Shown here: positions 1 through 64,000 of the stretch, one piece after another
How the letters are laid out: every line of letters starts with the position of its first letter
How positions within the stretch are numbered: the first letter of the stretch is position 1
Assembly (NCBI GenBank): GCA_018711005.1
Contig: DVIT01000019.1
Location: forward strand, 1-64,000
Source of the DNA: Candidatus Scybalocola faecigallinarum
GTDB lineage: Bacteria > Bacillota > Clostridia > Lachnospirales > Lachnospiraceae
Direction: 5' to 3'
DNA: 64,000 nucleotides
Position numbers and translations under genes: made by a program
The notes under the pieces: generated by a model
Seen by the model: the letters and a program-made list of their open reading frames with translations, nothing else
Database searches by the model: none
Told to the model about the DNA's origin: nothing

Positions 1-211
1 CTATACCCCATTTCCATCGATTTGTAAAGAAAAATTTTCGCAATCTATTCTGGCAGCCGGAAACACTTGCTGTTTCCTGCCTTTCCAGACTATTACGGTT
101 ACTGCGGCAAAAATTGCAATTTCGTCCGTACTTTTTAGCTGAATTCCCCCTCTATCCACCGTGAATAGTAACGTAACTTGCGCTTAAACCAAGCAAAAAT
201 CTTATCGCCTA

Positions 212-240
212 TTGAAAAATTTCCGGCGATTTTTTATACT
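212..240 (+). promoter_or_regulatory. Predicted sigma-70 promoter of rpn copy A
   Basis: TTGAAA (212-217), 17-nt spacer, TATACT (235-240); same arrangement upstream of copy B. Confidence 0.55.
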
Positions 241-257
241 ATAAGTACATAGGGTTC

Positions 258-388
258 GCAGCAGTTCGCCAGCTGAACTGCTGCATGCAAAAAACCATTA
301 AAAATCGCCTTCTGCGATGGGATTTTTGCATACCTGAATCATTTTTTCACGGTCTGCGCAGCAAGTGCTCAGACCTGATTGAACTGTA
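258..388 (+). repeat. Three-hairpin repeat element, copy A (5' UTR of rpn A)
   Basis: GCAGCAGTTC..GAACTGCTGC hairpin, then GCAAAAAACC..GGGATTTTTGC, then GGTCTGCGCA..TGCTCAGACC; flanked by CATAGGGTTC (248-257) and CACAGGGTTC (389-398). Same layout at 54863 and 55495. Confidence 0.85.
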
Positions 389-407
389 CACAGGGTTCCT
401 CTATAAT

Positions 408-1166
408 ATGGAGGAATACATATTGTCAAATGAATTTCAAAAACTAACAATTAAGGATTCTTTTATGTTTGCTGCGGAGAATGGCACGCAAAGACACTTT
501 AATGTGGAAATGCAGGTTGAACGGCCAAAATCACTTCCCCGAAGGACCAGGTACTATCATTCTCAGATGGATATGGATCTTTTAGCATCCGGAGCGGATT
601 ATAACCTTTTACCTAATACTTATGTGATCTTTATCTGTGATTTTGCCATCTTTCAGACCGGTCCCAGATTATATCGGTACACATTCCGCAATCGGTGTGA
701 TGAAGATGGAAGAGTATTGGATGACGGGCATATCACCGTCTTGCTAAGTACTAAGGGAGAAAATGACCCGGAAATTTCTTCTGCTTTAAGACATTTCTTA
801 AAGTATGTGGGAAATCCCGAAAATCCATCCAAAGACACTGCCAATGACAGTTATGTCCGTTCTCTTTCGGCGCAGATCGCAGCCATCAAAAGAAGCCGAA
901 GCTGGGAGGCGAAGTATGTGCTTTTCAAAGAAATCATGAACCAGCAGTGGGAAGCCGGGCATCGTGAAGGACGCCAGGAAGGCCTTTTGGAAGGACGGAT
1001 TTCCACTTTACAGGAAGTCATTTTTCAAAGCTTAGGACAGTACGGAACATTACCTGATTCGCTTGTATCCAAAATTAAAAATGAGAAGGATGAGTCTGTA
1101 CTGACAAACTGGCATCTTGCGGCATTAAAGTCTTCATCTTTAGAGGATTTTACAAATAATATGTAA
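408..1166 (+). CDS. Rpn family recombination-promoting nuclease / putative transposase (PD-(D/E)XK), internally deleted copy A
   Basis: MEEYILSNEFQKLTIKDSFMFAA...HFNVEMQVERPKSLPRRTRYYHSQMDMDLL typical of Rpn/PDDEXK_2. The ORF track extends to 285 but 285-407 lies inside a hairpin element; RBS GGAGGA precedes an in-frame TTG at 423. Compared with copy B it lacks 47 aa. Confidence 0.8.
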   Translation: MEEYILSNEFQKLTIKDSFMFAAENGTQRHFNVEMQVERPKSLPRRTRYYHSQMDMDLLASGADYNLLPNTYVIFICDFAIFQTGPRLYRYTFRNRCDEDGRVLDDGHITVLLSTKGENDPEISSALRHFLKYVGNPENPSKDTANDSYVRSLSAQIAAIKRSRSWEAKYVLFKEIMNQQWEAGHREGRQEGLLEGRISTLQEVIFQSLGQYGTLPDSLVSKIKNEKDESVLTNWHLAALKSSSLEDFTNNM

Positions 1167-1432
1167 AAAACCGCAGCCATGGAATTGATTCACTGATGTG
1201 ATACAGCCTATTTTTCCAAAACTGTAAAATACAAAAGATAAAGTGAGAAGCATCACAGGAAAACCCGTTAAAACGGCCTGATCTTCTGATTTAGTTTAAG
1301 TCATCCTCTTATTGTCAGGCCTTGGATAAAACAGAGGAATCCTGTGCTCACTGAAGATAAAAAGAAAATATACAAGAAGACAACCAGGCGCAGCCAAATC
1401 CCGGCCGCGCCTGTAAACATTTCCCATATCTG

Positions 1433-2227
1433 TTAAGATATAAAGCAGCTCATCTCATGCCACTGCTCTCCTCCCCAGGTGGAATCTCCAATCCCCCTGT
1501 CCAGAAATCCCAGCTTTTTGTACATCTTCACTTTACCTGCAAGGCAGGTGAGAAAAACAATCTCCCGGCCCTTTTCCTGTTCCCGGCGAAGATACTCAAA
1601 CATCATCTCCCGGGCCAGACCCTGACGGCGATATTCCGGAAGAACGGCTACTCCCAGGATCATTACATTTTTTCCCTCAGGATCGTGAAGCTTAACATCT
1701 GTAAAAAACTCATCTCTAAACTTATGCTCATTAGTCGCCAGCCCATTAATTACCCCGGCAATCTTCCCTGTTTGTTTATCTGCAGCTACAAGGAACATAT
1801 CCGGAAACCACTCCATACGCTCAAGCATCCGCTCTCTGTTACAAGCTTCATTGGGCGGAAAACAGATTTCTTCTATCTGGGCGGCCACAGCGCCTTCCTC
1901 CGGACGAATGGTACGAAAATCAAATCGTTCCCACAAATCCACATCAGGAAGATTATATTTCCGCAATAGTATTCGGGCCTGCGTCTTACCTTTTTCTGTC
2001 AGATAAACATATTTGCTCTTTTTCGGCTGGACGATTAACTCCTCGTCATCCAGCTTATCTAATACATCAAAATCATATCCCTTCCAGGACAGTTCTAAAA
2101 ATGGACTGTTTTCATTTCTATCACTGAAGCGCTCCAGGTACATAAGCATCAGTGATAATTCCTCAATCGCATCCTCCAGACTTATCTTTTCCATACCTAT
2201 TTCCTTCTTTCTTCTGTCTTTAGCCAT
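1433..2227 (-). CDS. GNAT family N-acetyltransferase with N-terminal DUF6429-like winged-helix region
   Basis: C-terminal VMILGVAVLPEYRRQGLAREMMFEYLRR is a GNAT acetyl-CoA motif; N-term EDAIEELSLMLMYLERFSD... resembles DUF6429. Confidence 0.75.
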   Translation of the reverse strand: MAKDRRKKEIGMEKISLEDAIEELSLMLMYLERFSDRNENSPFLELSWKGYDFDVLDKLDDEELIVQPKKSKYVYLTEKGKTQARILLRKYNLPDVDLWERFDFRTIRPEEGAVAAQIEEICFPPNEACNRERMLERMEWFPDMFLVAADKQTGKIAGVINGLATNEHKFRDEFFTDVKLHDPEGKNVMILGVAVLPEYRRQGLAREMMFEYLRREQEKGREIVFLTCLAGKVKMYKKLGFLDRGIGDSTWGGEQWHEMSCFIS

Positions 2228-2276
2228 CCCCTGCTTTTCCCCTACAACTAAAGCCGATCCATCGGCTATGTACGGC

Positions 2277-3119
2277 CTAATATTCCCGGATCAATTCCTG
2301 TGGAATCTGGCTGTAATCAAACATGACTTCAGAATGATTATCCCGGACAAGCTGTCGCTCCAGCCGTTTTCCAGTGGCTTTATCAATGGTATCTTTATAG
2401 ATTTTTGAAATCCGGTAATACTTTTCCCCCTCTTTATGGAAATGATGCCCCTCCTCCACAAGCTCATACCGCCATGGGAACTCCCGCTCACTGCGAAGCT
2501 GGGCATGAAGCTTTTCATCCTGACACCACACTAACAGCTGCACATTTTGATCCGTATTATTTTTAAAACGATAATCTATATAATTGTAATATACAGATGT
2601 TCCTGAGCTAAATGGCACCCGCTTGCCTTCATCCGGCGCCAACGCGTCCGAATGACTGTGAAATTCAGTCACCTGCAAAGGACTGTGAAGCACCAGAAGA
2701 TGGAGAGTATTGGCCAGATTGCATAAACCGCCCCCCATTCCCGGCTGCAGCCGGTTATTTACAATAACACGGCCATCTCCATAGCCCTTTCTTTTTGAAA
2801 GTTTTCCCACCATCTTCCAGAATGAGAATTCTTCTCCCGGACGGATGACCAGATGATCCATCTGACGGGCCGCAAGGTCAATGTTCACCGCCTTATTTTC
2901 CTGAAGCCTTATGTCAATACCTTTTCCTCGCTTAATCAAATTGGAACTGTGGCTGGAAACAAGATTGGGCAGAACATTCCTGGTTCTGCAGGCTGCAAAC
3001 GTTGTATGATCTGTCATATTCCTTATATGGCGCTTAAAAATTTCCTTTTGCTCAGAAATAGCATAAAAGACCGGATTCATATTACAAAAAGCTTTATTTT
3101 TATTCCACAGCATTTTCAT
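2277..3119 (-). CDS. VanW family protein
   Basis: LVIRPGEEFSFWKMVGKLSKRKGYGDGRVIVNNRLQPGMGGGLCNLANTLHLLVLHSPL is VanW-like; start moved to MKMLWNKNK. Confidence 0.85.
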   Translation of the reverse strand: MKMLWNKNKAFCNMNPVFYAISEQKEIFKRHIRNMTDHTTFAACRTRNVLPNLVSSHSSNLIKRGKGIDIRLQENKAVNIDLAARQMDHLVIRPGEEFSFWKMVGKLSKRKGYGDGRVIVNNRLQPGMGGGLCNLANTLHLLVLHSPLQVTEFHSHSDALAPDEGKRVPFSSGTSVYYNYIDYRFKNNTDQNVQLLVWCQDEKLHAQLRSEREFPWRYELVEEGHHFHKEGEKYYRISKIYKDTIDKATGKRLERQLVRDNHSEVMFDYSQIPQELIREY

Positions 3120-3654
3120 CACCCTCTTTTTTAAACACATCGCCTAAACGGTTCCGGTACTTTTTGTTCCGTCTGTAAAACATAAGGATCAAACGTTCCA
3201 GCTGCCTGCGCTTTCCAATCCGTGTCTCACTTTTCAGCCGGATAAACTTCACAAGGATACTGGCCATCCCGCAGCGGTTCGCACCTAAAATATCCGTAAA
3301 TACCTGGTCGCCCACAAAAACAACTTCCTCTTTTTTCATTTTCAGCATTGTCACAGCTTTCAAGTAGCCTGCCGGATCCGGTTTTCCGGCATCGCATATG
3401 TATAATGAATCAATATTTTTCAGAAAACGGAGCACTCTCTTTTCTTCATTATTGGTCAGTAAAAGGGTCTTAAAGCCTATACCCTGAATCCTGCGAAAAA
3501 GATCGTCGATTTCTTTCGTTGAATCATCTCCATGATGGACCAGTGTGTTATCAATGTCAAAAATAATCCCCCGGTAACCTTTATCATACAGCTTTTCATA
3601 ATCAATGGCAAACACGCTTTCTCCATAGGCATAAGGATAAAATCGCTGAAACAT
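3100..3654 (-). CDS. YqeG family HAD IIIA-type phosphatase
   Basis: GIIFDIDNTLVHHGD and FVGDQVFTDILGANRCGM HAD motifs; start at MFQRFYPYAYGES. Confidence 0.9.
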   Translation of the reverse strand: MFQRFYPYAYGESVFAIDYEKLYDKGYRGIIFDIDNTLVHHGDDSTKEIDDLFRRIQGIGFKTLLLTNNEEKRVLRFLKNIDSLYICDAGKPDPAGYLKAVTMLKMKKEEVVFVGDQVFTDILGANRCGMASILVKFIRLKSETRIGKRRQLERLILMFYRRNKKYRNRLGDVFKKEGDENAVE

Positions 3655-3655
3655 G

Positions 3656-4345
3656 TCATTCCTCCTTCTGCCCGGAAGTTTCCATATATTGGTAAACCTT
3701 ATCGATCTGCTCGTCAAAGCTTCCGCCAAACCGGTTTTCAAAAAAAGCGCTTCCAATGGTAAATGCCCATGGCGCAGTATTTTTCACTTCATCCAGCCGC
3801 TCGTAGCTGTTAATGCTTCCTGCAATGCACACCGGAGCCTGGATACTGGCAACAAACGTTTGAATCAGCTTTGCGGCGTCCCCTGTATATCTGTAGCCCA
3901 GAAGATCGATTCCGCAGGCACCTTTTTCCAGATATACACGGGCCTCCCGGATCATATCCTCCACAGAGCCTTCAAGTACGGACGGCCTTCCGGTAATCTG
4001 TCCTACGAAAGGCATATATTTAAGTCCGTGAGCTTTACAAAAATCATTAACAGAATCCGAAAAAACTGTACCCATAAGAATATCACAGCCACACTGTGCA
4101 GCCATTTTTGCCCCTGCCATACACTCATGTTCAGTGTAGGCCACTACCTCCAGCACGGTTTTCTTACCAAGAGCCTTCATTCTCCCATACAATGCCTTCA
4201 TTTCTTCCAACGGCAGAGGCGCCTCTTTAAAACCCCAGTATTCTGCCCTGGAGTTTTTGCACTGTTCAAAAATTTCGCTGGCATTTGCCACAGTTTTATC
4301 ATTAAACGTCAACATTACAATCAAAATCGGAGTATTTTTTTTCAT
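3656..4345 (-). CDS. Conserved hypothetical protein, TIM-barrel-like
   Basis: Open frame immediately upstream of yqeG-like gene; alternating beta/alpha sequence with CGIDLLGYRY...APVCIAGSIN. Confidence 0.6.
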   Translation of the reverse strand: MKKNTPILIVMLTFNDKTVANASEIFEQCKNSRAEYWGFKEAPLPLEEMKALYGRMKALGKKTVLEVVAYTEHECMAGAKMAAQCGCDILMGTVFSDSVNDFCKAHGLKYMPFVGQITGRPSVLEGSVEDMIREARVYLEKGACGIDLLGYRYTGDAAKLIQTFVASIQAPVCIAGSINSYERLDEVKNTAPWAFTIGSAFFENRFGGSFDEQIDKVYQYMETSGQKEE

Positions 4346-4706
4346 TCGTATAAATCCTCAAAATATTCATCGTCATTCTATATTATCTTTTGTCTCTATG
4401 ATGCCGCGGATTTCTCCGCACTTCGTGTTCTCTCAAATCCGCTCACTTTTTTATTATATCATGTTTTTCTCCAAAAGGCTTTTAAACTTTTTTGCAATTT
4501 TCTTTATTTTTTACGCCCTTCCACATGCTCCCACAAACCACCCGGCGAAGGTTTATGTATATTATTACTAATTTTTATCATTTTTCGATTGCTTCATCTA
4601 TGCATATGTGCTATCATAAACACAGACAAGTCTCATGAGTTTGTATGATAAGGACAATGTCCCCCAAAAATATCAGCAGGCTCAAGGCATTTTGGAGGTG
4701 TATATC

Positions 4707-5036
4707 TTGCTTATTAACTTTAATCAGATTGAAGAACAGACTGTTCCTGGAATGCACGGAGGAACCGGGGAAATGTCCATAAAAATGCATACGGATATGC
4801 ATGGAAAGATCGTTCCCTGCAAAATACATCCCGGCGGTTCCATAGGCCTGCACAGCCATGGCACAAACGATGAAATGAACTACATCATTTCCGGACACGG
4901 GAAAGCCATCTGCGACAACCATGAAGAAACATTGGAGCCTGGTGTATGCCATGTGTGCCACAGCGGTTCCAAACACAGTATTATCAACACCGGTGATGAA
5001 GATCTTGTCATGGTCACGATTGTTACTGAACGATAA
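4707..5036 (+). CDS. Cupin domain-containing protein
   Basis: IHPGGSIGLHSHGTNDEMNYIISGHG...VCHVCHSGSKHSIINTGDEDLVMV; GGAGG then TTG start at 4707. Confidence 0.85.
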   Translation: MLINFNQIEEQTVPGMHGGTGEMSIKMHTDMHGKIVPCKIHPGGSIGLHSHGTNDEMNYIISGHGKAICDNHEETLEPGVCHVCHSGSKHSIINTGDEDLVMVTIVTER

Positions 5037-5051
5037 TTTTAAAAAATCCTC

Positions 5052-5079
5052 TTGACAAAATTATTTTTTTGAGTATACT
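5052..5079 (+). promoter_or_regulatory. Predicted promoter of glnN leader
   Basis: TTGACA (5052-5057), 16-nt spacer, TATACT (5074-5079). Confidence 0.65.
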
Positions 5080-5092
5080 AACCAACATAGAG

Positions 5093-5128
5093 CAAAGGCG
5101 TTCTGGATTTATCCAGGGCGCCTTTTTC
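5093..5128 (+). terminator. Leader terminator/attenuator upstream of glnN
   Basis: CAAAGGCGttCTGGatttatCCAGggCGCCTTTTTCTG: intrinsic-terminator shape directly after the predicted promoter and ~165 nt before glnN. Confidence 0.6.
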
Positions 5129-5176
5129 TGTTCCGGAAGCCTTTTCATTCTCTCTCCCGGCTTCCGGACCTCTCAA

Positions 5177-5276
5177 AAAGAAATCCCACAAGGGGATACC
5201 TGTATGCCAAAGGGCATGGCAGGAATAAAGAAATCCCGCAAGGGGATACCTGTATGCCAAAGGGCATGGCGGTAAT
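5177..5276 (+). repeat. 50-bp tandem duplication (2 units) in glnN leader
   Basis: aaagaaatccc(a/g)caaggggatacctgtatgccaaagggcatggc... repeated with period 50; each unit has ATCCCnCAAGGGGAT and ATGCCAAAGGGCAT mini-hairpins. Confidence 0.9.
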
Positions 5277-5294
5277 AAAGAAAGGAGTGTTCCC

Positions 5295-7400
5295 ATGTCT
5301 AAAGACATCCCTGCATTATATGGCAGTCTCGTATTCAATGATAAGGTTATGAGAAACAAGTTACCTAAAGATATGTACAAAGCGCTGAAAAAAACCATCC
5401 AGAACGGCACCCATCTGGAGCTGGATGTGGCTAATTCTGTCGCTGTAGCCATGAAGGAATGGGCCGTTGAAAACGGCGCTACCCATTACACTCACTGGTT
5501 CCAGCCTATGACCGGATTTACCGCGGAAAAGCATGACAGCTTTATTTCCCCCACAGACGGCGGCGAAGTAATCATGGATTTTTCCGGAAAAGAACTTGTT
5601 AAAGGGGAACCCGACGCATCCAGCTTCCCATCCGGAGGGCTTCGCGCCACCTTTGAAGCCAGAGGTTATACCGCATGGGATCCTACATCACCGGCTTTCA
5701 TTAAAGACAATACCTTATATATTCCAACAGCTTTTTGCTCTTACAGCGGAGAGGCTTTGGACAAAAAAACACCCCTTCTGCGTTCCATGGAAGCTCTGAG
5801 CAAAGAAGCGGTAAAAATGCTCAAACTTCTGGGCCGTGACGATGTAACAACCGTCAATACTACTGTTGGTCCCGAACAGGAATATTTCCTTGTGGATAAA
5901 GAATTATATAATAAACGCCGCGACCTGATCTTCTGTGGCCGTACACTTATCGGCGCTCCGGCGCCTAAAGGCCAGGAAATGGAAGACCATTACTTTGGTG
6001 CTTTAAAGCCTCGTGTATCTGCTTACATGCATGATCTGGATGAAGAACTTTGGAAGCTGAGCATCCCGGCAAAAACAAAGCATAATGAGGTTGCTCCGGC
6101 ACAGCACGAGCTGGCCCCGATTTTTGAAACCGCCAATGTGGCTGTAGATCATAACCAGCTGACTATGGAATTAATGAAAAAGACCGCTGAAAAGCACGGC
6201 CTTGTGTGCCTGCTCCATGAAAAGCCTTTTGAGGGCATTAATGGCAGCGGCAAACATAACAACTGGTCTTTAACAACAAACACCGGAGATAACCTGCTGA
6301 ATCCCGGAAAAACACCGGCTGAAAATATTCAGTTCCTTGTTTTTCTTATGGCAGTTATTAAAGCCGTAGATGATTATGCAGATCTGATGCGTATTTCCGT
6401 TGCCGGCGCAGGAAATGACCACCGCCTTGGCGGCAACGAAGCGCCACCGGCCATTGTTTCCATTTTCCTGGGCGACGAGCTGACCGAAGTGCTTAAATCC
6501 ATTGAGGAGGACCGTTATTTTGGAAAGCACGAAACTATCCAGATGGACATTGGCGCCCATGTCCTTCCTCATTTTACAAAGGATAATACCGACAGAAACC
6601 GTACATCACCCTTTGCCTTTACAGGCAATAAGTTTGAATTCCGTATGCTTGGCTCCAGCACATCTGTGTCTAATCCAAACATGGTATTAAATGCAGCGGT
6701 GGCAGAATCTCTGGCCCAGTTTTATGAAGAACTGAAAGAGGCTGAGCCCGGACGTATGGAAGAAGCTGTTCATGAACTGATCAAACGCGCCATCCGCAAG
6801 CATAAAAAGGTTCTGTTTAACGGCAATGGCTATACCGAAGAATGGGTAGAAGAAGCAAAACGCCGCGGCCTTTATAATCTGGCCTCTACACCGGAAGCAT
6901 TAAAAGAATTTATTTCCGACAAAAACGTTAAGCTTCTTACAGAGCATCACATTTTTACAAAAGAAGAAATCTTCTCCCGTTATGAAATTCTTCTGGAAAA
7001 CTATGTTAAAACCATTGAGATTGAGGCTAAAACCCTCCATGAAATGCTTGCCAAGGATTTCCTTCCCGCAGTTTCCGCTTATGCCGGAGATGTGGCTAAA
7101 AATGCCGCTTCTAAGAAAGCTTTCCTGCCTTCTGTTTCTACTGCCAGTGAGGAGACACTTGTATGCAGCCTGTCCGATGCGTATGAAGTCTTAAGCTCCG
7201 GTCTGGACTCCATTACAGAAGTTTTGGCACAGATCCGTGAAAAGACAGAAACATCCATGCAGGATGCAGCTAATACATGTCTCAATGAAATGCTGCCCCT
7301 TATGGATACACTTCGCAAGACCGCAGACGAAGCAGAAACAAAGATCCCGGAAGGATATCTTCCATATCCTACATATGATCAGTTATTGTTTTCCGTATAA
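5295..7400 (+). CDS. glnN: Glutamine synthetase type III
   Basis: 701 aa; FPSGGLRATFEARGYTAWDPTSPAFI, GPEQEYFLVD, KHNEVAPAQHELAPIFE are GSIII signatures. Confidence 0.96.
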   Translation: MSKDIPALYGSLVFNDKVMRNKLPKDMYKALKKTIQNGTHLELDVANSVAVAMKEWAVENGATHYTHWFQPMTGFTAEKHDSFISPTDGGEVIMDFSGKELVKGEPDASSFPSGGLRATFEARGYTAWDPTSPAFIKDNTLYIPTAFCSYSGEALDKKTPLLRSMEALSKEAVKMLKLLGRDDVTTVNTTVGPEQEYFLVDKELYNKRRDLIFCGRTLIGAPAPKGQEMEDHYFGALKPRVSAYMHDLDEELWKLSIPAKTKHNEVAPAQHELAPIFETANVAVDHNQLTMELMKKTAEKHGLVCLLHEKPFEGINGSGKHNNWSLTTNTGDNLLNPGKTPAENIQFLVFLMAVIKAVDDYADLMRISVAGAGNDHRLGGNEAPPAIVSIFLGDELTEVLKSIEEDRYFGKHETIQMDIGAHVLPHFTKDNTDRNRTSPFAFTGNKFEFRMLGSSTSVSNPNMVLNAAVAESLAQFYEELKEAEPGRMEEAVHELIKRAIRKHKKVLFNGNGYTEEWVEEAKRRGLYNLASTPEALKEFISDKNVKLLTEHHIFTKEEIFSRYEILLENYVKTIEIEAKTLHEMLAKDFLPAVSAYAGDVAKNAASKKAFLPSVSTASEETLVCSLSDAYEVLSSGLDSITEVLAQIREKTETSMQDAANTCLNEMLPLMDTLRKTADEAETKIPEGYLPYPTYDQLLFSV

Positions 7401-7580
7401 AGCCGACGCTTCTGCGCCGCTGCTTTATATATAACCGCCCCGTAGCTGTGTGATGCATGGCTGCGGCGGCAATCACATTTTCCTTACGCAACGGCGCGTC
7501 CCGGAAGTTCCGGCGGCGCGCTGTTTTATTTGCGCCTGTTGATGCAGGACTTCATGTTTACCCTTAATTAAAAAATGCAG

Positions 7581-7626
7581 AGAAAAGAAACAGGCACCTT
7601 CCCGCCGGGAAGACCTGCTTCTTTTC
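7581..7626. terminator. Intrinsic terminator (3' of beta-galactosidase gene)
   Basis: AGAAAAGAAACAGGcaCCTTCCCgccGGGAAGacCTGcTTCTTTTCTT hairpin. Confidence 0.6.
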
Positions 7627-7645
7627 TTTATGGGATATGTCAGGC

Positions 7646-9640
7646 TTAGCGTTCCAGAATGACCACATCCCAGTCTTTTAATGCAATAGTATCGCCCTTT
7701 TTATATTCTTTGTTATCAAGAATATTCACCGCACGTTCAAATGGGCATGTAACCGTCTGCTCCGTCTGACTGTAATTTAATAAGAAGTGAACCTGTCTGC
7801 CGTCATCAAAGCTTCCGCTGCGCATGATCAGCGGCCAGGAAAGATCCGGGATCTCAATGCCTGCATCTGCGGCGGCCTGGCGGTAAAGCTCTTTTAATAC
7901 ATCCTTTGATGTATAGCAGCCCATATAGTAAGCCTTGCCTTTGCCGTAATCATTTTTCGTCATCGCCCCATACCGGCCCCAATACTTATGCTCATAGCTG
8001 GCCAGGCTCGTTCCCTCGTCCACTTTCAGCAGCTCGGCAAAACCGGTAACCGGATGTCCTTTTACAGCCGCTGTTCCAGGTGCTGTAAACTGGTCATAGC
8101 TCATGCCAAAGCACTGAGTCATATTGTGGGGCAGGCTGTCCGGATATACGCTTAAATATTCATTGCACATAAAGGACTTAAAGGAGCTGACAAGAACACC
8201 TCCGTCTTTCACAAACTGATCCAGCCTGGCAATAGTTTCTTCGGTGGCGCTGTACATGGCCGGAGTAATGATCATCTTATAGCGGTCTGTTTCCAGGGCA
8301 TTCACATCCACCACATCACACTCAATGTTCATTTCATATAAAGCATCATACATCCACCGGACCACATTATTATAAGTAAGAGACCAGTCCATTGGGAACT
8401 TTTTCAGACCTGTCAGGCTCACATTATCGGTCACCAGAGCCACCTTATTTGTCTTTTTCATCCCCAGCAGACGGCTGCCCACAGCCTTCCACTCATTTCC
8501 AAAGCTGCTGATCTCATGATAAACCGCTGCAGGCTTAAGATCATGGCTGAGAACGCCTTTCCAGTAAACCTCAAACCCATTATGGACAGAATGCCAGTTC
8601 CAGTACATGATCCCCAGGGCGCCGCTGGCCAGATGGCTGTAGGCATGGAGCTTTAACTGTCCCGGATAAGGCGTCCACTGCTTAAAGCCTTGAGCCTGGC
8701 ACTCAGATACAAGATAATTATCCTGCTTTAAGCTGCGGATAGAGTCCCCGCCAAAAGCAATCTCCGCACCGGTCAGCTGGTCCTGGGTGGGATGATAAAT
8801 ATCCGTGCCGGCCAGGGTCAGGCATTTAGATACTTCATAGTGATTAATATCCGGCTGCACGCCGTAAGAATAGCCGGAAAACGGATCTCTCGGATCAAAA
8901 GGCACCCATTCAAAATCCATATTGTGGACAATAAACTGATCCTCTCTTTTATATTCCTTCACAATATCGGACTGCCAGTGAAGATAATCCGCCGCCAGCT
9001 TTCTCTGGAACTTTTCAAACTCGCCGGCCAGGCCGCCGTTAATAGTTCCCCGCACATCCGGGAAATCCTCCCAGCGGTGGACAGAGTTGCTCCAGTAGGC
9101 CAGATTAAATGCCTTGTTTAAATTGTCTGTGGTCCGGAATTTCTCTTTTAAATACTCCACAAAAGCTTTTTGGACTTCTGGCGATGCAGTCCCATAATGC
9201 TTTGTCTCATTATCGATCTGGAAACCGATAACGCAGGGACGGTCTGCCGTATGTTCAATAACTTTCCGTATGATCCGCTCCCCATAAAAACGGAACATAG
9301 GATCTGTAATATCCATGATCTGGCGCGGCCCGTAAAGTCCCCGGCCGTTGCGCGTCTCTGCCAGCACCTGAGGATGCTTTTTCACCAGCCATGCCGGCAC
9401 CGCGTAAGTAGGCGTCCCTATGATCACCTGAAGATCATACTTTTTGGCCCCGTCCAGCATCCGGTCCAGCAAGGTAAAATCAAACACATTATCTTCCGGC
9501 TCCCATGTACTCCATGTGGATTCTGCAATACGGATCACGTTAAATCCGGCAGCTTTCATTAACTTCAGATCTTCTTCCAGTCGGTCGTAAGGCATATATT
9601 CCAGATAATACGCCGCCCCCAATAACAACTCTTTTTTCAT
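7646..9640 (-). CDS. Beta-galactosidase, glycoside hydrolase family 42
   Basis: GAAYYLEYMPYDRLEEDLKLMKAAGFNVIRIAESTWSTWEPEDNVFDFTLLDRMLD; IGFQIDNETKHYGT. Confidence 0.95.
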   Translation of the reverse strand: MKKELLLGAAYYLEYMPYDRLEEDLKLMKAAGFNVIRIAESTWSTWEPEDNVFDFTLLDRMLDGAKKYDLQVIIGTPTYAVPAWLVKKHPQVLAETRNGRGLYGPRQIMDITDPMFRFYGERIIRKVIEHTADRPCVIGFQIDNETKHYGTASPEVQKAFVEYLKEKFRTTDNLNKAFNLAYWSNSVHRWEDFPDVRGTINGGLAGEFEKFQRKLAADYLHWQSDIVKEYKREDQFIVHNMDFEWVPFDPRDPFSGYSYGVQPDINHYEVSKCLTLAGTDIYHPTQDQLTGAEIAFGGDSIRSLKQDNYLVSECQAQGFKQWTPYPGQLKLHAYSHLASGALGIMYWNWHSVHNGFEVYWKGVLSHDLKPAAVYHEISSFGNEWKAVGSRLLGMKKTNKVALVTDNVSLTGLKKFPMDWSLTYNNVVRWMYDALYEMNIECDVVDVNALETDRYKMIITPAMYSATEETIARLDQFVKDGGVLVSSFKSFMCNEYLSVYPDSLPHNMTQCFGMSYDQFTAPGTAAVKGHPVTGFAELLKVDEGTSLASYEHKYWGRYGAMTKNDYGKGKAYYMGCYTSKDVLKELYRQAAADAGIEIPDLSWPLIMRSGSFDDGRQVHFLLNYSQTEQTVTCPFERAVNILDNKEYKKGDTIALKDWDVVILER

Positions 9641-9831
9641 AAACTTCTCCTTTCAAAATACATTTTCCCGAAGTGCCCCGGATCCCCGGCAATCTGCAGT
9701 CCCGGAGCTGCCTTTTGTCCATTCTATCAAAGTTGCAGCAAAGAGTATATTACTTTTTCCGCACATTTTGTCAAAAAACTGCACTATTGTGCCCGCCCGG
9801 CAGCATGGCCGAATAGTGCCGGTCACATAAT

Positions 9832-9855
9832 AACAGTTCAGTCAGCTAAACTGTT
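9832..9855. repeat. Degenerate P1-type palindrome
   Basis: AACAGTTCAGTCAGCTAAACTGTT; directly follows another inverted repeat GCACTATT..AATAGTGC (9781-9819). Confidence 0.6.
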
Positions 9856-9965
9856 GCATCACATAACATATTTTACCAAAATTGTTTGGCTTTTTTTCGG
9901 AAAAAGTAGTATTATAGACTATGAGTATGACTCACAAAAAGTAATAACCGATAAAAAATGTACAA

Positions 9966-10295
9966 ATGGAGGTGAGGCCGATGACGACAGATGTAATTGA
10001 AACTTTATGCAGCATCGACGACCGCGCTGATCAGATCATAGAAAATGCCGCAGCCCAGAAAAAAAACCTGGCCAGGGAGTTTGATGAAAAGGCTCAGGAC
10101 ATGACAAAAAAGGTACAGGCCCAGGCCCGGGAGCGGATGAAGGCCCTGGAAATGAAGCTGGATGCGGAAAACGCAGAAAAGATCCGCAAGATGAGCCAGG
10201 ATGCCAGCCGCGATCTGGAATTGCTGGATGAAAATTATAAGACCAACCACGACAAATATGTGCGGGAAATTTTCGCCCGGATTACAGGAGACTGA
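9966..10295 (+). CDS. V-type ATPase G/H-like peripheral stalk subunit
   Basis: Coiled-coil 109 aa protein heading the V-ATPase operon. Confidence 0.7.
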   Translation: MEVRPMTTDVIETLCSIDDRADQIIENAAAQKKNLAREFDEKAQDMTKKVQAQARERMKALEMKLDAENAEKIRKMSQDASRDLELLDENYKTNHDKYVREIFARITGD

Positions 10296-10299
10296 TATT

Positions 10300-11361
10300 A
10301 TGCCGAACGCTCTTATGACTTACAGCAGCATTTCCGCCAAGATCAAAGCAATGAAAGGACAGCTGCTGAAAGAATCCGATTATTACACCATTGCTTCCAT
10401 GCAGTCGGTGCCGGAGTTCCTGGCGTGGCTAAGGACCGTTCCCTCTTATACAAAGCTCTTTGACCGTATCCCGGATACGGACCTGCACCGGGGCGAGATT
10501 GAAAAGCTCCTTCCCCTTGTACTGTATGAGGATTATTCACGGATCTACACCTTTGCCGGCCCCGATCAGAGAAAGTTCCTGAAGGTCTACTTTAAACGCT
10601 ATGAGATCCTGACCATTAAAGTATTTTTACACATGATCTTTGATCATCGGGATATAAGCTTTGATGTTTCCCTCCTGCCGCCCCACTTTATGAAGCAGGC
10701 CAGCATGGATCTTCATGCACTGGCCCGGTGCAGGAGCCTGGATGAGTTTTTTGAAACCATCCGGGGAACGGATTATTACGCCCTCCTTGGATCCCTCAAA
10801 GGAAAGTCCGGGACCAGCCTTTTCGATTATGAGCTGGCCTTGGATATTTATTTTTTCAGGTATTTATGGAAGCTGAAGGATAAGGAACTGAAATCCTCCG
10901 AGCTTAAGGAGATCACAAAAATTTACGGCGCTCAGATCGACCTGCTGAATATTTTGTGGATCTACCGCTCCAAGCGGTTTTATCAGGTAGAAATTTCTCA
11001 AATGTATACCAACCTGATCCCCATCCACTACCGGCTGACAGTCCCCTTTATCCGCCGGCTTATTGAATGTGAATCCCTGACAGAGTACCGGGAGCTTCTT
11101 GGCCGGTCCTTTTACGGCAAGGCTCTTGCTTCCATTGAAAGCAGCGCCAGAGATTCGGACAGCGCCCTGACGGAAATGTATAATCACCTTATGAAAAAGC
11201 TCCGCCGCAGCGCCGCCAGAAAATATCCCTATTCCCTGGCAGTGATCGATGAATATTTATTTCTCCGGGAGGAGGAGACCAGCCGCCTGACAACGGCTAT
11301 GGAATGTATCCGCTATGGCCTTAGTGCCGATGAAATATTAAAATATGTGCAATCTACGTAG
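10300..11361 (+). CDS. V-type ATP synthase subunit C
   Basis: MPNALMTYSSISAKIKAMKGQLLKESDYYTIASMQSVPEFLAWL; operon position. Confidence 0.85.
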   Translation: MPNALMTYSSISAKIKAMKGQLLKESDYYTIASMQSVPEFLAWLRTVPSYTKLFDRIPDTDLHRGEIEKLLPLVLYEDYSRIYTFAGPDQRKFLKVYFKRYEILTIKVFLHMIFDHRDISFDVSLLPPHFMKQASMDLHALARCRSLDEFFETIRGTDYYALLGSLKGKSGTSLFDYELALDIYFFRYLWKLKDKELKSSELKEITKIYGAQIDLLNILWIYRSKRFYQVEISQMYTNLIPIHYRLTVPFIRRLIECESLTEYRELLGRSFYGKALASIESSARDSDSALTEMYNHLMKKLRRSAARKYPYSLAVIDEYLFLREEETSRLTTAMECIRYGLSADEILKYVQST

Positions 11362-11410
11362 ACGGCAAAAGGACAGCCGCTAAAAACTCATAACCAGGAG
11401 GTGATTTTTT

Positions 11411-13375
11411 ATGATCGCTAAGATGAAATTTGTCAATATCACCGGCCCCAAAGGAGATATTGACCGGGTAACGCAAAAATATCTGCTGCGCTATCCGATT
11501 CATCTTGAAAATGCCTTGTCCGAACTGGGCAATTCCCATACGCTGACCCCCTTTATTGAGGAGAATCCTTATAAAGAGACCGTCGCCGTCCTCAGGGACA
11601 TGGTCCAGCTGGTCAATCACAAAGATCCCGATGCCCTGCCGGCATCCAAAGGGCCTTCCAATGCCCGGGCCACTCTGGATAAGGCGCGGGAGCTTATAGA
11701 AGCGATCCGGGGAAAAAGCAGCCAGCTCTCGGCAAAGAAAAAGGAACTTGAGGAACAGGAGAAGCATTACCTTGATCTGATGCAGCAGATCGCACCTTTT
11801 TGCGGTATCCACTTTCCTATCTCCAAGATCCTGGACTTTAAATTTATTAAGTTCCGTTTTGGCCGCATTGCCCTGAACTATTACGACACATTTTCCAAAT
11901 ATGTGTATGATAACTTAAACACGATTTTTTACGAAAGCAGCCGTGATTCCAACTATGTGTGGGGCGTATATTTTGCTCCCCAGTCAACCTTTGCCAAGGT
12001 TGACGCTATTTTTGCATCCATGCACTTTGAGCGCATCCACATTTCAGGCGAGCTTACCGGCACCCCATCCCAGTCCTATGAGACCACGGAAACGGCCCTT
12101 GCCGATGTAAGGCAGCAGATCACCCAGTGCAGCCTGGAGCTTTCCAATATTTATTATGAACGGCGCCGGGAGATCAACGAGGCTTACAGTATTTTAAAAG
12201 GCATTTCCGAAAATTTCGACATACGGAAAAAAGCAGCCTGCACAAGAGCCCATGAAGAAGTCTTTTACATCCTTTGCGGATGGATGGAGGCAAAGGAAGC
12301 CAAACGTATGGCTTATGAAATGGAACAGGACAAGGATGTGGACATTCTCATTGAGGATGACTATGAATCTCCCACAGCCAGCCCGCCAACCCGCCTGAGC
12401 AACCGGGGCATTTTTAAACCCTTCCAGATGTTTGTGACCATGTACGGACTTCCCGCCTATAATGAGCTGGATCCTACAAAATTCGTGGCGCTGACCTATG
12501 CCTTTATGTTTGGCGTTATGTTTGGCGATGTGGGCCAGGGGGCCTGCCTTGTTATTGGCGGATTTTTACTCTACCGCCTGAAACATATGGATATTGCCGG
12601 GATCATCTCCTTCTGCGGACTGTTTTCCGTATTTTTCGGATTTATGTACGGAAGCTTGTTCGGTTTTGAGCATGTGATCCCGACGCTGTGGATGAAGCCC
12701 ATGGAATCGGAAAATATTATGACGACCCTGATCCTGGCCGTGTGCTTTGGCGTAGGCCTGATCATTGTAGCCATGATCATCCAGATCATCAACAGCATCC
12801 GCCAGAAAAACCTGGGCTCCGCTTTGGTAGGCACAAATGGTCTCACAGGACTGATCTTTTATGTAGCTGTCATCTATATTGTCGTGACTAAGCTGATCCC
12901 GGCTCTGGGGCCCACACGCTTTATGGCCCTTTTAGTTGCCCTGATCATTATCTGCCTGTTTGCCATCGCCTTTGCCGAGCCCCTGCAGGCCAAGATCAAT
13001 AAAAAGAAATTCCGCCTTCACGAAGGTCCGGTCATGTTTGTTACAGAATCGGTTTTTGAGCTTGTGGAAATCCTGCTCAGCTTCCTGACAAACTCCGTTT
13101 CCTTTATCCGTGTGGGTGCTTTTGCCTTAAGCCATGCCGGTATGATGAGCGTGGTCATGATGCTTTCAAATATTGAAAACACCGCCACACCGGGGGGAAT
13201 TATTATTGTTATTTTCGGAAATATACTGATCTCTGCTCTGGAAGGCCTGATCGTAGGCATCCAGGTGCTGCGTCTGGAATACTATGAAATGTTCAGCCGT
13301 TTTTACAGCGGCACCGGCAGAGAATTTAAGCCATACGGCCCCAGGCCGTCCCTGGCAGTAAAAAAATCCAAGTAA
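11411..13375 (+). CDS. V-type ATP synthase subunit I
   Basis: 654 aa; soluble N-term plus multi-TM C-term, FAYMFGVMFGDVGQGACL, FIRVGAFALSHAGM. Confidence 0.95.
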   Translation: MIAKMKFVNITGPKGDIDRVTQKYLLRYPIHLENALSELGNSHTLTPFIEENPYKETVAVLRDMVQLVNHKDPDALPASKGPSNARATLDKARELIEAIRGKSSQLSAKKKELEEQEKHYLDLMQQIAPFCGIHFPISKILDFKFIKFRFGRIALNYYDTFSKYVYDNLNTIFYESSRDSNYVWGVYFAPQSTFAKVDAIFASMHFERIHISGELTGTPSQSYETTETALADVRQQITQCSLELSNIYYERRREINEAYSILKGISENFDIRKKAACTRAHEEVFYILCGWMEAKEAKRMAYEMEQDKDVDILIEDDYESPTASPPTRLSNRGIFKPFQMFVTMYGLPAYNELDPTKFVALTYAFMFGVMFGDVGQGACLVIGGFLLYRLKHMDIAGIISFCGLFSVFFGFMYGSLFGFEHVIPTLWMKPMESENIMTTLILAVCFGVGLIIVAMIIQIINSIRQKNLGSALVGTNGLTGLIFYVAVIYIVVTKLIPALGPTRFMALLVALIIICLFAIAFAEPLQAKINKKKFRLHEGPVMFVTESVFELVEILLSFLTNSVSFIRVGAFALSHAGMMSVVMMLSNIENTATPGGIIIVIFGNILISALEGLIVGIQVLRLEYYEMFSRFYSGTGREFKPYGPRPSLAVKKSK

Positions 13376-13398
13376 TTGATCTCAGGAGGAAGATTCAA

Positions 13399-13818
13399 AT
13401 GATTACCAAAATTATACTTATCGCTGCTCTTATTTTAAGTATCTTTATCCCATTTATGGCCTTTTTGCTGGGCGAACGCAAAAAAGGACGTTTAAAAACA
13501 ACTTTAGCCATTAACATTACTATGTTTTTTGCCATTTTAGTCATTGCCGATATTATGCTTTTCGGCGGCAGCGTAAATGCGGCGGAAACCGCGGAAGCAG
13601 CCGCTTCCACAGCCGAAGGCCTGCGCTACATTGCCGCAGCTCTTTCTACGGGAATGTCTACCATTGGTGCAGGTATCGCCGTTGCTTCTTCTGCCAGCGC
13701 AGCTTTAGGCGCTTTAAGCGAGGATTCTTCAGTTATGGGTAAAGCCCTTATTTTCGTAGCCCTGGCCGAAGGTGTTGCCCTGTACGGACTGCTGATTTCC
13801 TTCATTATTTTAAACTAA
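13399..13818 (+). CDS. V-type ATP synthase subunit K (proteolipid)
   Basis: GLRYIAAALSTGMSTIGAGIAVASSASAALGA...ALAEGVALYGLLISFIIL. Confidence 0.9.
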   Translation: MITKIILIAALILSIFIPFMAFLLGERKKGRLKTTLAINITMFFAILVIADIMLFGGSVNAAETAEAAASTAEGLRYIAAALSTGMSTIGAGIAVASSASAALGALSEDSSVMGKALIFVALAEGVALYGLLISFIILN

Positions 13819-13827
13819 GGTGATCCT

Positions 13828-14151
13828 ATGCGTATGTATTTGATCAGCGACAACGTGGATACATTGACCGGGATGCGCCTGGCAGGGATCGAAGGCATCG
13901 TTGTCCATGAACGGGACGAGCTGCACCAGGCCCTGGATAAGGTGCTGGCCGATAAAACCATTGGCATTTTACTTATTACAGAGCTTTTAAGCAATCATTT
14001 CCCGGATATTATCGAGGACATTAAGCTGAACCGGCGCCTGCCCATTGTGGTGGCCATTCCTGACCGCCACGGCACCGGACGCAATCCCAACTTTATCATG
14101 GATTATGTCAATGAAGCCATCGGTGTTAAAGTACAGGAGGATGAGCCATGA
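13828..14151 (+). CDS. V-type ATP synthase subunit F
   Basis: MRMYLISDNVDTLTGMRLAGIEGIVVHERDEL...; operon position. Confidence 0.9.
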   Translation: MRMYLISDNVDTLTGMRLAGIEGIVVHERDELHQALDKVLADKTIGILLITELLSNHFPDIIEDIKLNRRLPIVVAIPDRHGTGRNPNFIMDYVNEAIGVKVQEDEP

Positions 14152-14714
14152 CGCTTGAAGAAAAACTTGAATTATTCAGAGATTCTGCCATTGCCGAAGC
14201 CAGCCACCAAAGCAGCGTTATGCTTGCCGAATACCGACAGACGCTGGAAAAGGTCTATAAAAGCCGGATCGACCAGGTAAGGCAGGACGCGGATACTTAT
14301 ATTATCACAGAAACCGACCGGATCCGACGGGAGCATAACCGGGCTCTTTCCATGGAACAAAATAAGATCAAAAGGGATATTGGCGAAAAGCATTATCAGG
14401 TCAAGGAACAGATCTTTGCCGATGTGACCCGCATGCTCTTTCAATATAAGTCCGATCCGGCCTACAGGTCCGGTCTTGTCAAACGTATTGAACAGGTTAA
14501 GCAAATGGTTGCCCAAAATCCGGTGACGATTTACGTGGACAGCTCAGATCAGGAGCTCATCCCTGAGCTTGAAAAACAGTGCGGCATGAAGCTCTCTGTA
14601 AGTCCCGATGACTTTATGGGAGGCATACGGGCCATAGTCCCTTCAAAAAATATTTTAATTGATTATTCCTATGCCTCACGGCTGGAGGAAGAAAAAACTA
14701 ACTTTATGATCTAA
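14148..14714 (+). CDS. V-type ATP synthase subunit E
   Basis: Coiled-coil, C-terminal MGGIRAIVPSKNILIDYSYASRLEE; 4-nt overlap with F. Confidence 0.85.
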   Translation: MTLEEKLELFRDSAIAEASHQSSVMLAEYRQTLEKVYKSRIDQVRQDADTYIITETDRIRREHNRALSMEQNKIKRDIGEKHYQVKEQIFADVTRMLFQYKSDPAYRSGLVKRIEQVKQMVAQNPVTIYVDSSDQELIPELEKQCGMKLSVSPDDFMGGIRAIVPSKNILIDYSYASRLEEEKTNFMI

Positions 14715-14745
14715 GGCAGCAAGTGCTGCCCCACAGGAGGACATC

Positions 14746-16512
14746 ATGACAACGACTGGAAAAATATATGGAATCAACGGCCCTGTCATCTATATTAAGG
14801 GCGACCAGGGTTTTAAAATGTCCGAAATGGTATATGTCGGCAAGGACCATTTAGTAGGCGAGGTCATCGCCTTAAGCCGGGAGCGTACCATTGTCCAGGT
14901 ATATGAAGAAACGACAGGGCTTAAGCCCGGCGAGGAAGTCCTTGGCACCGGGGACGCTATTTCCGTAACTTTGGCTCCGGGTATTATCGGAAATATTTTC
15001 GATGGTGTCCAGCGGCCTTTGTCGGAAATCGCAAACCAGTCCGGCGCCTTTATTTCCCGGGGTATTTCCGTAGAATCCCTGGATCCGGACAAAAAATGGC
15101 CCACACATATGACTGTTAAGGACGGCGATGCAGTCAGCGGCGGAACGATCATTGCCACTGTGCCTGAAACCCCGGCCTTAACCCATAAGATCATGGTGCC
15201 GCCGGGACTTTCCGGCACTTTAAAAAATGTTGCCCCGGACGGTGACTATACGATCCACCAGGTGATCGCTACCCTGACCGATTATGCGGGAAATGAAATT
15301 CCTCTTACTATGGTCCAGCGCTGGCCCATCCGTATCCCGCGGCCAACGCTCACACGCTTTCCATCGGACCGGCCCCTGATCACCGGCCAAAGGATCCTGG
15401 ATACCCTGTTTCCCATTGCCAAAGGCGGCACTGCAGCTGTTCCCGGCGGTTTTGGTACAGGAAAGACCATGACTCAGCATCAGATCGCCAAGTGGTGCGA
15501 CGCGGATCTGATCATTTATATCGGATGCGGCGAGCGGGGCAATGAAATGACCCAGGTGCTGGAGGATTTTTCAAAGCTTAAAGATCCCCGTACCGGAAAC
15601 TCCCTTATGGAGCGCACCACCCTTATTGCCAATACATCCAACATGCCTGTAGCTGCCCGTGAAGCCAGCATTTATACCGGCCTGACCCTGGCGGAATATT
15701 ATCGGGACATGGGGTATCATGTGGCGATCATGGCAGACTCCACATCCCGCTGGGCCGAAGCGCTGCGGGAACTGTCCGGACGTTTGGAGGAAATGCCTGC
15801 CGAGGAAGGTTTCCCGGCGTATCTGGCCTCCCGCCTGTCCGCCTTTTACGAGCGGGCCGGATTTATGGAAACATTAAACGGTCTGGAAGGCTCTGTCACC
15901 ATTATCGGCGCCGTATCCCCCCAGGGCGGCGATTTTTCAGAGCCGGTAACCCAAAATACAAAGCGTTTTGTCCGCTGCTTCTGGGGCCTGGATAAATCCC
16001 TGGCCTATGCCCGCCATTTCCCGGCTATCCACTGGCTTACAAGCTACAGTGAATATGTCCAGGATCTGGAGCCATGGTATGAGAAAAATGTAGGCAAGGA
16101 TTTTGTCTCCTTCCGCAGGCGGATCCTGGCGCTGCTTACAAAGGAAAGCGAGCTTAATGAAATCGTTAAGCTTATTGGCAGCGATGTGCTCCCGGATGAT
16201 CAGAAGCTGGTACTTGAGATCGCCAGAGTGATCCGTCTTGGATTTCTCCAGCAGAATGCGTATCATCCTTCCGACACCTATGTGCCCCTGACCAAGCAGC
16301 TGAAAATGATGGAAACAATCCTTTATCTGTACGATAAATGTGCGGAGCTTATTAATCTGAGCATGCCCATGTCCCTTCTTCGGGAGGATCCGGTTTTTGA
16401 GGATGTTATTTCCATCAAATACAATGTGGGCAATGATGAAATGGATAAGTTCGTAGCATATCACGAAAAGATCGACGCCTTTTACCACAGGCTCATGGAA
16501 GAAAATGCATAG
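14746..16512 (+). CDS. V-type ATP synthase subunit A (catalytic)
   Basis: [18 protein letters not shown]-loop; [19 protein letters not shown]. Confidence 0.97.
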
Positions 16513-16526
16513 AAAGGAGAGGGAAC

Positions 16527-17927
16527 ATGTCTATTGAATACCTTGGTTTAAGCAGCATTAACGGCCCTCTCGTCATCCTTGAGGGCGTCATGGACGCATC
16601 TTTTGAAGAAATCGTTGAAATGAAGGTGGACGGCCGGGAAACAAAGCTTGGCCGTATCATCCAGCTGGATGAGGATAAGGCGGTGATCCAGGTTTTTGAA
16701 AACACTGCCAATATGTCTTTATCCAATACACGTACAAAACTTACGGGACACCCCATGGAGATCCCTCTTTCTGAGGATATCCTGGGCCGGGTGTTTAACG
16801 GCCTTGGCCAGCCCATCGACGGCCTTGGGGAGATTGTCTCCGACATTCACCGGGATGTAAACGGCAAGCCTATGAACCCGGTGCGCCGTGAATATCCAAG
16901 AAACTATATACGCACCGGTATTTCCGCCATTGATGGCCTGACCACACTGATCCGGGGACAAAAGCTGCCCATCTTTTCCGGCAACGGCCTGCCTCACGAT
17001 CAGCTGGCGGCCCAGATCGTCAAGCAGGCGTCCCTCACCTCAGACAGCGGACAGGGGGACAATGAGCAATTTGCTGTCGTCTTTGCCGCCATGGGTGTTA
17101 AACACGATGTGGCAGAATTTTTCCGCCGCACCTTTGAAGAAAGCGGCGCTGCCGGCCATGTGGTCACATATCTGAACCTGGCCAATGACCCGGTAGCCGA
17201 GCGTATCATTACGCCAAAGGTTGCTTTAACAGCAGCAGAATACCTGGCATTTGACAAAGGTTATCACGTGCTGGTCATTTTAACGGATATGACCTCCTAC
17301 GCCGAGGCTCTCCGGGAAATTTCCTCATCCAAAGGGGAGATCCCAAGCCGTAAAGGCTATCCCGGTTATCTTTACAGCGAGCTGGCCGCCCTTTATGAGC
17401 GCGCCGGGATCATTGCCGGAGGCGGCGGTTCTGTCACCCAGATCCCTATTCTTACCATGCCCGGCGATGATATTACCCATCCCATCCCGGACCTGACCGG
17501 CTACATTACAGAGGGGCAGATCGTACTGGATCGTTCCCTGCATCAGCAGGGCATTTATCCGCCCATTAATGTGCTGCCATCCCTCTCCCGTCTTATGAAG
17601 GACAGTATCGGCGAAGGCTTTACACGGGAGGATCACCAGGATGTGGCCAACCAGCTTTTTTCCGCCTACGCCAAAGTAGGTGAAGCCAGAGCCCTGGCCT
17701 CTGTTATCGGGGAAGACGAATTGTCCCCTGTGGATAAAAAATACCTGGCCTTTGGCAAGGCTTTTGAAAATGAATTTGTGGGACAGGACATTTTTGAAAA
17801 CCGGTCCATTTTTGAAACACTGGACATTGGCTGGAAACTGCTGCGCATGCTTCCCAAGGATGAGCTTGACCGTATTGATACAAAGATACTGAATAAATAC
17901 TATGAGACAAGCGCCACACAGTCATAA
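16527..17927 (+). CDS. V-type ATP synthase subunit B
   Basis: [70 protein letters not shown]. Confidence 0.97.
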
Positions 17928-17977
17928 ATTTCATGCCTGCATGAAAATTTATGAAGCGCAAAACAGGAGGTGGCTTT

Positions 17978-18598
17978 ATGGATCCCAATGAGTTTCCCAC
18001 CAAAGGTAATCTGATCCTGGCAAAAAACTCTCTGGCTCTGGCCAACCAGGGCTATGATCTCATGGATAAAAAAAGGAATATCCTCATCCGGGAGCTGATG
18101 GAGCTGACGGAAAAGGCCCAGGATATTCAAAAAGAAATTGATGTGACCTTTAAAAAAGCCTATGGAGCCCTTCAAAAGGCGAATATTGAAATGGGCATTA
18201 TGAATGTGGAAAACATTTCCTATACAGTGCCGGAAGAAAATAGCATACGGATCAAATACCGCAGTATTATGGGTACGGAGATCCCTCTGGTAGAGGCGCC
18301 GCCCCCTTCCACCCGTCCGGCTTATGACTTTTATCACTCAACCATTGCTTTAGACGAAGCTGTATACAATTTTACCCGGGTCAAGGAGCTGACACTAAAG
18401 CTGGCAACCATTGAGACAAGCGCCTACCGCCTGGCTGCCAGCATCATAAAGACCCGAAAGCGGGCCAATGCCCTCCAAAACATTACCATTCCCCGGTACA
18501 CAGCTCTGGTAAAAACCATCCAGACGGCCCTGGAGGAAAAGGAACGGGAGGACTTTACCCGTCTGAAGGTGATCAAAAACCGAAAAGGCGGCACTTAA
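17978..18598 (+). CDS. V-type ATP synthase subunit D
   Basis: KGNLILAKNSLALANQGYDLMDKKRNILIRELMEL. Confidence 0.92.
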   Translation: MDPNEFPTKGNLILAKNSLALANQGYDLMDKKRNILIRELMELTEKAQDIQKEIDVTFKKAYGALQKANIEMGIMNVENISYTVPEENSIRIKYRSIMGTEIPLVEAPPPSTRPAYDFYHSTIALDEAVYNFTRVKELTLKLATIETSAYRLAASIIKTRKRANALQNITIPRYTALVKTIQTALEEKEREDFTRLKVIKNRKGGT

Positions 18599-18634
18599 GC
18601 AAAAAAAGACTTAAGCAAAAGAAGGGGGACATCT

Positions 18635-19306
18635 ATGGAAGAACTAAAAGAATTTTTTCCTTTTTGGGATAAGCTGCCGCCCCATTGGCAGGAAAAGCTT
18701 TCTGCCGGCGTCAGCCGCCACACTTATCCAAAAGGGACGCTGATCCACCGGGGCCGCCAGGACTGCATCGGTCTTTTGCTGATCTTAAAAGGCCAGGCAC
18801 GGTCATATATTATTACCGATGATGGCCGGGAGCTGACCCTCTTTCGCCTGTTTGAACGGGATATATGCCTGTTTACAGCATCCTGCGTATTTAACAGCAT
18901 CCAGTTTGATATTTTTATCAGCGCCGAGCAGGACACTCAGGCGCTCCATATCCCGCCGGATCTGTTCCGCCAGTGCATGGAGGACTGCGCCCCGGCTGCC
19001 ATGTATGCCAATGAACTGATGGCCTCCGGTTTCTCCGAAGTGATGTGGGTCCTGGATCAGATTTTAAGCAAGAAGCTGGACGCCCGTCTGGCCGCCTTCC
19101 TTATTGAGGAATCCGACCTTCGCGGCACCCGTTCTCTTGATATTACCCACGAACAGATCGCCAACCATCTGGGCAGCGCCAGAGAGGTCATTACCCGGAT
19201 GCTGAAATATTTCCAGTCCGAGGGACTGGTGCAGCTTTCCCGGGGCCATGTAACCCTGACCAATGAAAGCGGTCTGGAAGCCATGGCAGAAGGCAGTGTC
19301 AGATAA
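18635..19306 (+). CDS. Crp/Fnr family transcriptional regulator
   Basis: Cyclic-nucleotide-binding-like N-term; LDITHEQIANHLGSAREVITRMLKYFQSEGLVQLSRGHVTL HTH. Confidence 0.9.
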   Translation: MEELKEFFPFWDKLPPHWQEKLSAGVSRHTYPKGTLIHRGRQDCIGLLLILKGQARSYIITDDGRELTLFRLFERDICLFTASCVFNSIQFDIFISAEQDTQALHIPPDLFRQCMEDCAPAAMYANELMASGFSEVMWVLDQILSKKLDARLAAFLIEESDLRGTRSLDITHEQIANHLGSAREVITRMLKYFQSEGLVQLSRGHVTLTNESGLEAMAEGSVR

Positions 19307-19503
19307 GAAGGAAGATCCGTTAAAACGGATAGCTGCCCGTTTTGTAACAAAGTCACAGACGCACTTTCCTTTTTATGGTATTCTTACACCAACAAGTGAA
19401 ACAAAAACATGATCCCAAGAAAATAAGGGATCATACCAAAATTTCCCAGGGGATAAAAATCCCGTGTCAGGAAAATATAAAAAATAAAACAGGAGTGATG
19501 GAT

Positions 19504-19812
19504 ATGTCAGTAATCGTTGTTAATAACAATAATTTTTCTCAGGAAGTTCTTCAAAGTGATAAACCGGTATTAGTAGACTTTTTCGCTACATGGTGCGGCC
19601 CCTGCAAAATGCTTTCACCGATTGTGGATCAGCTTGCAGATGAACACCCGGAAGTTAAAGTATGCAAACTGGATGTTGATGAAAACCAGGATCTGGCTCA
19701 GCAGTTCCAGGTTATGAGCATTCCTACCCTTATCCTTTTCAAGGACGGCCAGGCAGCTTCCAAAGTTGTCGGCTTACAGACCAAAGCAGCTCTTGAGCAG
19801 CTTATTAAGTAA
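19504..19812 (+). CDS. trxA: Thioredoxin
   Basis: VLVDFFATWCGPCKMLSPIVDQLADEHPEVKVCKLDVDENQDLAQQFQVMSIPTLILFKDG. Confidence 0.96.
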   Translation: MSVIVVNNNNFSQEVLQSDKPVLVDFFATWCGPCKMLSPIVDQLADEHPEVKVCKLDVDENQDLAQQFQVMSIPTLILFKDGQAASKVVGLQTKAALEQLIK

Positions 19813-19826
19813 TTTATCGGATCATT

Positions 19827-19881
19827 AAAACCCCAAAGACCATCCTGATATCTCAATACTTAGGATGGTCTTTGGGGTTTT
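19827..19881. terminator. Intrinsic terminator after trxA
   Basis: AAAACCCCAAAGACCATCCT...AGGATGGTCTTTGGGGTTTT perfect 20-bp stem. Confidence 0.85.
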
Positions 19882-19901
19882 GCCACAAAGGAGGACCTGC
19901 C

Positions 19902-20461
19902 ATGAAGTTTGGCATTTTATGCGCCGGAGACAGCGAAACGGCGCCATTGCCGCCCAGGTGCTGATCGACACCTTTAAATGCGACCGCATCATTAACGGCG
20001 GGACTGCCGGCGGCATGGATCCGTGTATCCGGCTCTTTGATACCGTTGTCGCTACAGAAGCCGCTTATCACGATGTTGAAGGAAGCATCCTGACAGAATT
20101 TCATCCATGGCTCCCGTCGGTTTTTATGCCCTCTGATCCGGCTCTTTTAGATCTGGCCCGTCAGGCGGCAGAAAAATTAAAAACTTCCCATCATACCGTC
20201 TTTGGCCGTATGGTCACCGGTGAACAGTTTATTGTGGATGAAAACAGAGATAAGATCAACGAAATGCTCGCCCCCTTAAGTGTGGATATGGAAACGGCCG
20301 CCATTGCCCATGTTTGTTATGTAAACCGCATTCCTTTTATTTCCATCCGCTCCATTACAGACACTGCCAGCCACAGCGGCGAAGAAAATTTTGAACGAAA
20401 CTGTGAAAAGGCCTCATGGCTGTCCGCGGAATTTGTAAGGATGATGCTTGCGCAAATATAA
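19902..20461 (+). pseudogene. 5'-methylthioadenosine/S-adenosylhomocysteine nucleosidase, internally deleted and frameshifted
   Basis: RBS + MKFGILCAGDSE then a frame change to AIAAQVLIDTFKCDRIINGGTAGGMD...VDMETAAIAHVCYVNRIPFISIRSITDTA; the segment between residue ~12 and the GGTAGG motif is missing. Confidence 0.75.
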
Positions 20462-20500
20462 GCGGACCGCCTAAAACAAAAGATAAAACGTGTTCCTAAA

Positions 20501-20542
20501 AAGAGGCCTTGTCTGGCAAAAAACTGCCAGGCAAGGCCTCTT
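20501..20542. terminator. Intrinsic terminator after hcp
   Basis: AAGAGGCCTTGTCTGGCA..TGCCAGGCAAGGCCTCTT. Confidence 0.8.
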
Positions 20543-20553
20543 TCCAGACTTCA

Positions 20554-22161
20554 CTATAACATCTTTTTTAAATCTTCCTCCGGTGTGCTGATTGGAGAAA
20601 TTTCATAGTTTTCTACCAGGTAATTCAGCACATTCGGGGACACAAACGCCGGAAGTGTGGGCCCCAGAAAGATCTTTTTAATCCCCAGATGAAGGAGCGT
20701 CAGTAAAATACATACTGCCTTTTGCTCATACCAGGACAATACCATGGACAGAGGCAGGTCATTAACACCGCAGCCAAAAGCATCAGCCAGAGCCAGAGCC
20801 ACTTTGATGGCACTGTAGGCGTCGTTACACTGGCCCATATCCATGATTCTGGGCAAGCCTCCGATCGTTCCCAGATCCAGATCATTAAATCGGTATTTCC
20901 CGCAGGCCAGCGTCAGGATCATAGTATCCTTTGGCGCCTGCTTAACAAATTCTGTGTAATAATTACGGCCCGGCCTGGCGCCGTCACAGCCGCCCACAAG
21001 GAAGAAATGCCGGATAGCGCCGGATTTTACCGCTTCAACAACCTTGTCTGCCACAGACAGCACTGTCCCATGGCCAAAGCCGGTCATTACCTGATGTCCT
21101 CCGTTGATCCCGGTAAATTCCATATCCTCATCATAGCCGCCAAGCTCAAGGGCTTTTTGGATGACCGGTGTAAAATCCTTATCTTCTCCAATATGCACCA
21201 TTCCCGGGTAGGACACCACTTCTGTCGTAAATACCCGGTCCGCGTAGCTGTCCTTTACCGGCATGAGACAGTTTGTTGTAAAAAGTACAGGGGCCGGGAT
21301 ATTGGCAAATTCCTTCTGCTGATTCTGCCATGCCGTGCCGAAATTTCCCTTTAAATGAGGATAAGCCTTTAAAAGAGGATAGGCATGGGCCGGCAGCATT
21401 TCTCCATGGGTATAAATATTGATCCCTTTATCTTTTGTCTGCTCCAGCAAAAGCTTAAGATCATACAGATCGTGGCCGGTGATCACAATAAATGGTCCCT
21501 TTTCCACAGTCAGCGGTACGGTTACCGGCTCAGGTGTTCCAAATGTTTCCGTGTTGGCCTTGTCCAGCAATTCCATACATTTCAAATTGACTTCACCAAC
21601 CTGGAGCACTACAGGAAGCAGCTTGTCCGCAGGCCAGTCCAGGCCAAGGACAAATAAAGCCCGATAGAAAAATCCATTCACTGTATCGTCTGTATATCCC
21701 AGAATCATGGCATGATAAGCATAAGCCGCCATTCCCCGGATTCCAAAAAGGATCAGGGATTTCAGGGATCGTATATCTTCACCAGCCTCCCAGATTTCCT
21801 GTACAGAATAATCCTCTGTCTGGCCGCATGGATTGGCACAGGAAGAACACCCCGGAGAAACGGCCTCCTTTTCCTCATGAACCCGACGGATCATTTTTTC
21901 AATCGTTTCATTATTAAAGTTTACATTGGTAATGGTAGTAAAAAGGCCCTCCAACATGATCCGGTCTGTTTTTTCTGTCTTTTCATTATTGGCACATGCC
22001 CTTGCCAGTCCGATCAGCGCACCGGTCAGCTTATCCTGAAGTCCGGCAGTATCCGCCTTTTTTCCACACACGCCTGCATTTCCCATGCAGCCGGTACATC
22101 CTGCCGTCTGCTCACACTGAAAACAAAACATTCTCTTTTCCATTCGCTCCGCCTCCGTCAA
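20554..22161 (-). CDS. hcp: Hydroxylamine reductase / hybrid cluster protein
   Basis: MFCFQCEQTAGCTGCMGNAGVCGKKADTAGLQD; VGGCDGARPGRNYYTEFVKQ. Confidence 0.96.
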   Translation of the reverse strand: MTEAERMEKRMFCFQCEQTAGCTGCMGNAGVCGKKADTAGLQDKLTGALIGLARACANNEKTEKTDRIMLEGLFTTITNVNFNNETIEKMIRRVHEEKEAVSPGCSSCANPCGQTEDYSVQEIWEAGEDIRSLKSLILFGIRGMAAYAYHAMILGYTDDTVNGFFYRALFVLGLDWPADKLLPVVLQVGEVNLKCMELLDKANTETFGTPEPVTVPLTVEKGPFIVITGHDLYDLKLLLEQTKDKGINIYTHGEMLPAHAYPLLKAYPHLKGNFGTAWQNQQKEFANIPAPVLFTTNCLMPVKDSYADRVFTTEVVSYPGMVHIGEDKDFTPVIQKALELGGYDEDMEFTGINGGHQVMTGFGHGTVLSVADKVVEAVKSGAIRHFFLVGGCDGARPGRNYYTEFVKQAPKDTMILTLACGKYRFNDLDLGTIGGLPRIMDMGQCNDAYSAIKVALALADAFGCGVNDLPLSMVLSWYEQKAVCILLTLLHLGIKKIFLGPTLPAFVSPNVLNYLVENYEISPISTPEEDLKKML

Positions 22162-22808
22162 TCCAGGATCTTTCCATCAATAGAAATCGTCACAACCTGC
22201 CACGGGATCATTTTCCCGCTGGCCATAAGGGCTTTTTTCACGGCATTTTCCAGACCGCCGCAGCAAGGCACCTCCATGCGGACAACAGTAACACTTTTTA
22301 TAGCATTTTGCCGAAGGATCTCTGTCAGCTTTTCGCTATAATCCACACTATCCAGCTTTGGGCATCCCACAAGGGTAATTTTGCCCCGGATGAAATCATT
22401 ATGGAAATTTCCATAGGCAAATGCTGTACAATCGGCGGCTACAAGAAGCTTTGCGCCTTCAAAATAGGGCGCTTTTACAGGCGCCAGCTTGATCTGAACC
22501 GGCCACTGGGAAAGCTGGGACTCTGGCCCGCTGGTCTCGCTGGTACCGGATGAAACTGAAGCAGCTGCCCGGGCTTCCATATGGGCCTTAACCGCCTTCT
22601 CATCATAAGCCGCAGCCTCCCGTTCAACAAAAGAAATAGCCCCTGCCGGACAGGAAGGCAGGCAGTCTCCCAAACCGTCGCAATAATCATCTCTTAAAAG
22701 ACGGGCTTTACCATCAACCATGCCAATAGCGCCTTCATGGCAGGCATTGGCACACAGGCCGCAGCCATTACATTTTTCTTCATCAATATGGATAATCCTT
22801 CGGATCAT
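22158..22808 (-). CDS. 4Fe-4S binding protein
   Basis: HIDEEKCNGCGLCANACHEGAIGMVDGKARLLRDDYCDGLGDCLPSCPAGAI; 4-nt overlap with hcp. Confidence 0.9.
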   Translation of the reverse strand: MIRRIIHIDEEKCNGCGLCANACHEGAIGMVDGKARLLRDDYCDGLGDCLPSCPAGAISFVEREAAAYDEKAVKAHMEARAAASVSSGTSETSGPESQLSQWPVQIKLAPVKAPYFEGAKLLVAADCTAFAYGNFHNDFIRGKITLVGCPKLDSVDYSEKLTEILRQNAIKSVTVVRMEVPCCGGLENAVKKALMASGKMIPWQVVTISIDGKILD

Positions 22809-22883
22809 AAATATTCCTCCTGACTTTTACATCTGTGTTTTCGTATCTATGCTCCTATCATACCTTAAGATGCTTTTTAAATC

Positions 22884-22899
22884 TGTTGTTTTAACAACA
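22884..22899. promoter_or_regulatory. Candidate operator between hcp operon and Crp/Fnr gene
   Basis: TGTTGTTTTAACAACA dyad in the divergent intergenic region. Confidence 0.35.
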
Positions 22900-22980
22900 T
22901 TTTAAAAAACATATTCTTGACAGATATAAATCATCTCTATATATTTTTAGATAAGAAAACGAAAAGGGGTGATCGCTTTT

Positions 22981-23688
22981 ATGGACACTCAGACATTTAA
23001 AGAAACACGGATATTTAAAGATACTCAGATGCTTAAGGATACCCGGCTTTTTAAAGACATTGGACCGGAAGATATAGACAGCTTATTAAATTGTCTGGGT
23101 GCATACGCCCGGACATATAAAAAAGGGGAAGTCATTTACGCCGCCGCCCGTCCGGTCACTGCCATGGGCCTTGTCCTGTCCGGCAAAGTGCGCATCGAGC
23201 AAACCGATGTTTGGGGCAATCAAAATATTTTCGGATATGCCGGGCCCGGACAGGTCTTTGCAGAATCCTATGCCTGCGCCCCAAAAGAAACGATGATGGT
23301 TGATGTGACGGCAGCTTCAGACTGTCAGATCTTATTTTTAAATGTACACAAGATCCTTACTACATGCCCGTCGGCCTGTGCCTTCCACAGCCGCCTTATC
23401 GCTAACCTGCTTACAGTGATGGCCACCAAAAACATGAGCCTGTCACGAAAGATCAATGACATTTCCCACAGATCCATTCGGGAACGGCTTTTGTCCTATC
23501 TGTCGTATCAGGCCATGAAATCCGGGAGCAATACCTTTGACATTCCGTTTAACCGCCAGGAGCTTGCCGATTATCTGTGTGTGGACCGAAGCGCACTTTC
23601 CAAGGAGCTGGGGAAAATGAAAAAAGACGGCCTGCTTACATGGCAGAAAAATCATTTCCATGTCTATGATACCTTTTTGCAGGAATGA
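22981..23688 (+). CDS. Crp/Fnr family transcriptional regulator (HcpR-like by context)
   Basis: cNMP-like N-term and FNRQELADYLCVDRSALSKELGKMKKDGLL HTH; divergent from hcp. Confidence 0.88.
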   Translation: MDTQTFKETRIFKDTQMLKDTRLFKDIGPEDIDSLLNCLGAYARTYKKGEVIYAAARPVTAMGLVLSGKVRIEQTDVWGNQNIFGYAGPGQVFAESYACAPKETMMVDVTAASDCQILFLNVHKILTTCPSACAFHSRLIANLLTVMATKNMSLSRKINDISHRSIRERLLSYLSYQAMKSGSNTFDIPFNRQELADYLCVDRSALSKELGKMKKDGLLTWQKNHFHVYDTFLQE

Positions 23689-23731
23689 TCTGCAGCGCCC
23701 TTAAAATACACCTAAAGGAGAACCTTGCACA

Positions 23732-24190
23732 ATGAAACCCGAATATCTGTACATTCCGGCCGCCGCTGCTGTCCTGATCCTGGCTGTTGTCCTTTTGATC
23801 ATTTATCGAAAGCACAATTATTATCCTTATGCAGCAAAACATATTTTAACCAAAAGGGAATATCGCTTTTATCAGATTTTAAAAGAAATCGCTGATGAAT
23901 ACGGCTGTATCGTCTGCCCAAAGGTGGGTGTTAAGGATCTTTTAGCCGTTACAGATAAGAAAAACTATATGAAATATTTCCACAAGATCGCACAAAAACA
24001 TGTGGACTTTGTGATCTGCGACCAGGATCTGTATGTTCTTTTTGCCATCGAGCTGGATGATTCCAGCCATGAAACACGGGAGGCAAAAATAAGGGATCAC
24101 TTTAAGGATAAGGCCTTCGCCGCGGCCCGGATCCCGCTGCGCCGCATCCGGGATATTGATGCCCGGGAAATACGAAAATTATTCAGCTAA
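23732..24190 (+). CDS. DUF2726 domain-containing membrane-anchored protein
   Basis: LTKREYRFYQILKEIADEYGCIVCPKVGVKDLL...FVICDQDLYVLFAIELDDSSH. Confidence 0.85.
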   Translation: MKPEYLYIPAAAAVLILAVVLLIIYRKHNYYPYAAKHILTKREYRFYQILKEIADEYGCIVCPKVGVKDLLAVTDKKNYMKYFHKIAQKHVDFVICDQDLYVLFAIELDDSSHETREAKIRDHFKDKAFAAARIPLRRIRDIDAREIRKLFS

Positions 24191-24210
24191 GTATACGATC
24201 TGCTCAAACG

Positions 24211-24255
24211 AACACAGGCGTCCGAAACCGCAGCAGAGTTTCGGACGCCTGTGTT
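24211..24255. terminator. Bidirectional intrinsic terminator
   Basis: AACACAGGCGTCCGAAAC..GTTTCGGACGCCTGTGTT. Confidence 0.85.
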
Positions 24256-24355
24256 GTTTTTAGCGCCAAAGGCGCCGGGAATGACACTTTGTGCCTTCAT
24301 CCGGGGGCTCAATGCTGAGGATCGGAAGGACCGGCCATTTCCCATAAAACTTCCC

Positions 24356-25711
24356 TTACTTTTCTTCTGTTTTTTCTTCAGTATCGTCTTTCTCAGGCTC
24401 CACCTCCTGGCGCTCCACAAGAACCTCTTTGATCCTCCGGTTTTCGATCTCGGTCACATGAAAGATCAGAGAATCAAATTTCAGGTCAAATGTGGTCCCG
24501 TCCTTAGGGATCGTATGTAGCTGAGAAAATACAAAACCGCCTACAGTATCATAATCCGGGCTTTCCAGACTGTCTACGCCTAATTCTTCGGAAAGGCTTT
24601 CAATATCACACTCACCGTTGACTCTCCAAACTGTTTCTGAAATCTGTTCAAGCTCTTTTTCTTCCGATGCATCATACTCATCGTAAATATTTCCAACGAT
24701 TTCTTCCAGCAGGTCCTCCATGGTAATAATACCGCTGACCTGCCCAAACTCGTCAATAACAACAGCAAAATGGATCTTTTTCATCTGCATGTCTTTAAAC
24801 AGCTTATCCGCGGAAATACTTTCCGGAATAAAATAAGGCGCCCGCAAAAACTTTTTAAGATCTTTGCGCTCCTGGGAATCCGCCATCAGAAAATCTCTGG
24901 CATAAAGCACTCCTACTATATCATCAAAATCCTTATCGAATACAGGAAATCTGGACTTTCCACTGTTTCGGATAACATCAAGGACTTCGTTTTCATCCGC
25001 TTTCAGCGAAAGAAATGTAACGTCTGTACTGTGGGTCATAATATCTCTTGCCGGAGTATCATCAAATGCAAACACGTTCTGGATCCATTCCTTCTCGTCT
25101 TCATCAATGACACCCTTTTCCTCGCCAAGGTCTACCATCATACGGATTTCTTCTTCCGTTACGCTTTCTTCCTCTGCCTCGGTTTTAAACCGAAGGATCT
25201 TTAACACCACATTGGTAGATAAAGACAGGAAAAAGATGACCGGGCGCATAACAAAAGCTACGGCACTGACAACGCGGCATGAAAATTTAGCCACCTGATA
25301 GGATTTCTGCATGGCAATTCTTTTAGGTACCAGCTCTCCAAAAATCAATGTAAAATACGACAATATAATGGTGATCGCAATTACGGAAAGAGTATTGAGT
25401 ACTGAAAGCGGGATCCCGTGGAATCCTATATCATTATATACCCAATCAACTAAATACTGAGCAAAATTATCGGCCGCAAAAGCACTGCCTAAAAATCCGG
25501 CCAGGGTGATCCCTACCTGAATAGTCGATAAGAAGCCTGTAGGTTCTTCAACCAGCCTGAGCAGGCGATTTGCTGTCTTATCGCCATCTTCAGCCAGCTT
25601 TTTAAGCTTTGTCGTATTTAACGAAACGACCGCGATTTCCGTAGCTGCAAAAAACGCATTAATCAAAATCAATATGACCTGTAAAAGTATCTGTTGGGGA
25701 ACTGAGTCCAA
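24356..25711 (-). CDS. Hemolysin family / CNNM-CBS transporter protein
   Basis: DUF21 TM region, CBS pair, CorC-HlyC C-term (VNGECDIESLSEELGVD..YDTVGGFVFSQL). Confidence 0.93.
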   Translation of the reverse strand: MDSVPQQILLQVILILINAFFAATEIAVVSLNTTKLKKLAEDGDKTANRLLRLVEEPTGFLSTIQVGITLAGFLGSAFAADNFAQYLVDWVYNDIGFHGIPLSVLNTLSVIAITIILSYFTLIFGELVPKRIAMQKSYQVAKFSCRVVSAVAFVMRPVIFFLSLSTNVVLKILRFKTEAEEESVTEEEIRMMVDLGEEKGVIDEDEKEWIQNVFAFDDTPARDIMTHSTDVTFLSLKADENEVLDVIRNSGKSRFPVFDKDFDDIVGVLYARDFLMADSQERKDLKKFLRAPYFIPESISADKLFKDMQMKKIHFAVVIDEFGQVSGIITMEDLLEEIVGNIYDEYDASEEKELEQISETVWRVNGECDIESLSEELGVDSLESPDYDTVGGFVFSQLHTIPKDGTTFDLKFDSLIFHVTEIENRRIKEVLVERQEVEPEKDDTEEKTEEK

Positions 25712-26077
25712 TCAAAATCACTCCTTTTAAAAATAAAAACATAATGTTACTTCAGACACGCACTCTCTCATCTGTGAGGCGTCCCCGGACATACCTTATA
25801 TAAGGCCTGCCTTGTCTTTCCTGCTTCCCACGATGCCCCCCAGCCATGGTCTTTTGGAAATAAAAAAAGAGCTTTGATGGGCAGCAAAAAAATGGCTCAG
25901 CGAACGTGAAACCCATTTCTTTTTTTAATTGCCTTTCCTCATCAAAACACCTCAAACTTAAAATCAGTGACCTTATAAAACATATATCGGGTCTATCATA
26001 TCAGAAAACTTTTAAATTGTCAAATTATTGTTTGAGCATGAGGCAGAAAATCTTAATTTCCACAAGCAAATATCCTG

Positions 26078-26131
26078 TCTGTAAAACAAAAAAAATCTGT
26101 CCTTTAGATGGGTGCTCGTAAGACAGTAATT
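26078..26131. repeat. Left arm of large inverted repeat split by mobile element
   Basis: Reverse complement ATTACTGTCTTACGAGCACCCATCTAAAGGACAGATTTTTTTTGTTTTACAGA aligns with 32228-32281. Confidence 0.75.
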
Positions 26132-26579
26132 CTAAGAAATTACTATTTTACGGCATCTGTCTGACAGGATTGGGAAACAAACGAACATACGGCATTCAGC
26201 TTTGGCTGAGTGCCGTTGTTTGTTTTTGGGGTGAAAAACCTTGTTTTTTCGCCCTGTATGGTAGGGATAGTGAAACGGGTGAAATAGTTGCCGTTTTCAT
26301 GGTAAAAGCCATACGAAACAGCGAATCACGCCATAATGAACCCCGTTCGTTTGGAAGTGCGAATATTTGTGGTTTCGTGAATAAACCCACCAAGCCGTTA
26401 AGTTGATGGTGGTCTGTTTCGATGCAGAGTATGATTCCACCTGCAAAAATCGTCCCTTTTGCCTTTGGTTCATAGAAAAGTTACACTTTAATGCGATAAA
26501 TTTCGGTGATCCTATTGAAAAATGACACATCTTCGTGCTATAATGTGTGTACACACAAATGTAAATGGAGGTACGGCAG

Positions 26580-26825
26580 ATGAAGAAGTTATTGTCTTGT
26601 GCGTTCAATATGGATAGCGGATGCGTGGAGCTGAAGTTCGACGATGGCACTATGATTGCCATTAACTGCACCGCCGTGGAAAACGAAGTCGCTGACAATA
26701 TGTATCAGCGGTCAGAGCTTGATTATCTTATCTACAATGACCCGTTGGCGTATGCCGACCTCGTTTTGAATGGTGACCCGGAGGCATATCTCAAAGTAGT
26801 TACTGAGTACAAGCCTTTGGATTAG
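26580..26825 (+). CDS. DUF6061 family small protein
   Basis: MKKLLSCAFNMDSGCVELKFDDGTMIAINCTAVENEVADNMYQRSELDYLIYNDPLAYADLVLNGD. Confidence 0.7.
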   Translation: MKKLLSCAFNMDSGCVELKFDDGTMIAINCTAVENEVADNMYQRSELDYLIYNDPLAYADLVLNGDPEAYLKVVTEYKPLD

Positions 26826-26851
26826 TCTATGAAGATTGGAAGAAAGACAAC

Positions 26852-27619
26852 ATGAGCATTATTAAAAACGAAATACCGATATTGGAGTTTGATACCGAGC
26901 AAACGGCGGTCATCAACCCCACTCACGAAAAATTAGATTTGAAGCTCCCGAAAAAGTGCGTGTTCGCTTTCCTTGGTGAGTATATCGACGAATACGCAAG
27001 CAAGACGGAAACTCAGAAGGTATCTGAGTTTGTCAGCGCAACGAAGCTTTGGCCGATCTACATAACGAAATACAAGGGCGAAGAAATCGTGCTTTGCCAA
27101 GCCCCCGTAGGTGCTGCACCTGCGGCACAGATACTTGATTGGCTGATTGGCTACGGTGTACGTGAGATCATCTCTGCCGGTTCTTGCGGTGCGCTTGAAA
27201 AGTTTCCCGAAAGCACGTTCCTTGTTCCTTGCAAGGCTCTCCGTGATGAAGGAACATCTTATCACTATGCAGCACCTTCACGTTTTATGGAGATAAGCGA
27301 AAGAGCGAGAAAAGCAATCGAAGAAACCGTACTTGAACACGGAATGAAATATCAAGAGGTTATCACTTGGTCAACGGACGGATTCTTCCGTGAAACCAAG
27401 GAAAAGGTTGCATACCGAAAGAGTGAAGGTTGCTCCGTCGTTGAAATGGAGTGTTCGGCTCTTGCTGCTTGTTCCGCTTTCAGAGGTGCAACTTGGGGTA
27501 TGATACTCTACACCGCCGACAGCCTTGCCGACATAGATAAATACGACGAACGAAATTGGGGCGGCAACGCATACGAATATGCGCTGACTCTCTGCCTTGA
27601 TGCGGTGCTTAAACTATAA
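26852..27619 (+). CDS. Nucleoside phosphorylase family protein
   Basis: APVGAAPAAQILDWLIGYGVREIISAGSCGAL...SVVEMECSALAACSAFRG. Confidence 0.9.
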   Translation: MSIIKNEIPILEFDTEQTAVINPTHEKLDLKLPKKCVFAFLGEYIDEYASKTETQKVSEFVSATKLWPIYITKYKGEEIVLCQAPVGAAPAAQILDWLIGYGVREIISAGSCGALEKFPESTFLVPCKALRDEGTSYHYAAPSRFMEISERARKAIEETVLEHGMKYQEVITWSTDGFFRETKEKVAYRKSEGCSVVEMECSALAACSAFRGATWGMILYTADSLADIDKYDERNWGGNAYEYALTLCLDAVLKL

Positions 27620-27632
27620 GGAGAAATGTATT

Positions 27633-28160
27633 ATGGAAGAATTTATTTTGACACGACCGACGAGCGAGTACGCAAGTCAGCTGGCAGAATACAGACAGGA
27701 GTTTCTGGACGCAGGCAACTCCATGGACGGTTGCGGTCCTTTACGCAGATTTGAAAATCCCGAAGAATACATACAGATGTGCAAGGATTACGAAGATCCC
27801 AAAACGGTTCCTTCTCATTTAGTTCCGGCTACACAATTTCTTTTTGTCCGTAAGAGCGACAACAAGCTTGTAGGAATGATCCAAATCCGCCACCGGTTCA
27901 ATGATTTTCTTGAGAAGTATGCAGGTCATATCGGCTATTCCGTAAGACCGAGCGAAAGACGCAAGGGCTATGCAAAGGAAATGCTGAGAATGGTGCTTCC
28001 ATTCTGCCGTGAAATTGGAATTGACAAAGTAATGATTACCTGCATTGATGGTAACATTGGGAGTGAGAAGACAATCCTTGCAAACGGCGGCGTTTACGAA
28101 TATACAATACACGAACCAAACGAAAACGAAGATTTGAAAAGGTTCTGGATAACGCTGTGA
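27633..28160 (+). CDS. GNAT family N-acetyltransferase
   Basis: HIGYSVRPSERRKGYAKEMLRMVLPFCREIGIDKVMITC. Confidence 0.92.
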   Translation: MEEFILTRPTSEYASQLAEYRQEFLDAGNSMDGCGPLRRFENPEEYIQMCKDYEDPKTVPSHLVPATQFLFVRKSDNKLVGMIQIRHRFNDFLEKYAGHIGYSVRPSERRKGYAKEMLRMVLPFCREIGIDKVMITCIDGNIGSEKTILANGGVYEYTIHEPNENEDLKRFWITL

Positions 28161-28172
28161 TGGAGGTGCGAT

Positions 28173-28784
28173 GTGGTCAAATGGATATTCTTCGATGTTG
28201 GATCGACGCTCGTTGACGAAACCGAAGCATACAATCACAGAGTGCGAGAAATGATTGCCGGCACAAACATCACATTCCGAGAGTTTGACAATATTCGTAT
28301 TTCTCTTGCCCATCAAGGACTTGACGGCAATTCTGCTGCCATTAAACACTTTGGATTAACGAAAACTCCGTGGCACTCGGAAGATGAAATTCCATATTCA
28401 GATGCTCATAGCACATTGGCAGCTCTGCGTCAAAAAGGTTATAAACTTGGTATCATCGCAAACCAAAAAATTGGAACGGAAGAACGCTTGAAAGCGTGGG
28501 GCTTGCGTCAATACTTCAATGTAATTGCCGCTTCTGCAGAAATCGGATATGCTAAACCCGACAAAGAGATTTTTGAAAAGGCGTTTGAGCTTGCAAGGTG
28601 TACCGCAGAGGAAAGTGTTATGGTTGGTGATCGGCTCGATAATGACATAATCCCTGCCAACGCACTTGGTATGAAAACCGTGTGGCTCAAAAGCGGTCTT
28701 GCGAAATATCAAAGTGCAGACCTTGGCAATAGAGTTGCGGATTATCAGATTTACAAGCTATCTGAGCTGCTTTGCATCTTATAA
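28173..28784 (+). CDS. HAD family hydrolase
   Basis: WIFFDVGSTLVDE...VMVGDRLDNDIIPANALGMKTVWLKSG; GTG start. Confidence 0.92.
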   Translation: MVKWIFFDVGSTLVDETEAYNHRVREMIAGTNITFREFDNIRISLAHQGLDGNSAAIKHFGLTKTPWHSEDEIPYSDAHSTLAALRQKGYKLGIIANQKIGTEERLKAWGLRQYFNVIAASAEIGYAKPDKEIFEKAFELARCTAEESVMVGDRLDNDIIPANALGMKTVWLKSGLAKYQSADLGNRVADYQIYKLSELLCIL

Positions 28785-28809
28785 ACCAAGTAGAAATTGA
28801 GGAAACATT

Positions 28810-29157
28810 ATGCCAGATAACAGAAATCGAAAACGACCGATACAGGTAAAGTTCTTCGTAGATGAAAAAGAGCAAGCTCTGATAAAAAAGAAAATGGAGC
28901 TGGCAGGCATTGAGAACATGAGTGCCTATATCCGCAAAATGGTAATCGACGGGTACGTTGTAAAATTGGATATGCCCGAACTTCGTGAGCTGACCCTTAG
29001 AATGAAAAGCATCTCCAACAGCGAAAACCAAATTGCTAAGCGTGTCAATTCCACCGGCAATATCTACGAAGCAGACATTGAAGAAATCAAAAAGAACCAA
29101 GAAGAAATTTATGAGGGAATCCGAAAAATCCTTACTTCACTTTCCAAGATAAAGTGA
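28810..29157 (+). CDS. MobC-like plasmid mobilization relaxosome protein
   Basis: KFFVDEKEQALIKKKMELAGIENMSAYIRKMVIDGYV...SNSENQIAKRVNSTGNIY. Confidence 0.8.
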   Translation: MPDNRNRKRPIQVKFFVDEKEQALIKKKMELAGIENMSAYIRKMVIDGYVVKLDMPELRELTLRMKSISNSENQIAKRVNSTGNIYEADIEEIKKNQEEIYEGIRKILTSLSKIK

Positions 29158-29159
29158 AG

Positions 29160-29430
29160 TTCAGCTCCGCAGGAGCGTAGCCGATTTTGAAAAAATCGTT
29201 AAAGGGTTTGGGATGTTGCCCAACAAGTTTTTGCAAAAGTCAGCGATGCTGAAATTTGCAAAAAGCACGATGTGTGTCCACACGTGCATTGCTTGCCAAG
29301 TATGTTTTTAACATAATGGCAAGTATGCAAAGTGGGTACCGCCGTGCCCTGCTTGCCAAGTCTGAAATTGCAGAGTGTACATACACCTGCTGTGCTTGCT
29401 ATTCTACGTTTCCCCATGATAGCAAGTGCC
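29160..29430. other. Candidate oriT / repeat-rich noncoding region
   Basis: No credible ORF; inverted repeats CTTGCCA..TGGCAAG (~29292-29323) and CTTGCTAT..ATAGCAAG (~29394-29426) immediately downstream of mobC-like gene. Confidence 0.35.
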
Positions 29431-29589
29431 ATTTTCTAAATGGAAATCGGCGGCAACCGCCGCCTTGTCTGCCCAAAAGCAAAACGGACGGATGCTGTCA
29501 ATGGCGGCGAAGCCGTTCATCTTGACCATTGACAGTGTTCGGCTGTTTTGCTATCCCGAGAAGATGTTTGTACCAAGGAGGATTATATA

Positions 29590-30042
29590 ATGCGAGCGCC
29601 TTTCCAAATACTTGCAATACCATATCAGATTATTGATGGCTCTCCGAGATACTGTGTGTTTCACCGTGCCGATCATGACCAATGGCAGTTTATAGCCGGA
29701 GGTGGCGAAGATAATGAAACGCCATTGGAAGCGGCAAAAAGAGAAACTGTCGAGGAAGGCGGAGTGCAGGCTGACAAGTGGATTGAGCTGAAAAGCCTGT
29801 CTTATATCCCTGTTACAATCATATCTGAAAAGCGCCGTCAGCATTGGAACAAGGACACCCATGTTATTCCCGAGTACACTTTTGGTTTTGAGTGCAAAGA
29901 AGATATACAGTTATCTCACGAGCATACCGAGTGTGTTTGGTTGACCTACGAAGAAGCGAATCAAAAACTCAAATGGGATTCAAATCGTACTGCACTTTAT
30001 GAATTGAACTGTCGTTTGAAAGAAACGAATCGAAGCGAATGA
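29590..30042 (+). CDS. NUDIX hydrolase
   Basis: GGGEDNETPLEAAKRETVEEGG Nudix-box-like motif. Confidence 0.88.
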   Translation: MRAPFQILAIPYQIIDGSPRYCVFHRADHDQWQFIAGGGEDNETPLEAAKRETVEEGGVQADKWIELKSLSYIPVTIISEKRRQHWNKDTHVIPEYTFGFECKEDIQLSHEHTECVWLTYEEANQKLKWDSNRTALYELNCRLKETNRSE

Positions 30043-30063
30043 AAGAAAAGGAGGTTCGACATC

Positions 30064-30456
30064 ATGGATGAAAAACGCAAAGAGGAAGAAATCCTCGAAC
30101 TCACCGCCGACGAAATTGACGAGCTTGTGTTTGAGGAACAGCTTGCAAGCGGCGAGTATGACGAGGAAATTCCCGAATACTATTTCTCTAATCCCGACCC
30201 GTATGCCAAGGTCGAGCCTCGCCCCGATGATGCCCCCAAGCGTGAGTTTACTTTCGATGAAAAGGGCAACATCGTTGTCAAGAATTTGTCTGCCTTTTGG
30301 TTGCCCGATGTAAAAATCGTGGACGAGATCGGCGGCACAGAATACACAGTTACAGGCAGCTATGAGGGTACGGAAACTCTCGATAAGAAGCTCCACCGCA
30401 TTATGGAGCAGAACGTTGCCGATGATGAATTAGGTATCACGGAGGATGGCGAATGA
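30064..30456 (+). CDS. Hypothetical acidic protein, translationally coupled to recombinase
   Basis: 130 aa, overlaps recombinase start by 4 nt, good RBS (aaaggagg). Confidence 0.7.
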   Translation: MDEKRKEEEILELTADEIDELVFEEQLASGEYDEEIPEYYFSNPDPYAKVEPRPDDAPKREFTFDEKGNIVVKNLSAFWLPDVKIVDEIGGTEYTVTGSYEGTETLDKKLHRIMEQNVADDELGITEDGE

Positions 30457-32195
30457 ACAACGACACCTCTTTTGATATAATCCAAGAATCCAATCCTGTA
30501 CAGACAGTTGCCCAACCGAAGGAGGATAACGAAATGTTAAGGGCAACAGATAGAATCACAGCACTTTATTGCAGATTGTCCGTCGAGGACACCAAAGAGG
30601 ATAAGAAGAACGGCAAGGAAGATTTGTCGAACTCTATCCAGAATCAAAAAGCCATTCTGCTTCAATATGCACGAGACCACCGCTTCCCCCACCCGACGTT
30701 TTTCATCGACGACGGTTACAGTGGTGTGGACTTCGCCAATCGCCCAGGCTTTCAGAAAATGCTTGCGGAGATTGAAGCGGGAAATGTTGGCACAGTTATC
30801 ACGAAAGACCTTTCAAGACTTGGACGAAATTCCTCGCTGACAGGCTTGTACATCAACTACACTTTCCCACAGAATGATGTTCGTTACATTGCCATCAACG
30901 ACCACTTTGACAGTATCAATCCAAACAGCACTGACAGCGACATTGCCGGTATAAAGAACTGGTTCAACGAATTTTTTGCAAAGGACACGAGCCGCAAAAT
31001 TCGTGCTGTGCAAAAGGCAAAAGGCGAACGTGGCGAGAGATTGACCGTCCATGTGCCGTATGGCTATCGCAAAGATCCAGAGGACAAAACCAAGTGGATC
31101 ATCGACGAAGAAGCGGCACAGGTAGTCAAAAAGATTTTCACGCTCTGCATGAACGGACGTGGACCGAGCCAAATCGCAGAACAGCTTGAACGGGAAAAGA
31201 TACTCACGCCCACCGCATACAAAACTAAGCAAGGCGTAAAGACACCGCACACCGAGCCGGAGAATCCTTACCGTTGGCACGAAAGCACCATCGTCAATAT
31301 TCTTGAACGTAAAGAGTATATCGGTGCTACTGTCAATTTCAAAACCTACACCAATTCCATTTGGGATAAAAAGCAGAGGGAGAATCCCGAAGAAAATCAG
31401 AAGATTTTCTACAACACCCATCCTGCGATTATCAAACAGGAAGTCTTTGACAAGGTGCAGGAAATCAGACAGCAGCGACACAGGAGAACGGCAACGGACA
31501 AGAGCAGTCCGTTTTCGGGTTTGGTGTTCTGTGCTGATTGCAGACAAAAGCTCTACTACTCCACCACCAATTACTTTGAAAAGCGGCAGGACTTTTTCAT
31601 CTGCTCCACACACCGAGCCAATAAGGACAAATGCAGCGGACACTATATTCGAGCCGTCGTTTTGGAGGATGTGGTCTGGAAACACATGAAAGAAGTTATC
31701 TCTTTCGTGAGCCAATACGAAGCGCATTTTAGGGTTGAAATGGAGCAAAAGCTCCGTCTGCAAAGCGAGGAAACCATAAAGGTATATAAGAAGCGTCTGG
31801 CACAGGCAGAAAAGCGTATAGGGGAGCTTGACCGCCTGTTTATCAAAATCTACGAGGACAACGCCAAGGGCAATTTGAGCGATGAACGCTTTGCCATGAT
31901 GAGCAAGACCTACGAGGACGAACAGGCGCAGCTTAAAGTTGAAATCGTAAATCTGCAAAAAGAAGTCGAAGTACAGGAACGACAGATAGAAAACCTTGAA
32001 CAGTTTATTCAGCGGGTACACAGATATACCACACTCACAGAACTCACGCCATACGCCCTCAGAGAGCTTGTAAAGGCGGTTTATGTAGAAGCACCCGACA
32101 AGTCCAGCGGCAAGCGTAAGCAGAAGGTACATATCGAATATGACCTCGTTGGCTACATTCCCGTGGATGAACTGATAAAAGCGGAACAGGCATGA
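30453..32195 (+). CDS. Large serine recombinase (resolvase + recombinase + zinc ribbon + DUF4368-like)
   Basis: ITALYCRLSVEDTKEDKK...VITKDLSRLGRNSSLTGLYI; SPFSGLVFCADCRQKLYYSTT; coiled coil and C-term YEDEQAQL..VYVEAPDKSSGKRKQKVHIEYDLVG. Confidence 0.95.
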   Translation: MNNDTSFDIIQESNPVQTVAQPKEDNEMLRATDRITALYCRLSVEDTKEDKKNGKEDLSNSIQNQKAILLQYARDHRFPHPTFFIDDGYSGVDFANRPGFQKMLAEIEAGNVGTVITKDLSRLGRNSSLTGLYINYTFPQNDVRYIAINDHFDSINPNSTDSDIAGIKNWFNEFFAKDTSRKIRAVQKAKGERGERLTVHVPYGYRKDPEDKTKWIIDEEAAQVVKKIFTLCMNGRGPSQIAEQLEREKILTPTAYKTKQGVKTPHTEPENPYRWHESTIVNILERKEYIGATVNFKTYTNSIWDKKQRENPEENQKIFYNTHPAIIKQEVFDKVQEIRQQRHRRTATDKSSPFSGLVFCADCRQKLYYSTTNYFEKRQDFFICSTHRANKDKCSGHYIRAVVLEDVVWKHMKEVISFVSQYEAHFRVEMEQKLRLQSEETIKVYKKRLAQAEKRIGELDRLFIKIYEDNAKGNLSDERFAMMSKTYEDEQAQLKVEIVNLQKEVEVQERQIENLEQFIQRVHRYTTLTELTPYALRELVKAVYVEAPDKSSGKRKQKVHIEYDLVGYIPVDELIKAEQA

Positions 32196-32214
32196 CCGAA
32201 ATCATGCCTGTTCC
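32183..32214. repeat. Perfect inverted repeat overlapping recombinase stop codon, adjacent to the putative crossover
   Basis: GGAACAGGCATGA ccgaaa TCATGCCTGTTCC. Confidence 0.85.
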
Positions 32215-32227
32215 AAGAAATTCGCAT

Positions 32228-32281
32228 ATTACTGTTTTACGACCACCGAGCATTTGGACAGATTTTTTTGTTTTACCCTCT
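32228..32281. repeat. Right arm of large inverted repeat split by mobile element
   Basis: ATTACTGTTTTACGACCACCGAGCATTTGGACAGATTTTTTTGTTTTACCCTC, complementary to 26078-26131. Confidence 0.75.
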
Positions 32282-32298
32282 TTTTTTGTAAATTCAGC

Positions 32299-33141
32299 TT
32301 AATCCTGCTTTGGAATCCGTGAATTAAACTTATCCAAAGCCAGAGCAGCCACAATACCCACAACGATACATACAATGTTGATCACCGCTGAGCTTACGGA
32401 AACTGTAAAGCTGCCAAACGGTATGATCATGATCGTTGCCGCGATAACGATACCGATAATGGCATGGAATGCCAGGGCATAAAAATGATCAAACAGGGCA
32501 TCCACGGCCTTTGCCAGACAGATCACTGTCACAACAGCCCCGATTCCGGCAGGAATAAGAACATTCATATGAAGACTGCCCAGACCGTCTACAAAAGGCG
32601 TATACAGGCCAAGAGGCATGAGCAGGGTCGAGAAGCTCATTCCCGGCGCAATGATACTTAATGCCAGGCAGAATCCGCAGAAAATATACCACCCGAAATT
32701 AGGGGTAATGGTGACGGAAAACAGGTTCAGGGAAATAAGCAGCGCCAGAACAATGGCAAAAGCAATTACCAGAGACACAGCACAGCCCTTTGAACGGCCC
32801 TTTTCTCCGGCTTCTCTGAATAAAGACGGAAGCATCCCTGTGATCAGGCCGATAAACAGGCAGACCGACGGATCCGGATATTTTTCCAGAAAAAAGGCGA
32901 GAATCTTGGCAACCCCTAAAAAGCCTACCGCTGCGCCGATGATTACCGGGAGCAGCTTTGGCACATGGGTCTTAAATCTGCGGAACGGGCTGCTCAGCAA
33001 TTCCATAACCGGTTTATATATTCCAAAAACAACACAAAGCACGCCGCCGGAAATACCAGGCAGCACAGCGCCTACGCCGATAAGTATGCCCTGGAGAACT
33101 CTCAGGATCATCCGCAGCACACCGGGATTATTATCTTTCAT
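32299..33141 (-). CDS. DUF368 domain-containing membrane protein
   Basis: GILIGVGAVLPGISGGVLCVVFGIYKPVMELLSSPFRRFKTH. Confidence 0.93.
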   Translation of the reverse strand: MKDNNPGVLRMILRVLQGILIGVGAVLPGISGGVLCVVFGIYKPVMELLSSPFRRFKTHVPKLLPVIIGAAVGFLGVAKILAFFLEKYPDPSVCLFIGLITGMLPSLFREAGEKGRSKGCAVSLVIAFAIVLALLISLNLFSVTITPNFGWYIFCGFCLALSIIAPGMSFSTLLMPLGLYTPFVDGLGSLHMNVLIPAGIGAVVTVICLAKAVDALFDHFYALAFHAIIGIVIAATIMIIPFGSFTVSVSSAVINIVCIVVGIVAALALDKFNSRIPKQD

Positions 33142-33410
33142 AAAATCTTTCCTTTCATTATTTATGCCGTGCCGCTCACGGCTACGCTGTCCATATTAAA
33201 CTAAAAAAATTGCTCTGTCAAGGCTGCCGGGAAAATGCTATTCTGTTTATCCTGGTGGGAAGCGTCTTTTTCATTATTGGCTGGAAGTCTTTCATTCCAT
33301 CCGGGAAACATTTATCCGGGAAAAAAATTGATTCCTTTTCTGTTGAACAGTAAGATAAAGATAATGATTTATCTGACGAAACTGCTGCAGATATGGAAAT
33401 GGAGGATATT

Positions 33411-34170
33411 TATGAAAAATAAAGTCAATGATCTCAGAAACGCCCTGGCGCTGTTGAAGGAGCTGCCGGGTCAGATGGTCACGACCGATGTGGAAGTAGA
33501 TCCCATGGCCCAGCTGGCCGGGGTTTACCGGTATGTAGGCGCCGGCGGCACCGTTGCCCGTCCGACCAAAGAAGGGCCAGCTATGATATTTAACAATATT
33601 AAAGGCCATCCCGGCGCCTACCAATACCCCCGATGACGCAGGCCCATACATTACCCTGGGCATGTGTTATGCCACCCACCCGGATACGGGAGTCCACGAT
33701 GTAACGATCCACCGCCTGTGCATCCAGGGAAAGGATGAATTGTCCATATTCTTTACACCGGGCGCCCGTCATATTGGGGCAATGGCCAGCGTGCCGAAGA
33801 ACTTGGCCAGCGCCTGCTCATTTCCATCAGTATCGGCGTGGATCCGGCCATTGAAATCGGCTCCTGCTTTGAACCGCCCACAACGCCTTTAGGCTACGAC
33901 GAGCTGTCTGTGGCCGGTGCCCTTCGAGGTGAGCCGGTGCAGCCATGAATACCCGTTTCCAGGGAGACGCGGACATTATCACGATCCCCGGCGTACGCTG
34001 CCATCCTCTGGACCCGTCCAATGACCCTTGCTGCTCTGCCAGCATCCGGGATCACGGCATTGCCTGCAAGACGATTTTCGACTGTACTATTCCCTTTGAC
34101 CAAAAAGGCCGTTTTGTCCGCGCCCGGTTTATGGAGGCAGACCCAAAACACTGGTTGGGAGGTTCCTTAT
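33411..34170 (+). pseudogene. UbiD family decarboxylase remnants (multiple deletions/frameshifts)
   Basis: Fragments MKNKVNDLRNALALLKELPGQMVTTDVEVDPMAQLAGVYRYVGAGGTVARPTKEGPAMIFNNIKGHP; YITLGMCYATHPDTGVHDVTIHRLCIQGKDELSIFF; ISIGVDPAIEIGSCFEPPTTPLGYDELSVAGALRGEPV; C-term KTIFDCTIPFDQKGRF in different frames. Confidence 0.8.
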
Positions 34171-34498
34171 GAAAAAACGAATCATTGTGGGCGCTACCGG
34201 GGCCAGCGGACTGCCGCTGCTGATCCGGTGCCTGAAGCTGATCCTGCGGGCAGCGGATGTGACTTTAAAAGAACAGCGCCCCCTTGTCCTGTCCGCCCGG
34301 GAAACGCCTATGAGCGCTGTACATTTGAAAAACCTGTATGAGCTTTCCATGATCCCGGGTGTCCGGATCATGCCCCCTATGCTGACCTTTTACAGCCGTC
34401 CAAAGACGATTGACGACATGGTCTATCATATGGCCGCCAAGCTGCTGGAGCCTTTTGGCATTGAAGCAAAGGAGTACCGCCGATGGAATGGCCTGTAA
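34169..34498 (+). pseudogene. UbiX-like flavin prenyltransferase, internally deleted
   Basis: MKKRIIVGATGASGLPLLIRCLKLI joined directly to RAADVTLKEQRPLVLSARETPMSAVHLKNLYELS..PPMLTFYSRPKTIDDMVYHM; about 80 central residues absent. Confidence 0.75.
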
Positions 34499-34594
34499 CT
34501 GTTGTCAAAAATCTTTCTTTTTCCCGGCTGGAAGCAGGCGCCCTGTCCGGCGACCTGGCCGCAACTCTAATGGCACTGCTCTAATAATGCAGCT

Positions 34595-35422
34595 CTAATG
34601 ACGCCGCTCTAAGGTATATACATCCGTTCTGCGATGCTTTAACAGAGGCAGCTGCTCCCGCACACGATCTGCTTTTGAAAGATCCAGCTCTGTTACCTGT
34701 ATTCCCGCAGCCCCGTCCATTTGATGTATGACGTTCCCCCAGGGATCTGCCACGATGCTATGTCCCCAGGAAACATACCCGCCGCCTTCGTCCCGCGCCG
34801 GCGCTGTTCCCACAGCATAAACCTGATTATTTACAGCCTGGGAGCGAAACATCAGCTCCCAGTGGGCCGGTCCGGTGGTCATGTTAAAGGCGGCAGGTAC
34901 AAGGATCACCTTCGCTCCTGCCAAAGCCATAAGACGGCCCAGCTCCGGAAATCGGAAATCATAGCAGATACACAGGCCGAACCGCCCGAATACGGTATCA
35001 AACACCGTCACCTGATCTCCCGCAGACAGGACAGCGGATTCCTGAAAATGCTGTCCGCCCTCTACTGCAATGTCAAATAAGTGCATTTTCCTGTGCTTTG
35101 CAATCTGCCTTCCCTGAGAATCAAACACATACGCCGTATTATAAAGCCGTCCGTCTTTGTCTCTCTCCGGCATACTTCCTGCGGATAAATAGACCTGATA
35201 TTTTTCAGCAAATGCCCTGCAGGACTGCCACAAAGGCCCCTGTTCTTCCTGAGCATACCGGGGAAAGCTTTCCACGGCATAAGGGCAGGCAAACATTTCC
35301 GGCAATGCGATCATTCCGGCGCCCATATGAACAGCCCTGGCGCCCATGTCTTCCATACAGTCCACCGCATCCTTTATCTGTTCAAACACCGGCATTTGCA
35401 GCTGGGCTAATTTAAAAAGCAT
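34595..35422 (-). CDS. Carbon-nitrogen hydrolase (nitrilase superfamily)
   Basis: FKLAQLQMPVFEQIKDAVDCMEDM..MIALPEMFACPY; KHRKMHLFDI; GLCICYDFRFPEL. Confidence 0.93.
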   Translation of the reverse strand: MLFKLAQLQMPVFEQIKDAVDCMEDMGARAVHMGAGMIALPEMFACPYAVESFPRYAQEEQGPLWQSCRAFAEKYQVYLSAGSMPERDKDGRLYNTAYVFDSQGRQIAKHRKMHLFDIAVEGGQHFQESAVLSAGDQVTVFDTVFGRFGLCICYDFRFPELGRLMALAGAKVILVPAAFNMTTGPAHWELMFRSQAVNNQVYAVGTAPARDEGGGYVSWGHSIVADPWGNVIHQMDGAAGIQVTELDLSKADRVREQLPLLKHRRTDVYTLERRH

Positions 35423-35538
35423 TCTATCACAACCTTTCCTAAAACACCTGGTGTCTTTACATATAGCCATCATTTACCTCCTATGATACAATAGTCTTAT
35501 GAATAATGCCAGAAAAAAGTAATGGAGGTGGATACACC

Positions 35539-36174
35539 ATGCCCGCAGGAATGATCCGTCAGAATGAAGTTACCGATTATGTAATCCATGAAGCAGCCTG
35601 CCCAAGATGCAAAGGCAGCTTTAATGCCCCAATGAAACGCAGCGTTGCCACCGGTTATATTCTCAGCATTCCGTTTATAAAATCTACCGGACGCCGCTAC
35701 ACCTGCTGCCCTCACTGCGGTATTTACTACACATTCTCCCCGTCAGTATACCGGAAGATAAAAAAAGCGCCCTCCCCATCCCTTTTATATCAGGAATGTG
35801 AAAAGACGCTCTTTCATCAGCGCAAAATTTATGAACGATATACCCGGCCTTCCAAAAAGAAATCCTGGATTACCGCCCTGCTGGCGTTTTTCCTTGGACT
35901 GTTTGGATTGCAAAATGTATATATGGGACATTTGAAACGCTTTGCCATTAACGGATTTCTCCTCCTTGCAGGTATCCTCTGTTTTCGGCTGGCATTTACC
36001 TACGGAGAGGCTCTTGTGATCCCCTGTGCCCTGTGCCTTGCAGCAAATATCTACTGGGGCATGATCGATACAATCCGAATCCTTTCCGGCCATGCCAAAG
36101 ACTCCAAAGGCCTTTTTATCATGACCCGGAAACAATATAAAAAACGTATGAAATACCGGGCCTCCCTTTATTAA
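35539..36174 (+). CDS. TM2 domain-containing protein with N-terminal zinc-ribbon-like region
   Basis: CPRCKG..CCPHCG; KKKSWITALLAFFLGLFGLQNVYMGHLKRFAINGFLL. Confidence 0.8.
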   Translation: MPAGMIRQNEVTDYVIHEAACPRCKGSFNAPMKRSVATGYILSIPFIKSTGRRYTCCPHCGIYYTFSPSVYRKIKKAPSPSLLYQECEKTLFHQRKIYERYTRPSKKKSWITALLAFFLGLFGLQNVYMGHLKRFAINGFLLLAGILCFRLAFTYGEALVIPCALCLAANIYWGMIDTIRILSGHAKDSKGLFIMTRKQYKKRMKYRASLY

Positions 36175-36176
36175 CG

Positions 36177-36980
36177 TTATGCAAACATCATCCGGTCATT
36201 AGCAAGCTCACTGCCGCTGGCCTGTTCAAATTTCTCCAAAAGATCGGATACTTTAAGCTTCATCTTTGGCTCTCCGGCCACATCGTAAATGATCCGCCCT
36301 TCATGCATCATAATAAGGCGGTTGCCGTGGGCAATAGCATCTTTCATATTGTGGGTGACCATCATGGCTGTCAGATGATTTTCAGCAATGATCTTATCGG
36401 AAATGGCCAAAACCTTCTGAGCCGTCTTAGGATCCAGAGCTGCTGTGTGCTCATCCAGCAGCAGCAGCTTTGGCTTTTGAATGGCTGCCATTAAAAGGGT
36501 AATGGCCTGACGCTGGCCTCCGGATAAAAGCCCCACCTTGGTGGCCATACGGGATTCCAGCCCAAGATCCAGGGACTTTAACAGCTCGCAATAATGGGCC
36601 CGCTCTTTCCGGGTAATCCCCCAGCGCAGTGTACGGCGCTGGCCCCTGCGGGCAGCGATAGCCATATTTTCATCGATCGCCATAGTGGCTGCGGTTCCGG
36701 TCATAGGATCCTGGAACACCCGGCCCAGGTATTTTGCCCGTTTATGCTCCGGCAGACGGGTCACATCGATCCCATCAATCACGATTTTCCCATCGTCCAC
36801 CGGCCACACACCGGCCACAGCATTAAGCATAGTAGACTTTCCGGCGCCATTGCCGCCAATGATGGTAACAAAATCCCCTTCATTGAGCCTGAGCCCGACA
36901 CCATTTAAGGCAATCTTTTCGTTAATCGTCCCGGCATTAAATGTTTTATGTATATTTTCCAATTCCAGCATATAACTCAT
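36177..36980 (-). CDS. ABC transporter ATP-binding protein
   Basis: GGNGAGKSTMLNAVAGV, LLSGGQRQAITLLMA, LLLLDEHTAALD. Confidence 0.95.
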   Translation of the reverse strand: MSYMLELENIHKTFNAGTINEKIALNGVGLRLNEGDFVTIIGGNGAGKSTMLNAVAGVWPVDDGKIVIDGIDVTRLPEHKRAKYLGRVFQDPMTGTAATMAIDENMAIAARRGQRRTLRWGITRKERAHYCELLKSLDLGLESRMATKVGLLSGGQRQAITLLMAAIQKPKLLLLDEHTAALDPKTAQKVLAISDKIIAENHLTAMMVTHNMKDAIAHGNRLIMMHEGRIIYDVAGEPKMKLKVSDLLEKFEQASGSELANDRMMFA

Positions 36981-37936
36981 TTCCCCGGCACCGCCTTTCT
37001 CTTACGGCCATACTTTCCTTTCAGATAGGGAATGGCCAGGAAACAGGCCACCACAACAGCCGAGAACAGTTTCATATAGTCCTGAGGCATTTTCAGCCAT
37101 AACACTACAGCAATGACCATATAGTAAATGATGGCGCCAATGATCACGGACATCATTGTATAGGCAAATGCCAGCCCCCGGCCGGCACATAGCTTTGCAA
37201 ACAGCACTTCACCAATGATCACCGCCGCCAGACCGATAACGATAGCGCCGCGGCCCATATTTACATCTGCAGAGCCCTGGTACTGGGCATAAAGGCCGCC
37301 GCACAATCCTACAAGTCCGTTGGACAGCATCAGCGCCAGCACCTTCATAAAATTGGTGCTAATGCCCTGGGCCCTGGACATATTTGGATTGCAGCCGGTG
37401 GTACGGATTGCGCCTCCAAGCTCGGTTCCGAAAAACCAGTACAAAATTCCAATAAGGATTAAACATCCAACAATAAGTCCTGCAAAAAACATTACCCGGG
37501 TCGTCATATCTCCGGTAACATAACGCAGCGATGCCACAAGGGGATACTGATCCACATTGATGCCCTGGTTAGCCTTTCCCATAATCCCAAGGTTTATGGA
37601 ATACAGGGAAATCTGAGTCAGGATCCCGGCCAGAATCCCCGGAATCCCAAGTAATGTATGCAAAAGTCCTGTTGCCAGTCCGGCCAGCATTCCCGCCAAA
37701 AACGCAAACACCAGGGCCAGGGCCGGATGGACACCGCCGCGGATAAGCATAACAGCCACGGCGCCGCCGGTAGCTAAGGAACCGTCTACGGTCAGATCCG
37801 CAAAATCCAGCAAACGGAAGGTTATAAAAACACCTAAAGCCATGATCCCCCAGATCAGCCCCTGAGCCACATTTCCCGGAAGGGAACGGGCCAGGGCCGC
37901 CGGGTCTAAAGAAGCAAAATATTCAAGCATATTCAT
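36977..37936 (-). CDS. ABC transporter permease (TrpXYZ/BMP-type family)
   Basis: GLIWGIMALGVFITFRLLDFADLTVDGSLATGGA. Confidence 0.9.
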   Translation of the reverse strand: MNMLEYFASLDPAALARSLPGNVAQGLIWGIMALGVFITFRLLDFADLTVDGSLATGGAVAVMLIRGGVHPALALVFAFLAGMLAGLATGLLHTLLGIPGILAGILTQISLYSINLGIMGKANQGINVDQYPLVASLRYVTGDMTTRVMFFAGLIVGCLILIGILYWFFGTELGGAIRTTGCNPNMSRAQGISTNFMKVLALMLSNGLVGLCGGLYAQYQGSADVNMGRGAIVIGLAAVIIGEVLFAKLCAGRGLAFAYTMMSVIIGAIIYYMVIAVVLWLKMPQDYMKLFSAVVVACFLAIPYLKGKYGRKRKAVPGK

Positions 37937-37945
37937 CCGGCCTTT

Positions 37946-39019
37946 CTACTGTGCTTCAATGGCTACATAATCGTCAGGGACGGTGATCCCCAGAGCTTCG
38001 CACAGATCTGCATTGTATTTTTTCTCTACAGTAGGTGCAAATTCCACTTCCATTGTGGAAATATCCGCCTGGTTTACAAGAATATCGTAAGCCATTTCTC
38101 CGGCTTTATATCCAATATCGTAGTAATCGATGGATAATGTGGCAATACCGCAGCCCCGGCAAAGGTTTTCCTCTCCGGCAATAACAGGAATCCCTGCAGG
38201 TTCGCAAATATTGTTAATGATCTCTGTATTGGAGGCCATCGTATTATCTGTAGGAATATAAAGGGCATCGCACTCTGTCGTAGCAGCAGTTACCACAGAC
38301 TGAATCTCATTAGAATCCGCCGCTGTATATTCGGCATACTCAATGCCGTCTTCCTCAAGGGCTTTGGCAAATTCCTGAGCCTGATAAGCGGAGTTTGCTT
38401 CTGCAGAACAATATACAATACCCACTTTGGTTACTTCCGGAACAAGCTCTAAAAGCATATCCTCCTGCTGGTCAATAGGCGCCAGATCGCTGGTACCTGA
38501 AATATTCGTTCCGCTGGCTCCTGTCCAGTCTGTAATATCCAGGGCCGCGCCAAAATCTGTAATGGATGTTCCCAAAATAGGGATCGTATTTGTGGCTGCT
38601 GCCGCGCTCTGGAGGGCCGTGGTGCCATTAGCCAGGATCAGATCCACATCGGATGCTACATAATTATTAACAATGGTCGCACAGTTGGCCTGCTCGCCCT
38701 GGGCATTTTGTACTTCAAACTTCACATAATCTGCGCCAAACAGCTCTGTACATGCGTCCTGAAAGCCTTGTGTCGCCGCGTCCAGAGCATCATGCTCCAC
38801 CTGCTGGCAAATACCGATGGTATATACCGTACCGGACGCAGCCCCATCAGAGGCGTCAGAAGCAGCTGCGCTGTCTTGTCCTGCCCCGGTCTCACTAACT
38901 GCTGCAGAATCCGCCTGGGAATCTCCGGCAGATGAGGAATCGGCTGTCCCTCCGCCGCATCCGGCCAGAAGGGATGCTCCCATGGCACATGATAAAAATA
39001 AAGCTAAACCTTTTTTCAT
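37946..39019 (-). CDS. ABC transporter substrate-binding lipoprotein (TrpX-like)
   Basis: Lipobox LLAGC; YTIGICQQVEHDALDAATQGFQDA..VNNYVASDVDLILANGTTALQSA. Confidence 0.9.
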   Translation of the reverse strand: MKKGLALFLSCAMGASLLAGCGGGTADSSSAGDSQADSAAVSETGAGQDSAAASDASDGAASGTVYTIGICQQVEHDALDAATQGFQDACTELFGADYVKFEVQNAQGEQANCATIVNNYVASDVDLILANGTTALQSAAAATNTIPILGTSITDFGAALDITDWTGASGTNISGTSDLAPIDQQEDMLLELVPEVTKVGIVYCSAEANSAYQAQEFAKALEEDGIEYAEYTAADSNEIQSVVTAATTECDALYIPTDNTMASNTEIINNICEPAGIPVIAGEENLCRGCGIATLSIDYYDIGYKAGEMAYDILVNQADISTMEVEFAPTVEKKYNADLCEALGITVPDDYVAIEAQ

Positions 39020-39234
39020 TGATATTCTCCTCTCCCTGAAATAATAATGCTATGTGTTTAAAGCAGCCTGCCGCCCCGTTACAACAATCCTATGCTGCTC
39101 ATGGGGATTGCATTTGGAAATTGTTTTGCTTTTTTACTTTAAACTTTTGCAGTTAGACGCTTTAAAGCATTAAATCAACGTATGTAACATTATACTCCCG
39201 AATGGAGAAATTATCAAGCCCTAAAAATCACATT

Positions 39235-39301
39235 GGCCCGGCCTGCGCGTTACTATTCACAGCCACCCACCCGCATGCGCAGCAAATGCTCAGGCCGGGC
39301 C
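39235..39301. repeat. Nested palindrome: G/C stem with inserted hairpin-element fragment
   Basis: GGCCCGGCCTG..CAGGCCGGGCC perfect 11-bp outer stem; interior GCGTTACTATTCAC and GCGCAGCAAATGCTCAGG resemble element sequence at 161-173 and 356-374. Confidence 0.65.
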
Positions 39302-39326
39302 GTCGTCGGATACTATGGATTCAGTT

Positions 39327-39965
39327 TTAAAGGTCATCCACATCCGGAAGCTTTTCAATAACAGACCATGCCTCCGGATCAAATTCCCTGTCTTTATAAT
39401 AATACTTTTTGTCTGCCTCAGTAATCTTACGGATCACTTTACACGGATTTCCTCCGGCAATAACCCAGTCCGGAATATCCTTTGTCACAACGCTCCCTGC
39501 GCCGATGACCGTATTGCTTCCGATGTGGACACCGGGAAGGATGACGGTGTTGCCCCCGATCCAGACATTATCACCAATCGTCACTTCAATGCCATACTCA
39601 TAAGCGGAATTTCTGGATACCGGATGAACCGGATGACCTGCGGTATAAATTGCCACATTCGGCGCCATCTGGCAGTTGTCGCCAATAGTTACTTTGGCCA
39701 CATCAATAATGGTACAGTTATAATTTGCAAAAAAGTTTTTTCCCACTTCAATGTGGCTGCCATAATCACAGTAAAATGGCGGATTAATAAATGCGCCATC
39801 GGATTTCCCTAAAAGCTCCTTAACAATCCTGCTGATTGATTCAAAATCCGACCGGTCCACAGTATTTAACTCCTGCATCAGCTTTCTTGTCCGCTTCTGC
39901 TCAGCCATCACCGCCTCATCAGAAATATATGCCATCTGCCGGTCTCTGCGTTCAATATTATCCAT
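39327..39965 (-). CDS. Sugar O-acetyltransferase (maltose/galactoside acetyltransferase-like)
   Basis: FINPPFYCDYGSHIEVGKNFFANYNCTIIDVAKVTIGDNCQMAPNVAIYTAGHPV; hexapeptide repeats. Confidence 0.93.
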   Translation of the reverse strand: MDNIERRDRQMAYISDEAVMAEQKRTRKLMQELNTVDRSDFESISRIVKELLGKSDGAFINPPFYCDYGSHIEVGKNFFANYNCTIIDVAKVTIGDNCQMAPNVAIYTAGHPVHPVSRNSAYEYGIEVTIGDNVWIGGNTVILPGVHIGSNTVIGAGSVVTKDIPDWVIAGGNPCKVIRKITEADKKYYYKDREFDPEAWSVIEKLPDVDDL

Positions 39966-40203
39966 CCTTTGATTTCCTCCTTTTCGGCCTGATCTTTAAG
40001 GCCATACAGGTATCCCCGGAGGGGCCCCTTTGGGTCCTGTCTGTACCGGGCCTTCATTGTTTATATGATAAAGGCTTTTCCGGATTTTATCTATCACTAT
40101 CTTTGCAGATTGTATAACAATCTTGCTGCAATGAACATATTGACAATTTCCGCCAAATATGATAACACATTTTTGGATTATCGAATAATGTGAGGGGAAT
40201 ATC

Positions 40204-41574
40204 ATGACAGAAACAACAAAAACATCAGCTGCAAAAAATTCTATTACTGAGGGTACAATATGGAAGCAGCTGCTTATCTTTTTCTTTCCTATTTTATTGG
40301 GAACTTTTTTTCAGCAGATCTACAATACGGCAGATGCCATGGTTGTGGGCCGTTTTGTAGGCAAAGAAGCACTTGCCTGTGTGGGAGGCTCTACAGCTCA
40401 GATCATTAATCTGATCGTAGGCTTTTTTGTTGGCCTTTCCTCCGGCGCTACTGTTGTTTTGGCCCAGTATTACGGTGCAAAGGATGAAAATAATGTAAGC
40501 CGGGCCATGCACACAGCTGCTGCATTTGCCATTATGGGCGGTCTGATCATCACCGTCCTTGGCATCATCCTGACACCTCAAATGCTGGCTCTGCTTAACA
40601 CGCCTGAAAACCTCATGGAAGGCTCTGCCCTGTACCTTCGGATTTATTTTGCAGGAGCTATCTTTGTATTTATTTACAATATCGGATCCGGCCTTTTACG
40701 GGCTGTGGGCGATTCCAAACGCCCCCTGTATTTTCTTATTATATGCTGCTGCCTAAATATCATTCTGGACCTGGTACTGGTAGTCGGCGCCCATATGGGC
40801 GTGGCCGGCGTGGCTGTGGGTACATTTATTTCCCAGGGTGTCAGCGCCATATTGATCATCATAACATTAATGCGCACGAAGGATATGTACCAGCTTAAGC
40901 CTGGAAAGATCCATATTTACGGCAGTATCTTTAAGTCCCTGCTGCACATCGGCCTTCCGGCAGGACTGGAATCGGTTTTGTATACCATTTCCAACATGAT
41001 CATCCAGGCATCGTTAAATTCTTTTGGTACAGATACCGTTGCCGCCTGGACAGCTTACGGCAAAATGGATTCCATGTTCTGGATGGTCTTAAGCGCTTTT
41101 GGTATTTCCATCACCACCTTTGTCGGCCAGAACTTTGGCGCCAGAAAATACGATCGGATGCGCAAAAGCGTCCGTGTATGTCTCGGTCTGGCCATTGGCG
41201 TATCCCTGATACTTACGTTGTTTTTCATATTCCTGGGACAATATGTATTTATGCTTTTTACTACAGATACCAGCGTTATTGATATTGGTATGGGGATCAT
41301 GAGGATCATGCTGCCGGGATATACCATCTATGTCTTTATTGAAATTTTAGCCGGAGCCCTGCGGGGTACCGGTGATGTGATCATCCCTATGATCATCACC
41401 TGCGGCGGCATTTGCGTACTCCGCGTCGTCTGGATCCTGATCGCCATGCCTATGCGGCCGCAGATCAGTACCATTATTTTCAGCTACCCGATCTCATGGA
41501 TCATTACAGCAGTGCTGTTTATTTTGTACTATACTTTCCGCCAGCGCCAGCAAATACGGAGAGAAAAGGCGTAA
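40204..41574 (+). CDS. MATE family efflux transporter
   Basis: IWKQLLIFFFPILLGTFFQQIYNTADAMVVGRFVGKEALACVGG. Confidence 0.95.
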   Translation: MTETTKTSAAKNSITEGTIWKQLLIFFFPILLGTFFQQIYNTADAMVVGRFVGKEALACVGGSTAQIINLIVGFFVGLSSGATVVLAQYYGAKDENNVSRAMHTAAAFAIMGGLIITVLGIILTPQMLALLNTPENLMEGSALYLRIYFAGAIFVFIYNIGSGLLRAVGDSKRPLYFLIICCCLNIILDLVLVVGAHMGVAGVAVGTFISQGVSAILIIITLMRTKDMYQLKPGKIHIYGSIFKSLLHIGLPAGLESVLYTISNMIIQASLNSFGTDTVAAWTAYGKMDSMFWMVLSAFGISITTFVGQNFGARKYDRMRKSVRVCLGLAIGVSLILTLFFIFLGQYVFMLFTTDTSVIDIGMGIMRIMLPGYTIYVFIEILAGALRGTGDVIIPMIITCGGICVLRVVWILIAMPMRPQISTIIFSYPISWIITAVLFILYYTFRQRQQIRREKA

Positions 41575-41599
41575 ACAGGCCTGATCCCGGCGGCAAAAA

Positions 41600-42244
41600 T
41601 CAGCCCCGAATCTCCACCACCCGGTCCGCCTGGCGGGCCAGATCCATGCTGTGGGTCACCATGATCACGGTCTTTTTATACTTCCGGCACAGTCCTTTAA
41701 GCAGGTTAAAGGAAATCTGGGCCGACTGCTCATCCAAAGCCCCGGTAGGCTCATCCGCCAGGATCAGCTTCCCGGGCTTTAGCATTGTCCGGGCCAGGGC
41801 CACCCTTTGCTGCTCGCCGCCGGACAGTGTGTTGACCGGAGCATTTTTAAGCTTCCGCAAATGAACCGCTTCCAAAATACGGTTCATCTCCGCTTCCTTC
41901 TCTTTTGCAGGAATCCGTACAAAATGCATGGCCAGCATAAGATTTTGTGCCACTGTCAGATCCGTGACCAAAGCAAACGACTGAAACAGATAGTTAATTA
42001 TATTTCTCCGAAACAGCGTGGCTTTCCTGCTGTCCGGCCGGGGAACCGGCTGGCCGAACACACGGATCTCCCCCTGATCCCAGGACTCCAGAGCCCCGAT
42101 CATATTTAAAAGCGTGGACTTCCCGCAGCCGGAAGGTCCGGTCACTGCCACCAGCTCCCCTTCATTGACATTAAGCTTAATATGATCAAAAATTTTTCTT
42201 GATCCATAGTTTTTGGAAACATCTTTAATTTCTACAGCATACAT
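41600..42244 (-). CDS. ABC transporter ATP-binding protein (MacB/Bce-like)
   Basis: GPSGCGKSTLLNMIGALE, LSGGEQQRVALARTMLKPGKLILADEPTGALD. Confidence 0.95.
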   Translation of the reverse strand: MYAVEIKDVSKNYGSRKIFDHIKLNVNEGELVAVTGPSGCGKSTLLNMIGALESWDQGEIRVFGQPVPRPDSRKATLFRRNIINYLFQSFALVTDLTVAQNLMLAMHFVRIPAKEKEAEMNRILEAVHLRKLKNAPVNTLSGGEQQRVALARTMLKPGKLILADEPTGALDEQSAQISFNLLKGLCRKYKKTVIMVTHSMDLARQADRVVEIRG

Positions 42245-42247
42245 GTC

Positions 42248-44470
42248 TTACTCCCCCTTAAACGCAATCAGTACACGGGACACCTGGCCCCGGACCATAT
42301 ATTTTACGAAAATAACTATTTGCAGCACTGCTGCCAGTGCGACCAGTACAAGGCCGAACCGTGATCGGAAGCCTATGGCAGCCCCTGCTTCAAGCGCGAT
42401 CACCAAACTTAATAAAATAACAGGCCCCCGGTACATATGAACAAATCCATAGCCAAGAAATTTTTGGACATTGAGCTTTTGTGCATTGGACAGGCGGTAA
42501 ATAGATGCCAGCACAAGAAGCAGTCCGATAAGGATAAGCAGCAGAACGCCAAATGCCCCGCCAAACCATACAAGGGTCATGGCCAGATCCTTTTGCAGTC
42601 CGTCAATGTAGGCCTTCACCGGCGCAAAAACCGGTTCGTTGTCAGAAAGTCCATAGGAAGAAAGGATCTCCTCCCCGGTCCATTTCTGTGCCGCTGCTTC
42701 ATCCGCAAATTTCAGGTATCCGTCCAGACCGCTGACCTTCAGGCCTTCAGTTTCCGTATATTTCATATTTTCCGGCACTGCCACGTAAATTACCGGAGCG
42801 CTGTCTGTCATGGCATCTTCCCGGTCCGAGGCCCATGTAAACATTTCCGATGACGGCGTGTAGGTCATCCATACAAAATCCGGATCCTGAGTAAATGCTG
42901 TGGGAATATCTCCGGCCTCAAGGCTTTTTGTATCCCGCTCTGTCAGCCACTGAGATATGGTCTCCTGCTGTGCCTGAGACAGGGTATCCGGCAAAAGATA
43001 CAGCCGCGCTCCCTTTTGCGCCGCTTCCAGGCTGTCGGCATCTGCATGGATCCCCAAGGTTTCCAGATAATTGGGGGACATGGTAAACAGCCATAAAGGC
43101 TCCTGAGGCACCTGTTCATATGTATGGCTGCCGCGCCACACATTTAAAAGATCTTCATCAAAATAATCGGTATGAATCACATAAACCCCTTCCTGGCCGG
43201 CCATATCCTTATACCACTGGTAAAGATCCTGATCCAGCTGGTTTGATGCGCCGCTAAATGAATCCCCGTCCTCGCCGATTCCCATATTTTGAAGCACTAC
43301 CATGTCCGACACCTGCTCCCACTCCCGGGAAAGGCGGGCATTTTCTGACAGGGCCGCCATAGGCTGATCCACATAAACACCGCAAAATACAATGCCCGCA
43401 CTAAGGATTCCATAAGCGGCAATTCCCAGCGCATATAAGGGACGGCGGCAGATCCGCCCCCGGATCGCATCGATAGAAGGCGTCAGGAGCATAACCAGGG
43501 CAGACACGAAAAGCTCGACGGCCGTCAGAGCCAGATTGATCAGTCCGGCGGCAAGAAACCAGCCTAAAAGCACCGGGCTGAAATGTCCCCATCCGGACAA
43601 AAGCCATCCAAAAACAAGCAGCAGCGGCACAGAGCCAATGGCAGCCCTGCCAAACGGCCCGAAGATCTCTGCTGCAAAGGCAGTGGGCGACCAGCCAAGG
43701 AGCGCCAGCTTTCCCTGCTTTGGCAAACTTTTCATAGCGGTCACCAAAAAGAAGATCACATTCAAAAAAATCTGCGTCCCAAGAAATAAGAAATAAATAT
43801 CCCGCATTAAACCGCTGTCACTGGCACTTCCTCCATCCGCCGTTGTCAGTTCATCAACGCTTAATCCGGAAACTTCGGACAGCTGATCCAGAAAATCCCC
43901 CACCTTTGTCTGTGAATCCAGCCCCCAGATCACATAAGTACCACCAACAGTCCCGCTGTCTTTGATCAGTTGGGGAAGCTTTTTTACCACAGCGCCTTCA
44001 TAAAATCGGAACGACGGGATTTCCCCAACACTGTAAATGCTTCCCTGCTCCACGCCCAGTGTACTGTTATTTTCCGGCGATGTAAGCAACGTCATAAACA
44101 TTTCCTGGGACAAAATTTCCTCACTAAGGAAATCCAAAGCAACATCCTTCCCCGACGGATCCCCATAAACCCCCAGCACAAATCCGTCCCAGGTTCCGTC
44201 ATTTTCCATCGCAGTATCCTTCCTGGCAATAAAAAGCTGCCCCGCATCCGCCGTACCTGTGAGAAAGCTCTCCACACCTGAGGAAGCTTCCTGAGAAAGG
44301 TCCTGCATATACACCGTCAGCGTCTGGCCATCCTCAGGATACCGGCGCCATACTTCCATATACCTTTCGTTTAGAAAAAATATGGCTATCACCACCAGCA
44401 TGATCCCCTGCATCACCGTCAGCGCCATGCCTAAATAACGGATTTTCCCGGTAAATCTTATTTTTTTCAT
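42248..44470 (-). CDS. FtsX-like ABC transporter permease/membrane protein
   Basis: Large multi-TM protein, extracellular domain, paired with ATPase and TCS; start set at MKKIRFTGKIRYLG. Confidence 0.75.
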   Translation of the reverse strand: MKKIRFTGKIRYLGMALTVMQGIMLVVIAIFFLNERYMEVWRRYPEDGQTLTVYMQDLSQEASSGVESFLTGTADAGQLFIARKDTAMENDGTWDGFVLGVYGDPSGKDVALDFLSEEILSQEMFMTLLTSPENNSTLGVEQGSIYSVGEIPSFRFYEGAVVKKLPQLIKDSGTVGGTYVIWGLDSQTKVGDFLDQLSEVSGLSVDELTTADGGSASDSGLMRDIYFLFLGTQIFLNVIFFLVTAMKSLPKQGKLALLGWSPTAFAAEIFGPFGRAAIGSVPLLLVFGWLLSGWGHFSPVLLGWFLAAGLINLALTAVELFVSALVMLLTPSIDAIRGRICRRPLYALGIAAYGILSAGIVFCGVYVDQPMAALSENARLSREWEQVSDMVVLQNMGIGEDGDSFSGASNQLDQDLYQWYKDMAGQEGVYVIHTDYFDEDLLNVWRGSHTYEQVPQEPLWLFTMSPNYLETLGIHADADSLEAAQKGARLYLLPDTLSQAQQETISQWLTERDTKSLEAGDIPTAFTQDPDFVWMTYTPSSEMFTWASDREDAMTDSAPVIYVAVPENMKYTETEGLKVSGLDGYLKFADEAAAQKWTGEEILSSYGLSDNEPVFAPVKAYIDGLQKDLAMTLVWFGGAFGVLLLILIGLLLVLASIYRLSNAQKLNVQKFLGYGFVHMYRGPVILLSLVIALEAGAAIGFRSRFGLVLVALAAVLQIVIFVKYMVRGQVSRVLIAFKGE

Positions 44471-44612
44471 CACTATCAGCCCTCCAATAAAAAATGCTCT
44501 TTGTCCTGATGGTTTTAGTATATCAGGATAAAGAGCATAATGTTTTCGTTTAATCTTGTTATAAAATGATGTCTTTATGATGAAAATCATACGATTTTCT
44601 GACAATGGATTT

Positions 44613-45734
44613 TTAGCCGTGTGCCGGCAGCTCTATGGTAAACCGTATCGTTTCATCCGCGCTTTGGGCCGTGATCGTTCCGTGGTGCAGCTCAATGATC
44701 TCCTTTGCAATGGCCAGCCCCAGTCCGGCCCCTCCCGTATCTGCACTTCGGGCACTGTCCAGACGGTAAAACTGTTCAAAGATCCTCTCCAGCTTTTCTT
44801 TTGGGATGGTGGGACCATGATTTTCCACGAAAATACAGATCCGGTCATTTTCCGGCACAAGAAAAAACCGTATCTTTGTGCCTTCATAGCTGTAGTTGAC
44901 TGCATTTCGGATCAGATTATCCACTGCCCGCTCCAGCTTATCCGGATCACACATCATGTGTACCTGTTCCGGAATATCCAAATCCCATTCCAAATGCTTT
45001 TCGGTCAGGATCGGTTTAAATTCATAAGCAATCTGCATAAGCATCCGGCTTAAATTCACCTGCACCGGTTCCAGTGTCAGCTTGCTTGTACTAAACCGGG
45101 TAATTTCAAAAAACTCATTGATCAGTTCTTCCAGCCTGCGGGTCTTATCCAGGGCAATGCCGGCATACTTGTTGACCAGCTCACGGGAAATATCCGGCTC
45201 ATCCTGGATCAGCTTTAAATATCCCAAAATACTGGTCAGGGGCGTTTTAAGATCGTGAGCCAGATAAACAAGCAGATCATCCTTTCGGGTTTTAGCTTCC
45301 CTGGCCTCCTTTGCGCTGGCAATGGACTGTACCCGCACCTGATTTAAGTCCTCCTGGATATTTTCCAGGGCATCCGGCAAAATGATCGGAGTTTCATCCG
45401 GATGGGCCAGAGCTTTGGCGGCATCCGCCACATCATCCAGATATTCCAGGGGGCGCAGCATAAAACGGTATGCCAGATAACCGCATCCGGCAAGAGAACC
45501 GGCAAAAAGCACCACATATAAAAGGATCACCAGCACCGGCCGAATCGATTCATAGGCGGGGATCTGATTCAGCCCGGAAGCTTCCACAAGGATCAGCACC
45601 AGCAAAAGTACCATGCAAAAAATGACTTCAAAAATCACAAAGGCCCCTAAAAACCTGAGGGCCATCCGCCCGGCCGTTTTTTTCCTGGACAAATGGGATA
45701 CCGTATCCGGGGCTTGTTTCACTTTCTTACTCAA
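44613..45734 (-). CDS. Sensor histidine kinase
   Basis: LVYLAHDLKTPLTSILGYLKLI; GGAGLGLAIAKEIIELHHG. Confidence 0.95.
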   Translation of the reverse strand: MSKKVKQAPDTVSHLSRKKTAGRMALRFLGAFVIFEVIFCMVLLLVLILVEASGLNQIPAYESIRPVLVILLYVVLFAGSLAGCGYLAYRFMLRPLEYLDDVADAAKALAHPDETPIILPDALENIQEDLNQVRVQSIASAKEAREAKTRKDDLLVYLAHDLKTPLTSILGYLKLIQDEPDISRELVNKYAGIALDKTRRLEELINEFFEITRFSTSKLTLEPVQVNLSRMLMQIAYEFKPILTEKHLEWDLDIPEQVHMMCDPDKLERAVDNLIRNAVNYSYEGTKIRFFLVPENDRICIFVENHGPTIPKEKLERIFEQFYRLDSARSADTGGAGLGLAIAKEIIELHHGTITAQSADETIRFTIELPAHG

Positions 45735-46428
45735 TAGTATAGCCTACCCCCCAAACAGTTTTTATATATCTCGGTTTTCTGGCCGGTTCATGCATCTTTT
45801 CCCGCAGCCGGGCAATATGAGCCATAACCGTGTTGTTATTGCTTTCCAAAAACTTCTCTCCCCAGACCGTCTCAAACAGCTCCTCCGCAGAAATCACCCG
45901 GCCGTGATTTTTGCACAAATACCACAAAATATCAAACTCAAAAGGCGTCAGCGCCAGCGTCTCCCCATTTAAGGTACACTTATGGCTGTCCTGGCAAATG
46001 TATAGGCCATTATGGTCATAGGCCTCCGGCTCAGGCGTCCCGTTGACGCCTGCATTATACTGCTTGTAGCGGCGCAGCTGGGTCTTTACCCGGGCCACCA
46101 CCTCCAAAGGGTTAAAAGGCTTTGTTATATAATCATCGGCCCCCAGCGTCAGCCCCTGGATCTTATCCATATCCTCGCCTTTAGCCGTAAGCATGATCAC
46201 CGGGAACAAATACTTTTCCCGTATCCTGCGGCATAAGGTAAAGCCATCCATTCCCGGCATCATCACATCCAGCACGGCCAGGCTCACCGGCTCCGCCAGG
46301 ACACTGTCCAGCGCCTGTACAGGATCGTAAAACTTGCGTATGATATATCCTTCATTTTTCAAATAAACCTCCAAAAGGTCGGCAATTTCTTTTTCATCAT
46401 CTACGATAAGTATTGTCTCATTGTTCAT
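45727..46428 (-). CDS. Response regulator, OmpR/PhoB family
   Basis: ILIVDDEKEIADLLEVYL..LAVLDVMMPGMDG; winged helix C-term. Confidence 0.96.
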   Translation of the reverse strand: MNNETILIVDDEKEIADLLEVYLKNEGYIIRKFYDPVQALDSVLAEPVSLAVLDVMMPGMDGFTLCRRIREKYLFPVIMLTAKGEDMDKIQGLTLGADDYITKPFNPLEVVARVKTQLRRYKQYNAGVNGTPEPEAYDHNGLYICQDSHKCTLNGETLALTPFEFDILWYLCKNHGRVISAEELFETVWGEKFLESNNNTVMAHIARLREKMHEPARKPRYIKTVWGVGYTIE

Positions 46429-46656
46429 TAAAAATCTATCCTCTCACCCTGCGGCCAAAAAAGCCTTTCCGACATCTGCTATGTTCCTGTGATCCTTCCC
46501 ACTTTTTCTCAGAGGATCCGGACAGCGCATCCAAATGCTGCAATTTCATTATACCCAACTCAAAGGCCTGCCGCAATCTGTTTTCCCTGTGAAAATTCAG
46601 TTGACTTTATGTATTGTTTGTATTACTATATATAATACAAATAATACATAAGGGCG

Positions 46657-47043
46657 GTGAAATCCATGCTGATTACATTAAATACCAAAAGCGCGATTCC
46701 CATTTACGTTCAGCTCCGCAACCAGATCGTTACCGGCATTGGAAAAGGAGAACTGAAGGCTGGCGAAGGGCTTCCCACAGTGCGTCAGATGGCCTCAGAT
46801 ATTGGAGTAAATACGATGACGGTAAACAAAGCCTATCAGATCCTGAAAGCCGAAGGCTTCATTGAGATCGACCGCAGACGGGGTGCAGCCGTATGCCCTG
46901 TAAAAAAAGGCAGCGCTGATTACCGGGAAAAACTGGAAAAGGAACTGGAGCTTTTATCTGCCGAAGCCTGTCTGAATGGCATGGACCGAAAGGAATTTCT
47001 GACCCTGTGCGATCGGATCTTCGAACAGATGCAGCCGGCATAA
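46657..47043 (+). CDS. GntR family transcriptional regulator (YtrA-like)
   Basis: IPIYVQLRNQIVTGIGKGELKAGEGLPTVRQMASDIGVNTMTVNKAYQILKAEGFIE. Confidence 0.92.
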   Translation: MKSMLITLNTKSAIPIYVQLRNQIVTGIGKGELKAGEGLPTVRQMASDIGVNTMTVNKAYQILKAEGFIEIDRRRGAAVCPVKKGSADYREKLEKELELLSAEACLNGMDRKEFLTLCDRIFEQMQPA

Positions 47044-47055
47044 GGAGGTGTCTGT

Positions 47056-48492
47056 ATGATCAGTGCTGTTGTTTTTATTATGTTTATATTTATTACCATT
47101 CTTACTGTAGGCTTGTGCAGCTTTATTTATTCCGGAAAAGAGAATTACAGTGAAGGAATGATCCTGGGTATCCATGTTCCCGCAGATGCCGCTCAGGCAC
47201 CGGATGTAAAATCACTTACCGGCAGGTATAAAAAAAGCCTGGGCCGTTTTCAGTGGCTGAACCTGGCAGTGGGTCTTGGAACCTGTGGGCTTTGTCTCCT
47301 TAATATGGGGATCGGTATGCTTTTATATACCTTATGGATTTTGGAATACGCCGCAGGCCTGTGTATTCTTAACATCCTGGCTCAAAGGAATATGTATAAG
47401 GTAAAAATCAAGCACCAGTGGTTTACAGGCGAAATCCGCCCAGCCACCCTGGTCGATACAAGGGTCAGCGCCATGGCCAAAAGCTTTCCCATATCCTGGA
47501 AATGGCATCTTCCCATCCTCCTTGTATGGACTGCGCTGTGGATACTTCTCCTGGTCCGTTCCGCCTTTGCTCATATGGAAGAATATATTATGATTCTCAT
47601 TTGCGCCATACTGCCACTTTTTTTATTCATGGGTCTCCATACCCTCCTCACTACCAGAAAAAACCGTGTTTACAGCAAGGACAGCCAGATCAATGAGCAG
47701 ATCAATTATCTGGAAAAGCGTACCTGGTCCCGGGCATTTCTTATAGCAGATTATGCCAGCACCGCTGCGGGGATATATCTCGTCCTCCGCCTGGCCTTTG
47801 CCGGACAGCTTTCCTTTTGGGACTATGGGATCTACATTGCCGTGGATATGATCGGCGCTGCCGCCGTGATCTTAAGTATTCTCCTGATCCGGCTAAAGCG
47901 AAAGGAAATTTTAGACCTGGACGATCAGCCTGTAGCCGCAGACGATGATGAATACTGGAAAAATGGCTGGTATTCCAATCCAAACGACCGTCATTTATGG
48001 GTCCAGGACCGCATGTGCAGCACCAATTACAGCCTAAACATGGCTCATCCCGCAGCCAAATGGTTCCTTGGCATTACAGGGATTTTATGTGCTGCCGCCG
48101 TCATTACCATGGTTGGCATATCCGGCGTGCTGTTCCAGCTGGACAGCTCCCGGATTTTTGTTAATCTTGCCCAAAGCCGGAACAGCGGTGAAACCATTAC
48201 GATTTCCTACGCCTTTTATAAATGCAGCTTTCAGCCGAAAGATATACAGGAGCTTCAGCTTATACAATCCCTGCCGGATGAAAAATTTCGCCGCACTAAC
48301 GGAGGCAACACAGACCAATTGCTGGTGGGGCATTTTAAAGGGGAGTTCACCGGAGATACGATGATGTTCATTTATAAAAATGAAAGCCCGGTAATACGGA
48401 TCCGTCTGCCCCAAAGGACTATTTTCCTAAACAGTGACACCCGGGAGGAGACCGGGGAATGGTATGGGCTTTTTGAAAGGCTTTGTGAATAA
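47056..48492 (+). CDS. DUF1648/DUF5808-type membrane protein
   Basis: Multi-TM; YWKNGWYSNPNDRHLWVQDRMCSTNYSLNMAHPAAKW resembles DUF5808. Confidence 0.75.
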   Translation: MISAVVFIMFIFITILTVGLCSFIYSGKENYSEGMILGIHVPADAAQAPDVKSLTGRYKKSLGRFQWLNLAVGLGTCGLCLLNMGIGMLLYTLWILEYAAGLCILNILAQRNMYKVKIKHQWFTGEIRPATLVDTRVSAMAKSFPISWKWHLPILLVWTALWILLLVRSAFAHMEEYIMILICAILPLFLFMGLHTLLTTRKNRVYSKDSQINEQINYLEKRTWSRAFLIADYASTAAGIYLVLRLAFAGQLSFWDYGIYIAVDMIGAAAVILSILLIRLKRKEILDLDDQPVAADDDEYWKNGWYSNPNDRHLWVQDRMCSTNYSLNMAHPAAKWFLGITGILCAAAVITMVGISGVLFQLDSSRIFVNLAQSRNSGETITISYAFYKCSFQPKDIQELQLIQSLPDEKFRRTNGGNTDQLLVGHFKGEFTGDTMMFIYKNESPVIRIRLPQRTIFLNSDTREETGEWYGLFERLCE

Positions 48493-48531
48493 ACTTACAG
48501 CGCTCCACAATAAACCTGACAAACATGGATT

Positions 48532-49134
48532 TTATCCCTTTTGATCACCGATAAAGAACATCTTAAACACATGAACCAGCTCTTTCTGGTTTTTCAGCCC
48601 CAGCTTTTTTATGATCCGGCCTTTCTGATTGGATAAGGTCTTTGCTGAGGAATGAAAATCATTCTCCTTTCCCATCATGATCTGGAAAACTGCCATCTCT
48701 GCGTCTGACAGTATCGACAGGGCCGAGGAGGCAATGAGATATTCCTGGGCTGTATACTCTTTGGAAATGGCCCGGATATTTTCTACAAGAAAAGACAACT
48801 GATTTTTAAAGATATATCCTGATGCAAAGGCCTCCCTGGCAGCCCGCATAATAATGTCCGGGGTATTTAAAGCTGTAAGGATCAGGACCTTTGCGTCCGT
48901 TTCAATACGGATCTGCCGGGAAAGCCGGATTCCGTCTGCAGAAGAATTTCCCAGATTCAGGTCCATAAGCACCACATCCGGTATTTCCCTCCTCACCATC
49001 TCCATCACTGTATCCTCATCCCCGCAATAGCCTACGATCTGTATGTCCGGCTGCCTGCTCAGCAATTTCTTCATAAGAAACGCAAAGTCTTCATCATCTT
49101 CCACTAACAGCACTTTAATCAGGGCTGCTTCCAT
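48532..49134 (-). CDS. Response regulator with degenerate LuxR-type output region
   Basis: VLLVEDDEDFAFLMKKLL..VVLMDLNLGNSSADG; C-term LSDAEMAVFQIMMGKENDFHSSAKTLSNQKGRIIKKLGLKNQKELVHVF. Confidence 0.85.
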   Translation of the reverse strand: MEAALIKVLLVEDDEDFAFLMKKLLSRQPDIQIVGYCGDEDTVMEMVRREIPDVVLMDLNLGNSSADGIRLSRQIRIETDAKVLILTALNTPDIIMRAAREAFASGYIFKNQLSFLVENIRAISKEYTAQEYLIASSALSILSDAEMAVFQIMMGKENDFHSSAKTLSNQKGRIIKKLGLKNQKELVHVFKMFFIGDQKG

Positions 49135-50585
49135 GAGCTTTTCTCCTTTCTTTTATGCCGGATTTCCGTCCGGTTCCGTCGGGGCAGGCACAGAGTGAAT
49201 TCAGTCCCATGGGATGCCGGATCTGTACTGCTCTTTACGCTGATGTATCCCCCATGAGCCTTGATCACGTTGCGGCAGTAGGGCAGGCCCATGCCAAAAT
49301 GATTGGGGTCTGAATAACTGCTGTAATACATTTCAAAAATCCTGTCAATATTTTCGGGAGCAATGCCGCATCCCGTATCCATTACCTGGATCAGGGCCAC
49401 ATCCTTTTTAGGCGTCCGGTAGGAAAGGGTCAGCGTTCCCTCATCGCCCATCGCATCCAGACTGTTGGATACCAGGTTGCACAAAACCTCTTTTATATGC
49501 ACAGGATCACAGTAAAGCTCCGGATTTTTGGTTTCCACCTGAAGCTTTACGCTGCCCTTCCAGCCTCCGGTCAGCTCCTCCGTTACGGAGGCAAAAAGTT
49601 CTTCCATATTTATCATCTCAGCTTCAACATGGATCTCCCCGGTATAATCCGTGCTTTTTTGAGTAAACCTCTCCATATGGTCAATGGATCTTTGGATAAT
49701 GTCCAGCTCATCTAAAGCCTCAGGAATGTTCAGGTCACGTATCAGCTGGGTACTCAGGCGCAGCTTTGCGGTTTCATTTTTCAACATATGGATCACGTAC
49801 CGGCTATCATCCGGCAGCTTTACCGACTCCTCAGACCAGTCAAAATGTTCCCGGCTCAGCCGCATTCCCCATATCCCTCTGTGAAACAGATGATACAGAT
49901 AATAAATGAACAAACACAGAATAATGATTACATTTCCCTGCCAGACCTTATATAAATTCTCCAAGCCTAACAGATGGAAACCAAACACCGTAATAAGCCA
50001 ATACCAAAGAGGAAGCAGCACGATCACAGACACAAGGCGCCGCTGCCGGAAAGCGTCGTTCTTTCGTTCCCGAATCAGGGCAATCACAATAGGAATAGTG
50101 GCCAAAAGACCGTAGATCAGGTTGTAGCCCGCCACTATGCCATAGGCATTTTCATTGGTCAACGGTATAATCCTGGTCTGGCTCCACGGATAAACCACAC
50201 AAAATACCAGCACAGGGAAAAACAGGGCAATCTCTATAAAATGAAAAAGTCTTGGAATGATCCGGTCCAAGCGGGCAAAGTAGAGACCGCAGATAACCGC
50301 ACAGGGCATAGCAATATAATACAGCACTGCTGTCATGATAGAGTTGATCAGTTCATCTGTTTCATACCGGATGCCTAGCAGCAAGGAATATTGTCCGGCA
50401 AAAAATCCGCCAAAATAAATATATTCCTTCAATACCCCCACGCTCAGCAGGATACCGCTGATACAGCACCATTGATTCACTTTATTCCTGGGGCTGGAAA
50501 TAAAGATTAACCCGTACAGCGACCATATAAGCATGGTAAACAAAAGCAAAAGCACATTCGGAAGGCCATTTCCTCCCATATACAT
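49119..50585 (-). CDS. Sensor histidine kinase
   Basis: YVIHMLKNETAKLRLSTQLI; CNLVSNSLDAMGDEGTLTL; GCGIAPENIDRIFEMYYSSY..GMGLPYCRNVIKAHGG. Confidence 0.92.
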   Translation of the reverse strand: MYMGGNGLPNVLLLLFTMLIWSLYGLIFISSPRNKVNQWCCISGILLSVGVLKEYIYFGGFFAGQYSLLLGIRYETDELINSIMTAVLYYIAMPCAVICGLYFARLDRIIPRLFHFIEIALFFPVLVFCVVYPWSQTRIIPLTNENAYGIVAGYNLIYGLLATIPIVIALIRERKNDAFRQRRLVSVIVLLPLWYWLITVFGFHLLGLENLYKVWQGNVIIILCLFIYYLYHLFHRGIWGMRLSREHFDWSEESVKLPDDSRYVIHMLKNETAKLRLSTQLIRDLNIPEALDELDIIQRSIDHMERFTQKSTDYTGEIHVEAEMINMEELFASVTEELTGGWKGSVKLQVETKNPELYCDPVHIKEVLCNLVSNSLDAMGDEGTLTLSYRTPKKDVALIQVMDTGCGIAPENIDRIFEMYYSSYSDPNHFGMGLPYCRNVIKAHGGYISVKSSTDPASHGTEFTLCLPRRNRTEIRHKRKEKSSWKQP

Positions 50586-50599
50586 CTTCCCCTTTCCCT

Positions 50600-51277
50600 T
50601 TAATCAGTCCCGGCATCAACAGCCAGCACAAAGCAGCTGTTCCCGGCACACTCTCCCATAATGCTGCGATTATTTGTAATATTGGTACAATCCCCCGCTT
50701 CCCGAACCGGGCGGATAAATACATATTCTCCGAACTCTTCTTTACATTCAGGCATTTTCCGAACTATGTCTCTATCTGAGATCTTCCTTTTCCTAAGGGC
50801 AAATGTGATTCCCCACCGCCGCTGTTCATCTGTTTCATCCATGGACTTAAAGGGACCGAGATATTCTGCCTTTACATCAGCCAGGCCACGGGACAGTTTT
50901 GTAATCTGGGAAACCAGCTTTCTGGCAGCAGTCCAGTCATTTCTGATGGCCTCATCTGTATAAAACAGCCGCGTATCCTGGTCTTTAAAGGCATACTTGC
51001 AAATTTTGTAAATCATGTATTCCTCTACTTTTGCTTTCACACGCACAAAAGGATACTTGATCAATGATCCGTGTTCGCCCTTATGCCGGCTTATCCCTGC
51101 CAGTGCGCCTATATAACCCAAAGCCCCTTGTCTCTGGGGACTCATTTTCTTATATTTTTCCATATAGCTCTGCACCGCTTCCGGATTCGGGGATTCCATA
51201 GCCCTGAAAAATTCTTCCATATCCACTGCTTTTATGTACTTAAATGCCCATAAATCCTGCCAGTCCAACAAGATCAC
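50600..51277 (-). CDS. Hypothetical protein in two-component operon
   Basis: 225 aa ORF 15 nt upstream of histidine kinase, same strand; no family recognised. Confidence 0.6.
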   Translation of the reverse strand: MILLDWQDLWAFKYIKAVDMEEFFRAMESPNPEAVQSYMEKYKKMSPQRQGALGYIGALAGISRHKGEHGSLIKYPFVRVKAKVEEYMIYKICKYAFKDQDTRLFYTDEAIRNDWTAARKLVSQITKLSRGLADVKAEYLGPFKSMDETDEQRRWGITFALRKRKISDRDIVRKMPECKEEFGEYVFIRPVREAGDCTNITNNRSIMGECAGNSCFVLAVDAGTD

Positions 51278-51529
51278 CGTCTTTCTGAAAATCCTGCGTA
51301 ACAGTTCAGCCAGGTCTGCCTTCCGGCATATACATCATGGGGTTCGAAAAAGCTCTGACACATAAAGGCAGACATGGTGTTATGAGCCGGGATGATATAT
51401 GCTGATCACCCCGGCTCCTACTGTCACATTTCTTTAATTTTCAGAATAACATAACTTTATACTTTGGACAATTCCCCCTTATTCCCATAAATTATGGGAA
51501 TGAACTGACGGGCCCGTTCACAAAAAAAA

Positions 51530-51568
51530 CTCCGGTCTCCTGCAGTGGAGGAACTGGAGCTTTTTTTA
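51530..51568. terminator. Intrinsic terminator downstream of tRNA-Cys
   Basis: AAACTCCggtcTCCtgcagtGGAggaactGGAGctttttt. Confidence 0.6.
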
Positions 51569-51597
51569 TTATCAAAAGTTTCTTTATTATTCAATAA

Positions 51598-51669
51598 AGG
51601 CGCAGGCCGGATTTGAACCGGCGAATCAAGGTGTTGCAGACCTTTGCCTTACCACTTGGCTACTACGCC
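51598..51669 (-). tRNA. tRNA-Cys (GCA)
   Basis: Reverse complement GGCGTAGTAGCCAAGTGGTAAGGCAAAGGTCTGCAACACCTTGATTCGCCGGTTCAAATCCGGCCTGCGCCT folds as cloverleaf; anticodon GCA. Confidence 0.95.
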
Positions 51670-51912
51670 ACGGCATCTTCCCAGGACGTCTGGCCCTGAT
51701 CAAAATCACTAAAATGGATTTCCTGATGCTATTATATTATAGCAATCTGAAAATTATTCGTCAATAAAAAACTTATCTTTTTTACGGCCGCAGGTAACAG
51801 TTCGTTACTGTTTACACAGCAGCCAGACACTTGCTGTATGGCTGCGTAAGAACGTGATTCAGGTGTTCGCAGGCTTCTTTTGCGAAGCAAAATTTCAAAT
51901 AAGCCTGTGAAA

Positions 51913-51946
51913 GTTACTGTTTACTGGCTTGCCAGTGAACAGTAAC
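51913..51946. repeat. P2 palindrome (copy 1)
   Basis: GTTACTGTTTACTGGCttGCCAGTGAACAGTAAC. Confidence 0.9.
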
Positions 51947-51970
51947 AACAGTTCAGCCAGCTGAACTGTT
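51947..51970. repeat. P1 palindrome directly abutting P2
   Basis: AACAGTTCAGCCAGCTGAACTGTT. Confidence 0.9.
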
Positions 51971-51972
51971 AC

Positions 51973-52144
51973 AACCACGAACCCTGCCTGCGGCGTGGGC
52001 GTAAATATCCAGCTTGCGCTGCGGGACTGCTACGACATGGTACAGCGCCGTGCCGAGGATGCCATGCGCAGTATTACCCTACAGGAAATTTTGGACCGGT
52101 ATGAAGAAAAACTCTCCCATTTGGGAGAAAAAATTTCTAAATAG
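51973..52144 (+). pseudogene. C-terminal gene fragment of unidentified protein, truncated by palindrome cluster
   Basis: Frame TTNPACGVGVNIQLALRDCYDMVQRRAEDAMRSITLQEILDRYEEKLSHLGEKISK* has coding-like composition but no start. Confidence 0.45.
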
Positions 52145-52236
52145 GCAATACAAGGGCCTTATACCAGACTATACTAAGACCAGAAAAGCCGATACCCCAT
52201 AGGGGTATCCTTTCAATTAAGAAGGAGGAACTCAAT

Positions 52237-52430
52237 ATGAAACTTGGCATTATCCGTTGTATGCAGACAGAAGACTACTGCCCCGGGAGCCTGGATTTCC
52301 ATACTATCCGAAATCGTAAAGGCGCATTTGAAGGGGAGGATGACATCCAACTAATAGGTTTTATCAACTGCGGCGGCTGCCCGGCAGGCAGCTGCCCGTA
52401 TAAACGCCGCCTGCCGGGCGAATCGGGTAT
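52237..52430 (+). pseudogene. CGGC domain-containing protein, 3'-truncated
   Basis: MKLGIIRCMQTEDYCPGSLDFHTIRNRKGAFEGEDDIQLIGFINCGGCP then diverges at an inverted repeat. Confidence 0.65.
52384..52425. repeat. Inverted repeat at CGGC truncation point
   Basis: GCCCGGCAGGC..GCCTGCCGGGC perfect 11-bp arms (approximate coordinates). Confidence 0.75.
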
Positions 52431-52431
52431 T

Positions 52432-53358
52432 TCAAAATATAATATGGATACCTTTACTTATCATTTGATCCGCCATTTCTTCACGACTTAAAGATATAAC
52501 GCTGCTCCTTAAGTCATAGATCCGGGTTCCCAATACTTTAATATTACCGCTTCCGCCGAACTTTAATATTTCTATCAACAGGTCCCTGTCTGTGACATAT
52601 CCTTCCCCATATAAAATCTGTGCCAGCTTTGGTGTACTGAATAGGATAATCTTTTTTCCCCGGAACTGGCGATTTGTTTTCTTAAACAGCCCATCGATCT
52701 TTCCTGCCGCATTTTTATCATCTGTAATGACGCAAAACTTTCCATCTTCTTCACCTGGAAGCTGCGACAGAATATGCAGACAAATTCCCAGCAATTCTTC
52801 CCCAAGATTATCGCCAGACTCCTTATTTGCCCTTACAGAAGAAAAGAATCTTCTATATACTTCTCTATTATCCAGATTACGTCCCTTTATCACCATATTG
52901 CTTAACGCTCCATCTTCATTAAGCGTCTTTGTGATGGTGCTTACAGGGCCTCTCATCATTCTCACAGACCATACCAGGAAATTGTTAATGGCAGCATGTG
53001 TACTAAAGCAAATCTCCATGACCTGAAAAAGATCCTCTTCATAAATAACATACAGGCTCAGCCCTGATTGACTGATTTTCCTGAAATACTGAATATATTC
53101 CTGATTCAGGATACCGCTGCTTGATGCTAATTCCATAAGGATGCACCGTGTAATGACGATGATACCATCTTTCTCTTTTATGTATGCTAAAATACGGTCA
53201 ATACTCTCCCCATCCATGTTAGCATGATAGCGAAAAGAACAGGCATCATAAAAAAAGCATTTTTTCTTACGAAAAATATCCTGGATAAATCCCTCTCTAC
53301 TTACATAAGGTTCCAATTCCCTCCAGTTATCCGGAACTTCTTTGTAGACTGTTCCCAT
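52432..53358 (-). CDS. PIN-like domain protein (putative toxin)
   Basis: FFYDACSF, ITRCILMELASSS, FCVITDDKNA match PIN D..E..D motif spacing; operon with XRE and ImmA/IrrE genes. Confidence 0.65.
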   Translation of the reverse strand: MGTVYKEVPDNWRELEPYVSREGFIQDIFRKKKCFFYDACSFRYHANMDGESIDRILAYIKEKDGIIVITRCILMELASSSGILNQEYIQYFRKISQSGLSLYVIYEEDLFQVMEICFSTHAAINNFLVWSVRMMRGPVSTITKTLNEDGALSNMVIKGRNLDNREVYRRFFSSVRANKESGDNLGEELLGICLHILSQLPGEEDGKFCVITDDKNAAGKIDGLFKKTNRQFRGKKIILFSTPKLAQILYGEGYVTDRDLLIEILKFGGSGNIKVLGTRIYDLRSSVISLSREEMADQMISKGIHIIF

Positions 53359-53361
53359 AAG

Positions 53362-54165
53362 CTATTCCCCCTTTATCTCAGAATAAAGGGTCCGCATATT
53401 TTTCATCACCTTTTCCAACGTTCTTTCATTCAAATAGGAATCCTGAATATATTCTTTTCCACAACGTTCTACAAGCGCTTCCAGTTGAGGAAAATCATCC
53501 TTCTTAGACGGGTTCAAAATAGACGCGTCCAGCCACAGCTCATCAAATCGATTTCTGACAAATGCTCTGTCAACATTCAAAAGTTTTTCGGATAGAGTGT
53601 TAGAGTCCGGCAGTTCAAGTTCGTAACAACGAATCAGAACTGCCATATAGGGTACCTGATAATAATTCATTAATCGTATGATCGTATCCTGTTCGTTTCC
53701 CTCGGACTCCTTTTTGAATAAGCCATACATCTGCCGAAAGCTCGTTTCCGGCATCAGCAGCATCCCCGCAAATAAATTTGCCGCAAATTCCTCTTCATGT
53801 TCAAAATAGTGATCATTGGCAAATTCTACCTTTGATTTAAACTCACTTCTTTTAAAAAACACATGATATATCTCATGACAAATGGCAAAATTCGCGTTTA
53901 CTTTGGGCAAAGAAGTATTTATCAAAATATAGCCTAACCCATCTCCCCTGTAACAAAGCGCGCCGATTTCATCATCCGCAAAAGGCAATTCAAGAACCAG
54001 AAATCCCTTCCTCTGAAAAGCGGGTCGTACAATCTGCAAAATATTAAGCACATCCTGAGCGCTGCTGATTCCAGTGAATGAGTAAAATTTTTTCACCTTA
54101 GATTCAATATCTTTCCGATTATCCGTACTATATTGAATAATCTTCCTTAAACGTTCAATATTCAT
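53362..54165 (-). CDS. ImmA/IrrE family metallo-endopeptidase
   Basis: NFAICHEIYHVFFKRSEF..EEEFAANLFAGMLLMPETSF. Confidence 0.93.
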   Translation of the reverse strand: MNIERLRKIIQYSTDNRKDIESKVKKFYSFTGISSAQDVLNILQIVRPAFQRKGFLVLELPFADDEIGALCYRGDGLGYILINTSLPKVNANFAICHEIYHVFFKRSEFKSKVEFANDHYFEHEEEFAANLFAGMLLMPETSFRQMYGLFKKESEGNEQDTIIRLMNYYQVPYMAVLIRCYELELPDSNTLSEKLLNVDRAFVRNRFDELWLDASILNPSKKDDFPQLEALVERCGKEYIQDSYLNERTLEKVMKNMRTLYSEIKGE

Positions 54166-54542
54166 GTATTATCCTCCGAAATATTTACAAATCGGTATTT
54201 GGCACTCATAACTTCATCAATATTTTCCATTAACTGTAATAATTTATTTGCGATCTGTTCCTGCTTTTGGGTTGGCTCACCAGCATAAAAAGATATTTTT
54301 TCAGGCTCAAAATCCATGATCCTCGGGACACAAAATGTATCATTTAAAAAGAATTCTATCTTCTTTCCCAATGCATTGGCTATCTTTTCCATATCGGTAG
54401 CGCTCACATCTTGTGTCCCGGTCAAAATACGTGATAACTTATTTTTATCTATCCCGGTCTTTAAACTTATATATGTCTGTTTGATTTTCATTTGCGACAG
54501 ATAAGCATTCACATTCTCAATATACTTTGTCATAACATTCAC
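54162..54542 (-). CDS. XRE/HTH family transcriptional regulator (putative antitoxin)
   Basis: MKIKQTYISLKTGIDKNKLSRILTGTQDVSATDMEKIANALGKKIEFFL; 4-nt overlap with downstream gene. Confidence 0.9.
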   Translation of the reverse strand: MNVMTKYIENVNAYLSQMKIKQTYISLKTGIDKNKLSRILTGTQDVSATDMEKIANALGKKIEFFLNDTFCVPRIMDFEPEKISFYAGEPTQKQEQIANKLLQLMENIDEVMSAKYRFVNISEDNT

Positions 54543-54763
54543 CCCATTTCTCTTGTTTTATAGTATTTCCTGACACTTTATATTATACACTTTTTCTTCA
54601 ACAGTTCAAGCATCGCATCTTATTTTTTAAGATTTCCTTGAGATAAATTTTGATTTTACTCTTATTTATCTTTTATAGTTCATATAAAATCTTATTTTTT
54701 GACATTTAAAATCAAAACCTTCATTCTGGACGTATCATACTGTACCAGTTCAGACAGCTGGAG

Positions 54764-54797
54764 GTTACTGTTTACTGGCAAGCCAGTAAACAGTAAC
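54764..54797. repeat. P2 palindrome (copy 2)
   Basis: GTTACTGTTTACTGGCAAGCCAGTAAACAGTAAC, perfect 16-bp arms. Confidence 0.95.
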
Positions 54798-54816
54798 AAA
54801 AATAGAATATTCCCTA

Positions 54817-54845
54817 TTGAAAAACATCCGCCGTTTCTTTATACT
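54817..54845 (+). promoter_or_regulatory. Predicted promoter of rpn copy B
   Basis: TTGAAA (54817-54822), 17-nt spacer, TATACT (54840-54845). Confidence 0.55.
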
Positions 54846-54862
54846 ATAAGTACATAGGATTC

Positions 54863-54993
54863 GTACCCGTTCAGTCCGCTGAACGGGTACATGCAAAAAT
54901 CCATTTAAAATCGCCTGCGGCGATGGAATTTTTGCGCCCCTGAATCACTTTCTCACGGTCTGCCCAGTAAATACGCAGACCTGAATGAACTTA
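54863..54993 (+). repeat. Three-hairpin repeat element, copy C (5' UTR of rpn B)
   Basis: GTACCCGTTC..GAACGGGTAC, GCAAAAATCC..GGAATTTTTGC, GGTCTGCCCA..TACGCAGACC; flanked by CATAGGATTC (54853-54862) and CACAGGATTC (54994-55003). Confidence 0.88.
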
Positions 54994-55011
54994 CACAGGA
55001 TTCCTCTATAT

Positions 55012-56036
55012 ATGGAGGAATACATATTGTCAAATGAATTTCAAAAACTAACAATTAAGGATTCTTTTATGTTTGCTGCGGTCATGTCCGATGAGGAACA
55101 ATGCCGGAAATTGCTGGAAATTGCTCTGGACATGAAAATTTTAAGTGTCAGGGTCATCACGGAAAAGACCTTTTCCTATCATCCGGATTACCATGGGGTA
55201 CGACTGGATGTGTTTGCCGTAGAGAATGACACTCAGAGACATTTTAACGTGGAAATGCAGGTGGAACGGCCAAAATCCCTTCCCCGAAGGACCAGGTACT
55301 ATCATTCTCAGATGGATATGGATCTTTTAGCAGCCGGAGCGGATTATAATCTTCTTCCCAATACCTATGTGATCTTTATCTGTGATTTTGCCATCTTCCA
55401 CTCCGGTCCCAGATTATATCGGTACACATTCCACAATCGGTGTGATGAAGATGGAAGAGTATTGGATGACGGACACATCACCATCTTGTTAAGTGTAACA
55501 GTTCAGCCCGCTGAACTGTTACCTGCAAAAATCCATTTAAAATCGCCTTCGGCGATGGGATTTTTGCACTCTTGAATCATTTTCTCACGGTCTGCGCAGT
55601 AGATGCGCAGACCTGGATTAACTGTTACTATTAAATAGAAGAAAATGATCCTGAAATTTCATCTGCTTTAAGGCATTTCTTAAAGTATGTGGAAAATCCC
55701 GAAAATCCATCCAAAGACACCGCCAATGACAGTTATGTCCGTTCTCTTTCGGCGCAGATCGCAGCCATCAAAAGAAGCCGCAGCTGGGAGGCGAAGTATG
55801 TGCTATTCAAAGAAATCATGAACCAGCAGTGGCAAGCCGGACATCAGGAAGGACTCCTGGAAGGGCGCATTGCTACTCTGCAGGAAGTTATTTTTGAGAG
55901 CTTAGAGCAGTATGGGACATTGCCTGAAACACTTGTATCAAAAATCAGGAACGAAAAAGATGAGTCTGTTCTGAAAAGCTGGCGCCGTACCGCGTCAAAG
56001 GCAGCATCTTTAGAGGATTTTACAAAGAATATGTAA
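55012..56036 (+). pseudogene. Rpn family recombination-promoting nuclease / putative transposase, copy B, interrupted by hairpin element
   Basis: MEEYILSNEFQKLTIKDSFMFAAVMSDEEQCRKLLEIALDMKILSV..GVRLDVFAVENDTQRHFNVEMQ; reading frame broken at 55495, resumes after 55628 (EENDPEISSALRHFLKYVENPE...). Confidence 0.88.
55495..55628 (+). repeat. Three-hairpin repeat element, copy B (inserted in rpn B coding sequence)
   Basis: HP1 GTAACAGTTCAGCCCGCTGAACTGTTAC 55495-55522; HP2 GCAAAAATCC..GGGATTTTTGC 55525-55567; HP3 GGTCTGCGCAgtagaTGCGCAGACC 55589-55613; right end AACTGTTAC. Confidence 0.93.
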
Positions 56037-56274
56037 ACAAACTGCAACCGGAAGATCTCTTGACGGTATACGCCTGAGTTTTTGAAGGTATCCGCCCCAG
56101 TTTTTCCAAAACACAAAAGATAAGGTGAGAAGGATCACAGGAAAACCCGTTAAACTAGCCTGGCCTTTTGAACCCAGCTTAAGACATTCTCTTATGCTTA
56201 CGGTTTAAGGCAGGTTCTGGATAAACCAGAGGAATCCTGTGCTCACTGCAGATAAAAAGAAAATATGATTTTCA

Positions 56275-56345
56275 GAACGGATAGGCGAAGAATCTGTAAC
56301 AGTTCAGCCAGCTGAACTGTTACAAGAATCTTCACCTATCCGTTC
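56275..56345. repeat. 71-bp nested palindrome with P1 core
   Basis: GAACGGATAGGCGAAGAATCT[GTAACAGTTCAGCCAGCTGAACTGTTAC]AAGAATCTTCACCTATCCGTTC. Confidence 0.92.
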
Positions 56346-56513
56346 CTCGTATCATCCGCTTTAAATATCTTCCTCCATTAAGATTTGTTAAGAAGCCTTT
56401 CAGAATCTGTTAAGGTACCGGTGCCATAATAAGAACCATCAAAGGGAAAAAGAAATCCCATAAGGGATGCCCCTTATGCTGAACAAAGGTCAGCATAACA
56501 AATCAAGAAAGGT

Positions 56514-56804
56514 ATGATTTTGACTATGGCAGGAGCGCTGGCTTTCTCTATGGCAGCCTGCACAAGCTCGGGAAGTTCTTCTTCTACCAAGAGTACAACA
56601 AGCAGCACCCGAAGCTCCGGAAGTTCCACAAGGCAGTCCAGCTCCTCTGGAAGCTCTACAAGACAGTCCGACTCAACCAGCGGAAGCCGTCGCCAGACAA
56701 CAAGCTCTGACACTCAGGACTCCACCACAGCTCAAAGTGAAACAACCACACAGAGCAGCGCTGGCAGCAATTCCTCATCCCAGAGCTCCAGAAGCTCTAA
56801 CTAA
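56514..56804 (+). CDS. Small Ser/Thr-rich putative lipoprotein
   Basis: MILTMAGALAFSMAACTSSGSSSSTKSTTSS...; lipobox-like MAAC followed by ~80 aa of low-complexity S/T/Q/R. Confidence 0.55.
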   Translation: MILTMAGALAFSMAACTSSGSSSSTKSTTSSTRSSGSSTRQSSSSGSSTRQSDSTSGSRRQTTSSDTQDSTTAQSETTTQSSAGSNSSSQSSRSSN

Positions 56805-56912
56805 GCGGCAGCTTTACCTGACAGGCAGGGGGGCTAAAGGACAGCCCGCAGGATATGACATTTCAGGAAGCTCCTCTGCCGGGACCTCCATAGCAGTCAA
56901 AAGGTATGGTCA

Positions 56913-57626
56913 ATGATGGAAACGATTTTAATTATTGAAGATGACGGAGATATTCGGGAAGGCGTCCGGATACTTCTGGAAGGAGAAGGCTATCATATAT
57001 TAGAAGCGGAAAACGGCAAACAGGGACTTTCCCTCCTGTCCGAAAATCCGGATCTGATCATCCTGGATGTGATGATGCCGGGAATGTCCGGTTTAAAAAC
57101 CTGCGAGGAGATCCACAAGGTCTCTTTTGTCCCGGTACTGTTTTTAACAGCAAAATCCCAGGAATCCGATAAACTGATCGGACTTATGGCCGGCGGTGAT
57201 GACTATTTGTCTAAACCATTTTCTTATGCCGAGCTTTTAGGCCGTGTCAAGGCGCTGATCCGCCGTTGGAAGATCTACCGGGGCAAAGAAGATGATGAAC
57301 CGGCGTCTCCGGATAAATATGTGGCGCAAAGCGGCATACGCATTAATGAGAATTTTAATGAAATTTTTGTCAATGGCAGCGCCGTAGAGCTTTCAGATAT
57401 TGAGTATCACATCCTGCTCCTTATGATGCGGCATCCCGGAAAGATATTTTCCGCCCAGAACTTATATGAAAGTGTCTGGAATGAGCCATATTTTTATAAT
57501 TGCAACGGAACCGTCATGGTACATATCCGAAAACTGCGTGTGAAGATCGAGGAGGACGCTCAAAATCCGCAAAAGATCATCACTGTATGGGGAAAGGGGT
57601 ATCGTTTTGGGAAAAATGAAGGCTAA
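56913..57626 (+). CDS. Response regulator, OmpR/PhoB family
   Basis: ILIIEDDGDIREGVRILLEGEGYHILEAENG..LIILDVMMPGMSG; winged-helix C-term. Confidence 0.93.
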   Translation: MMETILIIEDDGDIREGVRILLEGEGYHILEAENGKQGLSLLSENPDLIILDVMMPGMSGLKTCEEIHKVSFVPVLFLTAKSQESDKLIGLMAGGDDYLSKPFSYAELLGRVKALIRRWKIYRGKEDDEPASPDKYVAQSGIRINENFNEIFVNGSAVELSDIEYHILLLMMRHPGKIFSAQNLYESVWNEPYFYNCNGTVMVHIRKLRVKIEEDAQNPQKIITVWGKGYRFGKNEG

Positions 57627-58595
57627 GCGGACCTCTTTATATATCCGGCTGGCAAAGCTGCTCATGGCAGGTATTGTTATTGCCGCCGCCTTTTTCCTGC
57701 TGATCCAGTGGGCGTCGGACCGGGCGATCGTGTATTTTTTGCGAGAAACAAACTATATCCAAAACGCCAGCGACCGGGCCGCTTCAGATCTTCAGGAATA
57801 TATTACGAAAAATAACCTTTCCTCCCAGGATACAACAGAGCTGACCCAGTGGGTCCGCCAGCAGAAAGTGATTTCTATCCGGGTTTATAAAAATGAGATC
57901 CTGGTTTATGATTCCAACTATCCGGATGAAGCCGTCTGGGACGCGGACGCCCAGGGGGGCTACTATTCCTGGGAATCCTACTATACATTAACCTTTTCCG
58001 ATGGGAAGGCCGATATATTTCTTAGATGATATATACAGAAATACTTCGCAAAAAAGAAATAAAAGACACAGGGCAGATTCAGGAATATATTGAAAAGATC
58101 GACCGAAAGGCCCATCAGATCAAACAGCTTTCAGATAATATTTTTGAATATGCCCTGATCACAGAAGAAACGGAGGTGAAGCTTGGCAATCCTGAGCCTC
58201 TGGAATCCGTATTTTATGATCTGCTGTCTGAGGCGGCATTTTATCTGACGGAGCATGGCTATACGCCGGACATCCGGCTGGAAAAAGGCGGCGGCAATAT
58301 TCGGGTAAATATGGAATATATTAACCGCATCTTGGATAACCTGGTTTCAAATATTATAAAATATGCCGACCATTCCAGTCCTGTTGTCATCCGCTCCGTA
58401 TACGGGGACAAAGAAGGAGGCTTAAGCTTTGAAAACCAAAAAAACGAAAACTCCTCTCTCTCAAAGAAAAAAGAGGAAAGTACCAATATCGGTATACACA
58501 ATATTTGTAAAATGATGAAAAAAATGCACGGGTACTGTAAAGTAGAACAAAATACGCACACCTTTAAAATACTGCTTCAGTTCCCCTACGCATAG
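57607..58595 (+). pseudogene. Sensor histidine kinase, internally deleted and frameshifted
   Basis: N-term TM/sensor ORF 57607-58029 ends before any H-box; second ORF 58026-58595 starts after where an H-box would be (YTEILRKKEIKDTGQIQEYIEKIDRKAHQIKQLSDNIFEYA) with N-box NRILDNLVSNIIKYA. Confidence 0.75.
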
Positions 58596-58742
58596 TTGAT
58601 AAATTTCTTCATAACTCCTTGTTTTTATAAAAGAGAAGGAATAGCCAAAAGCTTTTGGTGCAGGCTTTGGCTACTCCTTCTCTTTTTTAAACTGCTCCCG
58701 GTACTGCTGGGGCGTCATATGCTCCTCGCCCTTCCCCATTTT

Positions 58743-59369
58743 CTATTTCATACAAAAGTCCTTCAGATCCCGTTTTAAATACAGCCGGGCCAGCTCCAGG
58801 TCATGTTCGTCCAACGCCTCCAGGATGCGGCTGTGGTTTTTCAGGTCATTGGGGATCGATGTGCTGTTCCACTGAGACCAGTAAAACTGGGCATAGGCCA
58901 GCTTTAAAAAATCCATAGCTTTTCTCAGCTGCTCATAAATATAATGATTCTCTGCAAAGGATGCCAGCTTTAAATGAAAGTTTTCATTAATGTCCCAGTG
59001 CTGCCACACATCGCAGTCTTTCTGCCCGTCGGCATCCACCATGCGCTGCATTTCCTGAATATCCGCCTTTTGGATGCGGGAAAAACCTTTAACAAGCACA
59101 TAATCCTCCATAGCAGAACGGAACTCTATAATATCCGCCACATCTTCCAGCGTAAAGCTGACAACCCGGTAGCCATATCTGGGAATATTGGTCAAAACAC
59201 CTTCGCTGGACAAAATGAGCAGGGCCTCTCTTACGGGAGCTTTGCTCACATCGTATCGATCCACCAATTCCTTCTCATTTAAAATCTGTCCGCTTTTATA
59301 TTCGCCGCTGACAATGCCGTCGATAATCTGGTTATATATTTTTTCTTTCAGCGTCTGCCGATCTTTCAT
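58743..59369 (-). CDS. GntR family transcriptional regulator (FadR/FCD)
   Basis: KIYNQIIDGIVSGEYKSGQILNEKELVDRYDVSKAPVREALLILSSEGVL. Confidence 0.94.
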   Translation of the reverse strand: MKDRQTLKEKIYNQIIDGIVSGEYKSGQILNEKELVDRYDVSKAPVREALLILSSEGVLTNIPRYGYRVVSFTLEDVADIIEFRSAMEDYVLVKGFSRIQKADIQEMQRMVDADGQKDCDVWQHWDINENFHLKLASFAENHYIYEQLRKAMDFLKLAYAQFYWSQWNSTSIPNDLKNHSRILEALDEHDLELARLYLKRDLKDFCMK

Positions 59370-59429
59370 AACACACTCTCCCTTTTAGCCCTGTAATCGA
59401 TTTAGTCTTCATGTATCTGTTTCTGCGGC

Positions 59430-59478
59430 AGTTCAGCCATGCAGCTGGAGGATTGTTTTTTTGCTGCATGGCTGAACT
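59430..59478. repeat. Inverted repeat related to P1
   Basis: AGTTCAGCCATGCAG..CTGCATGGCTGAACT, perfect 15-bp arms. Confidence 0.85.
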
Positions 59479-59515
59479 CCTGATACTTCTTATTTTCGTT
59501 AGTCCATAATTTTTG

Positions 59516-60793
59516 TCAGTCCTCGATCATGATTTTCACGATCTCTTTATCTGTCTCCTGCATGCCCTCAGAAGCCAGCAGCCCAACACTGCGGATGGTC
59601 TTTTCCACATCGCCCTTAACAATGCCGTCCCCGCACCGGAACTGCTGTCCGTCCTTATACATGTAGTAGCCAAGAATCCCCGCGTCTACCGCAGCTGCGA
59701 TTTTTGCCGCGCAGGATGCCTTTGCCCCGTCGCATATGGTTCCGGAAATAATGGCCAGTCCATTTACAAGGGTGTGGGAAATTTCTTCCAGCCGGCCTCC
59801 GTGAAGATAGGCAATACCGGCCCCAGCGCCGCATCCTGCGCCGACAGCGCCGCAGTAAGCGGAAAGCCTTCCAATACCTTCCTTAATATGAAGCGTACAT
59901 AAATTAGACACCACCAGCGCCCGATACAAAGCATCCTGGGAAACACCCAGCTCCTGAGCATAAATGATCACCGGCACAGATGAAGTGATCCCCTGGTTTC
60001 CGCTGCCGGAATTGATCACCACCGGAAGCTCACAGCCGTTCATCCGGGCATCAGAGCCTGCTGCGGCAAATGCCTTGGCCCGGGTTTTTACATCCACGCC
60101 GCCGTAAATATGCATCAGCACCTTGCCAATGTTAGCACCGTAGGAATTGGTCATTCCTTCCTTGGCAATGTCCATATTATAGGAAATCTGCCGATCCAGC
60201 ACATCCTTCACATCAGCAATATCCACCGTATCTGCAAATTCAATAATATCTTTGACAGTCAGAAGGGACTTGTCTGCCATAGAGCTTTCCGTGCGTCCTG
60301 TAATTTCTTTATTTAGTATGTAATCTTCATTTTTCCGGATCATGACAACGTTGGTATGAAAATCCACGATCCTGGCCTCAGCACTGTCCTCTCCTTTATA
60401 TACATGGATACAAATATCAAAAATATAATCCGACTTGGCAGGAACCACATGAAGCTCAGCGGTCTTCATATATTCTTTGGTTTCCAGGATCTGCTCTTTA
60501 GTCACCTGGGCAAGCACCTGCAGCTGGCCGTCTGCATCTCCGGCTACAATACCAATGGCCGCAGCCGCCTCCAGCCCCCGCATTCCGCCTGTATTGGGAA
60601 CAACAACGCTCTTTACGTTTTTTACAATATTCCGGCTCACTTCAATATCCACACGCTCAGGGAGTCCGCCAAGCGCCCGGCGGGCCAACGCCCCGGCATA
60701 AGCTACCGCCACAGGCTCTGTACAGCCCATGGCAGGAAGCAGTTCATCTTTCAAGATCTGTACATAAGTTTCATATAATTTTGCATCCAACAT
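59516..60793 (-). CDS. UPF0597 / L-cysteine desulfidase-like (serine dehydratase alpha-like) protein
   Basis: LKDELLPAMGCTEPVAVAYAGALARRALGGLPERVDIEVSRNIVKNVKSVVVPNTGGMRG; SGSGNQGITSSVPVI. Confidence 0.9.
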   Translation of the reverse strand: MLDAKLYETYVQILKDELLPAMGCTEPVAVAYAGALARRALGGLPERVDIEVSRNIVKNVKSVVVPNTGGMRGLEAAAAIGIVAGDADGQLQVLAQVTKEQILETKEYMKTAELHVVPAKSDYIFDICIHVYKGEDSAEARIVDFHTNVVMIRKNEDYILNKEITGRTESSMADKSLLTVKDIIEFADTVDIADVKDVLDRQISYNMDIAKEGMTNSYGANIGKVLMHIYGGVDVKTRAKAFAAAGSDARMNGCELPVVINSGSGNQGITSSVPVIIYAQELGVSQDALYRALVVSNLCTLHIKEGIGRLSAYCGAVGAGCGAGAGIAYLHGGRLEEISHTLVNGLAIISGTICDGAKASCAAKIAAAVDAGILGYYMYKDGQQFRCGDGIVKGDVEKTIRSVGLLASEGMQETDKEIVKIMIED

Positions 60794-61066
60794 CTTCTTT
60801 TTCCTCCCTGAAATTCCGCCCCGTAATGGGATCCTTTGTAAACACCCCTTCTGCACAGCCTGCGGCAGCGCTTTACCTTACAAAAGCAAAAAGCCCCAGG
60901 ATTTCTGCACAATACGGCCATAAGTCCGCACTAATCATGTTACTAATATTATCACCAAAAAAAGGGAATGTCAATCAGCTATCCAATGATTCCCATAAAA
61001 TCCAGATAAATCCTGCTTTAGCACAAATTTTTTTGCACTCTGCCCCGGTAAATCATTAAAATTATA

Positions 61067-61095
61067 TTGACAGCTAATCAGAGTAGTGATATTAT
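61067..61095 (+). promoter_or_regulatory. Predicted promoter of opp operon
   Basis: TTGACA (61067-61072), 17-nt spacer, TATTAT (61090-61095). Confidence 0.7.
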
Positions 61096-61103
61096 TAAAG
61101 ACA

Positions 61104-61157
61104 AAGCAAAGGCGCCATAATGGAGAACCAGCAATCTATGGCTCCTTTGCTTTTCCT
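61104..61157 (+). terminator. Leader terminator/attenuator upstream of oppA-like gene
   Basis: AAGCAAAGGCGCCATA..TATGGCTCCTTTGCTTTTCC. Confidence 0.65.
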
Positions 61158-61160
61158 ATA

Positions 61161-61222
61161 TTCCCTCAGTTGACAAGGATACACGTGCCGACGGCACATG
61201 TGTTTTTGTCAACTGGAGGGAA
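61161..61222 (+). promoter_or_regulatory. Second long leader hairpin before oppA-like gene
   Basis: TTCCCTC-A-GTTGACAA..TTGTCAAC-TG-GAGGGAA with inner TGCCgacGGCA. Confidence 0.6.
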
Positions 61223-61256
61223 TAGAACGATTTTCACATGAACAAGGAGGAACGAT

Positions 61257-63011
61257 ATGAAAACAAAAAAGATTCTGACCATGCTCCTGTCGGGCGCTCT
61301 GGCAATCTCCACACTTGCCGGCTGCGGCGGCGGAAGCTCTACGACCTCCACCGGGGGATCTTCTACTGACACATCCGCTGAAAGCAGCGCTTCCGGAGAC
61401 AGCAGTGCAGCAAGCACATCCGGAGATACTCAGGTACTGAACATCAGCGTACAGTCTTTCGGCAACAACTACGACGTACAGGACATGGGCTGGCGTTGGA
61501 TGATGGCAGCCTGCTATTCCGGTCTTTACCGTAACATTGCTGATGCAGACGGTGAACATTTTGTCCTTGACGGTGCTGAAAGCGTTGACATTTCTGAGGA
61601 CGGCACAGTCTATACTTTCCACTTAAGACAGGATGCCAAGTGGTCTGACGGTGAGCCTGTAACTGCCCATGATTATGAGTATGGCTGGAAGCGTCTCCTT
61701 AATCCTACCTATGCTTATGACTATGCTGCCTTTATCTTTAATGTTGTAGGCGCTGAAGAATATTATAACGGCGAAGGCTCTGTAGATGATGTTATGGCTG
61801 TTGCTCTTGATGACTACACATTCCAGGTAACTCTCGAGGAAGCCGACCCTACATTTGAATCCAAGCTTGTTGCCACACCTTTGTACCCGACCCGTGAAGA
61901 TATTGCAGAAGCAGCCGGCGATCAGTGGGGCAAGGACTGGACATTATGTGTTTACAACGGACCTTTCTGCATGACAGGTCTTGTAGAAGACAACCAGATG
62001 ACATGGACTAAGAACGAAAACTACTGGGATGCTGAAAACGTTCATCTGGAAACTGTAAACTGGTACCTTGTTGCTGAAGACTCCACAGCTGCAACCATGT
62101 TTGATAACGGCGAACTGGATGTTCTTGAAACTTCCGGTGATTACTCCATTAAATATCAGGGTGAAGCAGAGGCTGGAAATATCCAGATGATCACAACCGA
62201 TTATCCGGGAACCATTGCACTTGCTTTTGACTTTACAAACGGCGGAAAGTCCGGACTTCTGAGCAATGTTAAGATTCGTAAGGCACTTTCCTACAGCATT
62301 AACCGTGAAGAAATGATCGAAGCTGTTTACGGCAGATACAAGCCCGCATATTCCTGGATAGCTCCTGCCATCACTTTAGACGGAACTTCCTATCGTGATC
62401 AGGTTCCTGAGCTTATGAAGGAGGAATACGAACAGTACGCAGGAAATAATGAAGCCCTTCAGGCACTGTTCCAGGAAGGTCTTGAAGAACTGGGTATGGA
62501 TACGGATCTTTCCCAGGTAACCATTACATATCTTTCCTACGGTTCTACTGTTGATGTAACTGCTTTCCGTGAATACTTACAGCAGACATGGCAGCAGAAT
62601 CTGGGCATCAATGTAGAGCTCAACACTGTTGGCGACTACTCACTGTTTACAGCAGAAAGAGATGCCGGAAACTTTGACGTATACAGCGGCGGCTGGTCCA
62701 GCGATTATAACGATCCTCTGGACTTCCTGGATACCTTCTACACCGGACAGTATACATCCGTATCCGGTGGATACAGCAATCCAGAGTATGATGCGCTCAT
62801 TGACAGTCTGACCGGTGAGGGAGACAATGCAAAACGTCTTGAAATCTATCGGCAGGCAGAGCAGATCCTTATAGATGACTGCGCTTTGATTCCTCTGTAC
62901 TATCAGACAAAAGAGTTCTTCCTTCAGAACTGGGTAAAGGATTTCAACTGGTCCTCTTTTGGTGCCAGCCGTGAATTCATCAATACGTACATTGAAGGCC
63001 GCGGAAACTGA
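61257..63011 (+). CDS. Peptide ABC transporter substrate-binding lipoprotein (OppA-like)
   Basis: Lipobox LAGC; YTFHLRQDAKWSDGEPVTAHDYEYGWKRLLNP; KALSYSINREEMIEAVY. Confidence 0.95.
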   Translation: MKTKKILTMLLSGALAISTLAGCGGGSSTTSTGGSSTDTSAESSASGDSSAASTSGDTQVLNISVQSFGNNYDVQDMGWRWMMAACYSGLYRNIADADGEHFVLDGAESVDISEDGTVYTFHLRQDAKWSDGEPVTAHDYEYGWKRLLNPTYAYDYAAFIFNVVGAEEYYNGEGSVDDVMAVALDDYTFQVTLEEADPTFESKLVATPLYPTREDIAEAAGDQWGKDWTLCVYNGPFCMTGLVEDNQMTWTKNENYWDAENVHLETVNWYLVAEDSTAATMFDNGELDVLETSGDYSIKYQGEAEAGNIQMITTDYPGTIALAFDFTNGGKSGLLSNVKIRKALSYSINREEMIEAVYGRYKPAYSWIAPAITLDGTSYRDQVPELMKEEYEQYAGNNEALQALFQEGLEELGMDTDLSQVTITYLSYGSTVDVTAFREYLQQTWQQNLGINVELNTVGDYSLFTAERDAGNFDVYSGGWSSDYNDPLDFLDTFYTGQYTSVSGGYSNPEYDALIDSLTGEGDNAKRLEIYRQAEQILIDDCALIPLYYQTKEFFLQNWVKDFNWSSFGASREFINTYIEGRGN

Positions 63012-63121
63012 TCCTGACAGATCATTTTATCGGATACTTTCAGAGATAAATATAAACAGACATACTGTGGGGAAGGGTCCGTAAGGACACTTCCCCATAT
63101 ATTAAGCACGGGGGCATTAAT

Positions 63122-64000
63122 ATGATAAAATACATTATCCGCCGTTTTGTGGAAATGGTTTTAACCCTTTTCATTATCGCAACGGCCACCTTCTTTCTTC
63201 TGGAAGCTGTACCCGGTGATCCGCTGACCCAGCGCGCCGATCATCTTCCCGAACAGTCCAGGGAGGCGTTATATGCCAGATACGGCCTGGACAAACCTGT
63301 TATGGAACGTTACTTAACCCAGATGGGAAACATGCTTCAGGGTGACTTTGGCGAATCCTTCGTATACGCCGGTCAGACTGTCAGCGGTCTTATCCATGAC
63401 CGGCTGCCTGTTTCCGCCCGTCTTGGTATCCAGCAGATGCTGGTAGGTGTTATTGTCGGACTGCTGCTTGGTATACTGGCAGCTGTCAAACGGGGGACTA
63501 TCGCCGACTATCTGGTGGTAGGATTATCTGTCTTGCTGATTTCAATTCCCCATCTCGTCCTGGGCCTTTTACTGCAAAAGGTCTTTGCAGGAGAACTCCA
63601 CTGGTTCCCCACCATTGGATGGCCTTCGGGTAATGAGCTATGGTTCGGCGGATGGGAATATACTGTATTGCCAACACTTACAGGATGTTTTTCATATGTC
63701 GCTACTTATGCCAGATTATTAAAATCTTCTATGCTGGATGTAGTCAACCAGGATTATGTTCTTACGGCCGAATCCAAAGGTTTAAGCAGGGGCAGAGTCA
63801 TCCGGAAGCATATCCTGAGAAATTCCTTTATTCCTGTCATGACACAGCTGCCTATGTCTGTGGCCATGTGTATTACCGGTTCCTTCTTTATCGAAAGTAT
63901 TTTTTCCATTCCGGGGATCGGCCAGTATTATGTTACTGCGGTAAATAATCAGGATCTTTCCATTGTACTTGGAGAAACCGTGCTTTTAGCACTTTTATAT
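63122..64000 (+). CDS. Peptide ABC transporter permease (OppB-like), truncated by window end
   Basis: MIKYIIRRFVEMVLTLFIIATATFFLLEAVPGDPLTQRADHLPEQSREALYARYGLDKPV; frame open to end of window. Confidence 0.93.
   Translation, partial: MIKYIIRRFVEMVLTLFIIATATFFLLEAVPGDPLTQRADHLPEQSREALYARYGLDKPVMERYLTQMGNMLQGDFGESFVYAGQTVSGLIHDRLPVSARLGIQQMLVGVIVGLLLGILAAVKRGTIADYLVVGLSVLLISIPHLVLGLLLQKVFAGELHWFPTIGWPSGNELWFGGWEYTVLPTLTGCFSYVATYARLLKSSMLDVVNQDYVLTAESKGLSRGRVIRKHILRNSFIPVMTQLPMSVAMCITGSFFIESIFSIPGIGQYYVTAVNNQDLSIVLGETVLLALLY

Follow-up and report, generated by a model that had tools for sequence, protein, structure and literature searches.

Three hairpin-rich elements at rpn genes in the window, by which is meant the whole stretch of 64,000 nucleotides of Candidatus Scybalocola faecigallinarum DNA that was analysed, quite probably belong to a family of non-autonomous miniature inverted-repeat transposable elements (MITEs), in which the pairing of an internal core is kept as DNA and for which Rpn is a host and not the motor. 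Miniature elements are usually regarded as decayed remnants in which the ends alone matter. Here, across 26 genera, the shape of the core persists although its letters do not, apparently at the level of DNA, and the core occurs with two kinds of ends; this opens to direct test whether the folded DNA of such a bacterial element does something in its own right. Copies are numerous in a dominant gut family, more than 100 of them in one genome, and they interrupt genes and their leaders.

The preliminary description reported three copies of about 133 bp with a common layout of HP1, HP2, HP3 and a right end, and this layout was confirmed at all three positions, named c1, c2 and c3 in Table 1, with HP2 and HP3 found in all of them alike. 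The HP1 arms pair as first given, GCAGCAGTTC with GAACTGCTGC, GTACCCGTTC with GAACGGGTAC, and GTAACAGTTC with GAACTGTTAC. The right end was also said to be complementary to the left; this holds in c3, where the complementarity is near-complete, but not in c1 and c2, whose right ends have decayed to GAACTGTACA and GAACTTACA, respectively. In these two copies the HP1 arms changed together and the right ends stayed behind. The placement of two copies in rpn leaders and one in an rpn ORF was correct as to position, but the leader copies do not appear to represent two events: the rpn locus that holds c1 and c2 is duplicated, its flanks are homologous to the left and right of the element (83% over 65 bp upstream, 92-94% in the rpn coding sequence), and since the two copies also occupy the identical leader position, they are most likely one old insertion duplicated along with rpn. 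The copy c3 is a second, separate insertion. The unoccupied-site equivalent of c2 is ACAGGATTCCTCT, found in the leader of another rpn gene of the same genome (L204).

A fourth member in the window, unseen in the preliminary description, was detected by the covariance model with 86.6 bits. This type-B element is nested in an older type-A palindrome; the 8-bp duplication AACAGTTC flanks it at 51796-51803 and 51947-51954, and the flanks rejoined with a single AACAGTTC read GTAACAGTTCAGCCAGCTGAACTGTTAC. Solo HP1 palindromes accompany the longer elements (Table 1). Such palindromes retain 8-bp duplications and carry loops as in the HP1 of full elements, the one at L282:10776 being identical to the type-E HP1. 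In full elements the right end repeats the HP1 3' arm in direct orientation. Because target duplications and full-copy HP1 loops are retained, the 25-30-bp solo palindromes would be post-insertion relics left by deletion between these two direct repeats; alternatively, the 28-bp units might move independently. A lone GTAACAGTTCAGCCAGGTCTGCC at window 51298-51320 resembles a remnant of a type-A right end. A 50-bp tandem pair at window 5177-5276, with a third partial copy 51 kb off at 56447-56479 (AAAGAAATCCCACAAGGGGATACC...), is unrelated to the element.

Table 1. Elements, parts of elements and associated repeats in the window
Feature	Position	Strand	Remarks
Copy c1, type A, 133 bp	258-390	+	rpn1 leader; covariance-model match 280-377, 87.9 bits
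Flanks of c1	250-257 / 391-398		TAGGGTTC / CAGGGTTC; target duplication, 7/8 match
Type-B member, 143 bp	51804-51946	-	layout as type A, hairpin letters different
Interrupted type-A solo palindrome	51794-51803 (left part) / 51955-51972 (right part)	+	left part GTAACAGTTC; right part follows second copy of the duplication
Solo type-B HP1 palindrome	54764-54797	+	no visible duplication
Copy c2, type A, 133 bp	54863-54995	+	rpn2 leader; covariance-model match 54886-54983
Flanks of c2	54855-54862 / 54996-55003		TAGGATTC / CAGGATTC; 7/8 match
Copy c3, type A, 134 bp	55495-55628	+	within rpn2 ORF; covariance-model match 55518-55615, 108.2 bits
Flanks of c3			TGTTAAGT / TATTAAAT; 6/8, decayed duplication
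HP1 of c3	55495-55522	+	left terminal repeat GTAACAGTTCAGC and its complement
HP2 of c3	55524-55568	+	11-bp outer stem, 5' internal loop ATTTAAA, 6-bp apical stem, loop TTC, one bulged G
Linker of c3	55572-55589	+	TTGAATCATTTTCTCACG; family consensus CTGAATCAYNTTYTYACG; final G is first base of HP3
HP3 of c3	55589-55613	+	10-bp stem, loop GTAGA (family near GYAAR)
Right terminal repeat of c3	55616-55628	+	complements left repeat
Solo HP1 palindrome, 28 bp	56296-56323	+	perfect 8-bp duplication AAGAATCT; about 260 bp downstream of rpn2
Degenerate solo HP1 palindrome	9830-9857	+	flanks GTCACATA / ATCACATA, 7/8
Inverted repeat bracketing rpn	390-402 / 1333-1345; 54995-55007 / 56228-56240		also at L204 and L211

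Mobility, which had been proposed from the three copies, was borne out by 8-bp target duplications, by the nested insertion and by the many sites occupied, it being the duplications in the sequence that point to movement. At a match of at least 7/8, such duplications flank 41 elements bounded by the type-A end, and 77 elements of 25-243 bp when four end variants are combined. The lengths of elements bounded by the terminal inverted repeat (TIR) peak at 28, 42, 133-134, 143 and 165 bp; complete copies mostly measure 133-143 bp. Furthermore, a type-C relative splits another rpn ORF, on contig C2, where xGTTTTGT stands at either side, and a paralogue has the empty site CCGTTTTGTAGC. Additional copies were found genome-wide: a DNA search of the same genome gave eight near-complete copies, several partial ones and numerous solo HP1 palindromes of 28 bp. 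With at most one mismatch, the 13-nt TIR GTAACAGTTCAGC has 98 occurrences in this genome versus 0 for the reversed control, and 217 versus 4 in the congener G003; the exact TIR is present in 98 of 396 Lachnospiraceae genomes. Hosts in one exact-pattern scan were Candidatus Merdenecus, Limivivens, Pelethocola and other Lachnospiraceae MAGs. At the very ends of four contigs of G000 (C13, C14, C17 and C24), type-B linker copies lie within the first 30-120 bases, so the assembly was probably interrupted at these points by a longer repeat of which the element forms part. Matches covering 65-90% of the element length at 77-83% identity were seen in five unannotated "Bacteriophage sp." records from human faeces (MT836459.1, MT837311.1, MT839789.1, MT839453.1 and MT836432.1), which may be phage or bacterial carry-over; a plasmid collection searched for the element gave no match.

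The core consists of HP2, a linker and HP3. A relaxed search with the linker retrieved relatives with unrelated hairpin letters in an unchanged order of HP1, HP2, linker CTGAATCAYNTTYTYACG, HP3 and right end. The exact linker pattern was found in 30 of the 396 genomes and in 26 genera, versus 0 for the control in every genome, with the highest count of 103 copies in G403; some single linker matches (e.g. L241, L249, L259) look like chance. In its family form HP2 has an outer stem, a mostly ATTTAAA-like 5' internal loop, an apical stem of 5-6 bp and a three-base loop, often with a single bulged G, and HP3 has a stem of 10-11 bp and a loop near GYAAR. Across genera the hairpin letters turn over almost completely while the pairing persists. 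In an alignment of 25 sequences with fixed columns, 92.8% of the cells were paired, compared with 68.0 +/- 1.2 after shuffling and 31-49% when slid, and the covariation score was 0.637 versus 0.182 +/- 0.016 for shuffled sequences; both-sided changes occurred in 19 of 26 pairs, and RNAalifold agrees. These counts were taken from the fixed columns, the best-stem parse (97% paired) being set aside as biased towards pairing. HP3 read at fixed offsets, without a stem search, was 84% paired versus 23-44% when slid. The earlier suggestion that the fold is kept by compensatory change is thus supported by a covariation that exceeds both the shuffled and the slid controls. A covariance-model search of the same genome and its relatives recovered many further copies, including copies in genomes outside the training set of the model, all matches being from family f1 except one, G621 (f17).

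Whether DNA or RNA is folded had been left undecided in the preliminary description, and the scarcity of G-T pairs together with a random orientation to genes points to pairing at the DNA level. The fixed columns hold 544 Watson-Crick cells, 2 G-T (2/546) and 4 A-C, and one-sided changes are almost missing in the core stems; in a tRNA control from the same loci, a sample of only 10 genes, G-U made up 15 of 237 pairs. The near-absence of G-T pairs implies that the pairing is apparently kept in DNA or on both strands, rather than in a one-strand RNA. A structured RNA riding on a mobile element, either a small RNA or a cis-regulatory leader whose RNA fold is under selection, would agree with the strong covariation, with the conserved loops and linker, and with the position of L255, L037, c1 and c2 just upstream of genes. 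Selection on a one-strand RNA should, however, favour G-U over A-C, and the lack of any such excess argues against it; the elements are also unbiased in orientation to neighbouring genes (13 versus 19 for codirectional neighbours), and Rfam, searched at gathering and at lax thresholds, yielded no match to a named RNA family, which makes this explanation rather unlikely. A one-strand RNA gene, leader or terminator as the main role is argued against by the G-T and orientation results. Both strands of a transcript may nonetheless be functional, and pairing kept on both would likewise lack G-T. Bidirectional terminators or insulators, in which both strands fold and G-T pairs are hence also removed, are consistent with the near-perfect palindromes, with the symmetric lack of G-T, and with 57 of 60 element loci not being spanned by a long ORF. 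Terminators are nevertheless quite unlikely: of the 51 copies with two classified neighbours, 14 have divergent genes around them and only 5 have convergent ones, the alignment has no conserved T tract, and the conservation of the linker is left unexplained.

Pairing could also be maintained by mutation bias alone, through template-switch correction of quasi-palindromes and without selection on the fold. Such correction would produce paired changes without wobble intermediates, as observed, and it would suit c1 and c2, whose HP1 arms changed jointly with no corresponding change in the right ends. It is unlikely as the whole explanation, as the conserved linker, loops, internal loop and spacing over 26 genera would remain unexplained, and the solo palindromes show mostly single-arm changes. 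In the comparison of HP1 and solo arms, 63 such changes were counted versus 11 paired ones, so that pairing is not strictly kept everywhere; this comparison does not separate selection from template-switch correction.

The separability of ends and core is the most interesting result of this analysis. Genus g230 holds copies that have GTTAC ends and 8-bp duplications (L304, L318, L338) as well as at least 14 copies at different sites, in which the core lies between another HP1 (TATGCATTCTTGAACATGAAGTTCAAGAATGCAT) and another right end. These 14 copies (G714/G520), the single set from which the TA-border result comes, show TA at the majority of their borders and lack an 8-bp duplication. In the other direction, GTAACAGTTCAGC ends were found around unrelated, hairpin-rich cores of 165-243 bp. 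Since the core is seen with other ends and the GTAACAGTTCAGC ends with other cores, ends and core are separable; and as unrelated cores share the TIR, movement as such does not require the three-hairpin core. Elements with other cores, GTAACAGTTCAGC ends and 8-bp duplications lie at L053:1700-1864, L106:1501-1665, L191:2743-2916 and L179:19004-19214, with sizes of 165, 174 and 211 bp. At L264:1420-1560 (G176) the family core sits between yet other ends (HP1 CCATGAGTTGCAAACAACTCATGG), and cores at L308, L339 (G665) and L309 (G691) have additional HP1 or end types, e.g. ATAGTTTTTTGTCACTTCG, which suggests that more than two end families exist.

Since the core is retained when the ends change, its pairing would serve the element as folded DNA, and a cruciform or single-stranded hairpin formed by the core may help the element to move, replicate or persist. 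A broader proposal, put forward tentatively and with less than even confidence, is that the HP2-linker-HP3 core is a folded-DNA module serving mobile elements independently of their transposase; it draws on the core being kept both with GTWAC ends and 8-bp duplications and with TA borders. attC sites and single-strand origins are read by shape, and by analogy the module might work in a single-stranded or cruciform state, for example as a replication or host-factor entry site, any specific role being speculation.

A transposase acting in trans would recognise the ends and insert the element by 8-bp staggered cuts. In the sampled DNA no autonomous partner turned up: among TIR-bounded elements with duplications, sought up to 8 kb, none exceeded 243 bp, and the ORFs adjoining unpaired TIRs included no recurrent one and no recurrent transposase. 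The transposase may have been lost from the sampled genomes, or its ends may have diverged. IS66 was considered as the partner and rejected: a PF03050 search found none in the same genome, and the copies that could be delimited have other ends when read, namely GTAA[GC]CGTC..., GTAAATGGTAAA and GTAAACGGTAAAA.

Bacterial MITEs are shorter than 500 bp, have terminal inverted repeats and target duplications, and lack a transposase (PMC10969869, PMC2229807). The elements described here measure 25-243 bp, below 500 bp and too short for a transposase gene, are bounded by GTAACAGTTCAGC ... GCTGAACTGTTAC and related types with repeats near GTWACWGTTCASY, and carry 8-bp target duplications in the 77 elements and in the nested insertion. 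By these tested features the element is a MITE, and it is distinguished from the MITEs of those two reviews (PMC10969869, PMC2229807) by a structure-defined core and two kinds of ends. It resembles Correia/NEMIS, RUP, QMITE and Chunjie in being intergenic, rich in stem-loops and present as copies truncated to tens of bp; it differs from usual MITEs in its GTWAC ends and 8-bp duplications, where TA is common, and in a core whose defining traits are its structure and an 18-nt linker, whose hairpin letters turn over almost entirely and which is found with two end types. CIR elements of Caulobacter and its relatives have two hairpin arms, a linker and cross-species conservation (PMC2229807). Compared by description, the present elements share with them two linker-joined hairpin arms conserved between species, but they occur in another phylum, no common motif was noticed, and it is the linker that is conserved here whereas CIR has GANTC in a terminal loop. 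IS66 and its MITEs are similar in their 8-bp duplications and GTAA-starting ends, complete IS66 copies starting with GTAACCGTCAAATAA or GTAAGCGTCAAATAA; however, the ends diverge past the first bases, and some members of the present family start with GTTAC. REP/RAYT systems make no target duplication and have a linked tyrosine transposase. REP sequences are high-copy short palindromes located mostly between genes (PMC2817692), a description that also suits the present elements; these, in contrast, have 8-bp target duplications and terminal inverted repeats, with no recurrent ORF at unpaired TIRs. Searches of the open literature with the end and linker sequences returned no relevant paper, and a general search of the MITE literature gave no description of the family.

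An Rpn PD-(D/E)XK protein had been put forward as a possible mobiliser. Three insertion events at rpn genes of the window genome and a copy in L088 located about 160 bp away from an Rpn fragment are in keeping with this, but elements occur in genomes without Rpn families: neither PF12784 nor PF04754 has a match in G144 (13 linker copies) or G391 (3), and the element-bearing G006 has none to PF12784. Moreover, no type-A TIR lies within 1.5 kb of non-window Rpn loci in five genomes, and the rpn genes examined from the window clade are mostly broken. An enrichment near rpn genes, as the preliminary description would predict, was not seen either, with an Rpn homologue within 1.6 kb at only 3 of 60 element loci, two of them from the window genome. 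Rpn-free genomes that bear elements, Rpn loci without the TIR and the low co-location together make Rpn very unlikely as the motor. Seven PF12784 matches and 14 matches to the window Rpn protein are present in the window genome. A mild excess of insertions at rpn (leader, ORF and the C2 rpn ORF) is found in that one genome, which fits decaying genes tolerating insertions. Relative to rpn2, rpn1 (window 423-1166) has an internal deletion of about 130 bp covering part of the PDDEXK domain; rpn2 is split by c3, and the clade's copies on C59 and C2 look damaged as well. A 13-nt inverted repeat flanks the rpn genes of this clade, its upstream copy reading ACAGGATTCCTCT and its downstream copy AGAGGAATCCTGT (Table 1). 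The two copies might mark the termini of a mobile Rpn unit; alternatively, leader and trailer might pair through them and so expose or mask the GGAGGAA ribosome site.
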